This document shows, one piece after another, positions 1-64,000 of a stretch of DNA of 64,000 bases (positions within the stretch are counted from its first letter, which is position 1; each line of letters begins with the position of its first letter). The stretch covers positions 3,410,001-3,474,000 of the forward strand of contig NZ_CP101456.1 in the NCBI RefSeq assembly GCF_024362485.1, read 5' to 3'. A model generated the notes under the pieces. The model worked only from the letters and a program-made list of their open reading frames with translations. It did no database searches and was not told where the DNA came from. The stretch is from Natronobeatus ordinarius. GTDB lineage: Archaea; Halobacteriota; Halobacteria; Halobacteriales; Natrialbaceae. A program made the translations under genes and the position numbers.

Positions 1-728
1 CCCTGCTCATTGGCAATACTCACCATTGCGGTCGCCTCCACTGCCATGATTTGATCGATCACGTTGTCGGAGTGTCGTTCGCGTTCGTGGTAGCCAATAG
101 CTGTGTGAATCCCACTCTCGAGTTGTGATTGGTCACCGGTATCAAGGCCGCGAGCAAACGCAAGAACTGCTTCTCCGTACTGCCGGTGGGGTTCGGGCTT
201 CTTATTATTGATCGCTTCAAGTGATTTAAGATCGTCTTGGTCGAGCCTATCCAACATCGCTCCCACGAAAGTACGGGCAAGATAGTACTTGTCTGGTTTG
301 AACACGATGTCGCCCTCGACAGCTTCAGTGCCTTCTTTGGGATCAAGATTGAAGATCTGTGAGGCTGCATCTTTCGCCGCTTCGAACGTTCTTGCACAGG
401 CAGCCGCATACACTCTCTCCAACAACGTCATCGGCACCCTACGGTACGAGGTCGCAAACGGTTGCATCTCAAGCGCAGCAGTCGCTGCTTGTCCGAAGTT
501 CTCGGCTGCCCGGTCAAACCAACGGCGGGAGACCTCGATTTCTCCGTTATACACGTGACAAATAGACAATCTTTGACATTTAGCTGCGACGCCGCGATAC
601 GACGAGGCAATCCTGTGATCGACGACATCGCCCCTCTGGAGGCGGTCCAGCCGCTCTTCGACCCGCGAGGGCGTCGACTCGATGATTCCTTGCACTTGTT
701 TTCGCTGGCTCTCTGTGAGGGATATCAT
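1..728 (-). CDS. Immunity-like helical protein, paralogue 2 (3' end outside window)
   Basis: An open frame runs from ATG at 728 off the window edge with no stop (242 codons seen). The product is mostly helical. Its C-terminal half aligns by eye with the neighbour at 840-1601: 'YGEAVLAFARGL' here against 'YGKAILTFTCGI' there, then a Gly-Ile/His-rich helix, then 'VEATAMV' against 'PQATALL'. By that match only about 20 residues are missing. The layout resembles the Imm49-type immunity families found in haloarchaea, but that name is inferred from memory of the family. Position downstream of a nuclease-like gene fits an immunity role. Base composition is more AT-rich than the housekeeping genes further on, suggesting an accessory island. 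Confidence 0.7.
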   Translation of the reverse strand, partial: MISLTESQRKQVQGIIESTPSRVEERLDRLQRGDVVDHRIASSYRGVAAKCQRLSICHVYNGEIEVSRRWFDRAAENFGQAATAALEMQPFATSYRRVPMTLLERVYAAACARTFEAAKDAASQIFNLDPKEGTEAVEGDIVFKPDKYYLARTFVGAMLDRLDQDDLKSLEAINNKKPEPHRQYGEAVLAFARGLDTGDQSQLESGIHTAIGYHERERHSDNVIDQIMAVEATAMVSIANEQ

Positions 729-839
729 GAAGTGGGTTCACCTGCTTGGAGTTCGACGGCCGTTACCTGATCGGCCCCAACGATGCCGGGGATGCTGATG
801 TCGTACTCGGACTACTTAGCTGTCTAAACGTTCGATCGT

Positions 840-1601
840 TTAGCTCTTTGATGTGCTTGCTCGAACGAGTTCCATTGGTATGAATTCACTTTCGAGCTGG
901 ATTTCGTATCCTTTCCAGAGAGTGATAATGAGTAGAGCGGTCGCTTGTGGGGCCATAACACGTTCGACAACATTCTCCTCATTTGAAGATTGAGAATGGT
1001 ATTTCAACATAATACGTATTCCTTTTTGTATTTGGTCGACATCTTTGTCTCGAATACCGCATGTAAAGGTTAAGATTGCCTTGCCGTATAGAGCATGAAT
1101 CTCTGGTTTTTCTTCATTGACTGCAGCAAGCCCACTAAGCAACCATTCACGAATATCGTCCAAGACAGCGTCTGCTAAACAACCCGAAAAATAATACCGG
1201 TCATCGTCAGAGTCGCCTGGTTCGACATCCACTGTTTCAATTATTTTAGTGACTTCTCGAGCGAATTCCTGTACCATGTCCGGATCACCAGCGAGAGAGG
1301 CGTTGTACAGGCCACGGGCCAGCGTGAGCGTAGATGGAACTGTCACGTTACTCTCTTCAGCACTTCGTCGATAGTATTCTGCTGCCCTCCGAAAGTGGTC
1401 TCGTGCCTGTGCTATCCGATCTACGTATACAGACAATATGACAGAATTAGTATATTTTCTTGCTAGTCCGGAAAAGAATGTAGGGAGGTTTTCTTCGACT
1501 TTCTCTTCCTTGTATAACCTTTCGTGTTTCCTAGCCCGGGATTGATATCGCTGAAGCTGTTCGATCGCGCGCTCGTGTTGTTGTTCTGTGAATTCAACCA
1601 T
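840..1601 (-). CDS. Immunity-like helical protein, paralogue 1
   Basis: About 253 residues, helical, no signal peptide or membrane segment, so probably cytoplasmic. I prefer ATG at 1601, four bases after the TAG of the nuclease-like gene, which implies translational coupling; a start at 1631 overlapping that gene is possible. It is homologous to the truncated gene at 1-728, so two related copies sit directly behind the candidate toxin. Resembles Imm49-like proteins; function is inferred mainly from context. AT-rich for this genome, with rare-for-halophile codons, suggesting acquisition. Confidence 0.75.
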   Translation of the reverse strand: MVEFTEQQHERAIEQLQRYQSRARKHERLYKEEKVEENLPTFFSGLARKYTNSVILSVYVDRIAQARDHFRRAAEYYRRSAEESNVTVPSTLTLARGLYNASLAGDPDMVQEFAREVTKIIETVDVEPGDSDDDRYYFSGCLADAVLDDIREWLLSGLAAVNEEKPEIHALYGKAILTFTCGIRDKDVDQIQKGIRIMLKYHSQSSNEENVVERVMAPQATALLIITLWKGYEIQLESEFIPMELVRASTSKS

Positions 1602-1605
1602 TGTT

Positions 1606-2265
1606 CTATTCACTTGCCGCCAATTCGACAACGGTTACCTTATCTACCCCGGCAACGTTCTCGAGGCTGACATCTGTGTCATCACTTTGGGGCTCCTGTA
1701 ACGTTCTGTGACTTGCTCCATCGACATCTCTCACTAGCACGACCTCCTTGGTGATGCTGTTGGTGGCAATTGCGGTATCTATCTGGTCTACGAGTTCCGA
1801 ATCGATCTTATTCTCACTTTCCAACTTTTCGAGGCTATTTCTGATCCAGTCATTATGTAGTTGAGCGTCACCGTCGTACGCATCCGTATCCAAGAGACTT
1901 TTTCCAACGGCCTCGGTACTGGTCACCGTTTTGGCTTCAACGATGAGCCACTCGTCACTGACACTGTCGTAGGCGATTATATCCGGACCGATTTCGGAGG
2001 CGTCACCCTCGTCGAAACCGTCTACGGGCCATTTAACCTCGTAACCCCGCTCTTCGACGAGTTCGACGCTGATGTTCTCACCGAGGCTGCCATCCGTGAT
2101 ATCACTCGGGTTATCAGCATACGTCTGAATCACGGCGTCCGGGTCATCGGCACACAGGAGATTCGTCTCGACGGGATTACTCGTTCGCTCGAACGTCCCG
2201 AGGAACGCCTTGTACTCACTCGAGGCAGCGACAAATTGGTCGCGCTCGGTGGAGTCGACCGTCAT
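1606..2265 (-). CDS. PD-(D/E)XK-type nuclease domain, candidate toxin C-terminus
   Basis: The 219-residue frame shows the signature order of a restriction-endonuclease fold: a helix with 'GE' at 62-63, then 'GPDIIAYD' (Asp95), then 'WLIVEAK' (Glu110, Lys112), then a helix containing 'QLHNDWI' (135-141). The ATG at 2265 lies inside the end of the preceding gene. Translated upstream of that ATG, the frame reads haloarchaeal-like acidic protein (PAARDEADVDM) back to about 2300, which suggests the domain was originally continuous with the upstream gene. Followed at four bases by a candidate immunity gene. Probably the catalytic part of a polymorphic-type toxin; a stand-alone enzyme is possible. 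Confidence 0.65.
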   Translation of the reverse strand: MTVDSTERDQFVAASSEYKAFLGTFERTSNPVETNLLCADDPDAVIQTYADNPSDITDGSLGENISVELVEERGYEVKWPVDGFDEGDASEIGPDIIAYDSVSDEWLIVEAKTVTSTEAVGKSLLDTDAYDGDAQLHNDWIRNSLEKLESENKIDSELVDQIDTAIATNSITKEVVLVRDVDGASHRTLQEPQSDDTDVSLENVAGVDKVTVVELAASE

Positions 2266-3295
2266 GTCGACGTCGGCTTCGTCGCGTGCAGCGGGTCTCT
2301 TGCTCTAACTCCTCAACGAAGTAATCGACTATCTTATCACCGGTTGTGCGAACGACGATCTGGAGGCTTGCCTCAGCGATTCGGTAGATTTCGTATCGGT
2401 GATATGGATCGTTCGTGATGACTTCGTCGGGTTCGTCCTCGATTGTGTCCTCAATTTCTTCTTCGGAGACCTCCTCGTGCTCGTCACGTTCCTGATTGAC
2501 TTCTTCGCTCGCTTCCTCGGCGACCTCCTCTCTCTCGATAGCCTCTTCAGCGAAAACGAGAGTTCCATCGTAGATCCAGAGGATGACCTCCTGCTCGCCG
2601 ATCTCGTTGCTTATGACGTACCATCCCTCGCCATCATCGTGGATAATCTCGTCGACGTTTTCGAACGCCTGATCGAGCTCGCTAGCAGTGAGGCCTGTCG
2701 TCTCTTCGATGTACGCTTCGCCAAAGCCACGGTCGAACTCGCCCTCGGAATAAACAGCCCCGCTGGGGAGCGTGATCTCGAGGCCTTCCTCCGGAGGCTC
2801 CCACTCACCGGCGGGCGGCGTCTTGGGCATCGGCCGCGTGTTCGTGCCGATCACCTCGCCCTCGAGGGTCTTGGCCTCCATCGTGTAGAGGCCGTACGCC
2901 GCGAGGGCAGGGGTACCGACCCCGATGACGAAGGGGGCCCCGGCAGCGACCGTGGTGGTGATCGCCGGCGTCGCTACCTTCGTTCCTCCACCGAGGATGA
3001 CGTGCTTGGGGGTCGCCGTTGGCGCGACTGCTGCGACGATCGCCCCGGTTCTGCCGTCCACCTCGAGCTCTCCGGTTTCGATGTCGAGGCTCGTAACGAC
3101 GGTATTCTCGTCCTCGTCGGTTACGATCAGGACGACTTCGTCTGCCGTCGGTGCGTTTCGTCTGACGTCTTCACGGGAAAGCGAGAAGTGAGCCGCCTCC
3201 CACTCGTCTTCTTGCTCGAAGACGCGTTTCGTCTCGTTCTGCCAGACCGTCTCGCCGTCACAGAGTAGGCAGGTCTCGTCGAATCCCTTCATCAC
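2216..3295 (-). CDS. CxxC protein with acidic stalk, likely pretoxin region
   Basis: 359 residues. Near the N-terminus is 'CLLCDGE' (a CxxC knuckle), then a Gly/Ala-rich hydrophobic stretch (roughly 95-135) that could enter a membrane, a mixed region with 'GWYVISNEIG', a highly charged Glu-rich coiled segment (about 255-300), and a final globular part. The last ~24 residues are Arg-rich and look like out-of-frame translation, whereas the next gene's frame continues sensibly. Dropping one base in the GGG run at 2293-2295 (plus strand) would fuse the two into one protein of about 560 residues. Start GTG 3295 or ATG 3292; coding-like residues continue upstream in frame to about 3400, so the true start is uncertain. 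No confident family. Confidence 0.55.
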   Translation of the reverse strand: MMKGFDETCLLCDGETVWQNETKRVFEQEDEWEAAHFSLSREDVRRNAPTADEVVLIVTDEDENTVVTSLDIETGELEVDGRTGAIVAAVAPTATPKHVILGGGTKVATPAITTTVAAGAPFVIGVGTPALAAYGLYTMEAKTLEGEVIGTNTRPMPKTPPAGEWEPPEEGLEITLPSGAVYSEGEFDRGFGEAYIEETTGLTASELDQAFENVDEIIHDDGEGWYVISNEIGEQEVILWIYDGTLVFAEEAIEREEVAEEASEEVNQERDEHEEVSEEEIEDTIEDEPDEVITNDPYHRYEIYRIAEASLQIVVRTTGDKIVDYFVEELEQETRCTRRSRRRHDGRLHRARPICRCLE

Positions 3296-3384
3296 TTCGA
3301 TCGTCTCGATCTCGCCTGCTGCGCCAGTTGGACGCCCCTCGACTGAGATATATCCCGGCGGAAGGGTCTGTCGAAACGAATGCG

Positions 3385-5832
3385 TTACGTATGCATCTCC
3401 GGCGGCGTCGTTTCCTCGAGCGGCGCCGGGTCGACCGAATCGATGAAGCCGTCACCGGACGTGTCCGCTCGCCACGGATCGGTCCCCCACACCATCACTT
3501 CCTCGTAATCCGTGAGACCGTTGTTCGCCGTATCGAGCAGGGCCGGATGCGCAACCGCATCGGTCACTCGAGTCTCCAATTTCGTCTCGCCGTCCTCGGT
3601 GAATACCCGGTATTCTACGTCGATCGTCTCGTTGTCCGCTAGCCCGTCGCCGCTGGTGTCTCTCGCAACCGGATCGATGTTGATTCTCGGGAGGTCAGAA
3701 AGAGCTCCATAATATCTATCGAATAATCTGGGTATCACTGGGTTCGCTTCGGCAACCGCATCGGGGATTCCATCACCGTTCGTGTCGCGGAGTGTCGGCT
3801 CCGTCCGGTTGTCGGCAACCCGTTCGAACGTGTCGGGGAGATCGTCGGCGTCTTCGACGTGATAGTACTCACCACCGGTGATCGACGCGATCTCCTGGAG
3901 TTCCTGTTCGTCGATACTGCTCCCCAATCCGACGGTACTGATTTCGACGTCGTTGTCGGCTGCGTCTTCGGCAATAGCGATCGGATCCGGTCCACGATTG
4001 GTATACCCGTCGGACAGGAGAATGATCACCGACGACCGGTTCTCCCAGCCGTTCGATTCGAGCTCCTCGAGCCCGATCGTAAGCCCAGCACCCGTGTTCG
4101 TTAATCCGCCGGCCGACAGTTCGTCGATGCTGTCGTTGAGCGCATCGTGGTCTGTGGTCAATCCTTCGATGAGTGATGCTCCCGTGGAATAGCCGACGAG
4201 CCCAGCCTGCTCGTCTTCGGCCAGGGCAGCGACGAACCGCTGTGTCGCCGTCCGGGCGTTTCGGATCCGCGCCCCACTCATCGACCCACTCTCGTCGACG
4301 ACGAACACGAAGTCCGCCTTCGCGATCGGTTCGCCGCCTCCGTCGTCGCCGTCTGCGAAGTGGCGATCCTCGAGGGTGATCGTCTCGGTGAGGTAGTCGT
4401 CCCATCGCTGCTGGTGGAACACCGAGAAGTACGAGAACGACTCGACCGTGGCCGTTGCCGTCCTCGCCTCCGGATCGATCTCGGTCTCGAGTGGCTCCCA
4501 GCCTGACGAGTCGGATTCATCCAGCGTGTACACGCTGAGATTGTCGGTGTCTTCGACGCCGTCAGCGAGCGGGATCGTCACCGTCGCTTCGTCGATCGGG
4601 GTACGATTCTCGATGCGGACGACCGGACCTGCCTGGAAGTCGTGGTCGGAGTCGGGCGTGTAGTCGGCGATCTCGACGTCGTCGTGGAAGAGTCCGTCGC
4701 CACCAGCTTCGACGGTCACACCGGACTTCTCGTCTTCGATCTCGACTTCGGCGTACTCGTCGGGGGCTGGTCGCTCGGGGACGACGTCGCCGTCGTCGAC
4801 CTCGAGGATGAGCGTCTCCTCGACGCTTCGGTCAGGGTGACGCGTGGACGTCGCGGTGATCGTCAGCGTGCGATCCTGGACTTCCGGGCCCAGGTCGACG
4901 TGGATCACCCCGTCCGCCGAGCCGCCGGGGAGCAGATCCGCGAACAGGTCGATCGTTTCGGTTTCTCCGTCGTCGTACACGACGCTCAGCTCCTCGTAGG
5001 CGTACGGACGAACGTCGGTGACTGACACGAGTACTGGAGTCATTACTGTTCCGTCCTGTTCGATTGCCATCTGCTCCGTCAGCGTCAGCTCAGGCTCTGT
5101 ACTGTCTGCGATAGGATCTAGCGCCGCATCGGCGTGCCGCCAGGCGTTCCGGTAGTGGAGTATCGCGTTTTTGCCCGAAGCGGAATCGCCCCGCTCCATC
5201 GCATCGACTGCATTACCGAGCGCACTTTCGGCTCGCTGCTCTTGGCCTGGCGTCTCGAACTCGTGGTCCGTGACGGTCTCGTACGCCGTTCGAATCTCGA
5301 GGCGGGCGCTCACGTTACTCGCCTCAACCAGCGTGGCTCGCTCATCACTGAGGTCGGTACCGGTCTCGGCCTCGAGGTGGCCGAGACGCTCGTGAGCGTC
5401 TCGCAGGTGCTCGAACGTCTCTTCGGACTCGGCTAGCGTGGCTTGCCGATACGTCCCGGTCGAAGCGTTTATCGACGAGACCGCCTCGTCACGCATGTCG
5501 GCGGCGTCGCCTTCGAGGTCGAGTGCCTCGAGTCGATCCATACCGTCGAACAGCAACTCTGCAGTGAAGTTCACCTCCACGTCGGGAATCGGGACGTTTG
5601 CATCCTCACCACGATCGTGGCCGGGGGAGCCATTGCCTTGCTGTCCATTTGGTGGGCCACCAACGTGACCCACCAAACTGCCGGAACTGCCCGGTTGACT
5701 CCCCTCTAGAACCGGCACCTGGTGTTCTCCCGCCGTATCCAATCCGTTCGCCAGTGCTGGTGTGGCAACGAGCGACGTTGTCATCAGCACCGCAAAGAAT
5801 ACTGTGGCTGCCTTGCTGAGCGCTATACCCAT
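3385..5832 (-). CDS. Secreted vWA domain protein with calcium-binding repeats
   Basis: 815 residues. An N-terminal signal peptide (hydrophobic 7-28, 'TPALA' cleavage region) directs secretion. A helical region (about 90-230) and beta-sandwich segments (230-490) follow. The vWA domain starts near residue 505 with the MIDAS motif 'DESGSMS' (about 511-517), then 'TNTG' and 'LLSDG'. The C-terminus carries four thrombospondin-type-3-like Asp-rich repeats near residues 680, 724, 766 and 789 (DTNGDG, DTSGDG, DTANNG, DTSGDG), a known Ca2+-binding fold in archaeal surface proteins. It lies upstream of the CxxC and nuclease genes on the same strand (90-base gap), so it may be the delivery or display part of the same system. 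Its own promoter is divergent from the regulator gene at 5944. Confidence 0.85.
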   Translation of the reverse strand: MGIALSKAATVFFAVLMTTSLVATPALANGLDTAGEHQVPVLEGSQPGSSGSLVGHVGGPPNGQQGNGSPGHDRGEDANVPIPDVEVNFTAELLFDGMDRLEALDLEGDAADMRDEAVSSINASTGTYRQATLAESEETFEHLRDAHERLGHLEAETGTDLSDERATLVEASNVSARLEIRTAYETVTDHEFETPGQEQRAESALGNAVDAMERGDSASGKNAILHYRNAWRHADAALDPIADSTEPELTLTEQMAIEQDGTVMTPVLVSVTDVRPYAYEELSVVYDDGETETIDLFADLLPGGSADGVIHVDLGPEVQDRTLTITATSTRHPDRSVEETLILEVDDGDVVPERPAPDEYAEVEIEDEKSGVTVEAGGDGLFHDDVEIADYTPDSDHDFQAGPVVRIENRTPIDEATVTIPLADGVEDTDNLSVYTLDESDSSGWEPLETEIDPEARTATATVESFSYFSVFHQQRWDDYLTETITLEDRHFADGDDGGGEPIAKADFVFVVDESGSMSGARIRNARTATQRFVAALAEDEQAGLVGYSTGASLIEGLTTDHDALNDSIDELSAGGLTNTGAGLTIGLEELESNGWENRSSVIILLSDGYTNRGPDPIAIAEDAADNDVEISTVGLGSSIDEQELQEIASITGGEYYHVEDADDLPDTFERVADNRTEPTLRDTNGDGIPDAVAEANPVIPRLFDRYYGALSDLPRINIDPVARDTSGDGLADNETIDVEYRVFTEDGETKLETRVTDAVAHPALLDTANNGLTDYEEVMVWGTDPWRADTSGDGFIDSVDPAPLEETTPPEMHT

Positions 5833-5851
5833 AGGAAATTTAACACTCTGG

Positions 5852-5861
5852 CATTATATCA
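5852..5861 (-). promoter_or_regulatory. TATA box of the vWA gene
   Basis: Read on the minus strand this is 'GATATAATGC', centred about 25 bases before the ATG at 5832, the usual distance for a leaderless haloarchaeal transcript. It sits in an AT-rich island. Confidence 0.55.
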
Positions 5862-5875
5862 AACTTCCTGCAAGT

Positions 5876-5903
5876 GCAGTATATGATAATATTGCAATAC
5901 TGC
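5876..5903. repeat. Inverted repeat in divergent promoter region
   Basis: GCAGTAT (5876-5882) and ATACTGC (5897-5903) form a perfect 7-base inverted repeat with a 14-base AT-rich spacer. It lies between the divergent vWA gene and the regulator at 5944, so it could be an operator for that regulator. Confidence 0.45.
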
Positions 5904-5943
5904 CCGTCGCCGAAGGTGAGAGAGAGGGGCGGCGCTGAGCGAA

Positions 5944-6906
5944 GTGAAACTGGACTTCTCCCCTGGTTACGTACCCGGTTCACAACGCCGTGAACTGCGG
6001 AAAATCGTGGAAAGTGTTAACAATGGTGGGTTCCTTGGACGGATCATGTCTCTCGGTCCACATACTGAAAAACAGATCCAGCTTCTCGTCGAGGCTCACA
6101 ATCGTACCATCCTGGACGTCCTTGACGAGACGGATCCTCCCCTTCACGTTACGGAGTTGGCGGACCGGTTGGTGTCCCGTAACGTGACAGTGGTCAACGC
6201 CGAAACGTACGACAAGCAGGTCGATCGAACGACCATCAGACTCCACCACGAACAGCTCCCGAAACTGGATGAGGCGGGGCTCGTTGCGTACGACCGCGAG
6301 GAACATCTCGTTACTCCTCGAGCGGTGACGCCGCCCGACGTAGACTGGCAACACTGGGCGGGACTCGACGACGTTGTCGCACACCTCTCGGCCAGTCACG
6401 ATGGTGAGGGGAATTCGATCGGGGTGATCCAGGGACGTGAGTCGATCATCCAGTACGAGTGTCAGCTCAGTGATGGTGCGGCGGAGGAGCTGTTCACGAT
6501 GTACGTCAGCACCGATCTCTTCGAAGACGAGTGCGTTCGGCGGGCGAAGAACGCAATCGCTCGAGGAGTGACGATATACGTCGGTTCGCAGAACGAGGCG
6601 GTCCGGGAGGTCAGTCGAGAACACTTACCGGAAGCGACCATCTGGGTGCCCCAACTCGACTGGTTGAACACGCCGACGTATCCGCGGATCGGCCGACTCG
6701 TCCTCGTGGATCGACGGAGCGTCGTGCTCGCTATTCTCGAGGAACCGCCGTCCAGCGAAGCACCCCCCGAGGAGACGGCTCTCGTCGGTACCGGCGAGGA
6801 CAACCCGCTCGTCGTCCTCGTTCGTGAGTTGCTCGGCCCGCGGCTTGACCACCTCGACCACCAGAGCGACAGGTTCCTCTCCGAATTCCCTTCCAACAAT
6901 GACTGA
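5944..6906 (+). CDS. TrmB-like transcriptional regulator
   Basis: 320 residues starting at GTG 5944; no better ATG is evident nearby, although ATG 6047 is possible. Residues about 45-130 form a winged helix of the haloarchaeal DUF7344 kind (arrangement 'NRTILDVL' ... 'ELADRL' ... 'HEQLPKLDEAGLV'). Residues 165-265 resemble the C-terminal sensor part of TrmB-type regulators ('RAKNAIARGVTIYVG' then 'RLVLVDRRSVVLAIL'). Its stop overlaps the next gene by 8 bases, indicating co-transcription. Divergent from the vWA gene with an inverted repeat between them. Function as a DNA-binding regulator is inferred from the fold; the ligand is unknown. Confidence 0.75.
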   Translation: MKLDFSPGYVPGSQRRELRKIVESVNNGGFLGRIMSLGPHTEKQIQLLVEAHNRTILDVLDETDPPLHVTELADRLVSRNVTVVNAETYDKQVDRTTIRLHHEQLPKLDEAGLVAYDREEHLVTPRAVTPPDVDWQHWAGLDDVVAHLSASHDGEGNSIGVIQGRESIIQYECQLSDGAAEELFTMYVSTDLFEDECVRRAKNAIARGVTIYVGSQNEAVREVSREHLPEATIWVPQLDWLNTPTYPRIGRLVLVDRRSVVLAILEEPPSSEAPPEETALVGTGEDNPLVVLVRELLGPRLDHLDHQSDRFLSEFPSNND

Positions 6907-7225
6907 CGACACCAGCAGCGACGGGCACGGCCCCGACGTCTCGCCACCGGATTCGAGCATCGTCTACGAGAACGACGAGGGAGTGCGTCCCAGCGAAGCC
7001 GTCGTCCGTGCCGTCGCATCGGTGACCAACACGGCAGTGCTCGATCTCGACCCGTTGTATGACGTCATCGATCCCGACCATCTCGATGGGATCTGCAACC
7101 GTACGGACCATAGCAACGCCCGCGAGGAGCGGTCGATTACGTTCCGTTTCAATGGGTGTCTGGTTACGGTGAACCAGCAGACGGTTCACGTTCAAACGGC
7201 GGTTGATCGAGCGACCGACGGGTGA
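6899..7225 (+). CDS. HalOD1 output domain protein
   Basis: 108 residues from ATG 6899, overlapping the regulator's stop codon. After a short acidic Ser/Asp-rich leader, the protein has the HalOD1 pattern: 'VVRAVASVTNTAVLDLDPLYDVIDPD', split here at a predicted strand, followed by 'ITFRFNGCLVTV' and 'VHV'. HalOD1 is a haloarchaeal domain often found next to response-regulator or HTH proteins and presumed to be an output module. Its biochemical role is not known. Translationally coupled to the upstream regulator. Confidence 0.8.
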   Translation: MTDDTSSDGHGPDVSPPDSSIVYENDEGVRPSEAVVRAVASVTNTAVLDLDPLYDVIDPDHLDGICNRTDHSNAREERSITFRFNGCLVTVNQQTVHVQTAVDRATDG

Positions 7226-7309
7226 ACGAGCTGTGGGCGTTCTCCCGTCGTCTCTGTAAGCGCCCGGATCGTCTCCTCCAACACCACATCAGTCGGCGAC
7301 TCCCCTCGC

Positions 7310-8197
7310 TCAGTAGTGCCAGGGGAACGCCGAGAAGTCCGGGTCGCGCCCTTCCACGAAGGCGTCTCGGCCCTCCTTCGCCTCGTCGGTCATGTATCCC
7401 AGCCGGGTGGCCTCGCCCGCGAACACCTGCTGGCCGACGAAGCCGTCGTCGGCCATGTTGAACGCGTACTTGAGCATCCGCATCGCGTTCGGGCTCTTCG
7501 CGTTGATCTCCTCGCCCCACTCGAGGGCGCGCTCCTCGAGTTCCTCGTGGGGGACGACTTCGTTGACCATCCCCATCTCGGCGGCCTCCTCGGCGGCGTA
7601 GGTCTTCCCGAGGAAGAAGACTTCTCGAGCCTTCTTCTGGCCGACCTGGCGGGCGAGATACGCAGAGCCGAAGCCGGCGTCGTAGCTGCCGACGTCGGGG
7701 TCGGTCTGGAGGAACTTGGCGTGTTCTTCGCTCGCGATGGTGAGGTCACAGACGACGTGCAGCGAGTGGCCGCCGCCGACGGCCCAGCCGGGGACGACGC
7801 AGACGACGACCTTCGGGATGTGGCGGATGAGTCGCTGGACCTCTAAGATGTGCAGGCGCCCCTGTTCGGACGCCCGTTTCTCGTCGCCTTCGTACTCGTA
7901 GCCCGCATCCCCCCTGATGGTCTGGTCGCCGCCGGAACAGAACGCCCAGCCGCCGTCTTTCGGCGACGGGCCGTTGCCCGTCAGGAGGACGCAGCCGACG
8001 TCGGTCTGGCGTTTGGCGTGGTCGAGCGCGTCGTACAGCTCGTCGACGGTTCCCGGCCGGAAGGCGTTTCGCACCGCGGGGCGATCGAACGCGATCCGGA
8101 CGGTGCCGGAGTCGACCGCCCGGTGGTAGGTGATATCGCGGAACTCGAGTTCATCGACCGGCTCCCACCGATCCTCGTCGAAGAGTTCTGAAACCAT
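7310..8197 (-). CDS. menB: 1,4-dihydroxy-2-naphthoyl-CoA synthase
   Basis: 295 residues from ATG 8197. It is a crotonase-fold enzyme that closes the naphthoquinone ring in menaquinone synthesis (o-succinylbenzoyl-CoA to DHNA-CoA). Diagnostic features are 'AFCSGGDQ' with the CoA/oxyanion-hole Gly residues, 'GWAVGGGHSLH', and the conserved end 'FSAFPWHY'. Length is normal for MenB. A longer open frame upstream overlaps the promoter of the divergent gene at 8390 and is not coding-like. menF-menD lie 2 kb away on the same strand with three other genes between. Confidence 0.95.
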   Translation of the reverse strand: MVSELFDEDRWEPVDELEFRDITYHRAVDSGTVRIAFDRPAVRNAFRPGTVDELYDALDHAKRQTDVGCVLLTGNGPSPKDGGWAFCSGGDQTIRGDAGYEYEGDEKRASEQGRLHILEVQRLIRHIPKVVVCVVPGWAVGGGHSLHVVCDLTIASEEHAKFLQTDPDVGSYDAGFGSAYLARQVGQKKAREVFFLGKTYAAEEAAEMGMVNEVVPHEELEERALEWGEEINAKSPNAMRMLKYAFNMADDGFVGQQVFAGEATRLGYMTDEAKEGRDAFVEGRDPDFSAFPWHY

Positions 8198-8354
8198 GGT
8201 CTGGGGTCGGGTCGACGGCCCCAAATAGGTTCCCGTCGGCGGCGGCTCCGTCGCCAGTTCGCCGCCACCGCCGACGCCTCCGACCTCGGCGTCCAGTCGG
8301 CCGAGGTCTCGCCTCGAGTCGTCGCTGGTGGCCAGGCGGCTGTGGCTGCCCCGG

Positions 8355-8364
8355 AAAAATTTAA
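8355..8364 (+). promoter_or_regulatory. TATA box for the 49-residue membrane protein gene
   Basis: 'AAAAATTTAA' centred about 30 bases before ATG 8390 and embedded in GC-rich sequence, as expected for a leaderless transcript. Confidence 0.6.
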
Positions 8365-8389
8365 GTGCTACCGAATGCCACATTCGCGT

Positions 8390-8539
8390 ATGGCTACAGT
8401 AGAGCCGATCTCGCTCGAGGAAGGGAAAGACCTCACGCGCAAGACGATGATCTTCGTCATCGTCTGGTCGCTGATCTTTCTCGTCGCGGCGGTCGTCCTG
8501 ATCCTGTTCGGCGGCGGATTGATGGGCATCTTCGTCTGA
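8390..8539 (+). CDS. Small single-span membrane protein
   Basis: 49 residues from ATG 8390, chosen because the TATA box sits at the right distance. A charged N-terminus ('EEGKDLTRK') is followed by one transmembrane helix of about 25 residues ending 'GGGLMGIFV'. Function unknown. Divergent from menB. Similar tiny membrane proteins recur in this window (17578, 43453). Confidence 0.7.
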   Translation: MATVEPISLEEGKDLTRKTMIFVIVWSLIFLVAAVVLILFGGGLMGIFV

Positions 8540-8666
8540 CGGATCGGAACGTACCACTCGGCACCCTCGCGACCGGCCCGCCGTTCGCCGAGTGTTGAGT
8601 GAGAAGGCCGTCCCGCAGCGAGATCCGAGCGATTTTTGAGCCGTCGTTCGTACTGTCAGTCAGTCG

Positions 8667-9494
8667 ATGGGCGAGACCTACTACGACGTGCTCGGCGTCC
8701 CTCCCGACGCCTCCCAGGACGAGATCAGGGCGGCGTACCGCGAGCGCGTTCTCGAGACGCACCCCGACCGGAGCGACGATCCGGACGCCGCCGAGCAGTT
8801 TCAGCGGGTGACGACCGCCGAGGAAGTGCTGAGCGACGAGACCGAGCGGGCGCGGTACGATCGGCTCGGACACGACAGCTACGTCGGGCTGAGCCAGTCC
8901 GGCGGCCGGGCGGGGTTCACCAGTCGCTCGTCCGGCTCGACCGGTTCCGGCTCGAGCCGTCGCGCCAGGCGCGAACCCAGTCACCACGCGCGCCACCGGC
9001 GCAGTCGTGAGCGCCAGACGACCGAGGCGTCGTCGGCCGCCGAGTGGTTCGTCGGCGACGACCAGTCGAACGCGGATCGAACGGACCGTGATGGGCCCGA
9101 GCGAGCGCAGACGTTTGGCGGCTACAGCGTCCACGACTGGGACGACGAGGTCGACCTCGAGGACGATCGCCCGCCGATGGATCAGTCGACGTGGGTCATC
9201 GTCGGCTGTTTCGTTCTGCTGTACCCCGGACTCGTCTACGCGAGCGTCGCGCCCGGGGTCCCCGTGTTCGTCAACGTCACGATCGCCGCCTGTACGCTGT
9301 TGCTCGTCGGCTACCTGCTCACCATGCCCCGTATCGCCATGGCCGCCTTCGGCTTCTGGAGTGCGCTCGTGCCGTTTGGCCTCCCGATTGCCACTGGACT
9401 CGAGCCCCTCTCGCTGCTCGGATCGCTCGCGATCGGCGCCTTCTGGGTTCCGTTCGGCTACGCGGTGGCCGTCTGGTGGGTCCTCCGTCGCTAG
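8667..9494 (+). CDS. Membrane-anchored DnaJ-domain protein
   Basis: 275 residues. The N-terminal J domain (about 4-68) has 'YYDVLGV', the essential HPD tripeptide in 'THPDRSDD', and 'ARYDRLGH'. A Ser/Arg-rich linker (75-130) follows, then an acidic stretch, then a hydrophobic C-terminal third (about 170-272) with roughly four membrane segments. There is no zinc-finger or client-binding part, so this is not the canonical DnaJ chaperone. It probably recruits DnaK/Hsp70 to the membrane. The GTCAGTCAGTCG sequence before the ATG gives no clear ribosome-binding site. Confidence 0.85.
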   Translation: MGETYYDVLGVPPDASQDEIRAAYRERVLETHPDRSDDPDAAEQFQRVTTAEEVLSDETERARYDRLGHDSYVGLSQSGGRAGFTSRSSGSTGSGSSRRARREPSHHARHRRSRERQTTEASSAAEWFVGDDQSNADRTDRDGPERAQTFGGYSVHDWDDEVDLEDDRPPMDQSTWVIVGCFVLLYPGLVYASVAPGVPVFVNVTIAACTLLLVGYLLTMPRIAMAAFGFWSALVPFGLPIATGLEPLSLLGSLAIGAFWVPFGYAVAVWWVLRR

Positions 9495-9625
9495 GTCGAA
9501 GCGTGTGCACGCCGACCATCAGCGGGCATTTCGCCCCCATTTCTGACGAAAAGCCGTTGGTTTTGACACTCCGGATTGAAAGGTGGCCGTGGAGACCAGT
9601 GGCTAGCCGGTGTCTCACCAGGGAG

Positions 9626-10114
9626 CTACGTCTTGAGGATCCGTTCGCCGACTGGTTCCAGATCCTCCTCGAACTCGTGCACGGTGGTGCTATCCGAGAA
9701 GAACCCCACGAACCGAGCCGTCTCCTCGCCCGTATTGCGGAAGCCGTGTGGTTCCATGGCCGGGATCACTACCAGCTCGCCCGCCGCGAGTTCGCCGGTC
9801 GCGTCCCCAACCCGGGCCTCTATCCCGTCACCTTCGAGGCAGAGCACGAGCTCTTCGGGGCTGTCCTTGTGCGTTCCCAGTTCCTTTTCTGGAGGAATCT
9901 CGAAGTAGACGACGGTGTGTCCACCCGCCAGTTCGAGTCCGGTGGTCGCCGGAAACGCCGGTGAGAACGGAAAGTTCGCGCGAACCTCCATGTCCGAGCC
10001 TGCCTGCGTCATCTCGACGAGTTCGAGGTCGTCGAACCTGATCGCCGTCAAGTTCGCTGTGGAGGTATCGGTGTCAACTGCGTGTTTATCGGGGATGTTT
10101 TTCACATCTATCAC
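9626..10114 (-). CDS. Cupin domain protein
   Basis: Up to 162 residues, beginning with GTG at 10114 or the in-frame GTG at 10105. One double-stranded beta-helix cupin: 'ELGTHKDSPEELVLCLEG' carries the first metal-binding motif (His and Glu), and 'AGELVVIPAMEPHGFRNTG' the second (His). The small conserved cupin fold is used by many sugar, dioxygenase and sensory proteins, so the substrate cannot be stated. It lies between the DnaJ-like gene and menD, convergent with the former. No partner indicates its pathway. Confidence 0.8.
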   Translation of the reverse strand: MIDVKNIPDKHAVDTDTSTANLTAIRFDDLELVEMTQAGSDMEVRANFPFSPAFPATTGLELAGGHTVVYFEIPPEKELGTHKDSPEELVLCLEGDGIEARVGDATGELAAGELVVIPAMEPHGFRNTGEETARFVGFFSDSTTVHEFEEDLEPVGERILKT

Positions 10115-10361
10115 CGTTAATCATACAGGCTTCGGACCCATATATAGTCGTGGTGCTTGCTATCGTGTGCCATGACTTTGCTTGTGCCAGCCAGCTTCCT
10201 CCCGGAAATCGAGCACCAGATGCCTCCCTGATATGTGATTGAGTCAGCACAGCGTTCCTGAAAGCAGCCGGATTATACGGTGGAGTGTCGCTCGATCGGA
10301 GGGTGGTCCGGGATCAATCTGGCAGCGAACAGGTAGGCTGGACGGTCGAACTCGACTGTCG

Positions 10362-12146
10362 TCACCTGCCGCCGACCGCGTCCCGAACCTCCTGCTCGAG
10401 TGCCTCCCGCCGTCGGTGACTCGATTCGGCGTCGAACTCGAGAGCGAGCACCTGCGTCCCGCTCGAGGTAACCGACTCGCGGTAGACGTCCTCGAACAGC
10501 GTCGGCTCGACGCGGACGAACTCGAGGTCGTACAGCTCCTCGAGGGGGTCGAATTCGAGGCCGTGGGGCGTCTTGAACTGGCCGGTGAAGGGTGGATCGA
10601 ACGCCTCGATGGGGAGCAGGTGGAAGATGCCGCCGCCGTCGTTGTCGACGAGGACGATCGTCGCGTCGACGCCACAGCGCTCGAGCGCGAGCAGGCCGGT
10701 CAGGTCGTGGTAGAAGGCGAGGTCGCCGGTCACGCAGACGAGCGGCTCGTCGGTCGCGCTGCCGGCGCCGAGGGCCGTGCTCGCGATGCCGTCGATGCCG
10801 CTCGCCCCGCGGTTCGCGAGCACCGTGAGGTCGGCCCCGCGGGGCCGGCCGAACCGGTCGGCCTCCCGGACGGGCATGCTGTTCGAGACGAACACCGTCG
10901 CCGGATCGGGGGCGTGCTCGAGGACCGACGCGAGAATCGCCCCCTCGAACGGCTCGGCGGCGAGCGTCTCGGGGTCGACCGCGCCCGCTCGGACCTCCCA
11001 GTGGCGGCGTTCGGCCTCGCGAAACCGCTCGAGCCACGCCGTCTCGGCTGCCTCCCGTCCCGCATCCTCCTCGAGGACGTCCGTCACCGCGGCGAGCGTC
11101 GAGACTGGGTCGGCTGCCACGAGATCGGTCGCGGTGAACGTCGCTTCCCGCCAGCCGCCGGCGGGGTCGAGCAGGAACTGCCGACACGGCGCGTCCCGCA
11201 GGTAGTGGGTGAGCGTCTTCGACGTCGGCGACGCCCCGAACCGGACGACGACGTCGGGGTTCGGAAGCGCCTCGAGGTAGGCGTCGTAGCCGCCACAGAC
11301 CAGGGCCCCCGGGACCTCGACGTGGGGGCCGAAGCGGACGTCCGAGAGGGGGTCGGCGAGCACCGGTGCCCCGGTCGCGGCGGCCAGCGCAGCCACGACG
11401 TCGGCGTCGACCCCCGGCGGGTCTGCCGGTCCGGCGACGAGCAGCGGCCGGTCGGCGTCCTCGAGCGCGGCCGCGATTCGCTCGATCTCGACGCTCGGGA
11501 GCGTCGTCGTCCCCTCGACCGTCTCGACGAACGGTCCGTCCCGACCCCGTCCGGCGAGCGTCTCCTCGAACGCTTCGGGGACGTCACCCGGAACGTCGAC
11601 GGGCTCGAGCGGCTTGCGGAACGGGCAGTTGAGGTGGACGGGACCCGCCGGGACGCGGGTCGTCGCCGCGAGTGCGCGGGCAGCGGCCGTTCGGAGCATC
11701 CGCACCTTTCGCTCGTCGGCTTCGGGTTCGGGGAGGTCGACAGCCCACCGGACGGCGTCGCCGTAGAGGTCGACCTGGTCTATCGTCTGGTTGGCGCCGC
11801 TGTCCCGGAGCTCCGGCGGCCGGTCGGCCGTGAGCACGAGCAGCGGCACCCGTGCGCGGTCGGCCTCGATCACGGCCGGGTGGAAGTTCGCCGCCGCCGT
11901 CCCCGACGTACAGACCAGCGCCGTCGGCTCGCCGGTCCGCCGGGCCCGCCCGAGCGCGAAGAAGGCCGCCGACCGCTCGTCGAGGTGTGAGTAGCCCTCG
12001 ATCCCGGGGTGGGCGTCGAACGCGACCGTCAGCGGCGTCGATCGACTCCCCGGCGCGATACAGACAGCCTCGAGGCCGCCCGCGACGAGCTCGTCGACCA
12101 GCACGCGGCCCCACAGCGCGTTGCGGTTCGGTGCGGGCATCGTCAT
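10362..12146 (-). CDS. menD: 2-succinyl-5-enolpyruvyl-6-hydroxy-3-cyclohexene-1-carboxylate synthase
   Basis: 594 residues from ATG 12146. Thiamine-diphosphate enzyme joining isochorismate and 2-oxoglutarate in menaquinone synthesis. 'CIAPGSRSTPLT' near the N-terminus is the MenD substrate-binding signature. 'HLDERSAAFFALG' contributes the catalytic Glu, and 'GDLAFYHDL' followed by 'VDNDGGGIFH' is the ThDP/Mg2+ motif. The ATG overlaps the menF stop (ATGA), showing a tight menF-menD operon. Length is normal for the family. Confidence 0.95.
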   Translation of the reverse strand: MTMPAPNRNALWGRVLVDELVAGGLEAVCIAPGSRSTPLTVAFDAHPGIEGYSHLDERSAAFFALGRARRTGEPTALVCTSGTAAANFHPAVIEADRARVPLLVLTADRPPELRDSGANQTIDQVDLYGDAVRWAVDLPEPEADERKVRMLRTAAARALAATTRVPAGPVHLNCPFRKPLEPVDVPGDVPEAFEETLAGRGRDGPFVETVEGTTTLPSVEIERIAAALEDADRPLLVAGPADPPGVDADVVAALAAATGAPVLADPLSDVRFGPHVEVPGALVCGGYDAYLEALPNPDVVVRFGASPTSKTLTHYLRDAPCRQFLLDPAGGWREATFTATDLVAADPVSTLAAVTDVLEEDAGREAAETAWLERFREAERRHWEVRAGAVDPETLAAEPFEGAILASVLEHAPDPATVFVSNSMPVREADRFGRPRGADLTVLANRGASGIDGIASTALGAGSATDEPLVCVTGDLAFYHDLTGLLALERCGVDATIVLVDNDGGGIFHLLPIEAFDPPFTGQFKTPHGLEFDPLEELYDLEFVRVEPTLFEDVYRESVTSSGTQVLALEFDAESSHRRREALEQEVRDAVGGR

Positions 12147-13480
12147 CTGAGCTCGTCGAGGACCGGTCGGAACTTCAGCTGTACCTCGTCCCACTCCTCT
12201 TCGGGATCGCTGTCGGCGACGATGCCGTTGCCCGCAAAGAGCGTCACCGCGTCGTCGGCCGCGACGCCCGATCGGAGCGCGACCGCGAACTCGCCGTCGC
12301 CGTCGCCGTCGAACCAGCCGACGGGGGCCGCGTACCAGCCCCGATCGAAGGGTTCGATCTCGCGGATCGTCTCGAACGCCGCCTCGAGCGGGAGGCCGCC
12401 GACCGCCGGCGTCGGGTGCAACGTCTCGACGATCTCGAGGACGTGTCGGTCGGTTTCGAGCGTCGCTTCGATCGGCGTCCGCAGGTGCTGGATGGTTGCG
12501 AGCCGTCGAATCGTCCGGTCGGCGACGCGAACCTCACCCGCCAGCGGCTCGAGCTGGGCGCGGATCGTCTCGGCGACGAGGCCGTGTTCGCGCTCGAGCT
12601 TCCCGCTCTCGAGCAGGCGTTCGGCGAACGCCTCGTCTTCCTCGGGCGTCCCACCGCGGGGGACCGAGCCCGCGAGCGCTTCGGTTTCGATCCGACGGCC
12701 GTGCATCGAGACGAGTCGCTCCGGCGGCGCCCCGAAGAAGGTCGCTCCCTCGCCGTGATCGATCATGAACCGGTAACAGTTCGGATACCGACGTCGCAGA
12801 CGCTCGAGCGTCGCGGCGACGTCGACCGGTACCTCGAGGTCGGCCGTGAGCGCCTGCGCGAGGACGACCTTCTCGAGATCGTCACCCGCGATCCGCTCGA
12901 GGGCTGCCTCGACGCCCGCCGTCCACTGCTCGCGGGAGGTCGTCCGGCGGAGGCCGGCGATTCCGGGGTTGGCCCCGCTCGAGCGCATCGCCGGCAGATC
13001 GTCGAGTTGTTCCGTCCAGTAGTCGAGTGCGTCGGCAGCGTCCGCAGCGCTCGATTCGACGACCGTCAGCCACGTGCCGTCGTCCGTGCGGGTGACCTGC
13101 AGTTCGGGGACGACGAACGTCGCCGCTTCGAAGCCGCGCCACGGCGGTTCTGGCTCGTGATCGGCGTGAAAGGCGAGCCCGCCGAACGCTCGAGGGCGGC
13201 TGGCGGCGGGCCCCTCGTACTCGAGGGCGGCGAACCGCCGCTCGGCGAGTTTGCGGACGTGGGCGAAGCGATCGGGTCCGATCGCGGAAAACCGGGCGGC
13301 GACGCCACAGCCGACCACCTCGAAGCCGTCGGGCGTCGTCCACTGGAGCCGCGGCGAGCCGTCGACGTCGAGTGCGGCGCCGAAGGAGACGTCCTCGAGT
13401 TCCCTGCTTCGGCTCACCAGTGGCTCGTCGACGGGTTCCATCCCCGCGGCCAGCCGTCCGTCGCTCGACGCTCGATCCAT
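12143..13480 (-). CDS. menF: Isochorismate synthase
   Basis: 445 residues. Chorismate-binding enzyme that makes isochorismate, the first committed step to menaquinone. The C-terminal ~270 residues show the family core: 'KVVLAQALTADL', 'FFGAPPERLVSMHGRRIETEALAGSVPRG' (split by me into ligand loop and conserved Ala-Gly-Ser), 'LHPTPAVGGLP' and 'GWYAAPVGW'. The N-terminal part is more variable and acidic. First gene of the menF-menD pair. Confidence 0.95.
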   Translation of the reverse strand: MDRASSDGRLAAGMEPVDEPLVSRSRELEDVSFGAALDVDGSPRLQWTTPDGFEVVGCGVAARFSAIGPDRFAHVRKLAERRFAALEYEGPAASRPRAFGGLAFHADHEPEPPWRGFEAATFVVPELQVTRTDDGTWLTVVESSAADAADALDYWTEQLDDLPAMRSSGANPGIAGLRRTTSREQWTAGVEAALERIAGDDLEKVVLAQALTADLEVPVDVAATLERLRRRYPNCYRFMIDHGEGATFFGAPPERLVSMHGRRIETEALAGSVPRGGTPEEDEAFAERLLESGKLEREHGLVAETIRAQLEPLAGEVRVADRTIRRLATIQHLRTPIEATLETDRHVLEIVETLHPTPAVGGLPLEAAFETIREIEPFDRGWYAAPVGWFDGDGDGEFAVALRSGVAADDAVTLFAGNGIVADSDPEEEWDEVQLKFRPVLDELR

Positions 13481-13574
13481 TGAAACGGACTCGGGACCGT
13501 TGTGCCTTCAGCCTAACTATCCGCCATCGCGGTGTGTCTCGTCAGCAGTCCTGACGCTCGGTGGCCGACGATGG

Positions 13575-14165
13575 CTACCCGTATCGCTCCTCGTTCCACG
13601 GGTTCGCCGTCTCGGAGTAGCCCCGACGTTCCCAGTAGCCAAGCACCGGTTCGGTGAGAAATTCGACGCCATCGACCCACTTTGCCCCCTTGTAGGCGTA
13701 CTTGTGTGGGGTGACCACGCGAAGGGGCCCACCGTGGTCGGGCTCGAGTGGCTCGCCGTCGAACGCCCACGCGAACAGGACCTCCTCGCGCAGACAGTCC
13801 GAAAGCGGGAGATCGGTCGTGTAGTCGTCGAGCGCGGAGAACAGGACGTGACTGGCGTCGTCGTGGATCCCGGCTCGCTCGGCGAGTTCGGTGAAGGGGA
13901 CGCCCGTGAACTCACAGTCGAATTTACTCCAGCCGGTGACGCAGTGAAAGTCCTGGCGCTGGGTCACCGAGGGCAGCGACGTGAACTCATCCCAGGTGAA
14001 CGAGAGGGCGTCGTCGACGGCGCCGGTGACGGTGAACTCCCACGTCTCGGGATCCCACGTCGGCGTGGCACCCTTCGAGAGGACCGGAAACGCCGTCGTC
14101 TCGCGCTGGCCGGGCGGGAGCCGATCGTCGCCGAACGCCTCGTAGAGGTCCGTGACGTCTTCCAT
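13575..14165 (-). CDS. Sulfite-oxidase-like molybdopterin oxidoreductase
   Basis: 196 residues from ATG 14165. It is a single molybdopterin-binding domain of the sulfite oxidase/YedY (MsrP) superfamily: 'FHCVTGWSKFDCEFTGVPF' with Cys75 as the expected molybdenum ligand, and 'HGGPLRVVTPHKYAYKGAKW' (split at Tyr) as the cofactor-binding part. There is no signal peptide or dimerisation domain, so it is probably a short cytoplasmic member. The open frame upstream of 14165 contains promoter-like sequence of the divergent gene and looks non-coding. yqeC- and mobA-like genes lie 1-3 kb away, fitting a molybdenum cofactor theme. Confidence 0.9.
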   Translation of the reverse strand: MEDVTDLYEAFGDDRLPPGQRETTAFPVLSKGATPTWDPETWEFTVTGAVDDALSFTWDEFTSLPSVTQRQDFHCVTGWSKFDCEFTGVPFTELAERAGIHDDASHVLFSALDDYTTDLPLSDCLREEVLFAWAFDGEPLEPDHGGPLRVVTPHKYAYKGAKWVDGVEFLTEPVLGYWERRGYSETANPWNEERYG

Positions 14166-14396
14166 ACTCGGAGTCGGGCCCGAACTTACGTAGGTGTGAC
14201 GCCTCGTCGAATCCCGGCCAAACCGAACGCCGCCCCCGGTATGCTGTGCGAAGGCGGTAATGTCCCGGTGGGATAACGGGTACTTCCGTCGGATAAACCC
14301 ACGATTCCGGCGACGGGGGCCTCGCTGAAACCTACCGAAACCCACCGAAACGGTCGGCCTCGATCGCAGATCGGTCGGACTGGCCGGGATACCCTC

Positions 14397-14403
14397 TTTA
14401 TAA
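14397..14403 (+). promoter_or_regulatory. TATA box for the 99-residue membrane protein gene
   Basis: 'TTTATAA' 32-38 bases before ATG 14435. The 270-base gap from 14166 otherwise holds only GC-rich sequence in which I see no gene. Confidence 0.55.
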
Positions 14404-14434
14404 CCAAGTATCGACTCGTCAACGCTCCCCCTGT

Positions 14435-14734
14435 ATGGCGAGTAAACAGCAGATGACAGAACGGGAAGTGTCCGGACAGGCAGCACAGGAAGTCGGCGAA
14501 CAGGCGCTCGGCCCAGCCTTCCTCGCGTCGGCCGCCTCCGTCGGGCTAGCGTGGTACTACTTCTTTATCCGCGGCGACCGACAGCGAGGACTGTTCGTCG
14601 GCCTCTGGCCGCCGACGATCCTCGCGTTCGCGAGTTACTTCAACCAGCGCAAGATGCGCTCACAGCTCGATGCCATCACCCAGCCGGGAACCACGCTCCG
14701 GAACGCGATCGACTCGATGATGGGGAATCGGTAG
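14435..14734 (+). CDS. Small two-span membrane protein, conserved haloarchaeal type
   Basis: 99 residues. A polar Gln/Glu-rich N-terminus (1-25) precedes two hydrophobic helices ('ASAASVGLAWYYFFI' and 'GLFVGLWPPTILAFASYF'), then a basic and amphipathic tail ('RKMRSQLDAITQPG'). It looks like a haloarchaeal conserved hypothetical; no function is evident. Preceded by a clear TATA box. Confidence 0.75.
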   Translation: MASKQQMTEREVSGQAAQEVGEQALGPAFLASAASVGLAWYYFFIRGDRQRGLFVGLWPPTILAFASYFNQRKMRSQLDAITQPGTTLRNAIDSMMGNR

Positions 14735-14832
14735 CGACGTCAATCCGCTCTCCGTCGCCGGCACTCCACCGCAAAGACTATTTCCAGTACGAACAATTTT
14801 TCTTTTCAGTCGGTACATTATCCCCGTCAGTG

Positions 14833-14839
14833 TTAAATA
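14833..14839 (+). promoter_or_regulatory. TATA box for the RHH gene
   Basis: 'TTAAATA' 25-31 bases before ATG 14864, in an AT-rich gap. Confidence 0.6.
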
Positions 14840-14863
14840 CCCCCTCACCGAAAGCCGAATCAG

Positions 14864-15076
14864 ATGCCGAAAGTCGAGATCAACATACCGGAACACCTCG
14901 AGATGCAGATCGCGCAGATGGTCGAGCGCGGGGAGTTCGTAAACCGGGAAGAAGCGATCGAGGACCTGCTGTCGACCGGGATCAAAGCCTACAAGACCAG
15001 CGGCCCGATGGACGAGGAGGAGCCGGGACTCGAGAACGACGGGATGATGGGCCACGACGACGAGTACGTCTTCTAA
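14864..15076 (+). CDS. Ribbon-helix-helix protein, DUF7120-like
   Basis: 70 residues. The first 45 fit a CopG/ribbon-helix-helix DNA-binding fold: beta strand 'PKVEINIPEHLEMQI', then 'ERGEFVNREEAIEDLLSTGI'. An acidic Met-rich tail follows. It has its own promoter and no toxin gene nearby, so it is likely a small stand-alone regulator and not an antitoxin. Target unknown. Confidence 0.8.
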   Translation: MPKVEINIPEHLEMQIAQMVERGEFVNREEAIEDLLSTGIKAYKTSGPMDEEEPGLENDGMMGHDDEYVF

Positions 15077-15083
15077 CCTCGTC

Positions 15084-15089
15084 TTTTTT
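15084..15089 (+). terminator. T-run after the RHH gene
   Basis: A run of six T eight bases after the stop codon at 15076, the usual archaeal termination signal. No hairpin is visible. Confidence 0.45.
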
Positions 15090-15103
15090 CCCTCCGCACG
15101 ACC

Positions 15104-15286
15104 TCACAGCGTGAGTGCCAACGGGAGGACGAACGCGACGGCGAGCCCGACGAGCAAGACGACGAAGCCGAGTCCGGCGTTGCCGGTCGGAAACTCGCTC
15201 ATCGGCGCCGTGGTCCGTCCCTCGAGGTCGTGTCCGACGTCGGCCGCCGAGTCGTGGTCGACGGCGGGTTCGGTGTCCTCAGCCAT
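15104..15286 (-). CDS. Small C-terminally anchored membrane protein
   Basis: 60 residues. An acidic, His/Asp-containing soluble N-terminus (1-33) precedes one membrane helix ('LGFVVLLVGLAVAFVLPL') ending at the C-terminus. Typical of conserved short haloarchaeal proteins of unknown function. Convergent with the RHH gene. Confidence 0.65.
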   Translation of the reverse strand: MAEDTEPAVDHDSAADVGHDLEGRTTAPMSEFPTGNAGLGFVVLLVGLAVAFVLPLALTL

Positions 15287-15382
15287 GGCCTGAGGTTGTC
15301 GGCTGACTCACTTAACTGCTACTGAACGCCGAGTCCGGCGCGTCGGAACTGCCTTACAACAGCCCGTCGTACCGTCGGAGCG

Positions 15383-16099
15383 ATGAACGTCGTCGACGCC
15401 CTGAACGCCGACGCCGGGACGCTCTGTGTGGTCGGCGCCGGTGGCAAGAAGACCACGCTCTACGCGCTGGCGAACCGACTCGAGCGGGCGGTCGTCACGG
15501 CGACAGTTCGCATTCCCATTTTCGACCACCACGTCGACGCCGTCCGAGTGACCGACGACCCTCGAGGTGCACTCGCGGACGCGACGTATCCGCTGGGGCT
15601 CGTCCCGGCGCGCGAGCGGGAGGATCGGTATCGCGGGTACGACACGGAGACGGTCGCCGCCATCGCCGAGGCCCACGACGGCCCCGTACTCGTGAAAGCC
15701 GACGGGGCCCGGATGCGGGAGTTCAAAGCACCAAACGAGCGCGAACCGCAGCTGCCAGCCGTGGCGGACGTGGTCGTCCCGATTGCGAGCACGCACGCGG
15801 TCGGCCGCCCGCTCACCGACGAGGTCGTTCACCGACCCGAACGCGTCGCCGCTTGCACGGACCTCGAGCTCGGTGACCGAATCACTCCCGCGGCCGTCGG
15901 GCAGGTGCTCGCGAGCACAGACGGCGGACTGAAGGCCGTCCCCGAGAACGCGACGGCGATCCCGTTGCTCAACAAGGTCGACGACGGCGAGGACGAAGCC
16001 GTCGCTCGCGAGATTGCAGCGACGATCCACGAGCACGCGGACGTTCCTCGAGTCGTCTTGGCGCGAATGCACGACGCATCGGTCGTCGACGTGATATAA
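15383..16099 (+). CDS. yqeC: YqeC-like selenium-dependent hydroxylase accessory protein
   Basis: 238 residues. The P-loop-like N-terminus 'VVGAGGKKTTLYALA' (about 16-30), 'LVKADGARMREFKAPNERE' and 'IPLLNKVDDGED' match the YqeC family, a putative GTP/ATP-binding accessory factor linked in bacteria to selenium-dependent molybdenum hydroxylases. No selenium genes or hydroxylase are in the window. mobA lies 650 bases downstream on the other strand, supporting a molybdenum-cofactor context. Role here is inferred. Confidence 0.8.
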   Translation: MNVVDALNADAGTLCVVGAGGKKTTLYALANRLERAVVTATVRIPIFDHHVDAVRVTDDPRGALADATYPLGLVPAREREDRYRGYDTETVAAIAEAHDGPVLVKADGARMREFKAPNEREPQLPAVADVVVPIASTHAVGRPLTDEVVHRPERVAACTDLELGDRITPAAVGQVLASTDGGLKAVPENATAIPLLNKVDDGEDEAVAREIAATIHEHADVPRVVLARMHDASVVDVI

Positions 16100-16164
16100 C
16101 TGTAATCTATTAAATTTGAAACGAATCGTTTTACGAGAGCCGCCCGTACGGACGGACGAGACCC

Positions 16165-16719
16165 ATGTCCATGCAGAACGCCCGGTCGTTGGTAGACGAC
16201 AGCGCGATTACGTTCGATGCGGCGACGACCGTCGAGGCCGCGATCGATGAGATCCGGACGTCCACGGGGGACGACGAACCGACCGTCTACTACGGCTACG
16301 TCCTCGACGACAGCGGTCGCCTCGAGGGCGTGGTTTCGGTGCGAGAGCTGCTGAACGCCGAGGAGGCGGCCTCGCTCGCCGACGTGATGCAGAGCGACGT
16401 CGTCTCGGTGGAGGAGTCGGCGTCGATCGGCGACATCGCCAGGAAGCTCGCCGAGCACGGGTTCCCACTGCTCCCCGTCCACGATGCTGACGCGGCGTTC
16501 CTCGGCGTCGTTCGAGCCGAGGACGTTCTCGAGGCGCTCGAGGAGGGTGCCTCGAAGGCGGCCCTCCAGTCGAGCGTGAAAGACGTCCAGTACGATCCGA
16601 GCGAGGAAGGCCAGTACGAGTGCTTCGAGTGTGGCGCAGTGGTCGCCGCCATCGGGAGCCCCGGATCGTGTCCGGAGTGTGGAAGCGAACTCCGCCACCG
16701 CCGGACGACGATCGAGTGA
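16165..16719 (+). CDS. CBS-pair protein with C-terminal zinc ribbon
   Basis: 184 residues. Two CBS motifs (about 12-70 and 72-130) form a nucleotide-sensing Bateman module: 'YVLDDSGRLEGVVSVREL' and 'LPVHDADAAFLGVVRAEDVL'. The last 35 residues are a zinc ribbon with 'CFECGA' and 'CPECGSE'. The combination suggests a small regulatory protein sensing adenosine ligands. It sits between yqeC and mobA. No catalytic domain is attached. Confidence 0.85.
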   Translation: MSMQNARSLVDDSAITFDAATTVEAAIDEIRTSTGDDEPTVYYGYVLDDSGRLEGVVSVRELLNAEEAASLADVMQSDVVSVEESASIGDIARKLAEHGFPLLPVHDADAAFLGVVRAEDVLEALEEGASKAALQSSVKDVQYDPSEEGQYECFECGAVVAAIGSPGSCPECGSELRHRRTTIE

Positions 16720-16743
16720 CTCGAGTTCCTCGTGCGTCGTCGA

Positions 16744-17361
16744 CTACTCCCCCGAGAGGTCCACAGCGGCTCGCTCGAGTTCCTCTCGCGTGTTGACGTT
16801 CCGGAACGTCTCCCGGCTCGCGTGCTCGAGCAGTTCCGCCTCGTCGACGACGACGTAGTCGAGGTCGAACAGGGGCTCGATGATTTTTCGCTCGTCGCGC
16901 TCGATCGCGTCGGCGCAGGCCTCGGCCATCGCTTCGGCGTGGTAGACCGCCTGCGTCGTCTGGAACCAGCGATCGTCGAGCTGCGCGAGGGCGGCTTCGT
17001 GGTCGGCCGCCCGGTCGAAGAGGTGACGGACGAAGGCGGGCTCGACGAACGGCATGTCACAGGCGACGACGACGGCGTACTCGCTCTCGACCGCCCGGAG
17101 GCCGGTCCGAATCCCCGCCATTGGCCCGAGATCCGGCTCCTCGTCGAACGCGAACGTGACCTCGAGCGGGTAGCTCGCCATCGCCGCCTCGATGGCAGCC
17201 TGCTGGTCGTGCCGGCAGTTGATCACCATCGCCCCGACGACGTCGACGAGCCGATCAGCGACGCGACGGATCATCGGCGTCCCCGCGAGCTCGGCGACCG
17301 CTTTGTCGGTCTCGCCAAAGCGGGTCGAGCGGCCGCCGGCGAGGATCACTCCCGTCTCCAT
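16744..17361 (-). CDS. mobA: Molybdenum cofactor guanylyltransferase
   Basis: 205 residues from ATG 17361 (an upstream TTG is less likely). Nucleotidyltransferase that adds GMP to molybdopterin. 'VILAGGRSTRFGETDKA' is the GTP-binding signature, 'DLGPMAGIRTGL' the second motif, and 'VVACDMPFV' the metal-binding Asp. Length is normal for MobA. Convergent with the CBS gene. Together with yqeC and the sulfite-oxidase-like gene it forms a loose molybdenum cluster. Confidence 0.92.
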   Translation of the reverse strand: METGVILAGGRSTRFGETDKAVAELAGTPMIRRVADRLVDVVGAMVINCRHDQQAAIEAAMASYPLEVTFAFDEEPDLGPMAGIRTGLRAVESEYAVVVACDMPFVEPAFVRHLFDRAADHEAALAQLDDRWFQTTQAVYHAEAMAEACADAIERDERKIIEPLFDLDYVVVDEAELLEHASRETFRNVNTREELERAAVDLSGE

Positions 17362-17547
17362 GGACAACGCTCAGCGCCGACGGTCAAAAGCTCTGTTCCG
17401 CGGCGTCGGTCGACGGGCGGGACCGACTCGCGTTCGGATCGATCCGGTTCCGGTGTCGAGGCGCGATCCGGCGATGAACGTCCGACGCCCGGTGTCGAGC
17501 CCCGATGAAAAATGAACGTCCGACCCCGGGAGTCACGTTCCCGGTAC

Positions 17548-17554
17548 GTTTATG
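17548..17554 (+). promoter_or_regulatory. TATA box for the 45-residue membrane protein gene
   Basis: 'GTTTATG' about 27 bases before ATG 17578, implying a leaderless transcript. Confidence 0.5.
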
Positions 17555-17577
17555 TCCGTGACCACGAGCCTGTGTGT

Positions 17578-17715
17578 ATGGCAGTGAACGTCTCAGAATT
17601 CGATCACCCGGCGTGGCTGACGGCGGTCGGCACGGTCGTCGGCTACCTGTTGATCCTCGTGGTCATGACCGTGGTGCTGTTCGTCGTGCCGTGGCTGCTC
17701 TTCGCCGCGCTGTAG
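17578..17715 (+). CDS. Small single-span membrane protein
   Basis: 45 residues from ATG 17578. A short soluble start ('NVSEFDHPAWL') precedes a strongly hydrophobic helix covering most of the rest ('LLILVVMTVVLFVVPWLLF'). The open frame begins further upstream, but the TATA position favours this start. Function unknown. Confidence 0.65.
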   Translation: MAVNVSEFDHPAWLTAVGTVVGYLLILVVMTVVLFVVPWLLFAAL

Positions 17716-17871
17716 AGTGACACCGGTTTCTCGAGTCGACCGGCGACGTGAGTTCCGACTCGAGGGTCGTTCTCCAGTTGCGGTTTCGACTTGCGGGGCG
17801 TCCTCGAGCGGGTGCGGCAGCTCGCGATCGCTTCGTTCGAACAGGAGTAGCCGATCGGACGGGACGGGGGC

Positions 17872-19089
17872 TCAGGCGAACGTCTTCGAGACCTCGTCGC
17901 TCTCGTCGCTCTCGGCTTGCACTTTCTTCCAGGCCTCGTGGAAGTCCTCCATCCGGATCTCGGTGCGGTCGTCACGGATGGCGAACATGCCCGCTTCGGT
18001 ACAGACGGCCTTGATGTCGGCACCCGACGCCTCGGTCGCTTCCTCGGCCAGGGCGGCGAAGTCGACGTCGTCGGCGACGTTCATGTCGCGGGTGTGGATC
18101 TGGAAGATGAGTTCGCGACCCTCCTCGTCCGGCTTGGGAACCTCGATGAGGCGGTCGAATCGGCCGGGCCGGAGGATGGCGCGGTCGAGCATGTCGAAGC
18201 GGTTGGTCGCGGCGATGATACGGATCTCGCCGCGCTCTTCGAAGCCGTCCATCTCGCTGAGCAGCTGCATCATGGTGCGCTGGACCTCGGCGTCTCCCGA
18301 CGTTTTCGACTCCGTCCGTTTGGCCGCGATGGCGTCGATCTCGTCGATGAAGATGACGGCGGGCTCGTGCTCGCGGGCGACCTCGAAGAGGTCGCGGACG
18401 AGCTTTGCGCCCTCGCCGATGAACTTGTGAACCAGCTCGGAGCCGGCCATCTTGATGAAGGTGGCGTCGGTCTGATTGGCGACGGCCTTCGCGAGCATCG
18501 TCTTGCCCGTCCCCGGCGGGCCGTAGAGCAGCACACCCGACGGCGGCTCGATGCCGACGTCAGTGAACATCTCTGGCTTCTCGAGGGGCATCTCGACCGT
18601 CTCGCGCACTTCCTGGAGCTGCTCCTCGAGGCCACCGATGTCCTCGTAGCTGACGTCCGGGCTCTCGGTGACTTCCATCACCCGGGCACGCACGTCCGTC
18701 TCGCCGGAGAGGGTCTTGACGATAGAGAGAGAGTTGTTGACGGCAACGCGCGCGTCGGGGGTGAGCTCGTCGCGCATTTCGTCGGTCACCTCCGTCAGCG
18801 CCTCCTGGTTGTTGCCGTGCTGTTTGATGATGACCCCGTCGTCGGTGAGCTCCTGGACGGTGGCGACGAACAGCGGCGACTGCTTGAGCTTCTTGTTCTC
18901 GTGGGTGAGTCGCTCGAGTTTCTGCTGGTACTTGTTGTTCTCGGCGTTCGCGTCGAGGAGCTTATCGCGCATCTCCTCGTTTTGCGACTCGAGGATCTCA
19001 AGTCGTTCCTCGAGTGCCAGTATTTTCTCCTGTTGGGACGCCTCGTCCTCGTCGTATGGGAGGTCGACGTCGTCCACAGTGTCGCTCAT
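17872..19089 (-). CDS. pan: Proteasome-activating nucleotidase (PAN)
   Basis: 405 residues from ATG 19089. AAA+ ATPase that unfolds substrates for the 20S proteasome. An N-terminal coiled coil (about 15-75) and OB domain ('VATVQELTDDGVIIKQHGNN') precede the ATPase: Walker A 'YGPPGTGKT', Walker B 'VIFIDEIDAI', arginine finger region 'RPGRFDR'. The C-terminus ends 'VSKTFA', which is not a standard HbYX proteasome-docking motif. Haloarchaea often have two PAN paralogues, so this may be one of a pair. A TATA box lies about 27 bases upstream. Confidence 0.95.
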   Translation of the reverse strand: MSDTVDDVDLPYDEDEASQQEKILALEERLEILESQNEEMRDKLLDANAENNKYQQKLERLTHENKKLKQSPLFVATVQELTDDGVIIKQHGNNQEALTEVTDEMRDELTPDARVAVNNSLSIVKTLSGETDVRARVMEVTESPDVSYEDIGGLEEQLQEVRETVEMPLEKPEMFTDVGIEPPSGVLLYGPPGTGKTMLAKAVANQTDATFIKMAGSELVHKFIGEGAKLVRDLFEVAREHEPAVIFIDEIDAIAAKRTESKTSGDAEVQRTMMQLLSEMDGFEERGEIRIIAATNRFDMLDRAILRPGRFDRLIEVPKPDEEGRELIFQIHTRDMNVADDVDFAALAEEATEASGADIKAVCTEAGMFAIRDDRTEIRMEDFHEAWKKVQAESDESDEVSKTFA

Positions 19090-19112
19090 CACCACCCCGT
19101 AGGTGATAGCTT

Positions 19113-19118
19113 CTTAAG
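19113..19118 (-). promoter_or_regulatory. TATA box of pan
   Basis: 'CTTAAG' read on the minus strand, 24-29 bases before ATG 19089. Confidence 0.5.
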
Positions 19119-19188
19119 AGGCTTCGGGTCGCTACAGCAGGTTCTCGGCCGACGTATGAAATTACTAGCACGAATAGAAGAGAACAGC

Positions 19189-19198
19189 AAATATTATT
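19189..19198 (+). promoter_or_regulatory. TATA box for the winged-helix gene
   Basis: 'AAATATTATT' about 30 bases before ATG 19226, in a locally AT-rich stretch divergent from pan. Confidence 0.55.
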
Positions 19199-19225
19199 AC
19201 TCTGTATGTACAATCCCGTTCTACG

Positions 19226-19501
19226 ATGAGCACGACAGAGACGCTACGCCAGGAGACGACATCGACGGGAACGTGGGAGGACGTCCGAGACCTCCCCCCG
19301 AGTGCGAAACTCGTCGCGAAGGTCCTCGAGTACAACGACACGATGACCCAGCAGGAGATCGCCGAGGAGACGCTGCTGCCCGCACGCACGGTCAGATACG
19401 CACTGAATCGACTCGACGAAGAGAACGTCGTCGAATCTCGCTTTTCCTTCTCCGACGCCCGCAAACGACTCTACTCGCTGTGCATCGAGCCTCGAGACTG
19501 A
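19226..19501 (+). CDS. MarR/TrmB-like winged-helix protein
   Basis: 91 residues, essentially one winged helix: 'SAKLVAKVLEYNDTMTQQEI' (helix 1 and turn), recognition helix region 'LPARTVRYALNRLDEENVV' and a wing 'FSFSDARKRLYSL'. Short single-domain regulators of this kind are common in haloarchaea. Divergent from pan. Target unknown. Confidence 0.8.
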   Translation: MSTTETLRQETTSTGTWEDVRDLPPSAKLVAKVLEYNDTMTQQEIAEETLLPARTVRYALNRLDEENVVESRFSFSDARKRLYSLCIEPRD

Positions 19502-19604
19502 GTGTTCGGCTGCGTTCCTGCACGACGGCCGCTCGAGCGTGCCCCACTCCATTAGTCAATCGCGCCACACGATATTTGTTGAATTAACTCCTCGTTTCAG
19601 AACG

Positions 19605-20213
19605 ATGAGCGAACGACCTCTCACTGATCCAGCGCTGGATCCGCGACTGGGCGGGCGGCGAGCGTTTCTCACCACGATCGCCACAGTCGGTGCTGGTGCG
19701 CTCGCCGGTTGCCTCGGTGACGACGACGGCGTTCCAGAGCCGATCGCCATCGCGGACGATCACTACTGCCCGATGTGTAACATGGTTGTTGTCAACCACC
19801 CGGGGCCGGCCGGACACGCCTTCTACCCCGAGGAGGCGGAGGCTCGAGCGGAACAGGACGGCGTGGTGCCATACTGTGCGAGCACGTGTGCGTACGAGCA
19901 CTACTTCGAAAAAGAAGAACACGGCCACGAGCCGATCGTGCTCTACCTCACAGACTACTCGAAGGTCGACTGGGAGGTCTACGAACAGGGCGGACAACTG
20001 TTCATCACCGCTCACTTCGCCGCCGAGGACCACACCGCCGCGACCGACCTCGAGTTCGTCGTCGACAGCGACGTGCTGGGGGCGATGGGTGAATCGGCGA
20101 TCGGCTTCTCCGACGCGGCCGACGCCGACGCGTTCGCCGAGGAGTACGGTGGCGGACGCTACGACCACGACTCGATCACGCGTGAGCTAATCGAGAGTCT
20201 CGGATTCGTGTGA
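19605..20213 (+). CDS. nosL: NosL family copper-binding lipoprotein
   Basis: 202 residues from ATG 19605. A twin-arginine region ('GGRRAFL', Arg18-Arg19) and lipobox 'LAGC' (Cys36) predict a Tat-exported lipoprotein. 'CPMCNM' (Cys55, Cys58, Met60) is the Cu(I)-binding NosL signature, and a second cysteine pair follows in 'YCASTCAYEHYF'. NosL delivers copper to N2O reductase in denitrifiers. Directly upstream of the nosD-like gene (62-base gap). No nosZ is present in the window. Confidence 0.92.
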   Translation: MSERPLTDPALDPRLGGRRAFLTTIATVGAGALAGCLGDDDGVPEPIAIADDHYCPMCNMVVVNHPGPAGHAFYPEEAEARAEQDGVVPYCASTCAYEHYFEKEEHGHEPIVLYLTDYSKVDWEVYEQGGQLFITAHFAAEDHTAATDLEFVVDSDVLGAMGESAIGFSDAADADAFAEEYGGGRYDHDSITRELIESLGFV

Positions 20214-20275
20214 ACCGATGACGGGTATACGTTCCGATATCGACGACACCGCACGCAGCGGACGCTACGATACTT

Positions 20276-22198
20276 ATGCGTAACGGAACCCTGATCGTCG
20301 CGTGTTCGCTCCTCGTCGGCGTCCTCTCGCTCGGGGCCGTCGGACTGTTCGTCGCCGACGTCGGCTCGACGACTCCCGAGCCCGTACCGTTCGACGAGAC
20401 GGTCCAGATGGGGACCGAGTTCGACGACGACCTCGAGACCGAACAGCAAGTCGACTTCCCGAACGCACAGGTGTTCTATTCGCAGTACCGAAACGTCGTT
20501 GGCTACCCCGGCGTCGAACGATTCGTCCACGAACACAACCAGGACGGTCACGAACAGCGGTTCGGCTATCCGCTGGCCGTCTACGTCAGCGACTTCAGCG
20601 GAACGGACCTCGAGTTGACCGAGGCGGGCTATCCGCGTGCGACCGGCGACGTCGGGTGGACCGACGCTGAGTCGGCGCTGTTCGTCGTCGGGAGCGACGC
20701 GCGAACCCCCGCCGGTGAGACGGTCGTTCCGTTCTCGAGTCGGGACGACGCCGAGTCTTATGCGGCGGCGTACGGGGGAACCGTGCTGACCTGGGCCGAA
20801 CTGCTCGAGCAGGAGTTTGCAATCGAGGACGCCGCCACCGTCCGCGAGCGCGTCGACGAGCGGCTAGTGGCGGCCGACGAACTGGTCGCGACGGTGCAGG
20901 CAGACAGCGACCGCCCGGTGGCGAGCGTCGTCGGCGAGGACGCTGACACGATCCAGAAGGCGATCGACGCGGCCCCGCCGGAGACGACGGTCGTCGTTCC
21001 AGAGGGTACGTACGAGGAGTTGCTCGAGATCGACCGGCCGGTCACGCTGGCTGGCGACGGTAACGTGACGATCCGCGGCGACGGCGAACACACCGTCATC
21101 GACGTCCGTGCCGACGGTGTGGCCGTCCGGAACCTCCGGATCACCGACGTCGGCGAGACGACGCGCCCGGAAGAACAGGACACCGTGAGCGATAGCGGGA
21201 CCGATGGCGACACCGTCCTCGAGCTGGCGTACGCGGCTGGAGATGCGGGGGTTTCCGTCGACGGCGCGACTCGTGTGCTGGTCGAGGACGTGACGATCGA
21301 GACGCCGGCGAACGGCGTCTTGCTCCGTGACAGTCCGGAGACCGTCGTCCGGAACGTCTCCGTCTACGGCGGCGACGACTGGTCCGAGGCGTACATGGGT
21401 GTCATGACGATGCGCTCGGCAGACGGCGTGATCGAGAACTCCACGTTTCGGGACGGCCGTGATGGAATCTACACGCACCGCTCACACGGACTCGTCTTTC
21501 GGAACAACACCCTCGAGCGAAACCGGATCGGCGTCCACCTGATGTACACCTCCGAGACCGTCATCGCGGACAACGAGGTCAGGAACGCGGAGATCACCGG
21601 GATTCACGTCATGACGAACCCACACCGGAACGCCGTCGTCGGGAACGAGGTCAGAAACAGTCCCACGGGGCTGCGAACGGAAGGCTGGAACTCCTACGTC
21701 GCCGGGAACGTCGTCGTCGACAACGGGCTCGGGATGACGACCGAAGCGGGGAACTCGATCTACGAGGGGAACGTCGTCGCCGGAAACGACGAGGGCATTC
21801 GGGCGACGCACCTGCTGCCGACCAATCGCGTCGTCGGGAACGATTTCCTCGACAACCACGTCCACGCGACCGCCCGGGACGGAACGCTTCGGATCTGGAC
21901 CGAAAACGGCGTCGGCAACTACTGGGGCGGTGCGGTTGGACGCACCGATGGGGTGGTCATCGATCGGTCCTACTCCGCGACCGATCCCATCGACAGTCGC
22001 CTGCACCGAACCGGTGGCACGCCAGCACTCGGTCAGTCGCCGCAGTTCGACGAACTGTCGACCCTCGACGGGACCGTCGCCGGAATGCGCGAGGCGAGTA
22101 TCGTCGACACGGCCCCACGCTGTGCACCGGCGAATCCGGAACTGCTCGAGTCGGCCGGACTGGACGTCGTCCACAACTGTGACGACGTCACGCCCTGA
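20276..22198 (+). CDS. nosD: NosD-like beta-helix protein with N-terminal NosL-like domain
   Basis: 640 residues. An N-terminal signal or anchor helix (5-28) precedes a NosL-like part (about 50-195), recognisable from 'FSSRDDAESYAAAYGGTVLTW', shortened here to its conserved Phe-Ser and Tyr-Gly-Gly positions. The Cys ligands of NosL are absent in this part. From about 205 to 570 is a right-handed beta-helix of repeated 'N-x-V/I' rungs (NNTLERNRIGVHL, NEVRNSPTGLR) ending at 'NYWGG', typical of NosD/CASH proteins. Exported; probably handles copper or surface polysaccharide. Follows nosL on the same strand. Confidence 0.88.
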   Translation: MRNGTLIVACSLLVGVLSLGAVGLFVADVGSTTPEPVPFDETVQMGTEFDDDLETEQQVDFPNAQVFYSQYRNVVGYPGVERFVHEHNQDGHEQRFGYPLAVYVSDFSGTDLELTEAGYPRATGDVGWTDAESALFVVGSDARTPAGETVVPFSSRDDAESYAAAYGGTVLTWAELLEQEFAIEDAATVRERVDERLVAADELVATVQADSDRPVASVVGEDADTIQKAIDAAPPETTVVVPEGTYEELLEIDRPVTLAGDGNVTIRGDGEHTVIDVRADGVAVRNLRITDVGETTRPEEQDTVSDSGTDGDTVLELAYAAGDAGVSVDGATRVLVEDVTIETPANGVLLRDSPETVVRNVSVYGGDDWSEAYMGVMTMRSADGVIENSTFRDGRDGIYTHRSHGLVFRNNTLERNRIGVHLMYTSETVIADNEVRNAEITGIHVMTNPHRNAVVGNEVRNSPTGLRTEGWNSYVAGNVVVDNGLGMTTEAGNSIYEGNVVAGNDEGIRATHLLPTNRVVGNDFLDNHVHATARDGTLRIWTENGVGNYWGGAVGRTDGVVIDRSYSATDPIDSRLHRTGGTPALGQSPQFDELSTLDGTVAGMREASIVDTAPRCAPANPELLESAGLDVVHNCDDVTP

Positions 22199-22253
22199 AT
22201 CCGGGCTCGGGTGTCGTCGCGGGCCGTCACCGATGCCCTCGAGTGATGGCCAG

Positions 22254-22700
22254 TCACCCCTCGTCTTCGTCGCCGCTGCCGGCGTCGGCACGCTCGACGT
22301 GAGCCGTTCGCTCGACGGCGGCGCCAACGTCTGGTCCCTCGAGGACGACCGTCACGGTGTCGGTGACGACGCCGGTCCGATCCCCGGCGACGCTCACGTC
22401 GACGGTCACTGGCTGTGCGAGCGAAAACGGCGGCGTCGGCTCGAACGCGAACGCGTCAGCCTCGAGGACGGTGACGGTCACGTCCTCGAGTCGAGAGTCG
22501 ATGGTGAGCGTCGCGTCCGATTCCGAGACCGGCTCCGAGAGGACGCCACCCTCGAGGGAGAGGGACGCCTCGTCGTCGGCCGTGTCGACGGCTGCTGCGT
22601 GGCCAACGCCGACGCTCGAAACGGCCTCGGTCTCCGCGAGGAGCGCGAGTGACGAGCCACCGGCCAGTGCGGCGAACAGGTGGCGACGGGTCAGTTTCAT
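22254..22700 (-). CDS. Small secreted beta protein, TasA/DUF1102-like N-terminus
   Basis: 148 residues. Twin-arginine signal 'MKLTRRHLFAALAGGSSLAL' then 'VDTADDEASLSLEGG', the form seen at the mature start of haloarchaeal DUF1102/TasA-type secreted proteins. The remainder alternates like a beta sandwich ('LTIDSRLEDVTVTVLEAD') and ends in an acidic Gly-Asp tail. Convergent with nosD and divergent from the large TasA-like/NosL fusion at 23021. Homology to TasA is a weak inference. Confidence 0.6.
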   Translation of the reverse strand: MKLTRRHLFAALAGGSSLALLAETEAVSSVGVGHAAAVDTADDEASLSLEGGVLSEPVSESDATLTIDSRLEDVTVTVLEADAFAFEPTPPFSLAQPVTVDVSVAGDRTGVVTDTVTVVLEGPDVGAAVERTAHVERADAGSGDEDEG

Positions 22701-23020
22701 CGGCCGTCGTCACCTCCGTCCCGTGGCCGAGATAGTCGGCTCCGCTGTGTGGCTCTTTCACGGTGGGCTGTCGGCTCCCATCCCATCGTTTTGCATAACT
22801 CCGATACTACTGGATACCTGTTTTGGCACGACTCTCTAATCGTAAGATTAGATCTACTGTTCATTTTTGCAGGTACGTTAGAGCATTCGTGGAATGCGCC
22901 AAAAATTGTTAATCAATACTGTTCGTCACAGTGAACGTACCATGACGGTGCGAGATACACGGCGGGAGTCTCGGAACCGACCGAAAGAACCGTGTCGGCT
23001 GCCGAACGGGGTGAACTGAG
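22701..23020. other. Divergent intergenic region, AT-rich, no gene seen
   Basis: About 320 bases between two divergent secreted-protein genes. It contains an AT-rich core at 22790-22925, the inverted repeat at 22835-22852 and possible TATA elements near 22905-22915 ('GTTAATCAATAC'). A 25-codon open frame at 22942-23019 ends one base before the next ATG and is not counted as a gene. Confidence 0.5.
22835..22852. repeat. Inverted repeat, possible operator
   Basis: TCTAATC (22835-22841), spacer GTAA, GATTAGA (22846-22852): perfect 7-base arms. It lies in the AT-rich gap between two divergent secreted-protein genes. Confidence 0.5.
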
Positions 23021-24880
23021 ATGGAGCGACGAACGTTCCTGCTGGGGTCGACGGCCGCTGGCGTCGGCTTGCTGTTCGGGACGGGCGCGTTCAGTGCTGC
23101 CGGGACCGGCCACGGCGTCACGATCGAAACCGGCGACGGCTACCTCCACGTCGACGTCAACGAGGAGTACGCGGGTGAGGCGGACAACTACGTCGACGAC
23201 CCCGACGGCGAGCCCCTCTCGCTCACCATCGACGAGGTCAGCGAGCACGGCTGGATTCGCTTCGACGATCTGCTCCGGGTGACGAACACGGGTACGCAAG
23301 ACCTCGGGCTCTACGTCGAGAACCAGGCGTTCCTCGGCCCAGACGGAATCCTCGATTATCGGGTCGACGGAGACTCGATCGTTGGCGAGAGCACCGAGGA
23401 CACCGACGTCGTACTCGAGGGGCTCGACACGGCCGAATCCGACGAGGACAACAGCGTGACGGTGACGGTCAGGGTCGACATGACCGATCACGACGAGTCC
23501 GACCTCCCCGATCCGGACGAGACGACCGTGCTGTTCGTCGCCGGAGAATCCACTGACGAGATCGGCGACGAAGACGACGCTGACGAGCTCGAGCGTGACA
23601 CCACTGCCCCGTCGACTGTCGAGGTCGGCGAGGAGGCCGCTCTCGAGGTCGAACTCGAGAACACGACCGACGAAGCGCACACGACTGAGCTCACCGTTAC
23701 GATCGACGACGCTGTGGAGCACGACGGACAGGTCACCGTCGACGTCGGGACGACGTGGACGGAGTCGTTCGAGTTCGACACGGGCGAGGAGCGGACAATC
23801 GACTGGGAGGTCGAAACCGACGTGGGCGTCGACAGCGGCACGCTCGAGGTCACCGAGGACAGCAACGAGGGCGACGACGGCGGCTACGACCTCGAGGTCG
23901 AGACCACGGGCACGATCACCCCGCGGGAGGTCGCGGAGGTCACGGCGACGATCACCAACGACGCCAGCGAACAGGTGTCGGGGACCGTCAGCCTCGACTT
24001 CGCTCAGCGGCTCCACCCCGGCGACGGACTGGACGTCGACCTCGAGGCCGACGTCGACGCGTATCCCGATCGAGACTTTGCCCAGGGCGATCCGGACTAT
24101 CACTGGCTCGACCGCGGTGAGTACCCACAGGAACACCTCGAGCAGGAGGTGACCGTCGACGCCGACGAGAGCGAGGAGGTGACCTTCGAGGTGCCGGCCG
24201 CCTACAAGAATCTCGAACTGGGCGACCTCACGCTCAAAGAGAACGATCTCGAGGTGACAGTCGACCTCGACGGCGAAATAGAGACCGACGAGGAGACGCT
24301 GACGATCGAGGACGCGACGGTCGAGTGGTTCCAGCCCGACGGCGATAAGTGGTGTCCGGTCTGTAACATGGCGACCGAGATGTACGAAGCCTGGCACGCG
24401 ATCATTTCCCACGAAGACGGTAGTCGCCCCGAGTTCTGTTCGACGGGCTGTGCCGTCCAGTACTGGGTCAAGCCCGGCTGGTTCATCGAGAACATGCGCG
24501 ACGACACGTATCGTGGCATGAATCCGGCGACCGCCGAGGATAACCTGGTAACGATGTGGGCACCGGACTTCACCGACATCTCCGGTGAGGAACTGACCGA
24601 CCATCCGGGCTACGAGGAGTTCATCGACCACCGCGATGGCTACATCGTCCTCGACGACGACACCGTCTCGAAGTTTTCCACGCCGATGGGCGGTGGCAGC
24701 CCGGTCTGTTTCGCGGACTACGACGACGCGGTCGACTACGTCAACGGCGACCTCGAGAATCTGCCCGACGACGTCGACATGAGCAACGTCACCGAGGACG
24801 ACATCGTCACCCTCGAGGAACTCGACGAGGAGAACACCGCGGTTTACGACGGCTCGGGACGAATCACATGGCGGGAGTGA
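23021..24880 (+). CDS. TasA/DUF1102-like secreted protein fused to a NosL module
   Basis: 619 residues. N-terminus 'MERRTFLLGSTAAGVGLL' then 'GTGAFSA' is a signal typical of haloarchaeal TasA/DUF1102 proteins cut by signal peptidase I. Residues about 35-185 fit that beta-sandwich family. Two further beta domains (about 200-290 and 295-430) follow; 'TGTITPREVAEVTATITND' opens the second. The C-terminal ~190 residues are a NosL module: 'CPVCNM' (Cys445, Cys448, Met450), 'FCSTGCAVQYW', 'WAPDFTDISG', 'GGSPVCFADYDDAVDYV'. The last ~320 residues closely match the gene at 24972. Probably an extracellular or filament-forming copper-binding protein. Confidence 0.8.
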   Translation: MERRTFLLGSTAAGVGLLFGTGAFSAAGTGHGVTIETGDGYLHVDVNEEYAGEADNYVDDPDGEPLSLTIDEVSEHGWIRFDDLLRVTNTGTQDLGLYVENQAFLGPDGILDYRVDGDSIVGESTEDTDVVLEGLDTAESDEDNSVTVTVRVDMTDHDESDLPDPDETTVLFVAGESTDEIGDEDDADELERDTTAPSTVEVGEEAALEVELENTTDEAHTTELTVTIDDAVEHDGQVTVDVGTTWTESFEFDTGEERTIDWEVETDVGVDSGTLEVTEDSNEGDDGGYDLEVETTGTITPREVAEVTATITNDASEQVSGTVSLDFAQRLHPGDGLDVDLEADVDAYPDRDFAQGDPDYHWLDRGEYPQEHLEQEVTVDADESEEVTFEVPAAYKNLELGDLTLKENDLEVTVDLDGEIETDEETLTIEDATVEWFQPDGDKWCPVCNMATEMYEAWHAIISHEDGSRPEFCSTGCAVQYWVKPGWFIENMRDDTYRGMNPATAEDNLVTMWAPDFTDISGEELTDHPGYEEFIDHRDGYIVLDDDTVSKFSTPMGGGSPVCFADYDDAVDYVNGDLENLPDDVDMSNVTEDDIVTLEELDEENTAVYDGSGRITWRE

Positions 24881-24971
24881 CTCTTCGAGGTGTCCCGTGC
24901 ACGCGGGAACTTGCTGTTTCGACGCCGGCCGTGAGAGATCACCAACCAGTCTTGCAGTTCGGTACGCTCCC

Positions 24972-26048
24972 ATGAAGCGGCGAACGTTCATTCGTGACAG
25001 TAGTATTGCACTCACGCTATCGGTTGCAGCGGGCTGTCTCGACAGTGATGACGGTTCGCAAGCGAGTGTCGACGGCACACTCGAGGTGACGGCCGACGCG
25101 ACGGGCCCCATCACTCCTCGTGAGCTTGCCGAGGTGACGGTCACGATTCACAACGACACCGACGACCAGGTGTCGGGTACGGTCGGTCTCGAACTCGACC
25201 GAGTCACTCCTGGGGTACAGCCCGGGGAGTTCCCCGAACGAGATTTCGAGGCGGGAGACGCCGACTTTTTCGGGTTCGTGATCGATCGGCCCGACGCGCC
25301 GTTCGAAGCGACAGTGAGCGTCGACGCTGGCGAAGACGAGACGGTCAGCTTCGAGATTCCTGTGTCGTACGAAAACCTCGAGCTGGGCGGGCTCACGCTT
25401 CGGGAGAACGAGCTCGAGGTCGTCGCGGACGTCGGTGGTGAGACCGTCACCGACGAGGTGGCCGTTACGATCGAGGATGCGACAGTCGAGTGGTTCCAGC
25501 CAGACGCCGGGAAGTGGTGTCCGGTCTGTAACATGGTGACCGAAGAGTACGAGGCCTGGCACGCGATGGTGACGCACGCCGACGGCAGCCGTCCGGAGTT
25601 CTGTTCGACGGGTTGTGCCGTCCAGTACTGGGTCAACCCAGACTGGTACCTCGAGTACAACGAAGACGACGACACGTACCGGGGGCTCCACCCCGGTACT
25701 GACGCTGCCGAGCTGGTGACGATGTGGGCGCCCGACTTCACCGACATATCGGGGGAGAGACTCACCGACCACCCCGGCTACGAGGCGTTCATCGACATGC
25801 GAGATGGCTACTTCGTCCTCGACGACGACACCGTCTCGAAGTTTTCGACGCCGATGGGTGGTGGCAGTCCGGTCTGTTTCGCCGACTACGACGACGCGGT
25901 CGACTACGTCGACGGCGAGCTTCCGAACCTCCCCGACGACGTCGACATGGGCAACGTCACCGAGGACGACATCGTCGAACTCGACGACCTCACGAAAGAA
26001 GCCGTGGCAGTCTACGATGGGATGGGACGGTTCTCCTGGCGTGACTGA
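24972..26048 (+). CDS. NosL-type Tat lipoprotein (paralogue A)
   Basis: 358 residues from ATG 24972. 'MKRRTFIRDSS' with lipobox 'AAGC' (Cys22) predicts Tat export and lipid anchoring. A beta domain (about 40-165) precedes the NosL module: 'WCPVCNM' (Cys183, Cys186), 'FCSTGC' (Cys211, Cys215), 'DDDTVSKFSTPMGGGSPVC'. Nearly collinear with the C-terminal half of the upstream protein, so it is a recent duplicate with a lipoprotein signal in place of the TasA-like part. Longer than ordinary NosL. Confidence 0.85.
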   Translation: MKRRTFIRDSSIALTLSVAAGCLDSDDGSQASVDGTLEVTADATGPITPRELAEVTVTIHNDTDDQVSGTVGLELDRVTPGVQPGEFPERDFEAGDADFFGFVIDRPDAPFEATVSVDAGEDETVSFEIPVSYENLELGGLTLRENELEVVADVGGETVTDEVAVTIEDATVEWFQPDAGKWCPVCNMVTEEYEAWHAMVTHADGSRPEFCSTGCAVQYWVNPDWYLEYNEDDDTYRGLHPGTDAAELVTMWAPDFTDISGERLTDHPGYEAFIDMRDGYFVLDDDTVSKFSTPMGGGSPVCFADYDDAVDYVDGELPNLPDDVDMGNVTEDDIVELDDLTKEAVAVYDGMGRFSWRD

Positions 26049-26181
26049 TGTTCTCGGTCGCGTCTGACGTGACTGCTGTTCTCGGTCGCACCACCGACCA
26101 GAACGTCGTCTCGCTTTCGGAGCCATCGGTTGCCACCGGCTCCGTCAGCGAGGAACCAGTATCCGATCAATCGAGGATCCA

Positions 26182-27132
26182 ATGAACAGACGAACCTACC
26201 TCAAGTACAGCGGTATCGCACTGACGACGGCGGCTGCCGGCTGCCTCGACACCGACGGACCCATCGAGGGACAGCTCCGAGTCACCGAATCGCCGGAGCG
26301 GGTGACTATCCGGGAGGCGATTGAGTTCGCCGTTACGGTGGCGAACGAGAGCGACGCGGCCCAGGAAGTAACCGTCACGGCGGACGTAAACGGGGAACGT
26401 CACTCGGAGCCGACCACTGTCGCTGGTGGCGACAGCGAGACGGTGACCGTCGCGGTCCCGACCGGCTACGAGCAAGTCGAGGCGGGAGCGCTCACGCTCG
26501 GGGAAAACGAGTGGATGGTCGAGGCCGACGCGATTTCGGGCTCTGAACGCGGGACGGTTTCGCTGCAAGACGCTTCGGTCGAGTGGTACCAGCCGGACAG
26601 AGAGAAACTCTGTCCCGTCTGTAATATGTTCACAGAACGGTACGAAGGATGGCACGCGCAGGCGACACACGCCGACGGCAGCCGGATCGAGTTCTGTGCG
26701 CTCGGCTGCGCCGTCGAATACTGGGTCCACCCGGAGGCACACGAGTCTGAGATGGGGTACGACGGCAAACACGAGGGAACCGTCGAGAACGAACTGGAGA
26801 CGATCTGGGCCCCAGATTTCACCGACGTGGACCTCGATCCCGACGACGGGAGTTCCTCGGCCCACCCGGGTTGGGAGTCGTTCATCGACATGCGGGATGG
26901 CTACTTCGTCCTCGACGGTCGGACGTTCCGAAAGTTCACGACGCCGATGCCTGGCGGCAGTCCCGTCTGTTTCGCCGACTACGACGACGCGCTCGCGTAC
27001 GTCGACGGCGACCTTCCGAACCTGCCCGACGACGTCGACATGGAAAACGTCACCGAGGACGACGTCGTGACGCTCGAGGAACTCGCCGACTCCGGCGCCG
27101 GCGAACTGTACCGGGAAGAGTACCAGCCGTGA
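26182..27132 (+). CDS. NosL-type Tat lipoprotein (paralogue B)
   Basis: 316 residues. 'MNRRTYLKYSGIAL' and lipobox 'AAGC' (Cys21) predict a Tat lipoprotein. Domain order as in paralogue A: beta domain (30-125), 'LCPVCNM' (Cys144, Cys147), 'FCALGCAVEYW', 'WAPDFTDVDL', 'GGSPVCFADYDDALAYV'. More diverged than the other two, with shorter linker. Downstream gene begins 38 bases later, so it is probably in one operon with the signal peptidase gene. Confidence 0.85.
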   Translation: MNRRTYLKYSGIALTTAAAGCLDTDGPIEGQLRVTESPERVTIREAIEFAVTVANESDAAQEVTVTADVNGERHSEPTTVAGGDSETVTVAVPTGYEQVEAGALTLGENEWMVEADAISGSERGTVSLQDASVEWYQPDREKLCPVCNMFTERYEGWHAQATHADGSRIEFCALGCAVEYWVHPEAHESEMGYDGKHEGTVENELETIWAPDFTDVDLDPDDGSSSAHPGWESFIDMRDGYFVLDGRTFRKFTTPMPGGSPVCFADYDDALAYVDGDLPNLPDDVDMENVTEDDVVTLEELADSGAGELYREEYQP

Positions 27133-27169
27133 GAGCCGATGGTCGTCAGCTGGCATCAGGGGGAACACG

Positions 27170-28309
27170 ATGAGCGACCGTCCAGCCAGGGTGGTGCTTC
27201 AGGTCGTATTGCTGGCGTCGATCGTCGCCGTCGTCGCCGGGCAGCTGCTCGGACAGCCGATCCTGCTCGGCTACGTCACGAGCGACAGTATGTCGCCAAC
27301 GATCGACGACGGTGACGGCTTCGTCGCCGTGCCGACCATCGTGACCGGCGAGGTACAACCGGGCGACGTGATCGTCTACGAGTCGGTCGACGGCGAGCTG
27401 GTGACACACCGTGTCGTCGAGGAGGCGACCGAGGGGTACGTCACTCGCGGCGACGCGAATCCAGTGACCGACCAGGACGAGGGCCATCCGCCCGTTCGGG
27501 ACGAACGCATCGTCGCGACGGCGCTCCAGATCGGTGGAACGGTCGTCACCATCCCCGCCCTGGGTACCGCGGCGGCCGAAGTCGGAGCCGCCACCGAAAC
27601 TACCCAGCGCTGGTTCGCCGATGCGGTCGGACGCGAGCCCGCCGGTGGGGGTTCCAGACTCGCCGCCCTGGTACTGGTGCTGTCGCTCGTCGGGTACGCA
27701 CTCGAGACCGTCCGTGACCGCTCTCATCGGCGACTCGAGACACGTGTCGACGACCTCGGACTCGCTCCCCGTCGTGCAGCCGTCGCCTTCGCGCTGTTCG
27801 TGGTGCTCGTCGCGACGGCGGCGATGGTCGTCCCGGCAGGCACCGGCTCGTTCACCGTCGTCAGCTCGGAGCCAGCACCGGATGCGACGTTGGTAGCGCC
27901 ACCAGGCGAGACTGTCGAGACGTCTTACCGGGTCTCTAACGCCGGCTTCGTTCCGATCGTCACCTACCTCGAGCCGACGGCCCCCGGCGTCGACCTCGAG
28001 CGCGAGACGGTGGCCGTACCGGGACGTGAGAGTTCGTCAGTCGGGGTCTCGCTCACGGCACCCGAAGCCACGGGTCACTACGAACGTACTGTGACCGAGC
28101 GTCGATACCTGCACGTGCTGCCCCGCTCGACGATCGACGAGCTCTACGGCGTCCATCCGTGGGCTCCGCTCGTCGTGATCGTCGCCGTCCTCGGTTGCTG
28201 TGCGTACGTCCTGGGACGGCTCCTGGCAGGGACCGACGATGCGCAGACGGCGCGACGACGGATGCGTGCTCGTCGACGCACCGGGCTGTTTCGATCCGAC
28301 CGACCATGA
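27170..28309 (+). CDS. Archaeal signal peptidase I (Sec11/SipW type) with extra C-terminal domain
   Basis: 379 residues. After one membrane helix (8-28) come the catalytic boxes: 'TSDSMSPT' with Ser40, 'GDVIVY', 'VTHRVVE' with His80 replacing the bacterial Lys, and 'TRGDANPVTD' with Asp95 and Asp101. This Ser/His/Asp arrangement is the archaeal and ER type. A second membrane span (about 165-185), a third, a beta sandwich (235-320) and a C-terminal helix follow. Linked to TasA-like genes, as SipW is in Bacillus. Likely processes the secreted proteins encoded upstream. Confidence 0.9.
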   Translation: MSDRPARVVLQVVLLASIVAVVAGQLLGQPILLGYVTSDSMSPTIDDGDGFVAVPTIVTGEVQPGDVIVYESVDGELVTHRVVEEATEGYVTRGDANPVTDQDEGHPPVRDERIVATALQIGGTVVTIPALGTAAAEVGAATETTQRWFADAVGREPAGGGSRLAALVLVLSLVGYALETVRDRSHRRLETRVDDLGLAPRRAAVAFALFVVLVATAAMVVPAGTGSFTVVSSEPAPDATLVAPPGETVETSYRVSNAGFVPIVTYLEPTAPGVDLERETVAVPGRESSSVGVSLTAPEATGHYERTVTERRYLHVLPRSTIDELYGVHPWAPLVVIVAVLGCCAYVLGRLLAGTDDAQTARRRMRARRRTGLFRSDRP

Positions 28310-28343
28310 CCAACGTTCAAACTGCCGATACGAGGTCGAACCG

Positions 28344-29567
28344 ATGACGAACGAGACACTGCTGCGCTGGCGCGTTCGCCTCGTCGACCGGCGACTGCTC
28401 GCGGTTCTCGCGGTGGTCTGTCTGCTGGGTATCGGCGGCTGGCTGACCTACACGGCACACGTCGATCCCGGTGAACGAACCGAAGAACGGGTGGTCGACG
28501 CGTGGTCGATGACCGGGACGCTCTCCCACGAGGCGGCCGTCGTCGAACCGAACCCGCTCTACGGGGAGTGGCCCGAGGACGCCGACGGGAACGCGACGGC
28601 AGACGCAAACGAGTCAGCCACCAACGGAACCGACGCCGCGACTACTGTGGCTGCGTCCACCGCCGAGACGGCTGTCAAGCCAGTCGTCCTAACCGACCGG
28701 CCGCTGTACTACACCTCCCTCTCGCCGACGGCACGCGGCGCGGTCACCACCAGCTACGACGCCACACGCGGCGAGGACGTGGCCGTCACCCTCGAGCTCG
28801 AGCTCGTCTCCCGGGCGGCCGACGGCGACGTGGTCTACTGGGAGGAGACAGAGCGCCTCGCCTCCGTCCAGGAGACGGACGTCGGTCCCGGTGAGGACGT
28901 CGTCGCCACGTTCGAGGTGAACGTCTCCCAGATCGGTGACCGGATCGACGAAATCGAACGGGGGCTGGGTGCGAGCCCCGGCGAGACCGAGACCTTCGTC
29001 GACGTCGAGACCACGCTCGAGGGCGAGATCGACGACGAACGGGAGTCTGTGGGCCGGACCGACCGGATCGACCTTGCGGTCGAGGAGAACACCTACCGGT
29101 TCGACGCCGACGACCCCTTCGAGGAGACGAGTACCGACACGGAGACGGTGACCGTCACCCGGTCGTCCGGACCGCTTCGAACCGTCGGTGGGCCGTTGCT
29201 GCTCGCCCTCTCGATCGTCGGTATCGGGACGCTCGGCGCGGTACACGCGTTCTGGTGTCCGTCCGACGCCGAGCGAGCGTGGATCGACTACCTCGACGAC
29301 CGTGTGGCGTTCGAGGAGGTGTTCGTCAGGGCCGAGCTGCCGCCAGCGGCGACGAGTGGCCCGGTCGCGGAGGTCCCGACGCTCGCAGAGCTCGCACGGC
29401 TGGCGATCGACGTCGACTCGGTCGTCCTCGAGGAACCGGACCGACTCCGATACCTCGTCCAGCACGAGGGGACGACGTACGTCTACACACCACCTGCAAC
29501 CCCGAACGAGCCGTCGTCGGATCGAGCCGGTCGGACAACAGATGCGGGTGAGAAGCCGGGTCTGTGA
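28344..29567 (+). CDS. DUF5305-type membrane protein
   Basis: 407 residues from ATG 28344, chosen because the upstream part of the frame overlaps the signal peptidase gene. One N-terminal membrane helix ('LLAVLAVVCLLGIGGWL'), a large extracellular beta domain (about 45-285, with 'YYTSLSPTARGAVTTSY'), a second helix ('LLLALSIVGIGTLGAVHAF') and a cytoplasmic C-terminus. In haloarchaea DUF5305 genes usually follow a signal peptidase I gene next to TasA-like genes; function unknown. Last gene of this cluster. Confidence 0.8.
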   Translation: MTNETLLRWRVRLVDRRLLAVLAVVCLLGIGGWLTYTAHVDPGERTEERVVDAWSMTGTLSHEAAVVEPNPLYGEWPEDADGNATADANESATNGTDAATTVAASTAETAVKPVVLTDRPLYYTSLSPTARGAVTTSYDATRGEDVAVTLELELVSRAADGDVVYWEETERLASVQETDVGPGEDVVATFEVNVSQIGDRIDEIERGLGASPGETETFVDVETTLEGEIDDERESVGRTDRIDLAVEENTYRFDADDPFEETSTDTETVTVTRSSGPLRTVGGPLLLALSIVGIGTLGAVHAFWCPSDAERAWIDYLDDRVAFEEVFVRAELPPAATSGPVAEVPTLAELARLAIDVDSVVLEEPDRLRYLVQHEGTTYVYTPPATPNEPSSDRAGRTTDAGEKPGL

Positions 29568-29655
29568 TCGACTCCGCTCGTCCGCTCGAGGGTCGAGATC
29601 ACTTTCGCTCCGGTCACGGAATCCCTTTAGTCACCGCCCCGTAATGACGTGGTAG

Positions 29656-30981
29656 ATGCCACGGGTGATTCACACGGGCGACACCCACGTCGGGTACCAG
29701 CAGTACAACTCGCCCGCGAGACGACGGGACTTCCTCGAGGCGTTTCGCAACGTCGCCGAAGACGCCGTTTCCGGCGACGTCGACGCGGTGATCCACGCCG
29801 GCGACCTCTTTCACGACCGCCGGCCGGGACTGGTCGACCTCCAGGGGACGGTCGAGGTGTTGCGGACGCTCGCCGACGCCGACGTGCCCTTCCTCGCGGT
29901 CGTCGGCAACCACGAGGGCAAACGCGACGCCCAGTGGCTCGACCTCTTCGCCGACCTCGGACTCGCCGTCCGGCTGGGCGCCGAGCCGTATCTGCTCGAG
30001 GACGTGGCCATCTACGGCCTCGACTTCGTCCCTCGCTCGCGCCGAGAGAGCCTCACCTACGAGTTCGAACCGCTCCCCGAGACGGCCGAGCACGCCGTCC
30101 TCGTGAGCCACGGGCTCTTCGAGCCGTTCGCCCACGCCGACTGGGACACCGAGCGGCTGCTCTCCGAATCGACCGTCGACTTCGACGCCGTCCTGCTCGG
30201 GGACAACCACAAACCCGACACTGCCGAGGTGTCTGACACGTGGGTCACCTACTGCGGCTCGACTGAACGTGCGAGCGCGGCCGAACGCGAGGCTCGCGGC
30301 TACAACCTCGTCACGTTCGACGACGAGGTGGCGATCACCCGCCGGACCCTCGAGGCCACCCGCGAGTTCGTCTTCGTCGACGTCGACCTCGCAGACGGCG
30401 AAGGGATTGATCGCGTGCGCGAGCGTGTCCGGGAGTACGACCTCGCCGAGGCGGTCGTCATCGTCACGGTCGAGGGCGAGGGGAAGCCGATCACGCCGGC
30501 GGCCGTCGAGGAGTTCGCCCTCGAACGCGAGGCGCTGGTCGCTCGCGTCAACGACCGTCGCGAGATCGCCGACGAGGACGACGAGCTGTCGGTGCGCTTT
30601 GCCGACCCCGACGCCGCGGTCCGCGATCGAATCCGCGAGCTGGGACTGAGCGACGCCGCCATCGGCATCGACCGGACGGTCCGGGACGAAGCCGTCGCCG
30701 ACGCGAACGTGCGTGAAACGGTCGAACGCCGGGTCAGGGAGGCGCTCGAGGAGGACCGCTCGGCGTTCGAACCGGCGCCAGGTCGCGACCCGGAGACGGT
30801 GACGACGGTCGCCGACGCGCTGGGGGCGGACGACGACGCCGGGGGGAGCGAGGGATCCGCCGACGATGATGACGATGAGGGTGCCACCGAATCTGTAGAC
30901 GGTGAGACGGCCGAAGGGCGCACCCACGACGAGCCGTCCACGGACGACGACGAACAGGTCTCACTGGGTGATCTCACGTGA
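29656..30981 (+). CDS. mre11: DNA double-strand break repair nuclease Mre11
   Basis: 441 residues. Metallophosphatase motifs in order: 'HTGDTHVGY', 'HAGDLFHDRRP', 'VGNHEGKRD', 'LVSHG', 'LLGDNHKPD'. With Rad50 it processes DNA ends for recombination repair. A capping domain and a long acidic tail (about 375-441) typical of halophiles follow. The stop overlaps the rad50 start by four bases. Confidence 0.96.
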   Translation: MPRVIHTGDTHVGYQQYNSPARRRDFLEAFRNVAEDAVSGDVDAVIHAGDLFHDRRPGLVDLQGTVEVLRTLADADVPFLAVVGNHEGKRDAQWLDLFADLGLAVRLGAEPYLLEDVAIYGLDFVPRSRRESLTYEFEPLPETAEHAVLVSHGLFEPFAHADWDTERLLSESTVDFDAVLLGDNHKPDTAEVSDTWVTYCGSTERASAAEREARGYNLVTFDDEVAITRRTLEATREFVFVDVDLADGEGIDRVRERVREYDLAEAVVIVTVEGEGKPITPAAVEEFALEREALVARVNDRREIADEDDELSVRFADPDAAVRDRIRELGLSDAAIGIDRTVRDEAVADANVRETVERRVREALEEDRSAFEPAPGRDPETVTTVADALGADDDAGGSEGSADDDDDEGATESVDGETAEGRTHDEPSTDDDEQVSLGDLT

Positions 30982-33653
30982 GAGCCGAATCCCTTCGCCT
31001 GCGGAACTTCAAGTGCTACGGCGACGCCGAGCTCCGGCTCGGCCCCGGCGTCACGGTCGTCCACGGCGTCAACGGCAGCGGGAAGTCGACGCTGCTCGAG
31101 GCCGTCTTCTTCGCCCTCTACGGCTCGAAGGCGCTTTCCGACCGCACGCTCGACGACGTGATCACGACCGGCGAGGAGGAGTGTGCGGTCGAACTCGGCT
31201 TCACCCACGACGGCCGGGACTACCGCGTCGAGCGCCACCTCAAACGTCGGGGTGAGCGGGCCGCCACGACGAAGTGCGTGCTCGAGGCGCCCGAGGGCAC
31301 GATCGAGGGGGCACGGGACGTTCGCCGGCAGATCACCGAACTCCTGCGGATGGACGCCGACGCGTTCGTCAACTGCGCGTACGTCCGCCAGGGCGAGGTG
31401 AACAAGCTCATCCACGCCTCGCCGCGGGCGCGCCAGGACATGATCGACGACCTGCTGCAACTGGGTGCGCTCGAGACCTACCGCGAGCGGGCGAGCGACG
31501 CCCGCCTCGGCGTGAAGTCGGTGCTCGACGGCCAGCGTGAGGTCCTCGAGAGCCTGCACGACCAGGTCGAACGCAAAGAGGCGAAAGACCTCCACGAACG
31601 GCTGAACGGCCTCGAGTCCCGACGAGCCGACGTCAACGAGCGCATCGATCACTACGAGGGACAGCGCGAGCAGGCTCGAGAGACGCTCGAGACCGCGCAA
31701 GCCGTCCTCGAGCGCCACGAGGAGACCCGCGAGGAGATCGACACACTCGAGACCGAGATCGACGAGCTGCGGTCGAAGATCGCCGCCACCGAAGGCGACC
31801 GCGAGGACGCGAACGCCGAGATTCGGGAGCTAGAAGCCGAACGCGAGGAACTCGCGGCCGAACGCGACGAGTTGCTGGCCACGGTCGATCTCGACGGCGG
31901 TGCCGACGAGGTCGCCGATCGAATCGAGCGCCTCGAGAAACGCGACGACGAGCTGCGAGACGACCTCGAGGACGTTCGCGTCGCGATCACGGAAACGAGC
32001 GGCGAACTCGACCGGCTCAGGGAGGCGGCCGACGACCGCGAGGCCGAGGCCGAGACGGCCCGCAGCGAGGCCGACGACCTCGAGGAGCGCCTCGAGGCCG
32101 ACGAGGGGGCGATCGCCGACCGACAGTCGAAGCTGGCGGAACTCGAGGCGCAGCTCGAGACGGCGCGCGGCCGCTTCGACGACGCGCCGGTCGACCGTGG
32201 CGAGGCGGCCGACCACCTCGCTTCCCTCGAGGCCGACCGCGAGGAACTCACTGACGAGATCGGCGACGTCACCGCCGAGGTCAGGAGCGTCGAGAACGCG
32301 ATCGAGGAGGGCGAACGGCTGCTCGAGGAGGGCAAGTGCCCGGAGTGTGGCCAGCCCGTCGAGGACTCACCGCACGTCGACGTGCTCGACGACCGGCGCG
32401 AGGAACTCGCGGAAGGCAGGGCGCGCCTCGCGGCGCTCGAGGAGGAACGTGACGAGCTCGACGACCGAATCGACCGCGCGGAGGCGTTGCGCGAGGTCGA
32501 GCGGCGGATCGACCGACTCGAGGAGAACCGTGAGAACGTCGAGCAGTTGCTCGCGGAGAAACGTGAGGCGCTCGCGGAGAAACGCGAGAGTCACGACCGA
32601 CTGCTCGAGGAGGCCGACGAACTCGAGGCCGACGCCGCTGAGAAGCGCGCCGAGGCCGACGACCTCGAGGAGACGGTCGCCGCCCGCCGGGCCGAACTCG
32701 GCGAGATCAACGCCGAGCGTGGCGAGCTCAAGGAGACGCTCGAGTCGCTTCGGCGCATCGCCGAGATCGACGACGAACGCGCTGAACTCGCGGGCGAGAT
32801 CGAGACGCGCCGCGAGCGGCGAGCCGACTGGAAGACGCTGAACGACGAGCGTCGCGAGACGCTCTCGAGCAAGCGCGAGCGCAAGCGCGACCTCGAGGAC
32901 GAGTTCGACGACGAGCGCGTCGAGACGGCCCGAACGGACAGGGAGAACGCCGAGGCCTACCTCGAGCAGGTCGGCGAGACGATCGCGGAACTCGAGGAGA
33001 AACGCGACGGAATCCAGAACGCGATCGGGGCGACGGAGAACGAACTCGAGGAGCTCGAGGCACTGCGCGAGCGCCTCGCGGGCGTCGAGGAGACGTGTGC
33101 GAGTCTCGAGTCGCTGTACGAAGAAGCCGAGACGTTACAGGCGACCTACGGCGACCTTCGGACGGAGTTGCGCCAGCACAACGTCGAGACCCTAGAACGG
33201 CTGCTCAACGAGACGTTCGACCTCGTCTACCAGAACGACTCCTACGCGTCGATCGACTTAGACGGCGAGTACCAGCTGACGGTTTACCAGAAAGACGGCG
33301 AACCGCTCGAGCCCGAGCAGCTGTCGGGCGGCGAGCGGGCGTTGTTCAACCTCAGCCTGCGCTGTGCGATCTACCGGCTGCTCGCCGAGGGCGTCGAGGG
33401 AGCCGCACCGATGCCGCCGCTCATCCTCGACGAGCCGACGGTGTTCCTCGACTCGGGACACGTCACCCAGCTCGTCTCGCTGATCGAGTCGATGCGCGAC
33501 CTCGGCGTCGAACAGATCGTCGTCGTCAGCCACGACGAAGAGCTCGTGGGTGCGGCCGACGACCTCGTCCGCGTCGAGAAGGACGCGACCTCGAACCGGT
33601 CGCGACTCGAGCGCGGTGACCCGCCGGAGCTCGCGTTGCTCGCCGGCGATTGA
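30978..33653 (+). CDS. rad50: DNA double-strand break repair ATPase Rad50
   Basis: 891 residues from GTG 30978, overlapping mre11 (GTGA). Walker A 'GVNGSGKSTLLEA' near the start, long coiled coils (about 180-450 and 470-730), the zinc hook 'CPECGQ' at Cys454/Cys457, the ABC signature 'LSGGERALFNLSLR' and Walker B 'LILDEPTVFLD'. The partner of Mre11; the hook dimerises through Zn2+. Length and layout are normal for archaeal Rad50. Confidence 0.96.
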   Translation: MRAESLRLRNFKCYGDAELRLGPGVTVVHGVNGSGKSTLLEAVFFALYGSKALSDRTLDDVITTGEEECAVELGFTHDGRDYRVERHLKRRGERAATTKCVLEAPEGTIEGARDVRRQITELLRMDADAFVNCAYVRQGEVNKLIHASPRARQDMIDDLLQLGALETYRERASDARLGVKSVLDGQREVLESLHDQVERKEAKDLHERLNGLESRRADVNERIDHYEGQREQARETLETAQAVLERHEETREEIDTLETEIDELRSKIAATEGDREDANAEIRELEAEREELAAERDELLATVDLDGGADEVADRIERLEKRDDELRDDLEDVRVAITETSGELDRLREAADDREAEAETARSEADDLEERLEADEGAIADRQSKLAELEAQLETARGRFDDAPVDRGEAADHLASLEADREELTDEIGDVTAEVRSVENAIEEGERLLEEGKCPECGQPVEDSPHVDVLDDRREELAEGRARLAALEEERDELDDRIDRAEALREVERRIDRLEENRENVEQLLAEKREALAEKRESHDRLLEEADELEADAAEKRAEADDLEETVAARRAELGEINAERGELKETLESLRRIAEIDDERAELAGEIETRRERRADWKTLNDERRETLSSKRERKRDLEDEFDDERVETARTDRENAEAYLEQVGETIAELEEKRDGIQNAIGATENELEELEALRERLAGVEETCASLESLYEEAETLQATYGDLRTELRQHNVETLERLLNETFDLVYQNDSYASIDLDGEYQLTVYQKDGEPLEPEQLSGGERALFNLSLRCAIYRLLAEGVEGAAPMPPLILDEPTVFLDSGHVTQLVSLIESMRDLGVEQIVVVSHDEELVGAADDLVRVEKDATSNRSRLERGDPPELALLAGD

Positions 33654-33662
33654 ACTGCCTCG

Positions 33663-34235
33663 TCACTCCAGAACGTCGAGAAGCTGCGCCACGTAGGGAC
33701 TGTTCTCCCCGCTTCGGTGCGGAGCGATCGACTCGATCAGTGTCCGCGCCGCGTCGTGGCTCATGTGCCCGCCGCGGGCGTAGTCACAGATGAGTCGCGG
33801 CGTCGGGACGATCCGCGGACCGGTGAGCACGGCGTGGACGAGTGCGAAGTTCGTCCCGCCGAACTCGTCGGTGAGAAAGCCGTCGGCCTCGAGTGCGTTC
33901 GCGAGGACGATTCCGTCCGTTTCGCCATCGTCGAGCCCAAACGCGGGGCGTGAGTCGGGCGTCTCCGATCGGTCGTACGGATCCTCGACGGCGTAATACG
34001 CTCTGGCAGCGAGGACGTTCCTCGCGGCTGCCCCGTGGATGTCGTGGTACTGAGCGACGTCACGGAGCTCCGAAACGACCTCCGGTGGGACGACGACGTC
34101 ACAGGAGGTGAGCAGATACTGGAGCGGATCGGGTGACGTGTCCGTGTCGTACCGGTCGTCGGCACGCGGGACACCGAGGCTCACGAGCGCGCTCGTATCG
34201 GCGACGACCGTTCGAAGCCGTACTGGGCCGCTCAT
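33663..34235 (-). CDS. PIN-domain toxin, VapC-like
   Basis: 190 residues. PIN-type acidic residues are placed as expected: 'VVADTSALVSLG' (Asp13), 'PPEVVSELRDV' (Glu), 'LDDGETDGIVLANAL' (Asp/Glu) and 'FLTDEFGG' (Asp). PIN domains are Mg2+-dependent ribonucleases. Start codon overlaps the antitoxin stop (ATGA), so the pair is coupled. Longer than typical VapC (~130 residues), so it belongs to an archaeal PIN-like subfamily. Targets unknown. Confidence 0.82.
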   Translation of the reverse strand: MSGPVRLRTVVADTSALVSLGVPRADDRYDTDTSPDPLQYLLTSCDVVVPPEVVSELRDVAQYHDIHGAAARNVLAARAYYAVEDPYDRSETPDSRPAFGLDDGETDGIVLANALEADGFLTDEFGGTNFALVHAVLTGPRIVPTPRLICDYARGGHMSHDAARTLIESIAPHRSGENSPYVAQLLDVLE

Positions 34236-34582
34236 CGGTCGTCGGCCGTACCGTTCGTCTTATAAATGTCGACGTCGTCGGGTGGCGCGAGGTCGAACGG
34301 CTCGCTCGCCAGGTCCGCTTTGAGGAGCCGAAGCCGTTGTGCGGTCTCCGCACCGACGAGCTGCTTGACCGTCTCGAACTCGAGCTGGTCGTCGTAGTAC
34401 CGTTCGGCGACCAGCTCCTGGAACGAGTCACGCTCTGCGGTCTCCTCGAGGTACTCGCGGATGGCTTCGACGAGCAGGTCCGTTCGGTCCTTGTCGAAGA
34501 GGTCGGCGATCGCGTCCAGTCGCTCGACGAGGTACTCCGGAGACTGGAAATGGACGCGTCGGGGCTCGTCACTCGCACTCAT
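34232..34582 (-). CDS. Ribbon-helix-helix antitoxin, partner of PIN toxin
   Basis: 116 residues. N-terminal RHH: 'RRVHFQSPEYLVERLDAIAD' followed by 'KDRTDLLVEAIREYL', a CopG-like DNA-binding and dimerisation fold. The C-terminal half is helical and acidic and would bind the toxin. First gene of the pair; its ATG is preceded by the palindrome at 34585-34605, which it probably binds to autoregulate. Confidence 0.85.
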   Translation of the reverse strand: MSASDEPRRVHFQSPEYLVERLDAIADLFDKDRTDLLVEAIREYLEETAERDSFQELVAERYYDDQLEFETVKQLVGAETAQRLRLLKADLASEPFDLAPPDDVDIYKTNGTADDR

Positions 34583-34584
34583 CT

Positions 34585-34605
34585 CATGTGCATACTATGC
34601 ACATG
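34585..34605. promoter_or_regulatory. Palindromic operator of the toxin-antitoxin pair
   Basis: CATGTGCATA (34585-34594), C, TATGCACATG (34596-34605): perfect 10-base arms around one base. It starts two bases upstream of the antitoxin ATG and lies between that ATG and a TATA-like 'GTTATC' near 34610-34618 on the minus strand. This is the expected place for an RHH repressor site. Confidence 0.8.
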
Positions 34606-34633
34606 TCCGGATAACGCTTTCGCCCCATGCATC

Positions 34634-35977
34634 TCAGACGAGGCTCGCGCCGTCGAACTCACCGCGGCTGAACTCGACGTCCATCAGCTCGAGGATCGTC
34701 GGTGCGATGTCTAACAGGTCGGCGTCGCCGATCGACGCGTCCGGGTCGTCGACGAACAGCGCCGTGTCGTCGAAGCTGTGCATGCCGTTTCGCGGGCCGG
34801 TGTCGAACACCTCGCTGTCCGCCTTGAAGCCGGATTTGAGGTCGAAGCCCTTCGCCGGGATGGCCACGAGGTCGGGAGCGATCTCGTCGTGGTCGCCGCG
34901 GAAGGCGTCTTCCTTCTCGACCACGCGCTCGACGACCGGTTTCCCGTTCGGTCCCTCGAGTTCCTCGAGCATTCCCTTCAACTCCTCGCGGACGTCGTCG
35001 TACTCCTCTTCTGTGACCGAGCCCCGGGGCTCGCGGCCCTCGAGGTTGAGGTAGAACCGGCCGGGGATGAACGAGTACGCGCGCGTCTCGTCGGCGATGT
35101 CGCCGAGTTCCTGGGGCTCGTCGGTCTGGAACGAGAGCCAGCCCTCCTCGCGGAGCCACTCGTTGCAGTGGACCTCGTAGTCGAGGCTCGTGAAGCCGTG
35201 ATCGGAGGCGACGATCAGCGTCACGTCGTCGGGCAGCGAGTCGCGGATGCGGCCAATGTAGTCGTCGAGCTTCCGGTAAAAGTCGAGGAACTCCTCTCTG
35301 TACTCGCCGTCGCGCTCGTAATCCTCGAAGAGGAAGTGGTTGACTCGGTCGGTGGTCATGAAGACGCCGAAAAAGAGGTCCCAGTCGTCCTCGGCGAGGT
35401 AGTGGCTGAATGCCTCGAAGCGGGCGTCGAGCGTCGCGTGGGCGTCCTCGATGAAGTCGGCCTTGTCCTCCTCGTGTCCCAGCTTTGGATCGACGTCGAT
35501 TCGGTAGTCGATCGACTCGAGATACTCGCGGACGTCGTCGGGGTAGGCGGCCCGTTCGAGGCCGGGGGAGAGAAAGCCCGAGACCATCCGCGTGACGTTG
35601 CGCTGGGGCGGGAATGTGACGGGGACGTTCAGCACGGTCGCTCGTCGTCCCTCGTCGGTGACGCGGTCCCAGACGCGGGTGGCCTGAACCTCGTTACCCA
35701 TCGGGACGTAGGTGTCGTAGGTGCCGACTTCGCGGTCCTGGAAGCCGTAGACGCCCGTTTCTCCCGGATTCATCCCCGTCGTCAGCGCAGGCCAGCAGGC
35801 GCTCGACTCCGGCGGAACGATGCTCGAGATCTCGCCGGCTACACCCTCCTCTGCGAGCGCGGCGAATGCAGGAAACTCCTCACGGTGCTCGGTGAGGAGA
35901 CTGTACGGCACGCCGTCGATCCCGATGAATGCGACGCGGGGGTGTCCATTGCCCCGGAGTCGGTCGAAGAGACCCAT
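34634..35977 (-). CDS. Alkaline-phosphatase-superfamily phosphodiesterase/nucleotide pyrophosphatase
   Basis: 447 residues from ATG 35977. Metal-binding pattern of type I phosphodiesterases: 'FIGIDGVPYSLL' (Asp21), 'SSACWPALTTGMNPG' (the nucleophile region), 'TTDRVNHFLF' (Asp, His), 'VASDHGF' (Asp-His) and 'GMHSFDDTALF' (His). It probably hydrolyses a phosphodiester or phosphate ester, or transfers a sugar-linked phosphate; substrate unknown. No signal peptide. Flanked by a short gene of unknown function. Confidence 0.85.
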   Translation of the reverse strand: MGLFDRLRGNGHPRVAFIGIDGVPYSLLTEHREEFPAFAALAEEGVAGEISSIVPPESSACWPALTTGMNPGETGVYGFQDREVGTYDTYVPMGNEVQATRVWDRVTDEGRRATVLNVPVTFPPQRNVTRMVSGFLSPGLERAAYPDDVREYLESIDYRIDVDPKLGHEEDKADFIEDAHATLDARFEAFSHYLAEDDWDLFFGVFMTTDRVNHFLFEDYERDGEYREEFLDFYRKLDDYIGRIRDSLPDDVTLIVASDHGFTSLDYEVHCNEWLREEGWLSFQTDEPQELGDIADETRAYSFIPGRFYLNLEGREPRGSVTEEEYDDVREELKGMLEELEGPNGKPVVERVVEKEDAFRGDHDEIAPDLVAIPAKGFDLKSGFKADSEVFDTGPRNGMHSFDDTALFVDDPDASIGDADLLDIAPTILELMDVEFSRGEFDGASLV

Positions 35978-36121
35978 GGAGGCCCGTAGTCCGACCGCGT
36001 ACAAGAAGGTTCGTCTCGAGACACTGTTTTCGAGAACGTCGACGTCGCCAGCGGCCGCCTCACCCGTCGGCGCGGACTCCTGAGGCTCGAAGACGACCGT
36101 CGGGGGGCGTACCGGGCGGAC

Positions 36122-36256
36122 TCAGTCCCGACGGTTGCCCGGTGCGTCGGGATCGAAGTTCGCCGGAACGACGGTGGGGTGGGCCATGCCGATCCCGGAG
36201 TCGGACGAATCGGTCGACGACTTCGGGTTCCGCACGGGGTGGTTCTTGGTTGCCAT
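36122..36256 (-). CDS. Conserved-looking 44-residue protein
   Basis: 44 residues from ATG 36256 ('MATKNHPVRNPKSS' start). No membrane segment, low complexity in the middle (Ser/Asp), ending 'DPDAPGNRRD'. On the minus strand a TATA-like 'TTTTATG' lies about 30 bases upstream, supporting a real short gene. A longer frame to 36304 is possible. Function unknown. Confidence 0.45.
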   Translation of the reverse strand: MATKNHPVRNPKSSTDSSDSGIGMAHPTVVPANFDPDAPGNRRD

Positions 36257-36451
36257 CACAGGCAGAGCTAGGGACGCACGGCCCATAAAATTACTCATGC
36301 TCATAACTCATCGTCCGTGGGACGTGCATAACTCGAGTGAATCGGTGGCCGTGCCGTCGTGCGGTCGGCGATGTCCGTCCGGTCGCAGTGAGACGGTCGA
36401 CGCGAGTATCCACTCACGGTCGGACCGACGACGCGAAAAACGGTGTGCGAC

Positions 36452-36985
36452 TTAGCCGAAGTGCTCTTCGTAGAGCTCCTGGGCGTGCTCGATGGCGTCG
36501 TAGGCCGCCTGTCGGTCCTCCCAGCCGAGCGTCTCGACTTCCTTGCCGGCCTCGAGGTTCTTGTAGGTCGCGAAGAACTCGTCGATCTCGTCGCGGGTCT
36601 GCTGGGGGATGTCCTCGAGGTCCTCGATGTGGTCGTATCGGGGATCCTCGACGGGAACGGCGATCACCTTGTCGTCCTGCTCGCCGTCGTCGTCCATCTT
36701 CATGAGCGCGACCGGCCGGGCCTCGATGACGCAGCCGGGGAACGTCTGGTCTTCGACGAGCACGAGGACGTCGAAGGGGTCCTCGTCGTCGTAGTAGCTC
36801 TGTGGGATGAAGCCGTAGTCAGAGGGGTAGTGGACGTTCGAGTGGAGCACGCGGTCGAGCATCACGCCCGGGATGTCCTTGTCGTACTCGTACTTGTTGC
36901 GCTCGCCTTTCAAACACTCGACGACCGCGTAGATCTCTTCCGGTGCGTTCGGTCCCGTCTCGAGGTCTTCCCAAAGGTTCACCAT
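36452..36985 (-). CDS. ppa: Inorganic pyrophosphatase (soluble, family I)
   Basis: 177 residues. Signature 'DDEDPFDVLVL' (metal-binding Asp residues), 'KYEYDKD' and 'YPSDYGFIPQ' are diagnostic of family I soluble PPase, which hydrolyses PPi and drives biosynthesis. Full length. Own transcription unit between a short gene and the PadR gene. Confidence 0.97.
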   Translation of the reverse strand: MVNLWEDLETGPNAPEEIYAVVECLKGERNKYEYDKDIPGVMLDRVLHSNVHYPSDYGFIPQSYYDDEDPFDVLVLVEDQTFPGCVIEARPVALMKMDDDGEQDDKVIAVPVEDPRYDHIEDLEDIPQQTRDEIDEFFATYKNLEAGKEVETLGWEDRQAAYDAIEHAQELYEEHFG

Positions 36986-37167
36986 GCAGGTGAGAGTCAG
37001 CGGTGGATCAAAAAGTACTTTCGTAATCGTCCGACAGTGGAAGGTAACGGCAGCCCTGAACAGCGTCGACCGGGCCGACCGACTTCGCCGCCGGCCGATC
37101 CGTTCGGGGTTTGCCGCCGGGTCGAGTCTCGATCCTACCAGTACGACAAGACGAATAGTTGGTAAGT

Positions 37168-37175
37168 CTTAAATA
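37168..37175 (+). promoter_or_regulatory. TATA box of the PadR gene
   Basis: 'CTTAAATA' 23-30 bases before ATG 37198. Confidence 0.6.
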
Positions 37176-37197
37176 GTCTGGTGACATTTACCCACCC

Positions 37198-37557
37198 ATG
37201 TCAGAGGCACAATCAATCACCGGCAGTGAGGGCATCGCACGGGAACTGACGGCGTTCCAGAACAACATCCTCGTCATCCTCGCCAAAGAGCCAATGTACG
37301 GACTGGCGATCAAGCGCGAACTCGAGGACTACTACGGGACCGAGGTCAACCACGGGCGCCTCTACCCGAACTTAGACGAGCTCGTCGACCTGGGGCTGGT
37401 CGAAAAGAGCGAACTCGACAAGCGGACCAACCAGTACTCCCTGACCGACGGCGGCTACGAGGCCGTCCTCGACGGCGTCGAGTGGACCTTCTCGAAGGTC
37501 GTCACGGGCGACGACCGCGCCGAGGAGCTCAAGGCACTCGTCGACGAGAGCTACTGA
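37198..37557 (+). CDS. PadR family transcriptional regulator
   Basis: 119 residues. PadR winged helix: 'NILVILAKEPMYGLAIKREL', 'HGRLYPNLDELVDLGLVEKS' and 'NQYSLTDGGYEAV'. Single-domain regulators of this kind often repress a neighbouring gene. Its end overlaps the convergent DUF7108 gene by seven bases. Confidence 0.9.
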   Translation: MSEAQSITGSEGIARELTAFQNNILVILAKEPMYGLAIKRELEDYYGTEVNHGRLYPNLDELVDLGLVEKSELDKRTNQYSLTDGGYEAVLDGVEWTFSKVVTGDDRAEELKALVDESY

Positions 37558-38162
37558 ACGTCCTCGACCGAGAATTCGGGCACCTCTCGGTCGACCGTCT
37601 TGAACAGGAGCTCGATCGACTCCTCGATCACCGCTCGCTGTTCGTCTGACGGCCACGCATTTCTCACGAAGTACTCGGAGAGAAACTCCGCCAGCTCGTC
37701 CTGACTCACGGAGTCGATCGGGCGCGCGTAATGATTCCCCATGAAGTCCGCGAGCGCCTCGACGTTGTCGCCGTGGACGTCGCCGTGTTCGCTTCGCACC
37801 GCCGTGACGAGTTCCCGATTCTGGGCGTCGAGTGTCGCCCAGTCGTCCGGATCGCCGGCGCCCTCGAGTGGAATCTCGACCGCCCGCGAGAGATCCTCGA
37901 TTCGATCGGTTCGAACCACACCATCGGTGTTGAGCCACGCGTCGGGGTGGAGCACGAGGGTATCGTTCCCGCCGGCCTCGCGAACGCGGGCCGTAAACTC
38001 GTGATCGGCGAGCAGTTGCTCCCGTCGCTCCCGGTAGGCCGCTTGCTCACCGTCGTCGACGGCGTTTCTCGCCAGCCGCGTCAGTCGCTCCGCTTCGTCG
38101 ATCGTCTCCTCCGGAAGGTCGCCCCCGTCGGGGTCGGATGGTTCCTCGTGGACGTCACTCAT
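37551..38162 (-). CDS. DUF7108-like protein, rnhA operon
   Basis: 203 residues, acidic and soluble. Resembles the haloarchaeal protein often annotated 'rnhA operon protein' (DUF7108). Helical N-terminus ('EERLTRLARNAV' type), then 'NDTLVLHPDAWLNTDGVVR' and a helical C-terminal half. Starts 65 bases downstream of the rnhA stop on the same strand, consistent with co-transcription. Function unknown. Confidence 0.75.
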   Translation of the reverse strand: MSDVHEEPSDPDGGDLPEETIDEAERLTRLARNAVDDGEQAAYRERREQLLADHEFTARVREAGGNDTLVLHPDAWLNTDGVVRTDRIEDLSRAVEIPLEGAGDPDDWATLDAQNRELVTAVRSEHGDVHGDNVEALADFMGNHYARPIDSVSQDELAEFLSEYFVRNAWPSDEQRAVIEESIELLFKTVDREVPEFSVEDVQ

Positions 38163-38227
38163 AGCTGTTAGCCGTCCTACGAACGGTCACCGTTTTTGGC
38201 TGTCGGTTCACACCGACAGTTGCAGTC

Positions 38228-38821
38228 TCAGTTCCCGTCCATCGCCTCGTTCGCCAGCGCGTCCGCGCGCTCGTTCACTTCGCGGGGGACGTGCTCGAGC
38301 GTCCACGTCTCGAACGACGAGAGGAGTTCGAGGGCGGTCACACGCTTTTCGCGGAGTTCGGGGTTGTTCGTGTCGTACTCGCCGCGGACCTGTTTGACGA
38401 TCAGTTCGGAGTCACCCCGGACGTGGACCTCGTCGTAGCCGTAGTCGCGGGCGGCCTCGAGTGCGGTGATCAGTGCCTCGTACTCGGCCTGGTTGTTCGT
38501 CGCGCGGCCGATTCGGTCGCTTCCTTCGGCGACGATGCCGTTGCCCGTGACGATCACCCAGCCGATGCCGGCCGGGCCGGGGTTGCCGCGCGCGCCGCCG
38601 TCGAAGTAGACGTGTGCGCGCCCGCCACCCTCGCGGAGGTGCGCTTCGATGTCACGGGGGGTCTCACCCTGGATCACCACCTTGTCGTCGTAGGCGACAG
38701 CCGTCGCGTCGCCGTGTGCTGCGCGCCAGCGCTCGTGGTCGGTGTTGCCCGGCTCGACCGCTACACCTGCGTTCTCGAGTCGTTCGCGGGCGTCGTCGAC
38801 GTCACACTCGATGACCGGCAT
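38228..38821 (-). CDS. rnhA: Ribonuclease HI
   Basis: 197 residues from ATG 38821. Cleaves RNA in RNA-DNA hybrids. Catalytic set visible: Asp74 in 'YFDGGARGNPG', Glu113 in 'NNQAEYEAL', Asp137 in 'RGDSELIV', Asp187 in 'NERADALANEA'. The first ~68 residues are an N-terminal extension seen in haloarchaeal RNase HI. Divergent from the tfb gene. Confidence 0.95.
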   Translation of the reverse strand: MPVIECDVDDARERLENAGVAVEPGNTDHERWRAAHGDATAVAYDDKVVIQGETPRDIEAHLREGGGRAHVYFDGGARGNPGPAGIGWVIVTGNGIVAEGSDRIGRATNNQAEYEALITALEAARDYGYDEVHVRGDSELIVKQVRGEYDTNNPELREKRVTALELLSSFETWTLEHVPREVNERADALANEAMDGN

Positions 38822-38947
38822 CCGTCGAACTCGACGGGAGGGTCGGGGTAAAACCTTTCTGGTTCCGATTCGAAATCGAGAGGGTGAAGGGCCCCAGACG
38901 CCAGTTTTTGCCCGAATTGCTTTCCCGGTGCAAAATCCTTCCCGAGG

Positions 38948-38956
38948 GTTTATATA
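38948..38956 (+). promoter_or_regulatory. TATA box of tfb
   Basis: 'GTTTATATA' 28-36 bases before ATG 38984, one of the strongest promoters by eye in the window. Confidence 0.65.
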
Positions 38957-38983
38957 CTTTGATGCTACTACTATAAAAGTGCG

Positions 38984-39946
38984 ATGACACGGTCCACCCG
39001 CCAGCGGGAGCGAGCGCGCGAGATGGACGAGGCCGAGGATCAAGAGGGGGTACGTGCCTGCCCTGAATGTGAATCCGAGAACCTCGTTAAGGACTCCGAC
39101 CGGGGTGAGCTCATCTGTGAAGACTGTGGGCTCGTCGTGGAGGAAGAAAAAATCGACCCCGGCCCGGAATGGCGGGCGTTCAACCACCAGGAACGGCAGG
39201 AGAAGTCCCGCGTCGGTGCACCGACGACCCAGACGATGCACGACAAGGGGCTGACGACGACGATCGACTGGAAGGACAAAGACGCCTACGGCCGCTCGAT
39301 CTCCTCGAAAAAGCGCAGTCAGATGCACCGGCTGCGAAAGTGGCAAGAACGCATCCGTACCAAAGACGCCGGCGAGCGTAACCTGCAGTTCGCACTGTCG
39401 GAAATCGACCGGATGGCCTCCGCACTCGGCGTGCCGCGATCGGTCCGTGAGGTCGCGTCGGTGATCTACCGACGAGCGCTCAAAGAGGACCTCATTCGGG
39501 GGCGATCGATCGAGGGCGTCGCCACGTCGGCGCTGTACGCCGCCTGCCGGAAGGAGGGAATCCCGCGAAGCTTAGAGGAAATCTCCGAAGTCTCGCGCGT
39601 CGAACGCAAAGAGATCGGTCGAACGTATCGGTACATCTCACAGGAACTGGGCCTCGAGATGCGACCCGTCGACCCGAAAAAGTACGTCCCGCGCTTCTGT
39701 TCTGAACTCGAACTCTCCGAGGAAGTCCAGACGAAAGCCAACGAGATCATCGAGAAGACCGCCGAGGAAGGGTTGCTGTCGGGCAAGTCGCCGACCGGCT
39801 ACGCCGCCGCCGCGATCTACGCCGCCTCGCTGCTCTGTAACGAGAAGAAGACCCAGCGTGAGGTCGCCGACGTCGCCCAGGTGACGGAAGTGACGATCCG
39901 GAACCGGTATCAAGAACAGATCGAAGCGATGGGCATCCACGGGTAA
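38984..39946 (+). CDS. tfb: Transcription initiation factor IIB
   Basis: 320 residues. N-terminal zinc ribbon with Cys26/Cys29 ('CPEC') and Cys45/Cys48 ('CEDC'), B-finger region, then two cyclin-like repeats ('[20 protein letters not shown]' and '[20 protein letters not shown]'). It bridges TBP-DNA and RNA polymerase. Haloarchaea carry several TFB paralogues; which one this is cannot be told here. Confidence 0.97.
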
Positions 39947-40110
39947 GCGGATACCCGTTTTCGAACGCCAGCGGCCACTCGAGCGACCGCTCCCCCACGC
40001 TCGAGCGCCCGCCGCGTTGCGCCACGGCTCGTTCGAGCGCTCGCCGGCACCTCGCGACAGCCCACGAAAAGAGACGCGTCGAACCCGCCGAGCGTGCGTC
40101 GGAGCGCCGA

Positions 40111-40419
40111 TCAGTGACGGCCGTACAGCGAATACATGATCGCCAGCAGGCCAGCGAGGCGGCTGAGGTTCTCGACGAAGACCGTCACCACGCGATCCGT
40201 GCCAGCGAGGCTGGTGAGCGTGACGTTGAACAGGAACGGAAACAGCGTCAGCAACAGCAACCCAACGGCGAGATAGAGCATCGACCGGCTATCGTTTCGC
40301 CGGTAGCCGCGGTAGGCCTGGTAGGCGATCAGTGTCCCGATGAGCGCGACCAGAAAGAGACTCGCCACGGTCATGAGTTCGAACATCGTCGCCTCGTCGA
40401 GTCGAACGACGTCCGTCAT
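40111..40419 (-). CDS. Three-span membrane protein (DUF7521-like)
   Basis: 102 residues from ATG 40419. Three hydrophobic helices ('LMTVASLFLVALIGTLIAY', 'MLYLAVGLLLLTLFPFLF' and a C-terminal one). Resembles haloarchaeal DUF7521 proteins, which are typically paired with a winged-helix gene, as here with ATGA overlap. Possibly a membrane sensor partner. Function unknown. Confidence 0.75.
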   Translation of the reverse strand: MTDVVRLDEATMFELMTVASLFLVALIGTLIAYQAYRGYRRNDSRSMLYLAVGLLLLTLFPFLFNVTLTSLAGTDRVVTVFVENLSRLAGLLAIMYSLYGRH

Positions 40420-40763
40420 CGCATCCCCTCCCACATTCGGGTGAACTTGTCTGCGACGTCCTCGTCCCGGTAGGAGACGTCCACGGAGAACGAACCCTCC
40501 TCGAGTGAGAGCTCGAACGTGTCGAGACGCGCCTCGTAGACGCTGTAGTGGTTGCCGTCCGATGCGATCTCGGTTCGTTCTGTGACGAGGCCACACTCCT
40601 CGAGGCGCTCGAGTCGACGGTAGATCGTCGGCAAGGAGGCGTCACAGCGGTCGCTCAGTGTGCTGGCTGACATGGGTTCGACGCTGGTTTCGGTGAGGAT
40701 CGATCGTGCGTACTCGTCGTCGAGAAGGGCGAGCAACTCCGACAGGGTAGACTCCTCACTCAC
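40416..40763 (-). CDS. ArsR-like winged-helix regulator
   Basis: 115 residues from GTG 40763. 'LLALLDDEYARSILTETS', 'STLSDRCDASLPTIYRRLERL' and 'GLVTERTEIASDGNHYSVY' form a winged helix. The stop overlaps the downstream membrane gene start by four bases, a common haloarchaeal regulator/membrane-protein pair. Target unknown. Confidence 0.85.
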   Translation of the reverse strand: MSEESTLSELLALLDDEYARSILTETSVEPMSASTLSDRCDASLPTIYRRLERLEECGLVTERTEIASDGNHYSVYEARLDTFELSLEEGSFSVDVSYRDEDVADKFTRMWEGMR

Positions 40764-41099
40764 TGACGTTCGGTCGTTGTCCGATCGATATGAAAAAGTG
40801 TCCGATTTTTCTGAGCGAGAGAATCCGCGACCCCGTTGACGTCGGTCACCCGTCGATGAACACGTGGTGACGGACGGTGATCACGTGCTACCCGCCATCG
40901 TCGACGCCTGCCAGCCCCCACCCATCGCTCGAACGCGCTCATCGGCCGTTCGATCCCGAGCGTTCCAGCGACGTCGACCGATTCCTGCCGGTCATCGGTG
41001 CCGTCACCGCTTTTCGACCGCCGACTGCACGTGGCGTTGGCCGACGTTTTTCTCAGACCCGTGGGTGTTTTCTGATCGAGAAAATACGATTCGGGATAT

Positions 41100-41273
41100 A
41101 TGGTGTTCACGGAAGAATGGACACTCGAGGTCCGACGATCAGACCCGGATCGTCGGCCTCTGCCTCTGACAATCGATACGATCGAACGTCGCCATCCCGG
41201 GCCGGAACCGGCCCGGTGTCCCCACCGGCGGCACTTTTGCGAGGAGTTCGATCCCGCTGCCGTTGCCCGCTGA
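41100..41273 (+). CDS. Possible 57-residue protein
   Basis: ATG 41100 to TGA 41273. The product starts 'MVFTEEWTLEVRRSDPDRRP' and contains 'CPHRRHFC'. Third-codon GC is only about 60-65 percent, lower than real genes here, and no well-placed TATA box is seen. Listed as a candidate only. Confidence 0.22.
   Translation: MVFTEEWTLEVRRSDPDRRPLPLTIDTIERRHPGPEPARCPHRRHFCEEFDPAAVAR
41197..41216. repeat. GC-rich near-perfect palindrome
   Basis: CCGGGCCGG, AA, CCGGCCCGG: nine-base arms around two bases. Lies in the gap between the winged-helix and DUF4399 genes. Could be a terminator-like hairpin or a protein-binding site; no T-run follows. Confidence 0.5.
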
Positions 41274-41364
41274 CGTCGCCCCGGCTCTCCTGCGACTGCG
41301 GCGTTCGACGCCCATGTCTACCCGTTCGACACCCGAATCGATCTCCGCCGAGCGTGTCGTCCGA

Positions 41365-41904
41365 TCACTCCTCAACGACCGTGATCGAACTCTCGTCGGT
41401 CATGTCGTATGCGACGTGGGCGTCGTCGCTCGCCTGGCACACCAGGTCGTACTCGCCGGGCTCGAGTTCGAGTTCGTCCTCGAGTTCGCCGTCGCCGTAG
41501 TGGATGTACCCCTCCTCGAAGGGGATCGGTTCCCTCGGCTCGACGGGCGCTTCGTCGATCAGCAGGTGCAGGTGTCCGGCGCCCTGCTGGGGGGCGTCGC
41601 CCTCCGGCCGAACCTCGAAATCTTCGGCTTCCAGCTCGATCTCGACCGGGCTCGTGACCTCCTCACCGTCCTCCGGTTCGACGAACGCCACCTCCCCGTC
41701 GGGATCTTCGTAGTCGACGTCCTCGGGGAGGTCGTCTTCGTCCTCCTCGTCCGCCCCGGCGCCGGCGTCCTCCGCCTCTTCGTCGGGACCTGTTCCCCAG
41801 ATCGGATCGCCCCCTTCGTCGGCGTCGGTACAGCCCGCAACCGCGGCCAGGCCGACCGCAGCGCTCGAGGCGAGCAGTCGTCTGCGCGTCGTTCGTGAGT
41901 TCAT
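41365..41904 (-). CDS. DUF4399 lipoprotein
   Basis: 179 residues from ATG 41904. 'TTRRRLLASSAAVGLAAVAG' with lipobox 'VAGC' predicts a Tat lipoprotein. An acidic linker (about 28-65) precedes a beta-sandwich ending in a DUF4399-type pattern: 'GAGHLHLLIDEAP', 'PFEEGYIHYGDGE', 'LELEPGEYDLVC'. The His-rich loop could bind metal. Function unknown. Confidence 0.82.
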   Translation of the reverse strand: MNSRTTRRRLLASSAAVGLAAVAGCTDADEGGDPIWGTGPDEEAEDAGAGADEEDEDDLPEDVDYEDPDGEVAFVEPEDGEEVTSPVEIELEAEDFEVRPEGDAPQQGAGHLHLLIDEAPVEPREPIPFEEGYIHYGDGELEDELELEPGEYDLVCQASDDAHVAYDMTDESSITVVEE

Positions 41905-42036
41905 CGTCGCTCCTAGCCTCGCACGGCCGAAAAGGGCGGAGCAGTGATTGGCAGGCCGGGAGCCTCGCCGCGACGACTGGGATCGGGCCGATCGCCAACT
42001 CAACATTCAAACCCGGGCCGCGCGTATCCCCGGTGA

Positions 42037-43338
42037 ATGCGCCTCGACGACTACATCGAGGATCTAGAGCCCGACGAAGAGGCCGAACGTCGGCGCCTCG
42101 CGAGAGCAAAGTCCTACGCGATCACAGATCACCTCGAGCGGTTCGAACGAGAGTTCGAGCAGGCGCTGAGCGGCGACACTCTCGTGGGTTCGACCGCGCC
42201 GTCGATCTTCGTCGGCCGCTCGAGTTATCCCGACGTCCCCGTGGGCGTGCTCTCGCCGGTCGGCGACGAGGCGCGGGCGGAGGAGTACGTCACCGACGGA
42301 CGCTGGTACCGCCAGGGCTACGACATCGAGGACGTGCTCCAGCGCCGAACCGGGCTCCTGAACTCGAGCAAGCGCGCCGACGTCACCTCGCCGTCGATCG
42401 CCAGCCGACTGGCGCCCTCGGTGGCGGACGTCTGGGATGGGTTCGTCGGCGTCCAGCGCGAAGTGGCGATCGCCGATCGACCGGTCGACCTCGAGATCGG
42501 CCTCGACGGAACGCCCGACCTCGGCCTCGAGGCGGGGACGGACGTGGCGACCCCGCGTGGGCCGCGGGCAACCGCCCGCGGTGCCGAGCTTCGGGAGAAC
42601 CCCCACGTTCCCCGGCCGGTGCAGAAGACGCTCGAGGACGACGACTGGAAGGCCCAGGGGGCGATGACGTTCCTCTATCGCCGGGGGTTCGACGTCTACG
42701 AGATCGACTCGATCCTTTCGGCGGGCGCGCTCGGGCAAGCCGAGAGCCGACGGCTGGTGCCCACCCGGTGGTCGATCACCGCCGTCGACGACGCGATCGG
42801 TCAGTACCTCCGCGGTCGGATCAAGAACGCCCCGAGCGTCGACGAGGTGCAGGTGTGGGCGAACGAGTACGTGGGCAACCGCTACTGGGTGGTCCTCGCC
42901 CCAGGCAGCTGGGAGTTCGAACTCGTCGAGATGAAAGCCCCAGGCAGCATCTGGAACCCCGACCCGCACGACGACGTCTGGATGGCGAGCGCGTCGGAGG
43001 GCTACGAGGGGCGCTCGAGTTACGTCGAGGAGACCGCCGGAGCCTACTACGCCGCGCGGCTGGGCGTCCTCGAGCACCTCGAGTCGATCGGCCGGCAGGC
43101 GAAGTGTCTCGTTCTCCGGGAGGTGAGCGACGACTACTGGGCACCCGTGGGCGTCTGGCAGGTCAGAGAGAGCGTCCGGAACGCCTTCGATGGAGAGTAC
43201 GGCGAGGCCGAGACGTTCCACGGAGCGGTCGCCGCCGTCACAGCGCAGTTGCCCGTCTCCCACGACCGCCTCCGGCGAAAGTCCGAACTCGCCGCCGGCG
43301 TGCAGTCGAGTCTCGACGCCTTCTCGCGGTCCACCTGA
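42037..43338 (+). CDS. nreA: DNA repair protein NreA
   Basis: 433 residues. Archaeal Nre family protein involved in DNA repair, partner of the sliding clamp. Family sections recognised: 'SIFVGRSSYPDVPVG', 'NSSKRADVTSPSI', 'YRRGFDVYEIDSILS', 'LAPGSWEFELVEMKAPGSIW' and 'ASASEGYEGRSSY'. The C-terminus 'QSSLDAFS' is a PCNA-interacting (PIP-like) motif. No N-terminal Cys-rich zinc finger is visible, so this may be the finger-less variant. Its last codons are duplicated just downstream. Confidence 0.9.
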   Translation: MRLDDYIEDLEPDEEAERRRLARAKSYAITDHLERFEREFEQALSGDTLVGSTAPSIFVGRSSYPDVPVGVLSPVGDEARAEEYVTDGRWYRQGYDIEDVLQRRTGLLNSSKRADVTSPSIASRLAPSVADVWDGFVGVQREVAIADRPVDLEIGLDGTPDLGLEAGTDVATPRGPRATARGAELRENPHVPRPVQKTLEDDDWKAQGAMTFLYRRGFDVYEIDSILSAGALGQAESRRLVPTRWSITAVDDAIGQYLRGRIKNAPSVDEVQVWANEYVGNRYWVVLAPGSWEFELVEMKAPGSIWNPDPHDDVWMASASEGYEGRSSYVEETAGAYYAARLGVLEHLESIGRQAKCLVLREVSDDYWAPVGVWQVRESVRNAFDGEYGEAETFHGAVAAVTAQLPVSHDRLRRKSELAAGVQSSLDAFSRST

Positions 43339-43381
43339 CCGTCCGTCAGATCCCGACGCCTTCTCGCGGTCCACCTGACCG
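43314..43381. repeat. Tandem duplication of the nreA 3' end
   Basis: A 28-base segment at 43314-43341 recurs exactly at 43354-43381, a 40-base period; a degenerate third start follows near 43390. The first copy includes the last codons and stop of nreA, the second lies in the intergenic gap. Recent slippage or duplication. Confidence 0.8.
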
Positions 43382-43452
43382 CCCGCCGGGTCCCGACGCA
43401 ATTCGTCGATCGGACCAGAACGGACAGGCCACTGCAGGTCGAATCGATCCAC

Positions 43453-43620
43453 GTGCGCCTGTCTAGTCTCGGTATCGTCGTCAGCCTGCCCGGTGGTTCA
43501 GAGCTGTCGCTGCTCCCGCTGATGCTCGTCTTCTACGTCGCCATCCCGCTGGCCCTGCTCTACCTCGTCGCGCGACGCGGCGACGACGACGGCGACTCCG
43601 CGACCGTCGAGCGGGAGTGA
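43453..43620 (+). CDS. Small single-span membrane protein
   Basis: 55 residues from GTG 43453. 'LPGGSELSLLPLMLVFYVAI' then a hydrophobic run and a basic/acidic tail. Its TGA overlaps a GTG that could start the next gene (GTGA). Related in form to the next protein ('LPGGPELLILLFIFVLVF'). Function unknown. Confidence 0.65.
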   Translation: MRLSSLGIVVSLPGGSELSLLPLMLVFYVAIPLALLYLVARRGDDDGDSATVERE

Positions 43621-43928
43621 GTGTCACCCAAACGACTATTACGTCAACGATCCTTTCTGTCTGCATGGTCCTCACCCCCTCCACGATCGCCCAGCTGCCG
43701 GGCGGACCGGAGCTCTTGATCCTCCTGTTCATCTTCGTCCTCGTGTTCGGACTCCCTCTGATCGCCATCGTCGCCCTCGCCTGGCACCTCACGAGACGCG
43801 ACGACGGCGACGCCCGGGCGCGAGCCGACGAGCCGGCGCGGGAGGGGCCAGGCGAGGGAGTCCGGAACCGACTCGAGGACCTCGAGCGACGGGTCGAGGC
43901 CCTCGAGGACGACGGACGCGACGACTGA
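43617..43928 (+). CDS. Small membrane protein with charged coiled tail
   Basis: Up to 103 residues; start GTG 43617 (overlapping the previous stop) or ATG 43665. 'LPGGPELLILLFIFVLVFGL' is a membrane helix, followed by a highly charged tail with 'NRLEDLERRVEALEDD', a short coiled coil. Shares the 'LPGG-E-L' start of its neighbour, hinting at tandem duplication of a small gene. Function unknown. Confidence 0.65.
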   Translation: MSVTQTTITSTILSVCMVLTPSTIAQLPGGPELLILLFIFVLVFGLPLIAIVALAWHLTRRDDGDARARADEPAREGPGEGVRNRLEDLERRVEALEDDGRDD

Positions 43929-43980
43929 CCTCGCTTCGCTGGATCAGAGCGCCTAAGCCGAGTGAGAACGAGGAACGCGT

Positions 43981-44184
43981 ATGTTCGTCGCGTTCGTTCC
44001 CGGTGATCCGAGTCTGCTCGATCTCGCCGGCATCGTCTTTTTGCTCGTCGTCGTTCCGGTGTTCGTGCTCGCGATTATGGCGATCGTCACGGGCTACATC
44101 CAGCACGACGCCGAGGAGTTCCTCGAGGAACTCGAGGAGCAAGAGCGCGACGGGAGCGCAGAGTCGAACGCCGACGACCGGTGA
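43981..44184 (+). CDS. Small membrane protein with acidic tail
   Basis: 67 residues. One or two hydrophobic segments ('LAGIVFLLVVVPVFVLAIMA') then 'YIQHDAEEFLEELEEQE' and an acidic end. Third in a row of tiny membrane protein genes. Function unknown. Confidence 0.6.
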   Translation: MFVAFVPGDPSLLDLAGIVFLLVVVPVFVLAIMAIVTGYIQHDAEEFLEELEEQERDGSAESNADDR

Positions 44185-44188
44185 CGGA

Positions 44189-45223
44189 TCAGGAGTCGAA
44201 CGGGTTCTGCGTCCGGCTGAAGACGGTGACGCTCGCTTTGAACACCGCGAGCAGGATCGGCCCGAGGAACAGCCCCAGGATGCCGAGTAAGTAGATGCCG
44301 CCGACGACGCCGATGAGCACCACGGCCGGGTGGAGGCCGGAGCCCTTGTCGACGAAGATCGCCCGGAGGTAGTTATCGACGACCGAGAGCACGGCGAGTC
44401 CGTAGCCGAGCAAGAAGACCCCCCCGAGGACGTCGCCGGTGACGAACAGGTAGGCAACGGCCGGCCCCCACACCAGCCAGACGCCGACGATCGGCAGGAT
44501 CGAGACGACGATCATGACGACGGTCCAGAACGCCACGTTCGAGACGCCGACGACGTAGAGGCCGATGCCGCCGAGGATCCCCTCGACGATCGCGACGAGC
44601 AGGTGACTCTGGATCACGGCCCAGGTGACGACCGACATCTCGTCGAACAGTTCGTCGACGACGCTGTCCTCGAGTGGGGTCACCCCGCGGACCCACCCGA
44701 GAAAGCGCTCCCCATCGACGAGGAAGTAGTACAGCAGGAAGACGAGCACCATCAGCCCGAAGCTCATGTGGATCGTCCGGTTGACGAGCCCGAGGGCCTC
44801 GCTCAGGACGGTCTCGAGCGACGCGTAGAGGAACGCCTCGAACTCTTCGGCGACCATCAGTTCGAGCTCGTCGACCTGTTCGGGGTCGAGGCCGAAGTCG
44901 TCGACCAGCACGTTCCTGACCGTCTCGATCGCCTCGGTGACGTCTGACTCCTCGAGGTCGTTCAAGAACGACAGCACCGTCTGGAGGATGACGAACGAGA
45001 AGACGAGCAGCGGGACGACGGCGGCGACGAACGCGAACGCGGTGAGGACGATCGCCGACGGACGGGGACCGATCCGGGGCGCCAGTCGACCGTGGAGGGG
45101 CGTGAGGAGAAACGCGAGCAGCCCGGCGGCCAGTACGTACTGCAAGAACGGGTCGACCATGAGGTAGCCGACGACGCCGAGGCCGGCGACCAGCAGGGCG
45201 AAAAAGCCGGTTCGTACGTCCAT
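44189..45223 (-). CDS. AI-2E family transporter-like membrane protein
   Basis: 344 residues from ATG 45223, with a TATA-like 'CTTATG' about 28 bases upstream. About seven or eight membrane segments, a central soluble part ('EAIETVRNVLVDDFGLDP') and family motifs 'ILPIVGVWLVWGPA', 'DNYLRAIFVDKGSGLHP', 'LGLFLGPILLAV'. The AI-2E/PerM family includes exporters and antiporters; the substrate here is unknown. Confidence 0.9.
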   Translation of the reverse strand: MDVRTGFFALLVAGLGVVGYLMVDPFLQYVLAAGLLAFLLTPLHGRLAPRIGPRPSAIVLTAFAFVAAVVPLLVFSFVILQTVLSFLNDLEESDVTEAIETVRNVLVDDFGLDPEQVDELELMVAEEFEAFLYASLETVLSEALGLVNRTIHMSFGLMVLVFLLYYFLVDGERFLGWVRGVTPLEDSVVDELFDEMSVVTWAVIQSHLLVAIVEGILGGIGLYVVGVSNVAFWTVVMIVVSILPIVGVWLVWGPAVAYLFVTGDVLGGVFLLGYGLAVLSVVDNYLRAIFVDKGSGLHPAVVLIGVVGGIYLLGILGLFLGPILLAVFKASVTVFSRTQNPFDS

Positions 45224-45331
45224 GCGCCGAACTGTCGCGTTCAGCACATAAGCCTTGAGGTCGGCGGGCGTGACGGCGACGCTGTCGACGAAACCGTACG
45301 GACTGTCGAGCGTCGTCGACGGTCGAGTGCC

Positions 45332-45808
45332 CTACCGTCGCATCAGGTCCGAGAGTCGGTCGGCGAGACCGGTGTCCGGCCCGAGTTTGAGGTAGTAGGC
45401 GTCGCCGCCGTCCTCGTAGTAGTTGTCGATGCGGCGTTTGATCTCGAAGCCGAGGTGTTCGTAGAATCGGAGGGCGTTCTCGTTCGTCGTCCGGGCGTGG
45501 CAGGTGACCGATCGGTGGTCGCCCGCGACGCGGGCGATCAGTCGCTTGCCGATTCCTTCGCCCCGGTATTCGGGAGAAACGGCGAGAAAGAGGATGTAGC
45601 CGTCACGCCTGACGGCGGCGAAGCCGATCAGCCGTCCGTCCTCGACGTAACAGTGGACCGTCGAGCGCCGATAGGCGTCGGTGAAGAAGTCACGACGCTG
45701 CTTGAGGACGCCCTCGTCGCTCCGGATGCGCTCTTTCAGGTCCCAGGCGTCCTCGACGAACTCATCGCTGCCCGGCCCGACGACCCGACTGTCGACGTTG
45801 ACGCTCAC
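45332..45808 (-). CDS. GNAT family acetyltransferase
   Basis: 158 residues from GTG 45808. Acetyl-CoA-binding motif 'VSPEYRGEGIGKRLI', then 'TTNENALRFYEHLGFE', as in RimI-like N-acetyltransferases. The substrate is not evident. The start was chosen because a TATA box lies about 25 bases upstream; longer frames run into the divergent archease gene. Confidence 0.88.
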   Translation of the reverse strand: MSVNVDSRVVGPGSDEFVEDAWDLKERIRSDEGVLKQRRDFFTDAYRRSTVHCYVEDGRLIGFAAVRRDGYILFLAVSPEYRGEGIGKRLIARVAGDHRSVTCHARTTNENALRFYEHLGFEIKRRIDNYYEDGGDAYYLKLGPDTGLADRLSDLMRR

Positions 45809-45830
45809 TACCAACCGGTAGCAGGGACGT

Positions 45831-45840
45831 AAATATAATT
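45831..45840 (-). promoter_or_regulatory. TATA box of the GNAT gene
   Basis: 'AATTATATTT' on the minus strand, 23-32 bases before GTG 45808. Confidence 0.6.
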
Positions 45841-45915
45841 CCACCGGCAACCATGTGCGGACGGCCGCCAGCTCGAGCGACGGACATACGACGACGGCCG
45901 CCGAACGAGCCGACG

Positions 45916-46335
45916 ATGGAATTCCAACTACGCGAGCACACGGCCGACGTCGCCGTCGCCGCAACGGGCGAGCACCTCGAGGAGGCGTTCGCCGCCACCG
46001 CGGACGGACTCGCGGCGGCGTGCTGTGAGAACGTCCCCGACGAGGGAGTGCGGTTCGACCTCTCGGTGACGGCCGAGAGCGACGAGGCCCTGCTGTTCGA
46101 CTACCTCGACGAACTGATCTACTTGCGGGACGTCCGCGACGAACTCCCCGTCGACAACCGCGTCGAAACGATCGAGCGCCCCGACGGCGACGGCGAGTGG
46201 TCGCTCGAGGCCAGCGCCCGCGGCGTCCCTCTCACGGAACTCGACGCCCGCGAGGTGAAAGCGGTCACCTACTCCGAGATGCGACTCGAGGAGGGGCCGG
46301 AAGGGTGGGAGGCGTACGTCGTCCTCGACGTGTAA
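45916..46335 (+). CDS. Archease
   Basis: 139 residues from ATG 45916. Starts 'EFQLREHTADVAVAATGEHL' with the metal-binding Asp of archease, and contains 'LLFDYLDELIYLRDV' and 'EVKAVTYSEM'. Archease activates the RNA ligase RtcB, whose gene follows 97 bases downstream, a common pairing. Confidence 0.95.
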   Translation: MEFQLREHTADVAVAATGEHLEEAFAATADGLAAACCENVPDEGVRFDLSVTAESDEALLFDYLDELIYLRDVRDELPVDNRVETIERPDGDGEWSLEASARGVPLTELDAREVKAVTYSEMRLEEGPEGWEAYVVLDV

Positions 46336-46431
46336 GCCGCCCGGCGTCGAATCCCGAGGCGATCGCGTGAAATCGGCTGTCGAACCCCGAACAGGGACAC
46401 TTCTTTCACCGAGGGCGATGCACTGTCGTGT

Positions 46432-49320
46432 ATGACCACGTTCGACGCAGACGGCATCACGCTCCAGGAAGTCGAGGAGTACATCTGGGAGATTCCACAG
46501 GAAGGCGGGATGCGCGCGCCGGCGCGGGTGTTCGCCAGCGAGCTGTTGCTCGAGGAGATCGCCGGCGACAAGACGCTCGAGCAGCTGAAGAACTCGACGC
46601 ACCTGCCGGGGATCGCCAAGTACGGCATCTGCATGCCCGACGGCCACCAGGGGTACGGCTTCCCGGTTGGCGGCGTCGGGGCGTTCGACGCCGAAACGGG
46701 CTGTATCTCGCCCGGTTCGGTTGGCTACGACATCAACTGCCTCCCGGGCGACACCGACGTCTTGCTCGAGTTCGGACGACGGATCCCGATCGAAGAACTC
46801 CGGAACCGATTCGAGGACGAACGAGCGATCGTCGCCGGTGACGAGTCTGTCGCTTCGCCGATACAGCTGTTCACCGAACGCGAGAACGCGGCCGTCTACG
46901 AAGTCGAAACCGAGACCGGCGATCGAATCAGGGCAACCGCCGATCATCCGTTCCTGACGCCCGACGGGATGGTCGAACTCGAAGCCCTCTCGGAGGGCGA
47001 CGACGTGCTGGTACAGCCGTTCCGCGGCCTCGAAGACGAGGAACCAGACGAGTTCACGGTGGTGTCGAAAGACGACTTCGCCGACGAGAACCCACAGCTC
47101 GTCCGTTCGCTGGAAGATCGTAATCTCCTTCCACTGAAATCGACCGACGAGGCGTTCAATCGACTGCTCAAGCTCGTGGGGTTTCATACCGGAGACGGGG
47201 CGATCGGACACGGTGGACAGACGTGGTTCTACGCCGAACCTGAAGACCTCGAGTCGATCCAGGAAGACATCCGTGCTGTCGGGTTCACCCCGTCGAAAAT
47301 CTACGAACGGGAGCGATCCCACGAGATAGATGGGAACTCGTTCGAGACCACCGAATACAGCGTCCGTTCGAGCTCGAAGGGATTCCAGAAACTCCTGTGT
47401 GAACTCGGCGCACCGGACGGGCGAAAAATCGAGTCCGAGTTTACGACGCCCTGGTACTTCGATCGACTCGCAGACTGGCAAAAAGCGCTGTACGTGTCGG
47501 CGTACTTCGGTGCGGAGATGAGTGCGCCGTCAGCCCAACACGACAAGAACCTTTACTGTCCGAAAGTCTCCCAGAATCGGACGGTCGACGCCGCCGACGC
47601 AGGCGAACAGTTCATGCGGGAAATCGCCGCATTTCTCGAGGACGTCGGCGTCGAGACGAATCGGATCGAGCGGTTCGAGACGGACTCCAGGGGGAAACGA
47701 GAGACGATCAGGCTCCGACTCGGGATAAAGAACGATTCCAAGAATCTGATCCGCTTTTTTTCCACCGTCGGATACCGATACAACCGCCAGAAGCGCACGC
47801 AGTCGATCAAAGCGCTCCAATACTTAAAGACGAAAGAGGCCGTTATCGATCGTCGTTCGGAGATCGCCAGGCAGGCGAAAGCGATGGCTGACGGTGGGAC
47901 GCCAGTCACCGACATCAAGTCCCAGTTCGACGTCAACGAACGATTCATCGAACGAAGCGTCTGGTCGGGACGCAACGGTCGGCCGCGCCCACCGGCCGAC
48001 TTCCCTGGCTTCGAGGAATACTGTGAGACGGTCACGGTGGATGAGAATCTCACGACCCGAACGCGGATCAGCGCCATCGAACGAGCGGGTGAGTGTTCGG
48101 TCTACGACATCGGGGTCACTCACGAGGCGCACAACTTCATCGCCGATGGGTTCGTCGTCTCGAACTGCGGCGTCCGGATGATGCGGACGAACCTCACTTA
48201 CGACGACCTGCAGGGACACGAGGAGGAGCTCGTCAACTCGCTGTTCGCCAACGTGCCGTCGGGGCTCGGCAAGGGCGGCGTCGTCGAGACGGACGTCGAC
48301 GAGGTCGAGGAGATCCTCGAGCGCGGCGTCGAATGGGCGCTCGAGAACGGCCACGCCGTCGAGGAGGACCTGTTGTGCTGTGAGGACGAGGGCCACCGCG
48401 AGGAGGCCGACGCCTCGAAGATCTCCCAGAAGGCCAAAGAACGGGGGAAAGGACAGGTCGGCTCGCTCGGCTCGGGTAACCACTTCCTCGAGGTCCAGCG
48501 CGTCACGGACATCTTCGACGACGAGCGCGGGGCGGCGTTCGGACTCGAGGAAGACCAGATCGTCGTCCTTATTCACTGTGGCTCGCGCGGGCTGGGTCAC
48601 CAGACCTGTAACGACTACCTGCGAAAGATCGAGAAACAGCACCAGGGCCTGCTGAACCAGCTTCCCGACAGGGAGCTCGCCGCGGCACCCGCGGGCTCAC
48701 AGCTCGCCGAGGACTACTACGGCGCGATGAACGCGGCGATCAACTTCGCGTGGGTGAACCGTCAGCTCATCATGCACCGCACGCGGCAGGTGTTCGAGCG
48801 CGTCTTCGACCGCCCCTGGCAGGAGATGGAGATGGAACTGCTCTACGACGTCGCCCACAACATCGCGAAGAAGGAGACCCACGAGGTCGACGGCGAAGCG
48901 GGCGAGTACTTCGTCCACCGGAAGGGGGCGACGCGGGCGTTCCCAGCGGGCCATCCCGAGGTACCCGCCGTCTACCGCGACGTCGGCCAGCCCGTCATCA
49001 TCCCCGGCAGCATGGGGGCGGGCAGCTACGTGCTGGCGGGCGGCGACCGCTCGATGGAGCTCACGTTCGGCTCGACGGCCCACGGCGCCGGGCGCGTGAT
49101 GAGCCGCACGCAAGCGAAGAAAGACTACTGGGGCGAGGACGTCAGGGACGAACTCCGCGATCAGCAACAGATCTTCGTCAAAGCCCAGTCCGGCGCGACC
49201 GTCGCCGAAGAGGCCCCGGGCGTCTACAAGGACGTCGACGAGGTGGTCCGCGTCTCCGACGAACTCGGCATCGGCGACAAGGTCGCGCGTACCTTCCCGG
49301 TCTGTAACATCAAGGGGTGA
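46432..49320 (+). CDS. rtcB: RNA-splicing ligase RtcB with in-frame intein
   Basis: 962 residues; about 486 after intein removal. RtcB joins tRNA halves after intron splicing, using GTP and Mn2+. Before the intein: 'GICMPDGHQGYGFPVGGVG' and 'SVGYDIN'. After it: 'CGVRMMRTN' (the metal-binding Cys restored by splicing), 'HCGSRGLGHQ', 'GSMGAGSYVL' and 'TAHGAGRVMSR', which carries the guanylylated His. Archease lies just upstream. Maturation depends on protein splicing. Confidence 0.97.
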   Translation: MTTFDADGITLQEVEEYIWEIPQEGGMRAPARVFASELLLEEIAGDKTLEQLKNSTHLPGIAKYGICMPDGHQGYGFPVGGVGAFDAETGCISPGSVGYDINCLPGDTDVLLEFGRRIPIEELRNRFEDERAIVAGDESVASPIQLFTERENAAVYEVETETGDRIRATADHPFLTPDGMVELEALSEGDDVLVQPFRGLEDEEPDEFTVVSKDDFADENPQLVRSLEDRNLLPLKSTDEAFNRLLKLVGFHTGDGAIGHGGQTWFYAEPEDLESIQEDIRAVGFTPSKIYERERSHEIDGNSFETTEYSVRSSSKGFQKLLCELGAPDGRKIESEFTTPWYFDRLADWQKALYVSAYFGAEMSAPSAQHDKNLYCPKVSQNRTVDAADAGEQFMREIAAFLEDVGVETNRIERFETDSRGKRETIRLRLGIKNDSKNLIRFFSTVGYRYNRQKRTQSIKALQYLKTKEAVIDRRSEIARQAKAMADGGTPVTDIKSQFDVNERFIERSVWSGRNGRPRPPADFPGFEEYCETVTVDENLTTRTRISAIERAGECSVYDIGVTHEAHNFIADGFVVSNCGVRMMRTNLTYDDLQGHEEELVNSLFANVPSGLGKGGVVETDVDEVEEILERGVEWALENGHAVEEDLLCCEDEGHREEADASKISQKAKERGKGQVGSLGSGNHFLEVQRVTDIFDDERGAAFGLEEDQIVVLIHCGSRGLGHQTCNDYLRKIEKQHQGLLNQLPDRELAAAPAGSQLAEDYYGAMNAAINFAWVNRQLIMHRTRQVFERVFDRPWQEMEMELLYDVAHNIAKKETHEVDGEAGEYFVHRKGATRAFPAGHPEVPAVYRDVGQPVIIPGSMGAGSYVLAGGDRSMELTFGSTAHGAGRVMSRTQAKKDYWGEDVRDELRDQQQIFVKAQSGATVAEEAPGVYKDVDEVVRVSDELGIGDKVARTFPVCNIKG
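46738..48165 (+). mobile_element. LAGLIDADG intein in rtcB
   Basis: 476 residues, from Cys103 ('CLPGDTDVLLE') to Asn ('FVVSN'), followed by the extein Cys. Splicing blocks: 'RIRATADHPFLTPDG' (B block, TxxH) and 'CSVYDIGVTHEAHNF' (F block). The penultimate residue is Ser, where His is most usual. The endonuclease has two LAGLIDADG-like helices ('LLKLVGFHTGDGAI' near 47164 and 'ALYVSAYFGAEM' near 47488). A small helix-turn-helix ('GTPVTDIKSQFDVNERFIE') lies between them and the C-terminal splicing part. Its codon use is less GC-rich than the exteins, as expected of a mobile element. Confidence 0.95.
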
Positions 49321-49353
49321 CCCGTTCGGTCGACGACCGCCCGTCCACGTCGG

Positions 49354-49560
49354 TCACTTCACCCGGTACGGGCTGTCGTCGTCATCGTCATTACCGTCGT
49401 CGTAGGGTTTTCTCGCCGTAATCGTTACCGTCGCCTCGGGGTCGTCCTCGTCGGCCCACGGACTGTCGTACGCCGAAAGTTCGACGTCGGTCACTGCCCA
49501 GCCTTCGGCCTCGATCAGTTCGACGAGTCGACGCTGGTCCCTGAGCATCTCGTCTTCCAT
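49354..49560 (-). CDS. Small acidic protein
   Basis: 68 residues from ATG 49560 (an upstream GTG at 49584 would add eight). One alpha/beta unit ('LRDQRRLVELIEAEGWAVTD', 'DPEATVTITARKP') then an acidic tail. No membrane segment. Resembles conserved short haloarchaeal proteins; function unknown. Convergent with rtcB. Confidence 0.6.
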   Translation of the reverse strand: MEDEMLRDQRRLVELIEAEGWAVTDVELSAYDSPWADEDDPEATVTITARKPYDDGNDDDDDSPYRVK

Positions 49561-49920
49561 ACACGCTCGTTCGCCGGTCGTCACCGTAGTCGTTACGTCG
49601 TCGACTGAGACGGACCGTTGTACTGTATTACCGAATCACGACAGACCGTATGACACGCTCGGTCGATCACGGTGGGTCGCGCTTCGGTCGTCGTCCACTC
49701 GGATCGAGCGTCCTGACTGGCCGGCCTCACCTCGATCGTGTTGGACACGTAATCATAAAATAAAAGTTGTGTCGGGAACGAAATCACACGTCAGAGGGAC
49801 CTCTCATGTTACACGACCGTCGTTTACGAACGCTGATGGACGGTGACCGCGCCGCTGGGATTATCAGAATTGGTAATTTGCGGATGAATTTTTTGAAGGG
49901 GGACGCTCTCGAGGGAGTCA
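49561..49920. other. Intergenic region upstream of the pilus operon
   Basis: 360 bases with no confident gene. Contains an AT-rich block near 49745-49770 and, about 25-35 bases before ATG 49921, a T-rich element ('GAATTTTTTGA', 49886-49896), probably the promoter of the pilus operon. Confidence 0.5.
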
Positions 49921-52900
49921 ATGGCTATTGACGAGGCTGATGGAACCGACGCCGGTCACCTCTCCGGGTCCGATCCGTCGGCATCCGAGTCGGACGAACG
50001 CGATTCTGCCGGGCCGATACGCGATTCGAGCGTTCGCGTCGGCGAGTACACGTGGGCCGACTTCATGGAGGAGTACGGGCACGGCGACGAGGTGTCCTCG
50101 CTGTACGGTCACGGGTCAGCGTCGACGGAGAGTCAACTCGGACTCGAGACCGGTGAATCGGCCGACGTTCCGACCGGGACTGACTGGGACGACGTAACGT
50201 TCGATCCAGAGACGTACCTCGGCTATCATCCGGACGACCTCTCCGACCTCATCACTGACGTTTTCGGACCGAACGCGAAGTACCTCAACGACGCCTTCCT
50301 CGACTACGTCGACCCCGAGACGACCCCGGTCGTCAAAGACGTTTACACGTGGGAACACTACAAGTGGGAGTACTATTACGACGACGACGGCGCCAGACCA
50401 CGTACCAAAGATGGGACGATCGAACCGTTTGACGAGGAGGCGGCACTCGGGTTCGATCCGGACGACCTCGAGGCGAAACTGTCCCAGGCCGACGACGTCG
50501 CGATGGCTCTCGACGACGTCATCGACGAACGAACGGTCACCGTCAGTGAGGACCTCGACGAAGACGACTTCTTCTCGACCGACGACGGACACACTACCGT
50601 CGTCAACCGGTACGACCTCGAGAAGGCGGTCCCGCTCGAGAAGAAGGCGTACTTCCGCGAAGAGGAACGCTACTGGGTGAACAAGCCCTACACGTTCATC
50701 ATTATTTTCCACTCGGAGAAGGAAAACGAGAAAAAGTACTACGCGATCGAACCGTATCTGAACGAGATCGAAACCGAACTCCAGGAGTTCCTCTCGGGCA
50801 AACTCCGAACGGCAATCAAGTACGCTGACGACGGCGTCAAACACACCGCAACCGACGACGACAAGCAGGCCGTCATCGAAACGGAGACGCGAAAACTGCT
50901 GAAACGGTACGATCTCTTCGAGAAACCGGACCGTGGTGACGGTGACGGGATCCTCGGATCCGTCACGTCACTGTTCGGAGACGGGGACGACTCAGCGTCC
51001 GACACCGGTGCCAGTGACACACCGGCCGGCGACTCGAGTACGCACAGCGACGACGACGAGCAGACGGGTCTCCTCGGAAAAGTGAAGCGTCTGATCAACG
51101 ACGACGATGCGGAGGCAAGCGCCAACGCCGGAGAGGGCGAGGGCGAATCCGCCGACAAGAGACGAACGGAGCCACTCGGCGAGCTCGACGGCATCGTCAC
51201 CCGGCCCGAGCCGGTACTCCTGGAGGAGGACTCGGACACGCTGAACGAGTACCAGGTCGAGAAGTTGCTCTACATGCTCAAGCGCAACTTCATCGGCTAC
51301 GAGCGAATCGATCCCATCAAACACGACATCAACGTCGAGGACATCTCCGTCGACGGTTACAACTCACCCGTCTTCGTCTACCACTCCGAGTACGAACAGA
51401 TCATCTCGAACATTTACCACGGTGAGAAAGAACTCGACGACTTCGTCGTCAAACTCGCCCAGCGATCCGGGAAGGGGATCAGCAAACGCCTCCCGCAGGT
51501 CGACGCGACACTGCCGGACGGTTCGCGTGCGCAGCTGACACTCGGGGCTGAGGTCTCAGACCACGGGACGAACTACACGATCAGGCAGTTCAAGGACGTC
51601 CCGTTCACGCCGATCGACCTGATCAACTGGAATACGTTCAGCTTAGACGAGATGGCCTTCCTCTGGCTCTGCATCGAGAACCACAAGAGCCTGATCTTCG
51701 CCGGCGGTACCGCGTCCGGGAAGACGACCTCGCTCAACGCGGTCTCGCTCTTTATTCCCTCGAGTACCAAGATCGTCTCCATCGAGGACACTCGCGAGGT
51801 CGAACTCCCACAACGGAACTGGATCGCCTCTGTGACGCGACCCTCGTTCTCCGACGACGCCCAGGGTGACGTCGACGAGTTCGACTTACTCGAGGCCGCA
51901 CTGCGTCAACGACCCGACTACATCGTCATGGGTGAGATCCGTGGTGAGGAGGGTCGGACAGCGTTCCAGGTCATGTCGACGGGGCACACGACGTACACGA
52001 CGTTCCACGCCGACTCCGTCGACGAGGTGCTGAAACGCTTTACGACCGACCCGATCAACGTCTCGAAGACGATGTTCACGGCCCTGGACCTCGTCTCGAT
52101 CCAGACCCAGACCCGGGTCCAGGGCCGGAAGGTCCGTCGAAACAAGTCGCTCACCGAGATTAACCACTACGAGGCCGAAAACGACGAGATCAACGTCCAG
52201 GACGTCTACCAGTGGCAGGCAGAGACCGACGAGTACCTCAAGATGGGTGACTCGAACATCCTCGATGAGATCCAGTTCGACCGGGGATGGAGCTACGAGA
52301 AACTCGAGGAGGAACTGTTCAAACGCCAGGCCATCCTCGCGTACCTGATCAAAAACGGACTCAACACGTATGCACAGGTCGCTGCGACGGTTCAGGCGTT
52401 CATCAACGACCCCGAGACGATCCTCACGCTCATCGCGAACGGACAACTCGAGGAGAGTCTCGAGGACCTCCGGACGATGGAAAGCGTCCTGATCGACGTC
52501 GATCCGGAAAAGGAAGCCCTCGTTCCCCGGCCGGACGCGACGGACGAGACGTACAATCTCTCACTCGACATTTTAGAGCGGGCCGAGGAGTCGCTGTTCG
52601 AGGAGTATCGCGGGAAGGTACCCAGCGGACTTGGCAGCGTCATCGACGACATCGGAGAAGCCGACCCGATCGAGGTCGACAGGGCTGACGTCGACGAGTT
52701 CGACTTCGAGGGCGAAGTCGACGACGGCGTCGAGGAAGCTGAGTGGGAACTCGGCGACGGATCGGCCGAGTTCACGTTCGACGACGACGTCGGAACTGAA
52801 CCACCGTCGTGGCTCGAGGACGACAGCGGATTCGTGGTCGCCGATACCGCCGACGCGTCGGCCGACGACGCCGAACCGGCGGATGCCAGCGCCGATGCTG

Positions 52901-53739
52901 ACGGGGAGGCGCCGGAGCGACCGCAACTCGAGGCGGCGCAGCCGACCACCGACGAGGCGGAGGCGGCGGACTCCGAAACTGCTGTACCGGCGAGTGAGGG
53001 GGCAGCCGGCGACTCCGCTGCGGACGGTCACCGGTCGGCGGTCGAGTCGTCGACAGGCGAGGAAGAATCCGACGGCGACGAGACACTCGACCTCGAGACG
53101 GATGCCGCCCCCGCCGGGACCGGGTTTGGATTCGAGAGCGAGGACGAGGATGACGACGACGTGGGGAGTCTCTTCGAGGACATGGGGAGTACGCTCGAGG
53201 AACTCGAGCGTGCTGAGTCCGCCACCGAATCTGCTTCTGGGTCGTCGGCTGACGCCGACGACGATCCCGAATCGATAGCGGAGCAGGACGCACTCGACTC
53301 GATCTTCGCCGACGACGAATTGGAACCCGAGTCCACGACGAAGGGCGACCCCTCGAGTGAGGAGCCCTCGAGTGAGGAGCCCGAGTCCACCGACGGCGAA
53401 CCGTCGACGGAGACGGCCGACACCGCCGTCCCGGAGCAGGACATCGACGCTGACCGCTCGGTGAACGCTGCCGATTCCGTTGTGGACGAGGCGATGTTCG
53501 AAGAGGGGGCCACCGACGACGAGGCCGCTGGCGACGAGTCAGTCGACCGTGACGACGCCCCGCCCGGCGAACGCGCCGATACGCCGACGTCGGTCTTTGA
53601 GGACGCACCCGAGTCGATCTTCAGCGACGAGTCGGACGAGGACGAAACCGACGGCGGATCGCTGTTCGACGACGCTGCCGACTCCCCGTTCGAGCGTGCG
53701 GAGTCGTCGGCCTCCAGTGACGAGGAGGACGACGCATGA
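49921..53739 (+). CDS. Type IV pilus/secretion ATPase (PilB/ArlI-like)
   Basis: 1272 residues, much longer than usual (about 550-900). An acidic N-terminal region precedes the PilB/VirB11-type domain: Walker A 'GGTASGKTT' (595-603, Lys601), Asp box 'SIEDTREVELPQRNW', Walker B 'YIVMGEIRG', His box 'STGHTTYTTFHAD'. From about residue 903 to the end is a ~370-residue acidic, Ser/Glu-rich, probably disordered tail with repeated short motifs (GSLFED, DSIFAD, ESIFSD, GSLFDD). It powers assembly of the pili encoded downstream; stop overlaps the next start (ATGA). Confidence 0.92.
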   Translation: MAIDEADGTDAGHLSGSDPSASESDERDSAGPIRDSSVRVGEYTWADFMEEYGHGDEVSSLYGHGSASTESQLGLETGESADVPTGTDWDDVTFDPETYLGYHPDDLSDLITDVFGPNAKYLNDAFLDYVDPETTPVVKDVYTWEHYKWEYYYDDDGARPRTKDGTIEPFDEEAALGFDPDDLEAKLSQADDVAMALDDVIDERTVTVSEDLDEDDFFSTDDGHTTVVNRYDLEKAVPLEKKAYFREEERYWVNKPYTFIIIFHSEKENEKKYYAIEPYLNEIETELQEFLSGKLRTAIKYADDGVKHTATDDDKQAVIETETRKLLKRYDLFEKPDRGDGDGILGSVTSLFGDGDDSASDTGASDTPAGDSSTHSDDDEQTGLLGKVKRLINDDDAEASANAGEGEGESADKRRTEPLGELDGIVTRPEPVLLEEDSDTLNEYQVEKLLYMLKRNFIGYERIDPIKHDINVEDISVDGYNSPVFVYHSEYEQIISNIYHGEKELDDFVVKLAQRSGKGISKRLPQVDATLPDGSRAQLTLGAEVSDHGTNYTIRQFKDVPFTPIDLINWNTFSLDEMAFLWLCIENHKSLIFAGGTASGKTTSLNAVSLFIPSSTKIVSIEDTREVELPQRNWIASVTRPSFSDDAQGDVDEFDLLEAALRQRPDYIVMGEIRGEEGRTAFQVMSTGHTTYTTFHADSVDEVLKRFTTDPINVSKTMFTALDLVSIQTQTRVQGRKVRRNKSLTEINHYEAENDEINVQDVYQWQAETDEYLKMGDSNILDEIQFDRGWSYEKLEEELFKRQAILAYLIKNGLNTYAQVAATVQAFINDPETILTLIANGQLEESLEDLRTMESVLIDVDPEKEALVPRPDATDETYNLSLDILERAEESLFEEYRGKVPSGLGSVIDDIGEADPIEVDRADVDEFDFEGEVDDGVEEAEWELGDGSAEFTFDDDVGTEPPSWLEDDSGFVVADTADASADDAEPADASADADGEAPERPQLEAAQPTTDEAEAADSETAVPASEGAAGDSAADGHRSAVESSTGEEESDGDETLDLETDAAPAGTGFGFESEDEDDDDVGSLFEDMGSTLEELERAESATESASGSSADADDDPESIAEQDALDSIFADDELEPESTTKGDPSSEEPSSEEPESTDGEPSTETADTAVPEQDIDADRSVNAADSVVDEAMFEEGATDDEAAGDESVDRDDAPPGERADTPTSVFEDAPESIFSDESDEDETDGGSLFDDAADSPFERAESSASSDEEDDA

Positions 53740-55781
53740 GCCTGAAGGTGGGCGGTGAGTCGAACAGTGGCGTCGCCACGAGTTCCGACGCGCTGGGCGA
53801 CGCGTTCTACCCGCTCTACGACAGACTGTTCGACGAAGACAGCGGCTTCGTCCGCGACGTTGAGCAGAAACTCGCTCAGTCCCGGATGACCGACACGGTC
53901 GAACTCTACCTCGCCCGGTCACTCGGCGTCGGATTCATCAGCGGCCTCCTGCTCTGGCTGCTCGGGCTGGTCCTCGGGTACGTGATCTTCGTCACTGGGC
54001 TCGTCACCGTCGACACCCTCATCGGGATGCCAGTTCGGGACCCGGCGATCATCGAACTCCTCGAGATGCTTCGGATCCCTGCACTGGTCGTCGTCACCGG
54101 CTTGGTGTTCGGGGTGATCGGGTTCGCACTCGGGTTCGGCTCGCTGGTCGCCGTCCCGTACTCCCGCGCCTCCGCGCGTAACCGGGAGATCAACATGCTG
54201 TTGACCGACTCGGTGTCGTACATGTACGCGCTCTCGGTCGGTGGGCTCAACCAGCTCGAGATCCTCGAGGCGATGGCGGAGGCCGAGGACACCTACGGCG
54301 AGGTGTCAAAGGAGTTTCAGAGCATCGTCCAGGAGACGGAGTACTTCGACATCGACTACCGGACGGCCGTCCGGAAACAGGCGATCGAGACACCGAGCGA
54401 CGAACTCTCGCAGTTTCTGACCGACATGCTCTCGATCATCAACAGCGGCGGGGACATGGAGAGCTTCTTAGAGGACAAGAAAGAAAAGCACATGCGGACG
54501 GCCAAACAGCAACAGGAACAGATCCTCGACACGCTCGAGCTGTTCGGCGAGATGTACATGACGCTCTCGCTGTTCCCGTTACTGATGATCATCCTGATGG
54601 TGATCATGCAGATCATGCCGGATACGGACGTGTCGAACACGATGCTCTACCTGGTCGTCTATGCGCTGATTCCGCTGGTGGGAGTCGGCTTCATCGTCCT
54701 GGTTTCGACGGTCAAGATCGACGACCCTGGCGACGGCTACCTCTCGTTCGATGGCGGTGGCGACCGCCGGGTCGAACGCGCCGGCGGCGGATTGCTCGAC
54801 CTCGGACTGATCGAGCAGTTCACCGGCGGTCACAGCGTCTTCGACCGGATCAAAAGTCGAGAGGGGACACACGAAACGATTCAGATCCTCCGGCAGCCAC
54901 ATCACTTCTTCAGAGAACAACCGCTGTACACGCTCGCGTTGACGGTGCCGACTGCACTGGTCGTCGTCGTCACGGCGATGGTGAGCGGTTCGGCACCGAC
55001 GACGTGGGAGGGACTCGTCGACAACGCCGTCTGGGGGACGTTCATCTACCTCTACGTTCCCGCGTATCTGACGATGATTCCGCTCGCGATCTTCCGCGAG
55101 TGGAACCTCCGCTCGCGAAAAGGCGTCACCGGAACGCTCTCTGAGGATCTGCGAAAGCTCTCGAGTGCGAACGACACCGGCCAGACGTTGCTCGAGTCGC
55201 TCGACTCGGTTGCGGAGACCTCGAACGGGAAGCTGTCCCGTGAGTTCGAGGAGATGCACACCAAAGTCAAATACGGAATGAGTCTGGGTGAGGCGCTGAT
55301 CGAGTTCAACAACAAGTATCACATGCCGCGGCTGGCTCGCACCGTCAGGCTCATCGAGAAGGCACAGGAGGCCTCGAACGAGATCTCTGACGTCCTTCGG
55401 ACGGCCGCCGTCGCGAGCGAGAACCACGACGACATCGAGCGAGATCGGAAGGCGCGGACGATGATGCAGGTTGCCATCATCATCATGACGTTCATGACGA
55501 TGCTCGCGGTGATGGCGATCTTGCAGACGCAGTTCATCGACACGTTTGCCACGCTCGACACCGGTAACGGTGGCGCTGACGCAGGTGGCGGTGCCGACGG
55601 ACTGGAACTGGACGTCAACACGGATCTGCTGTCGATGCTGTTCTTCCACGCGGTGACGTTCCAGGCGATCCTCTCGGGATTCATCAGCGGCTACATCCGC
55701 GACGCAGACCTGATGAGCGGCCTGAAGTACGCGATCGTGCTGGTCACGGTCGCACTCGTCGTGTGGGCGGTGATCTCCTGA
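53736..55781 (+). CDS. Pilus membrane platform protein (PilC/TadC-like)
   Basis: 681 residues with two type-II-secretion F domains. The first half has helices near 60-135, the cytoplasmic part 'NQLEILEAMAEAEDTYGEV' and another pair near 290-335. The second repeats this ('DTGQTLLESLDSVAE', 'GMSLGEALIEF'). Forms the inner-membrane platform for the pilus ATPase encoded just upstream. Confidence 0.93.
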   Translation: MSLKVGGESNSGVATSSDALGDAFYPLYDRLFDEDSGFVRDVEQKLAQSRMTDTVELYLARSLGVGFISGLLLWLLGLVLGYVIFVTGLVTVDTLIGMPVRDPAIIELLEMLRIPALVVVTGLVFGVIGFALGFGSLVAVPYSRASARNREINMLLTDSVSYMYALSVGGLNQLEILEAMAEAEDTYGEVSKEFQSIVQETEYFDIDYRTAVRKQAIETPSDELSQFLTDMLSIINSGGDMESFLEDKKEKHMRTAKQQQEQILDTLELFGEMYMTLSLFPLLMIILMVIMQIMPDTDVSNTMLYLVVYALIPLVGVGFIVLVSTVKIDDPGDGYLSFDGGGDRRVERAGGGLLDLGLIEQFTGGHSVFDRIKSREGTHETIQILRQPHHFFREQPLYTLALTVPTALVVVVTAMVSGSAPTTWEGLVDNAVWGTFIYLYVPAYLTMIPLAIFREWNLRSRKGVTGTLSEDLRKLSSANDTGQTLLESLDSVAETSNGKLSREFEEMHTKVKYGMSLGEALIEFNNKYHMPRLARTVRLIEKAQEASNEISDVLRTAAVASENHDDIERDRKARTMMQVAIIIMTFMTMLAVMAILQTQFIDTFATLDTGNGGADAGGGADGLELDVNTDLLSMLFFHAVTFQAILSGFISGYIRDADLMSGLKYAIVLVTVALVVWAVIS

Positions 55782-55782
55782 A

Positions 55783-56319
55783 ATGACCCGAAAACGCACT
55801 CCCACGGTGTCGATTTCGCTTTCCGACCGCGGCCAGACGACGCAGGATTTCGCCGTCGGTATCGGGCTGTTCCTGCTCGCCATCGCGTTCGTGTTCACGT
55901 ACGTCCCGACGCTCATCACGCCGTTTTCGACGCCGGTTGGCGGGGCAGAGACGGCCCAGGCCGACCGGATCGCGGCGACGATCGTCGACGACCTCTCGGT
56001 GGACACCGACGGCGCGAACGAACTGAATCTGACGGCGTTCGACGAGCGGTACGAAAGTGAGGAGGACCGAATCGAGAACCTCGGGCTCAGGTCGACCACG
56101 ACGGCCGACGGCGACCCTATCGCGATCGATCGAGTAAACGTCACGATCTACTCACTCAACGAATCGACCGGCGGTAATGACCTTCCCGTCACGGCTGGCG
56201 ACGACTACGATGAGGGACAGGCGACCTCGAGCGCCTCGCGGATCGTCACGATCGACCCGGCTGAAGGCGACGACTACGAGTGCAACCCCGCCTGCCGACT
56301 CTCCGTGAGGGTATGGTAA
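55783..56319 (+). CDS. Pilin-like protein, DUF7287 type
   Basis: 178 residues. 'SDRGQTTQDFAVGIGLFLLA' is a type IV pilin-like N-terminus: polar leader ending in Gly, then a hydrophobic assembly helix. The rest is an extracellular beta-rich domain with a Cys pair near the end. In haloarchaea DUF7287 genes accompany PilB/PilC; probably a minor pilin. Starts one base after the previous stop. Confidence 0.8.
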   Translation: MTRKRTPTVSISLSDRGQTTQDFAVGIGLFLLAIAFVFTYVPTLITPFSTPVGGAETAQADRIAATIVDDLSVDTDGANELNLTAFDERYESEEDRIENLGLRSTTTADGDPIAIDRVNVTIYSLNESTGGNDLPVTAGDDYDEGQATSSASRIVTIDPAEGDDYECNPACRLSVRVW

Positions 56320-56320
56320 C

Positions 56321-56965
56321 ATGAGACGCCGACAGTCGCGTTCGGACCGCGGGCAGGCGTACACTCTCGAGGGCTTTATCGGCTCGATGGCGGTCTTGCT
56401 GGCGGTGTTGCTCGCCATGCAGGCGGTCGTGATCACGCCGACGACCGGCGGGACGATCGACCGATCCATTCAGGCCCAACAACAGCAGGAGCTCCAGGAC
56501 TCGCTGGTCGTCGCCGACGCCGAGGGGAACCTGTCGGCGATGGTTCGTCACTGGGAAATCAACGAATCGACTGCACCCTCGGTCACCTTCGAGAACGAAA
56601 GTCTCGGACTTCCACAAGGGACGTACGAACCGTCGGCGTTCGAGGAACGGTTCCTCCTGGGAGAAATCCTGGGCGAACGGTTCGCGGAAGGCGACGGCCG
56701 TAACTACAACGTCGAACTGCACCACCAGAACGAGAGCGACGACGAACCCGTGAAACTGGTCTACCAGGGCCAGCCGGACACCAACGCGTTCACCGCGAGC
56801 AAGATCGTGACGCTGTACGACGATCAGCACCTGACAGGAGATGAGAGTACGAGTGAGACCCTCGGTGAAGTCTACGAGGGGTACCCGGACGAGTCACCGA
56901 TACCGAACGTCGACGACGACCAGACCATCTACAACGTCGTGGAGGTGCGCGTCGTCGTATGGTGA
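56321..56965 (+). CDS. Pilin-like protein, DUF7288 type
   Basis: 214 residues. 'SDRGQAYTLEGFIGSMAVLL' is a pilin-like start with the cleavage Gly before Gln. A soluble domain with 'FEERFLLGEILGERFAEGDG' follows, and the protein ends in a beta strand 'VVEVRVVVW', as in DUF7287. Minor pilin candidate. One base separates it from the previous stop, and its stop overlaps the next start. Confidence 0.8.
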   Translation: MRRRQSRSDRGQAYTLEGFIGSMAVLLAVLLAMQAVVITPTTGGTIDRSIQAQQQQELQDSLVVADAEGNLSAMVRHWEINESTAPSVTFENESLGLPQGTYEPSAFEERFLLGEILGERFAEGDGRNYNVELHHQNESDDEPVKLVYQGQPDTNAFTASKIVTLYDDQHLTGDESTSETLGEVYEGYPDESPIPNVDDDQTIYNVVEVRVVVW

Positions 56966-57699
56966 CCGAACGACACGACCGCGGCCAGCTGATCCTCATC
57001 ACTGCGATCGCCGTCGCGTTCATCCTCTTAGCCATCGTCATCGTCTTCAACGGTCTCCTGTTCACCCAGACGATCGCCTCCGAAGACGCGAGCAAGGCCA
57101 CGACCGACGTGAAAACGTCAGAGCGCGAACTCGAGCAAGGGATTCAGGGGATCGTGCAGCGATCGAACCTCGAGGAGAGCAGCGACTGGGAAACCGACGT
57201 CGAGTCGTTTGTTTCCGAGTACCGGGACGCGACGGGAGCGACGAAACCAGCGATTGTGAACGTTTCAGTGGACAGTTCTGAGGGGGCGACGTTTCATAGT
57301 GAAACGATTTCTGCCAAAGAGGACAAACAGGAGCACATCGGCCACTTCACCCTCGAAGAACCCAATGACGTTGACGTGAATATAACGGAGGCAGGGAGCG
57401 GGATCACCCTGTGTGATGAAACTGTAGATAGCGATGGTGTCGTCGATTTCGTCACGGGATCGAATCTACCGAGCGGTTGTGAACCTCTCAACCCCGCCGA
57501 TGAGCATGAGATTTCGATCGATCTAGATGACGATGTGTACTACGAGATGGTAACCAAAGACTCCGGTGGAAACGCGGCGTGGGCTGTCGATATCACCTAC
57601 ACCTACGACTCGAGCGGCGTCACCTACGATCGGACGTTTACGGTCGATATCTACGAGGGCGTGCCGGATCACGCCTGGCCGGAGGGTGATGACACGTGA
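56959..57699 (+). CDS. Pilin-like protein, DUF7261 type
   Basis: 246 residues. 'HDRGQLILITAIAVAFILLA' pilin-like N-terminal helix, followed by an extended extracellular domain with 'WETDVESFVSEYRDATGA'. The central part (57250-57620) is less GC-rich than its neighbours. Minor pilin candidate in the same operon. Confidence 0.78.
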   Translation: MVTERHDRGQLILITAIAVAFILLAIVIVFNGLLFTQTIASEDASKATTDVKTSERELEQGIQGIVQRSNLEESSDWETDVESFVSEYRDATGATKPAIVNVSVDSSEGATFHSETISAKEDKQEHIGHFTLEEPNDVDVNITEAGSGITLCDETVDSDGVVDFVTGSNLPSGCEPLNPADEHEISIDLDDDVYYEMVTKDSGGNAAWAVDITYTYDSSGVTYDRTFTVDIYEGVPDHAWPEGDDT

Positions 57700-58181
57700 C
57701 CGGCCGATTGCGCCGTGACGATCGGGCGGTTTCGATTGCGGTAACGCACGTGCTGACGATCGCCGTCACCACGCTGATCATCGCCGGGCTGATGATGGGG
57801 ACGGGCTTTCTCCTCGAGACGGAGAAAGAGCGCAGTGCCGCGGACTCACTCGAGACGATCGGTGAGCGACTCTCGAGCCAACTCTCGAGCGTGGATCGGG
57901 CGACCGCCGACGGGGGGAACGTGACGATCGAGGCCGATCATCCACAGACGGTGGCGGGAGCTGGGTACACGGTCGAATTGACTGATTCGTGCTCCGAGCA
58001 GCCGCTGCTCGACGACGAGATTGACCACTGTTTGATCCTGGCTTATCAGGGTGGTGACCTCGAGGTTGGCGTCCCGGTGAAAGTGACGCACAACGACATC
58101 GATCCGAGTTCCGCATCGGGCGGGACGATCGAAATTCGGAGTGACGGAGACGAGATTTACATTGGAGGTGAAGCTGCGTGA
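57696..58181 (+). CDS. Pilin-like protein, DUF7266 type
   Basis: 161 residues from GTG 57696 (GTGA overlap). 'RDDRAVSIAVTHVLTIAVTT' is the N-terminal leader and helix. The domain that follows has a Cys pair ('DSCSEQP', 'DHCLILAY') likely to form a disulfide. Minor pilin candidate. Confidence 0.78.
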   Translation: MTGRLRRDDRAVSIAVTHVLTIAVTTLIIAGLMMGTGFLLETEKERSAADSLETIGERLSSQLSSVDRATADGGNVTIEADHPQTVAGAGYTVELTDSCSEQPLLDDEIDHCLILAYQGGDLEVGVPVKVTHNDIDPSSASGGTIEIRSDGDEIYIGGEAA

Positions 58182-58936
58182 GAGGCGATGACCGTGCGGT
58201 GAGCGAGGTGCTCGGGTTCGTCCTCGTGTTCGGGATCATCATCGGCTCTGTCGGGCTGCTGGCGTTCGTCGGCTTCGAGGCGATGACTGAGTACCAGGAG
58301 GGCGAGCAGCTTCGAAACGCCGAGCGAGGGATGGTCGCCCTCGCGGACAACTTCAACGACGTGCTTCGATCGGACGGCATCGACGAACGGGCGGGTGAAC
58401 TCGCGTTGCGCGAGGGGACGATCACGACCGGCAGTGGTGGTGCTGTACTCAACGTCACCGTCGAAACGAGCGATGGGGCGGAAGTACATCCGCTCGAGAG
58501 CGGCAACGTCTCGCTGGGAACGTTCCAGTATTCCGCTGGCGGCCGAGAGGACACCATCGCCTACGAGGGCGGTGGCGTCTTCCGCGGCGACCCGAGTGGC
58601 AACGTCACCATCTCGGAGCCACCGGTCAGGTGTGACGCAGACAGCGGGGCGGTCGTCGTCTCGCTCGTCGCCATCGAAGCCGACGACCAGTCGCTGGCGA
58701 GCAGCAACGTCCAGGAGTTCACGGCGGTGAAACAGCGCGACGAGTCACAGACGGTCGTCACCGACGTCGAGGAGGTCAGACTCGAGTTCCTCGAACCATC
58801 GCCGTACCAGAACGGCTGGGAGCGGTCGCTGACGAACGACGGCTGGAGCACCGTCGACGGTGACGTGTTCACGTGCAACGGAGACGACGTCGGCCGCGTC
58901 TCCGTCCACGTCGTCGTCATCGACATCGAGTACTGA
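58178..58936 (+). CDS. Pilin-like protein, DUF7289 type
   Basis: 252 residues from GTG 58178 (GTGA overlap). 'GDDRAVSEVLGFVLVFGIII' is an archaeal pilin N-terminus (leader, then hydrophobic helix with conserved 'AVSEVLG'). Beta-rich extracellular domain with Cys near 'VRCDADSGAVVV'. Last gene of the operon. Confidence 0.8.
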   Translation: MRGDDRAVSEVLGFVLVFGIIIGSVGLLAFVGFEAMTEYQEGEQLRNAERGMVALADNFNDVLRSDGIDERAGELALREGTITTGSGGAVLNVTVETSDGAEVHPLESGNVSLGTFQYSAGGREDTIAYEGGGVFRGDPSGNVTISEPPVRCDADSGAVVVSLVAIEADDQSLASSNVQEFTAVKQRDESQTVVTDVEEVRLEFLEPSPYQNGWERSLTNDGWSTVDGDVFTCNGDDVGRVSVHVVVIDIEY

Positions 58937-58963
58937 TTCTCACCGCGTCGTCTGTGGCGTCGA

Positions 58964-60313
58964 TCACGCCCTCTCCGCCGACCAGTCGCCGGTCAGCATC
59001 GCCCGGAGCCCCGCGCGTTCGGCCATCGAAACGACTCGCGCGGCGAGCTCGTCTGTGTCGCCCGTCGTATCGAGGAAGAGCCCGTTCGAGAGCTCCCGAA
59101 CCGAGGGCATCGGCGAACCATCTGACCGCGTTGGCTCGTCGTTGAGCACCGTCTGACCGTCGTCCGGGCCCCAGGGCGTCTGGATGCCGGAGAGGCCGCG
59201 CTCGAAGAGGAACTCCGCGGCGTGGGCCGTCGCCTCCTCGGGCCTCGAGTGGCCGATGGCGCCGATGGAACCCCGGTCGCCGAAGAATCGAACGACGTAC
59301 TCGCCGCTTTTCCGTCCCGATTCGTCGTGAGCGGCGTCGGCCGACGAGCCAGTTTCAGGCTCTTCCTCGAGTTTAGTTTCGTCGGTCGGTTCCGTGGCTG
59401 ATTTCTCCGGGTTCGGATCTCCGGTGTTGGGTCTCTCCGGGTCCGGATCTCCGGTGTTGGATCTTTCCGGGTCCGGATCTCCGGTGTTGGATCTTTCCGG
59501 GGTTGCATTTCCGGTGTCGCCGGTCGAGTCCGGGTCTCCGTCGAGTTCGCCGACGGATCGGTCGTCGGCCACGAACAGCGGCGCGTCTGCTGTCGACTCC
59601 GGTTCGTCCTCGTCGAATCGACTGGCAGCCGCCGACTCGGTGACCCCCGAGGACTGTCTGGACGACGGCTCGGCTCCGGTCACGATCGGTGACGTGGCGT
59701 CGGCGAGCTCCTCGACGAGCGAGTCGACGAAGCTGGCGCTGGCGCGCTGGAACGTCGGCTGGTAGCGCTCCCCGGCGACCAGTGCGAGTTCGTGAGCGAT
59801 CGTCGATGCCAGTTCGGCTCGGCCCACGGCGAGTCGACGGGCGGCGTGACGACGCGTCTGTCGCTCGAATCGCTGTGCGACGCTTCGCTTCGAGAAGTGA
59901 GCGAGCGCGTCGTCGTGCTCGTAAATCGCGTGAAGCGGACACTCGAATCGGTCGGAGCCATCGACACCGGCGAGTAACACGAGCTCCCTGCCGTTCGTGT
60001 AGATCGCTCTGTCGACCCCGGTTCGGGCCATCGTCGTTTGTAACCGATCGACGCGGTCGGACTCGAGCGACTCCGCGTACGACTCGACGGCGACGAACAT
60101 CCCCGGCGTCGACGTTACGGCGAGGACGTACTGGAGTCGGGTACCAGCGACGGTGACGTCGGTTCGACAGTCGGGGTGGTGTACGTCCCAGCCCAGGGTT
60201 TCGAGCAGCGGCTCGAGGAGCCACGATCGCGTCTCTGCCGTCGACGTCGGCGGTGACGCGTCGGTAAGCGCTCGAATCCGGTCGGCGAACGAGCGAAGGT
60301 CGCTCCGGTCCAT
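58964..60313 (-). CDS. Protein with nuclease-like N-terminus and decapeptide repeats
   Basis: 449 residues. Residues 1-120 resemble the N-terminal part of type I restriction/PD-(D/E)XK proteins ('TRSWLLEPLLETLGWDV', 'VLAVTSTPGMFVAVESYAES'), but the usual catalytic E-x-K is not clear. Residues about 120-205 are helical. A central acidic linker holds four decapeptide repeats of the form PERSNTGDPD (DNA 59404-59523). The C-terminal ~140 residues ('VVRFFGDRGSIGAIGHSRP', 'LFLDTTGDTDELAARVVSM') form a separate domain. Function unknown. Convergent with the pilus operon. Confidence 0.65.
   Translation of the reverse strand: MDRSDLRSFADRIRALTDASPPTSTAETRSWLLEPLLETLGWDVHHPDCRTDVTVAGTRLQYVLAVTSTPGMFVAVESYAESLESDRVDRLQTTMARTGVDRAIYTNGRELVLLAGVDGSDRFECPLHAIYEHDDALAHFSKRSVAQRFERQTRRHAARRLAVGRAELASTIAHELALVAGERYQPTFQRASASFVDSLVEELADATSPIVTGAEPSSRQSSGVTESAAASRFDEDEPESTADAPLFVADDRSVGELDGDPDSTGDTGNATPERSNTGDPDPERSNTGDPDPERPNTGDPNPEKSATEPTDETKLEEEPETGSSADAAHDESGRKSGEYVVRFFGDRGSIGAIGHSRPEEATAHAAEFLFERGLSGIQTPWGPDDGQTVLNDEPTRSDGSPMPSVRELSNGLFLDTTGDTDELAARVVSMAERAGLRAMLTGDWSAERA
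59404..59523. repeat. 30-base tandem repeat, four units
   Basis: Four consecutive 30-base units begin at 59404, 59434, 59464 and 59494; the middle pair differ by one base and the last is degenerate. In frame within the gene at 58964-60313, so copy-number change adds or removes ten residues. Confidence 0.85.
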
Positions 60314-60407
60314 CGTAGACGGATACGGCCGATCGGATCAAGTATCGATCGGTGGGACGTTCTCCGCCGACAGACGGTGTTCTCAACACTGATAATCGCG
60401 GGTGAGG

Positions 60408-60415
60408 ATTTATTG
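60408..60415 (+). promoter_or_regulatory. TATA box of the chemoreceptor gene
   Basis: 'ATTTATTG' 24-31 bases before ATG 60439. Confidence 0.55.
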
Positions 60416-60438
60416 TCGGAGACGAACGCTATCGGCGT

Positions 60439-63400
60439 ATGTTAGGCCCGTTTCGAGTAGTGATACCGAAGTTTATACGCAGAAGATATGCGTTGAAGTT
60501 TGCGATCGGGCTTTTGATCCTCGGCCTCGCCATCGGTGTGGCGGGTTTTCTCGGTACGGGAGAAATCGCGGCGGAGGTCGAAAGCCAGGCGTTCGAGGAG
60601 CAATCTGCACTCGCGGATACGGAAGCGCGGAACTTCGAACGGTGGCACGAGTCGAATCTCCTGGTCACTGATTCACTCACCAACCACGACGTTATCCAGG
60701 ACGGTGATCCCAGCTCGGCGTATCTTAGCACCCAGAGAGACGGGTTTAGCGGGGCGAGCCATATACACTACATCGACGACGAAGCGGGCGAAGTTGTCGC
60801 CAGTTCGTACACACCGCTCGAGGGGAGGTCCTTCGACGAAATCGATGCGCCGTGGACCGAGCTCCCAACGTTCGACGAGATGGACCCCGAGGAGTACAGA
60901 GAAGCGAGATTCGTTGGGACCCACACGTCCGTCGTCGGTGAGGAGGTTGCCGTCTACGTCCAACCCGTCGAAGTGTCACGGGTGACCGCCGAAGGGACGG
61001 CTGACGACTTCGAGGGCACGATCGTCTACACCGTCAGCCTTCAGTCGCTCGGCGACGGCATGCTCAACGACGATGGCCGAATCGCGTACGTCGTGGATCA
61101 GTCGTCAGAAACGGTTATCGTCGACCCGACTGGTTCGTCACTATTCGAAGGGTACGGACACGCCAATATACTGGACGGCGCTTCCGGATCGGCCACCATC
61201 GACAGGGTTTCGGACTCGCTCGAACAGTCGCTCGTGAGAGACGACGCTCACGGGGCAGCAGACTACCACCGACAGGAGTACATCGCCTCCTACGCACAGA
61301 TTCCGGGCGAAGAGAATCTCTACGTCGTCGTCCACACCCCCGAAGAGCAGGCGTTCGGATTCGCCTACACCATCCAGGAGTACGGCACTTACCTCTCTAT
61401 CGGGGGAACACTCTTTATCGTCCTCGTGGGTGGCATCATCGCCCGAAATACCTCCAGGTCGCTCAATCACCTCGAGAACCAGGCCAAGCGGATCGGTGAG
61501 GGTGACCTCGAAGTCGAGTTCGAGACCAAGCGCATCGACAGTATCGGGCAACTCTACGACGAATTCGCCCGAATGCGTGACTCCCTGAAACGTCAGATTC
61601 TGGAGGCTCAGGAAGCCCGCGAGGAGGCAGAACGCGCTCGCGTGGAAACCGAGAAAGTCAACGCCGAACTCGAGGCAAAAGCAGACGAGTACCGACGCGT
61701 GATGCGATCCTGTGCACAGGGAGACCTCACGGCCCGTCTCGATCCCGAGACCGAGAACGAGTCCATGCGCGAGATCGGTGAGGAGTTCAACCTGATGATC
61801 GGCGAGATCGAAGAGACGACCGCGAACCTCAAAGCGTTCGCATCCGAGGTCGCGACGCGTTCCGAACAGGTGACTGCGAGTTCCGAGGAAGTCAGGTCGG
61901 CGTCCGAACAGGTCACGAGTTCGGTTCAGGAGATCTCCGACGGTGCAGATCGTCAGAACGAGAGTCTTCAGTCGGTCACCCACGAGATGAACGGCCTCTC
62001 GACGACGACCGAAGAGATCGCCGCCTCGTCCAACGAGGTCGCCGACATCGCCGAACGGACCGCAAAAACTGGTCGAAGCGGTCGCGAAGCGGCCCAGCAG
62101 GCGATCGCCGGGATGAACCAGATCGAGACCGAGTCCGAGGCCGCCGTCGAAGAGATCGAGCGACTCGAGGCGGAGATGGGACAGATCGACGAACTCCTGA
62201 CGTTCATCACCGAGATCGCCGAGCAGACCAACATGCTGGCGTTGAACGCCAACATCGAAGCCGCCCGCTCGGGATCGTCGGGTGAGGGCTTCTCGGTGGT
62301 CGCCAGCGAAGTCAAAGAGCTGGCCGAGGAGACCAAAGACGCAGCAGAGGACATCGAACGGCGCCTCGATCGGATCCAGACCCAGACCGAACGGACGGCC
62401 GAGGAAGTCCAGGCGACGAGCCAGCACGTCTCAGAGAACAAGGCGTCCGTCGAGAGCGCGGTCGAGGCGCTCGACGAGATTGCCGAGTACGCGACGGAGA
62501 CGAACAACGGCGTGCAAGAGATCTCCGCGGCCAGTCAGCAGCAGGCAGCGTCGACCCAGGAAGTCGTCGCGATGGTCGACGAGGCGGCGACGATCGCCGA
62601 GCAGACGAGTGCCGAAAGCGAAAACGTGGCCGCTGCAGCCGAAGAGCAGACCTCCTCGCTCACCGAAGTCTCACAGAGTGCGAACGACCTCGCGGGCAAA
62701 GCTGTCCAGCTCTCCCAGGCGCTGGATCGCTTCGACACCGACGCCGACGTCGCCGATCTAGAGGACGGCGCCGACCTCGAAGGCGAGAGTGCCATCCTCT
62801 CTGAGGGTGGTGATCTGATCGACGCCCTTCAGGCTGACGACTTCGGGACGGATGGCGAGTCGGACGAACCGCTCGAGGGATTCACCTACGAAGAAGAGCC
62901 GATGGGTGACGACTCGGACGACGACGAGCCACTCGCAGTGGGACCAGCAGACGAATCGGCGGCCTCCGAGACCGAACCGGCGGACGCGTTCGACGCCAGT
63001 CGACCCACTGAATCCGACGACGCGACCGATCCACTCACGGCCTTAGAGGACGAGTTCGAAGCGAGAGACGAGCCACTCGCCGTGGACCCGAGTGATGAAT
63101 CGGAGACGGTCGAGTCAGAACCTGCTGACACGGTCGCGGCTGGACCGGCCGACCAACACGACGAGGACGAAGAGCCGTTCGCGGTCGGACCGGCCGACAC
63201 CGACGGAGCGGAGTCCACCATCGAGTCCGAGGAAGCGGCCGACCCGCTCGCGGCTCTCGGTGACGAACCTGACGACGACAGTGACGGAGCCGACGAGGCG
63301 ATCGCCGTCGACCCCGTCGACGAATCCGAGGAACCGGTCGATTCACTCGAGTTCGACTCGACCGACGACGCAGACGACCTCTTCGACGCGGAACCAGCCG

Positions 63401-63570
63401 ACGACGTCGAAGCCGACGGAGACGACTCGAGCGAACACGGAGACGAATCGGCACAGGAAGCCGACGGAGACGACTCGAGCGAACACGGAGACGAATCGGC
63501 ACAGGAAGCCGACGGAGACGACTCGAGCGAACACGGAGACGACGTGTTCTCCTTTGGCGACAGTCGCTGA
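60439..63570 (+). CDS. Membrane chemoreceptor (methyl-accepting chemotaxis transducer)
   Basis: 1043 residues. Membrane helix 1 (about 14-38), an extracellular CACHE-like sensor (about 40-310, with '[10 protein letters not shown]'), helix 2 (about 317-337), HAMP ('[20 protein letters not shown]'), a second HAMP-like segment (about 408-470) and the signalling domain (about 480-760) with tip '[20 protein letters not shown]'. From about 775 the C-terminus is a ~270-residue acidic tail with repeats, unusual for this family. It signals to CheA/CheW; the ligand is unknown. A cheR gene follows convergently. Confidence 0.95.
63412..63542. repeat. 48-base tandem repeat in the chemoreceptor tail
   Basis: Two exact 48-base units (63412-63459 and 63460-63507) and a 35-base third copy. 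Each codes for 16 residues ([16 protein letters not shown]). Exact identity indicates recent expansion. Confidence 0.9.
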
Positions 63571-63758
63571 TCGGCTCTGGCGCGGCCGAACGTTGGTTTT
63601 CTACCGGTTCGAATGTGGTCTGTTAGCCACTGAACGTCATTCCACACCCTGCTCGTGATTCAGCAGCCAGAACTGGCGTGACTCGCCGGTCCTGATCGCG
63701 CCACTGCAAGCGGTGTCCACCGCGTTTTAGTTGGTACTCTAGATGAGCATAAGTAGTC

Positions 63759-63780
63759 CTCACGGAACGAACCCCGTGAG
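63759..63780. repeat. Hairpin between convergent chemoreceptor and cheR genes
   Basis: CTCACGG (63759-63765) and CCGTGAG (63774-63780) form a 7-base stem with an 8-base loop, just after the cheR stop on the minus strand. Possible terminator hairpin; no clear T-run. Confidence 0.35.
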
Positions 63781-63796
63781 CGAGTGTTGTGGTAGG

Positions 63797-64000
63797 CTAC
63801 TGGATTCGAATCGGATCGCGCTCCAACCGGTAGATCCGAAGTCGTCCGTCGTGGACGGCGAATGTCGACTTTAGGTCCGGCGGAATCGTCTCGGCTTTTC
63901 CGATCACGAGATAGCCTTCCGGACGGAGCGAGTTCGCGATCGTTTCGAGGATCGGTTGTTTGTACTCGGCGTCGATGTAGATGAACAGGTTTCGGCAGAT
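63797..64000 (-). CDS. cheR: Chemotaxis protein methyltransferase CheR (3' part)
   Basis: The frame enters from the window's right edge and ends at TAG 63797-63799; 67 codons are seen. 'CRNLFIYI', 'ILETIANSLRPEGYLVIG' and 'KAETIP' are the CheR S-adenosylmethionine-binding C-terminal section, and it ends 'RIYRLERDPIRIQ'. CheR methylates Glu residues of chemoreceptors such as the one encoded next door. Convergent with that gene. Confidence 0.9.
   Translation of the reverse strand: MCRNLFIYIDAEYKQPILETIANSLRPEGYLVIGKAETIPPDLKSTFAVHDGRLRIYRLERDPIRIQ

Follow-up and report, generated by a model that had tools for sequence, protein, structure and literature searches.

A haloarchaeal gene cluster combining a Tat-signal TafE-like domain with predicted copper-binding NosL domains

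A gene cluster of the haloarchaeon Natronobeatus ordinarius raises the question of why a domain of the copper chaperone NosL should be carried at the end of a Tat-signal protein of filament type, next to a signal peptidase and to lipoproteins with the same module. The window analyzed here is a stretch of 64,000 nucleotides (contig NZ_CP101456.1, positions 3,410,001 to 3,474,000, forward strand), and coordinates given without a locus name refer to it. A sequence-only reading had proposed an extracellular filament or surface coat that binds copper; its motifs and positions hold, all the genes it named being open frames where it had placed them. The answer that we favor, and to which we give about even weight, is that we are dealing with a specialised paralogue of the Tat-fimbria (tafi) clusters of haloarchaea, one that would display predicted copper-binding NosL domains, with NosL lipoproteins as likely partners. 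The genes follow one another in the order HTH (19226-19501), NosL_a, NosL-NosD, divergent protein, fusion, NosL_b, NosL_c, signal peptidase I and DUF5305, and those downstream of DUF5305 we take, by eye, to be like Mre11 and Rad50. The features are the following:

19605..20213, plus strand: NosL_a, a Tat lipoprotein with a classical-type NosL (CPMCNM ... YCASTC; PF05573, 121 bits)
20276..22198, plus strand: NosL-NosD fusion (PF05048, 101.5 bits; PF05573, 63 bits, from profile position 23 on)
22254..22700, minus strand: small divergent Tat-signal protein ('TATglob'), 148 aa, kept in 12 of 12 loci
22892..22911, plus strand: upstream DNA element GAATGCRCCAMAAATTGTTA, the sole site in its own genome at up to 3 mismatches
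22942..23019, plus strand: short upstream ORF between the element and the fusion, 25 codons, ATG start, its stop abutting the fusion start
23021..24880, plus strand: TafE-NosL fusion, 619 aa, with a TafE-like domain, two Ig-like beta domains and a NosL domain; Tat signal ERRTFLLG..GTGAFSAAG
24972..26048, plus strand: NosL_b, a Tat lipoprotein with the beta plus NosL module (PF05573, 39 bits)
26182..27132, plus strand: NosL_c, a Tat lipoprotein with the beta plus NosL module (PF05573, 43 bits)
27170..28309, plus strand: signal peptidase I of the archaeal/SipW type (TIGR02228, 66.9 bits, cut-off 51.85)
28344..29567, plus strand: DUF5305 membrane protein (PF17231, 1.3e-52)

The TafE-NosL fusion and its neighbors

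The N-terminal domain of the fusion is matched by the NCBIfam model of TafE (NF052522) over residues 1-173 with an E-value of 9.5e-17, and the match persists at 6.7e-11 when the signal is removed and the mature part is used alone; for the mature part of the fusion homologue from another family the value is 7.3e-13. The score of 61 bits lies well under the equivalog cut-off of 155, which counts against the reading of the cluster as a tafi paralogue and makes the domain a relative of TafE rather than a certified TafE, a family that NCBIfam names 'fimbrial adapter protein'. The domain had earlier been described as TasA/DUF1102-like: its filament-type character stands, but the DUF1102 label does not, since neither DUF1102 nor TasA/camelysin gave a match in Pfam at E<=0.1, and the family label thus needs to be corrected to TafE-like. 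A profile of the N-domain that took in two ordinary Taf proteins from the window genome hit 9p0a, a solved structure named 'Pilin', at 1.3e-20, and one built from the fusions and the two lipoproteins alone reached 0.0065. In the AlphaFold model of the fusion (mean pLDDT 63) the NosL part and the two Ig-like domains are reasonably confident and the N-domain stands at only about pLDDT 50, so that a TasA-type fold rests on sequence homology. Structure comparison of this model covered mainly residues 185-433, that is both Ig-like domains, and returned complement/transglutaminase-type, CARDB and RbmA structures, the first Ig-like domain (about 190-280) being CARDB-like and the second (288-433) complement/macroglobulin-like; TasA-type chains were not among the matches listed in this comparison, which lay mainly outside the N-domain. 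The twin-arginine pair at positions 3-4 is invariant across 14 N-domains and predicts Tat export of the fusion. At two other loci TafE-like N-domains are fused to a right-handed beta-helix (L093:7807-10056 and L094:8061-10436) and flanked by a CARDB-like protein, a signal peptidase and DUF5305, the L093 protein also resembling TafF.

At the other end of the fusion, PF05573 (NosL) matches residues 440-574 with 31 bits, the curated cut-off being 24 bits. This domain contains the motifs CxxCxM and FCxxGC, and C445, C448, M450, C473 and C477 are invariant among 11 aligned fusions. In clade II bacterial NosL proteins CXXCXM is conserved, its CXM part being the likely Cu(I) site (PMC6530538), and the NosL domain of the fusion is therefore predicted to bind Cu(I) via CxxCxM, perhaps with the help of the FCxxGC cysteines. 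The claim that three proteins have a common beta plus NosL module is borne out by the PF05573 scores of the fusion and of NosL_b and NosL_c and by how closely the two lipoproteins match the fusion (65% and 49% identity); both adjoin the fusion as Tat lipoproteins with the same copper module, as had been proposed, and CPVCNM, FC(S/A)xGC and GGSPVCFADYDD occur in all three proteins.

In a tree of 44 NosL domains, the classical NosL_a types stand apart from all other NosL (100/100), and the NosL domains of the fusions and of NosL_b and NosL_c form one clade together with a PQQ-propeller fusion (98/97). Within it the NosL domain of the window fusion groups with NosL_b (99/96) and NosL_c falls in the same 15-row clade (99/98). 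The simplest reading is that one module was locally duplicated, giving rise to a surface version and to lipoprotein versions. The PQQ beta-propeller protein whose NosL domain belongs to this clade has 861 aa and is encoded at L058:7044-9626 (minus strand), and lipoproteins with two tandem NosL motifs are found in other haloarchaeal families (L087, L088 and L098, the last at 8473-9612). Cysteines are absent from the NosL portion of NosL-NosD, which therefore has no copper motif; the same protein scores 195 bits against the NosD model TIGR04247, under its cut-off.

The divergent 148-aa protein gave no family match in Pfam or NCBIfam, and no protein of the cluster, this one included, is matched by the TafA model NF052520. 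Its alignment with a TafE-type profile (hhalign 95.9%, E 5e-9) is confined to the first ~69 residues, and the protein has the same unusual cleavage region as the fusion. Its AlphaFold model (pLDDT 33) is unusable, and hence we claim no fold for this protein, which had been taken for a second TasA-like one. The presence of an archaeal signal peptidase I and of DUF5305 next to the fusion, which had been recognized from the letters, is supported by their profile scores; the peptidase is also matched by the SipW model (1.6e-11), and its Ser and His are conserved in the alignment (SDSM, VTHRV, RGDANP).

Recurrence of the cluster and its independence from NosZ

The fusion is carried by 11 of the 125 genomes of the family (Natrialbaceae) and by one genome in another family, G161, in the same order; its confinement to a single genome, which would have spoken against the sequence-only reading, is excluded by these 12 loci in two families, and the recurrence of the arrangement is not due to chance. 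The divergent protein, the fusion and the signal peptidase occur together in every one of the 12 loci found, and the suggestion of a dedicated signal peptidase thus agrees with the conservation of this enzyme alongside the fusion. DUF5305 adjoins the fusion in eight of them, including the window, and is missing beside four. Six loci (the window, L046, L047, L048, L049 and L050) are of a full type, which also contains NosL_a, NosL-NosD and one or two module-bearing lipoproteins; the short loci are without these and have no other nos genes. A remnant of NosL-NosD at L051:11835-11973 makes at least this short locus look like a reduced full one. Natrialba magadii has one copy of the cluster on its plasmid pNMAG02, where the annotation goes no further than NosL, signal peptidase and DUF5305; a gene for transcription factor IIB (L102:3622-4587) lies close to it. 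The fusion gene of Natrinema hispanicum DSM 18328 (L074:9001-10400, genome G057) has a frameshift in the NosL part, so that, barring a sequencing error, this strain at least can do without the NosL domain.

An element similar to GAATGCRCCAMAAATTGTTA lies ~123 bases 5' of the fusion start in most loci and is probably a promoter or regulatory site. The frame of the short upstream ORF is open in 12 of 12 cases: it has 25 codons and an abutting stop in eight fusion genes, 27-30 codons in three, and no abutting stop in one. Its peptide is not conserved, the codon positions being equally variable, and we read the ORF as a putative leader that may be translationally coupled to the fusion.

Full-length NosZ is encoded by 40 of the 125 family genomes, and the 11 fusion carriers among them, the window genome included, all lack it; the uncorrected hypergeometric value for this distribution within the family is 0.012, with relatedness not accounted for. 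The sole fusion genome with NosZ is G161, where the gene is on another contig. NosZ is thus absent from 11 of the 12 cluster genomes and is not required by the cluster. Copper nitrite reductase has a strong match only in G161 and was set aside as a client for this reason.

A specialised Tat-fimbria paralogue and its alternatives

The genome of the window also contains an ordinary tafi cluster, separate from the one described here, at about 3,956,700-3,961,900 of the chromosome, with TafE-like, TafA-like, CARDB, signal peptidase and DUF5305 genes. The signal peptidases of the fusion clusters resemble one another at 55-67% and those of tafi clusters at 39-45%, and for DUF5305 the corresponding values are 46-54% and 27-32%. 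The signal peptidase and DUF5305 of the window are nearer to their counterparts in other fusion clusters than to the tafi ones of the same genome, and the two kinds of cluster therefore look like long-separated paralogues. DUF5305 is above cut-off in 114 of the 125 family genomes, suggesting that tafi-type clusters are commonplace.

If the cluster is indeed a specialised tafi paralogue, the fusion would be folded in the cytoplasm and then exported by the Tat pathway, as its signal motif indicates. The signal peptidase of the cluster would cut both the fusion and the divergent 148-aa protein, a step suggested by their conserved linkage and shared cleavage region, and the freed N-terminal beta domain would, by homology to TafE, become part of an assembly at the surface, whether a fibre or the cell-proximal adapter of one, with DUF5305 as a possible assembly partner in the membrane. 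Held out by the two Ig-like domains, the NosL domain would bind Cu(I) through CxxCxM, as its motif implies. In the last and weakest step, copper might go on to NosL_b and NosL_c, anchored in the membrane, or be shared between them and the fusion, and reach cuproenzymes other than N2O reductase, among which we presume terminal oxidases and halocyanins to be candidate recipients. Besides the low TafE score and the poorly modelled N-domain, three observations speak against this reading: no TafA-like major subunit was recognised in the cluster, four loci have no adjoining DUF5305, and the fusion gene of L074 is frameshifted. The most far-reaching version, in which NosL domains make up or decorate a genuine extracellular fibre that collects copper and feeds the membrane lipoproteins for such enzymes, is possible and we regard it as tentative. 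Were the proposal correct, a filament-type secretion system would have been adapted to handle metal at the cell surface, and NosL would act outside N2O reductase maturation; the fusions of TafE-type domains to beta-helices at other loci suggest the principle that TafE domains are general carriers of surface cargo.

The same beta-helix cargo can also be taken to mean that there is no filament, the TafE-like domain being only a head for secretion and anchoring and the fusion a single surface copper chaperone working with the NosL lipoproteins. That the cluster has no TafA homologue and that TafE is by its NCBIfam name an adapter, not the main fibre subunit, fit this alternative, which is a serious but doubtful one, since the fusion is accompanied by a signal peptidase of its own, by DUF5305 and by another protein that shares its cleavage region, as in tafi clusters. 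Rather less probable is that TafE-NosL serves as a minor adapter or tip subunit of the fibres produced by the ordinary tafi locus of the genome, which has a TafA-like gene; the apparent frequency of tafi-type clusters in the family would allow this, but the cluster has a dedicated signal peptidase and in most loci DUF5305 as well, which suggests that its assembly is independent. We consider it unlikely that NosL at the surface serves to soak up excess copper and not to supply it: several copies of one predicted copper-binding module per cluster would suit detoxification, but bacterial NosL is a supply chaperone (PMC6530538). In addition, no copper exporter gene was noticed adjoining the cluster in the gene lists. 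Finally, a cluster for NosZ (N2O reductase) maturation that picked up a fimbrial domain by chance is very improbable and such a role was rejected, because the NosL_a and NosL-NosD genes of the six full-type loci, and a pair near the L049 cluster that we take, by eye, to be nosFY-like, are outweighed by the lack of NosZ in 11 of the 12 cluster genomes and its distribution in the family, by the short loci and by the recurrence of the fusion in two families.

Comparison with known systems

The assumption that no system of this kind had been described does not hold, as Tat-fimbriae (tafi), surface filaments of haloarchaea, are already known (Galeva et al. 2025, iScience 28:111793, as cited in PMC12687288); a version of them bearing NosL was not found in the literature searched. 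Like TasA-TapA-SipW of Bacillus (PMC9674648, PMC10151520), the cluster combines a beta-rich secreted subunit with a dedicated archaeal-type signal peptidase, but it differs in having no TasA sequence match and in its twin-arginine motif and copper domain. With the NosL copper chaperone (PF05573; PMC6530538) it shares the domain and CxxCxM, whereas, unlike usual NosL, the fusion is not a lipoprotein, has the extra FCxxGC cysteines and occurs with NosZ in one genome of 12. NosL-NosD accompanies nosZ in haloarchaea such as Haloferax mediterranei (PMC9240420); the same fusion of NosL to NosD stands in the window cluster without nosZ. The closest likeness is to the tafi cluster of the same genome: a GTGAFS-type cleavage region in the Tat signal, a TafE-like domain, an archaeal signal peptidase and a DUF5305 neighbor are common to both, and the present cluster, without a recognisable TafA or CARDB, is set apart from it by the C-terminal NosL fusion and the NosL lipoproteins.

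What the first reader, a model, noticed from the sequence alone, without database searches (positions are those of the whole stretch)
46738..48165. Intein at the RtcB active-site cysteine, with an extra DNA-binding helix-turn-helix
It is inserted directly before the metal-binding Cys, so unspliced RtcB should be inactive and tRNA splicing depends on intein removal. Penultimate Ser in place of His and a helix-turn-helix between endonuclease and C-terminal splicing blocks are noteworthy. Archaeal RtcB inteins at this site are known; the details here may be conditional on salt or redox state.
Basis: partly seen in the sequence, partly recalled or inferred. Interest (0 to 1): 0.5.

Follow-up and report, generated by a model that had tools for sequence, protein, structure and literature searches.

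The report
Ordinary mobile intein in archaeal RtcB
The archaeal gene for the tRNA-joining enzyme RtcB carries a known kind of self-removing protein insert that also encodes a DNA cutter for spreading itself; the details that looked odd are normal for this insert family.

Summary
It is a class 1 Hint splicing domain with a nested LAGLIDADG endonuclease and, between endonuclease and C-terminal splicing block, a helical accessory domain with a likely helix-turn-helix. The flagged details are normal. Penultimate Ser occurs in 94 of 94 RtcB inteins of this family with a readable C-end. Helix-turn-helix accessory domains are described for TliVMA and PI-TkoII inteins. The junction is published for P. 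horikoshii RtcB. Of 391 haloarchaeal genomes 41 carry the intein, scattered among intein-free alleles; intein and extein trees conflict; endonuclease and helix-turn-helix region are under purifying selection like the splicing domain. Best reading: an active homing intein that splices constitutively. No sequence evidence supports salt or redox control; of five intein cysteines only Cys1 is invariant. Extra: an unrelated HNH-like intein with penultimate His sits at the same site in a divergent RtcB.

The parts
46432..49320 (+). rtcB precursor ORF, 962 aa (RNA ligase RtcB interrupted by an intein)
   Evidence: PF01139 534.7 bits
46432..46737 (+). N-extein of RtcB, ends ...GYDIN
46738..48165 (+). 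intein, 476 aa, Cys1 to Asn476
46738..47037 (+). N-terminal part of the Hint splicing domain; Cys1 and block B T67-x-x-H70 (46936-46947)
   Evidence: TIGR01445 residues 1-74; H70 in 89 of 89; T67 Thr in 76 and Ser in 13 of 89
47146..47775 (+). LAGLIDADG-type homing endonuclease (approximate ends); motif 1 with D153 (47194-47196), motif 2 FGAE with E260 (47515-47517)
   Evidence: alignment; fold matches to PI-PfuI, PI-TkoII and I-Tsp061I
47779..48036 (+). accessory domain: long helix plus likely helix-turn-helix (helices at residues 390-396 and 401-409, 47905-47964)
   Evidence: predictions; weak fold matches, many to DNA-binding proteins
48037..48165 (+). C-terminal part of the Hint splicing domain; block F H465 (48130-48132), penultimate Ser475 (48160-48162), Asn476 (48163-48165)
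   Evidence: TIGR01443; H465, S475 and N476 each in 89 of 89
48166..49320 (+). C-extein of RtcB; begins with the active-site Cys that is also the +1 nucleophile
   Evidence: Cys98 is the splice junction in P. horikoshii RtcB (PMC4150793 passage)
45916..46335 (+). archease gene directly upstream, same strand (neighbour, not part of the intein)
   Evidence: PF01951 112.4 bits; archease-rtcB operons described in PMC3973293 (passages)

Best explanation
A class 1 homing intein of the RtcB Cys98 site. In the translated precursor the Hint domain folds; Cys1 attacks the preceding peptide bond, the chain is transferred to the +1 Cys, Asn476 cyclises with help from an invariant block F His (H465) in place of a penultimate His, and ligated active RtcB is released. 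The intein is also a LAGLIDADG endonuclease whose helix-turn-helix accessory domain adds DNA contacts; it cuts the conserved active-site codons of intein-free rtcB alleles, so that repair copies the intein in. Shown: anatomy, conserved residues, scattered distribution, tree conflict, selection on endonuclease and HTH region. Inferred: splicing, DNA cutting, the DNA contacts of the HTH and the role of H465.
For: Intein models over cut-off. C1, H70, D457, H465, S475 and N476 in 89 of 89 full-length aligned inteins. Endonuclease acids: D153 in 85 of 89, E260 in 89 of 89 (the latter is biased for the named-genome loci, whose search patterns included FGAEM; in the 40 haloarchaeal copies found without that pattern it is 40 of 40). 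Model with top Foldseek match TliVMA intein 7QSS, then PI-PfuI; PI-TkoII is fourth. 41 of 391 haloarchaeal genomes carry it (the same 41 show a split RtcB match, compared by eye). The label needs 26 changes on an 84-row RtcB tree, no fewer than chance (126 of 500 shuffles as low). 44 intein-free alleles have the same junction residues. Five Halorubrum (g30) genes form one clade by extein, but holding their inteins together is rejected (p-AU 1.6e-55); G291/G171 have 89% extein but 52% intein identity, G334/G103 76% extein but 82% intein. dN/dS in the 14 closest pairs: endonuclease 0.060-0.129, HTH region 0.032-0.177, Hint 0.042-0.186, extein 0.042-0.144.
Against: No biochemistry. The HTH has no Pfam match and its own fold matches are weak: best Foldseek E 0.91; the two top VIA rows (Z 4.6, 4.4) are RNA polymerase, the first DNA-binding-domain row is DeoR, Z 4.3 over 48 residues. 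PF14528 (LAGLIDADG_3) is under its cut-off. Intein and extein identities still correlate (Spearman 0.47 over 780 non-independent pairs), so part of the descent is vertical. The dN/dS pairs share genomes. Splicing rate is unknown; a slow or conditional intein could look the same in sequence.
Confidence: 0.92

Rival explanations
1. The intein is a salt- or redox-responsive switch that holds RtcB inactive until conditions allow splicing, making tRNA splicing conditional.
For: Trans-splicing by the halophilic HutMCM2 split intein was started by raising NaCl to 3.5 M (PMC7098700 passages). The +1 Cys here is the RtcB active-site Cys, which in metazoan RTCB is oxidation-prone (starts of abstracts of PMC12263435 and PMC10653391 in a search listing).
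Against: Present in only 41 of 391 genomes and absent from very similar genes (for example L049 beside L004). Only Cys1 of five intein cysteines is invariant; C274 is Cys in 52 of 89, C429 in 33 of 89, so no conserved disulfide partner. A salt need of a halophilic protein is expected from folding alone.
Confidence: 0.05
2. The endonuclease is dead and the intein is kept only because precise loss is rare.
For: Members with damaged parts exist: L160 lacks motif 1, L174, L182 and L191 have a changed D153, L185 lacks the HTH.
Against: In the window both catalytic acids are kept; the 40 complete haloarchaeal copies are all 465-480 aa, none a mini-intein; endonuclease dN/dS is low.
Confidence: 0.07
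3. The HTH is a transcriptional self-regulator of rtcB rather than a homing accessory.
For: The weak fold matches include repressors such as DeoR and TrpR.
Against: By deletion and grafting, the HTH-like accessory domain of the TliVMA intein was shown to change which sites its endonuclease cuts (PMC8966425 passages); here the domain sits in the same place of the same architecture.
Confidence: 0.02

Closest known systems
Pyrococcus horikoshii RtcB (PH1602) intein
   Same: [quoted passage not shown] RtcB structures 1uc2, 4dwq and others
   Different: Its intein sequence was not fetched or compared here; hyperthermophile, not halophile
Haloarchaeal 'intein-containing tRNA-splicing ligase RtcB' (e.g. 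Natrinema thermotolerans CP031304, intein 75.9% identical; NCBIfam NF038162)
   Same: Same gene; intein matched end to end
   Different: The window scores 1037.5 bits against NF038162's cut-off of 1150, so it is not formally a member of that model
TliVMA intein (7QSS) and PI-TkoII (2CW7)
   Same: Hint + LAGLIDADG + accessory domain resembling a helix-turn-helix
   Different: Different host proteins and sites; 13-14% identity in the Foldseek alignments; PI-TkoII has a further domain IV
RNA polymerase subunit A' inteins of haloarchaea
   Same: 31-32% identical, same domain order including FGAE
   Different: Different host; one of three complete copies (L046) lacks the HTH

Membership tests
Class 1 intein (Hint protein splicing element) | Curated intein models over cut-off | tested here: met
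   PF14890 54.7/35.8, TIGR01445 53.1/24.5, TIGR01443 24.3/15.6
Class 1 intein (Hint protein splicing element) | Cys/Ser1, block B TxxH, C-terminal Asn, C/S/T at +1 (rule recalled) | tested here: met
   Sequence; C1, H70, N476 in 89 of 89, T67 replaced by Ser in 13 of 89
Class 1 intein (Hint protein splicing element) | Self-excision and extein ligation | not testable with these tools
   needs expression
RtcB intein at the Cys98 site | Insertion between DIN and the active-site Cys of RtcB | tested here: met
NCBIfam NF038162 (RtcB_rel_intein) | Whole-protein score of at least 1150 bits | tested here: not met
   1037.5 bits, though aligned over 2-961 of 961; so not filed under this model
LAGLIDADG homing endonuclease | Two LAGLIDADG helices with an acidic residue each, and the fold | tested here: met
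   D153 and E260; matches to PI-PfuI, PI-TkoII and I-Tsp061I (2dch: Z 16.1, 194 aligned, rmsd 3.4)
LAGLIDADG homing endonuclease | Pfam LAGLIDADG_3 (PF14528) over its cut-off | tested here: not met
   13.2 bits against 22.5; the claim rests on fold and motifs, not on this model
LAGLIDADG homing endonuclease | Cleaves the intein-free allele | not testable with these tools
   needs assay
Helix-turn-helix accessory domain of homing inteins | HTH fold | tested here: inconclusive
   Confident model (pLDDT 90.6) with HTH-like helices; many matches are DNA-binding proteins but all are weak, best Foldseek E 0.91, best Z 4.6 and that to RNA polymerase; no Pfam match

The most novel reading that the evidence does not exclude
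The intein gates tRNA splicing: because its +1 nucleophile is the very cysteine that RtcB needs in its active site and that is oxidation-prone in related ligases, oxidation (or low salt) would stall splicing and leave a stored precursor that is released as active ligase on recovery.
Probability: 0.04. Interest if true: 0.55.

Novelty: new member of a known kind. Interest (0 to 1): 0.13.

Why it matters
It shows that features flagged as odd are the norm for a widespread intein. The series gathered here (full, HTH-less, endonuclease-damaged and intein-free alleles at one site) is a ready set for asking what the HTH accessory domain does in homing. The same active-site codons were also invaded by an unrelated intein, which fits the view that homing elements target codons that hosts cannot easily change.

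Tried and rejected
Penultimate Ser as an anomaly: rejected, 94 of 94. A His is possible at this site: the unrelated intein in the divergent RtcB of G249 ends FVHN|C. Conserved redox pair of cysteines: none seen. Chance match: not tenable given the open frame and model scores. Viral or phage carriage: no relative found in viral contigs with one single-protein scan of the 8 allowed or in the phage collection; one relative in the plasmid collection, on a 987-kb Natrinema replicon. Literature searches: phrase 'RtcB intein' 0 papers; intein+RtcB+haloarchaea 0; intein+RtcB 9; further searches, of which only the listed part was seen. 'rtcB' does not occur in the main text of a 2014 survey of 118 haloarchaeal genomes, nor in its table of intein alleles (PMC4071816, outline and passages). 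Whether this genome has tRNA introns was not examined; no tRNA gene lies in the window. No Rfam family reached its threshold in the window. Papers: passages of PMC4071816 (also outline), PMC8966425, PMC3973293, PMC7098700 and PMC4150793; for other papers only listings and starts of abstracts; Okada 2006 and Englert 2012 only as references inside PMC4150793. Rows dropped: 2 of 46 intein-free alleles (L094, L118, both GYDVN|CGVR) fell out because my pattern asked for DI, so residue invariance at those places among the other 44 is partly by construction; L142 was dropped from the extein tree; 2 of 71 named loci (L161, L162) are cut off before the intein's C-end. L160 sits on a very long extein branch and may be a faulty assembly.

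Full report
What is there. The ORF at 46432-49320 (+) encodes 962 residues. RtcB (PF01139) matches in two pieces around an insert: profile positions 1-50 and 49-426. The insert, 46738-48165, begins with Cys (TGC) and ends VVSN, followed by CGVR of RtcB. Intein models match over their curated cut-offs. No other RtcB gene was found in this 4.2-Mb genome. Archease (PF01951) lies directly upstream on the same strand, as in archease-rtcB operons in print (PMC3973293 passages).

The site is known. The active-site Cys of RtcB (its metal-binding role is recalled) is the first residue of the C-extein. [quoted passage not shown] RtcB structures named PH1602 are in the PDB. Public annotation of a 75.9% identical intein in Natrinema thermotolerans reads 'intein-containing tRNA-splicing ligase RtcB'. 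NCBIfam has a model for such proteins, NF038162; the window aligns over its length but stays under its cut-off, 1037.5 against 1150 bits.

How common it is. RtcB is found in 390 of 391 haloarchaeal genomes sampled. The intein query matches 43 of the 391. In 41 of them, the window's own genome included, it is in rtcB: 40 complete, and one, G366, cut by a contig end. The hits in G317 and G345 are in RNA polymerase subunit A', as are second hits in G309 and G381. The same 41 genomes are those with a canonical RtcB split at this place (compared by eye). The 40 complete copies are 465-480 aa. In named genomes 71 loci were found. All 69 with a readable C-end run on into CGVR, CGMR or CGIR of RtcB, and 64 also show the N-junction. 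They come from haloarchaea, Nanohaloarchaeota, Thermoproteota, Micrarchaeota, Asgard-type and other archaeal MAGs and some bacterial MAGs. That scan selected for two peptide patterns, FGAEM among them, so conservation of that motif there is by construction.

Penultimate Ser. All 69 of those loci end in SN. With 15 exact duplicates removed and the 40 haloarchaeal copies added, 94 of 94 end in SN. Three PDB DnaE inteins aligned end in ASN as well. Block F His465 is invariant (89 of 89 full-length) and is the likely helper of Asn cyclisation; this role is inference. By contrast the unrelated intein at the same site of a divergent RtcB ends in HN, so Ser is a trait of this intein lineage and not forced by the site.

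The helix-turn-helix. AlphaFold2 on a 40-row alignment gives a confident model (pLDDT 93.2) with a long helix 350-385 and helices 390-396 and 401-409. The best Foldseek match is the TliVMA intein; PI-PfuI is second and PI-TkoII fourth. The paper on the TliVMA structure says that the accessory domains of TliVMA and PI-TkoII resemble the helix-turn-helix motif, and shows by deletion and grafting that the TliVMA one changes which sites the endonuclease cuts (PMC8966425 passages). Modelled alone (pLDDT 90.6) the domain has many DNA-binding proteins among its matches, resolvases, DeoR, TrpR and IstA for example, but all are weak: best Foldseek E 0.91; the two top VIA rows are RNA polymerase (Z 4.6, 4.4), the next is DeoR (Z 4.3, 48 aligned). 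No Pfam model matches it. In 86 of 89 full-length relatives 44 or more residues align to residues 376-423; L185 has lost the region, L180 and L160 have 26 and 40 residues left. It looks eroded in the partial copy of G366 and is missing from one rpoA' intein, L046. In L185 the splicing residues are kept, so splicing probably does without it.

Mobility. On a tree of 84 RtcB exteins the intein label needs at least 26 changes, 21 of them forced by well supported branches, and is no more clustered than shuffled labels (126 of 500 as low). The 44 intein-free rows were partly chosen as congeners, so this is not a rate. In those 44 the codons for GYDIN|CGV are identical at first and second positions in at least 84% of alleles, in part by construction of my pattern. 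Genus g30 is Halorubrum, since copies of its genomes are identical to named Halorubrum loci. Its five exteins form one clade but its inteins do not: holding them together is rejected, p-AU 1.6e-55 (the genus is an outside grouping, though I had seen the tree). G291 and G171 share 89% of extein but 52% of intein; G334 and G103 share 76% of extein but 82% of intein. The window's extein is 87% identical to that of L144, yet their inteins are 61% identical. On the whole intein and extein identities still correlate (Spearman 0.47 over 780 pairs), so vertical descent and transfer are mixed. Endonuclease and HTH region have dN/dS of 0.060-0.129 and 0.032-0.177 in the 14 closest pairs, against 0.042-0.186 for the splicing domain and 0.042-0.144 for the extein (pairs share genomes). 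This is what a homing intein kept active by transfer predicts.

Salt and redox. Only Cys1 of the five intein cysteines is invariant; C274 is Cys in 52 of 89 and C429 in 33 of 89. Nothing in the sequence marks a redox pair. Trans-splicing by a halophilic MCM intein was started by raising NaCl to 3.5 M (PMC7098700 passages), so salt dependence in a test tube would be expected and would not by itself show regulation in cells that always hold high salt (recalled for haloarchaea). The one lead worth an experiment is that the +1 nucleophile is the active-site Cys of RtcB, which in metazoans is oxidation-prone (starts of abstracts in the listing).

Verdict. New member of a known kind; interest low.

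Noticed in passing
L081/L079 (genome G249), L058:1-822: A divergent RtcB (VGVDIG|C) carries a different, shorter intein at the equivalent Cys, with HNH-like motifs (by eye) and a penultimate His (FVHN|C); against the window intein BLASTP finds only a weak block B match. The active-site Cys codons were thus invaded at least twice.
   Followed up: partly
L157 and L149 (MAGs named Aenigmatarchaeota and Nanohalarchaeota): Their RtcB inteins nest within the haloarchaeal inteins, while the L157 extein, on a long branch, groups with other archaea: a hint of intein exchange between haloarchaea and small DPANN archaea; binning errors and long-branch effects not excluded.
   Followed up: partly
L193, L196, L197 (own genome C1: 543 kb, 597 kb, 2370 kb): The same genome holds four more intein N-terminal matches: two in MCM, one in DNA polymerase II large subunit (DP2), one in a HATPase_c protein that looks like topoisomerase VI subunit B (the last name from recall).
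   Followed up: partly
L185 against L182: Two close RtcB inteins from Methanosarcinales/Methanomicrobia assemblies, one with an in-frame loss of the HTH region and intact endonuclease motifs, the other with the HTH region but D153 changed to Glu: a natural pair for testing the HTH.
   Followed up: no
G016, G041, G051, G055 and others (L057-L078): Some haloarchaeal genomes show only a divergent RtcB (open frames of 486-536 aa, weak PF01139 score in two pieces) and no canonical one (16 genomes looked at more closely).
   Followed up: no
L055, L068, L080 (genome G322): RtcB lies in three pieces in different open frames, as if frameshifted.
   Followed up: no
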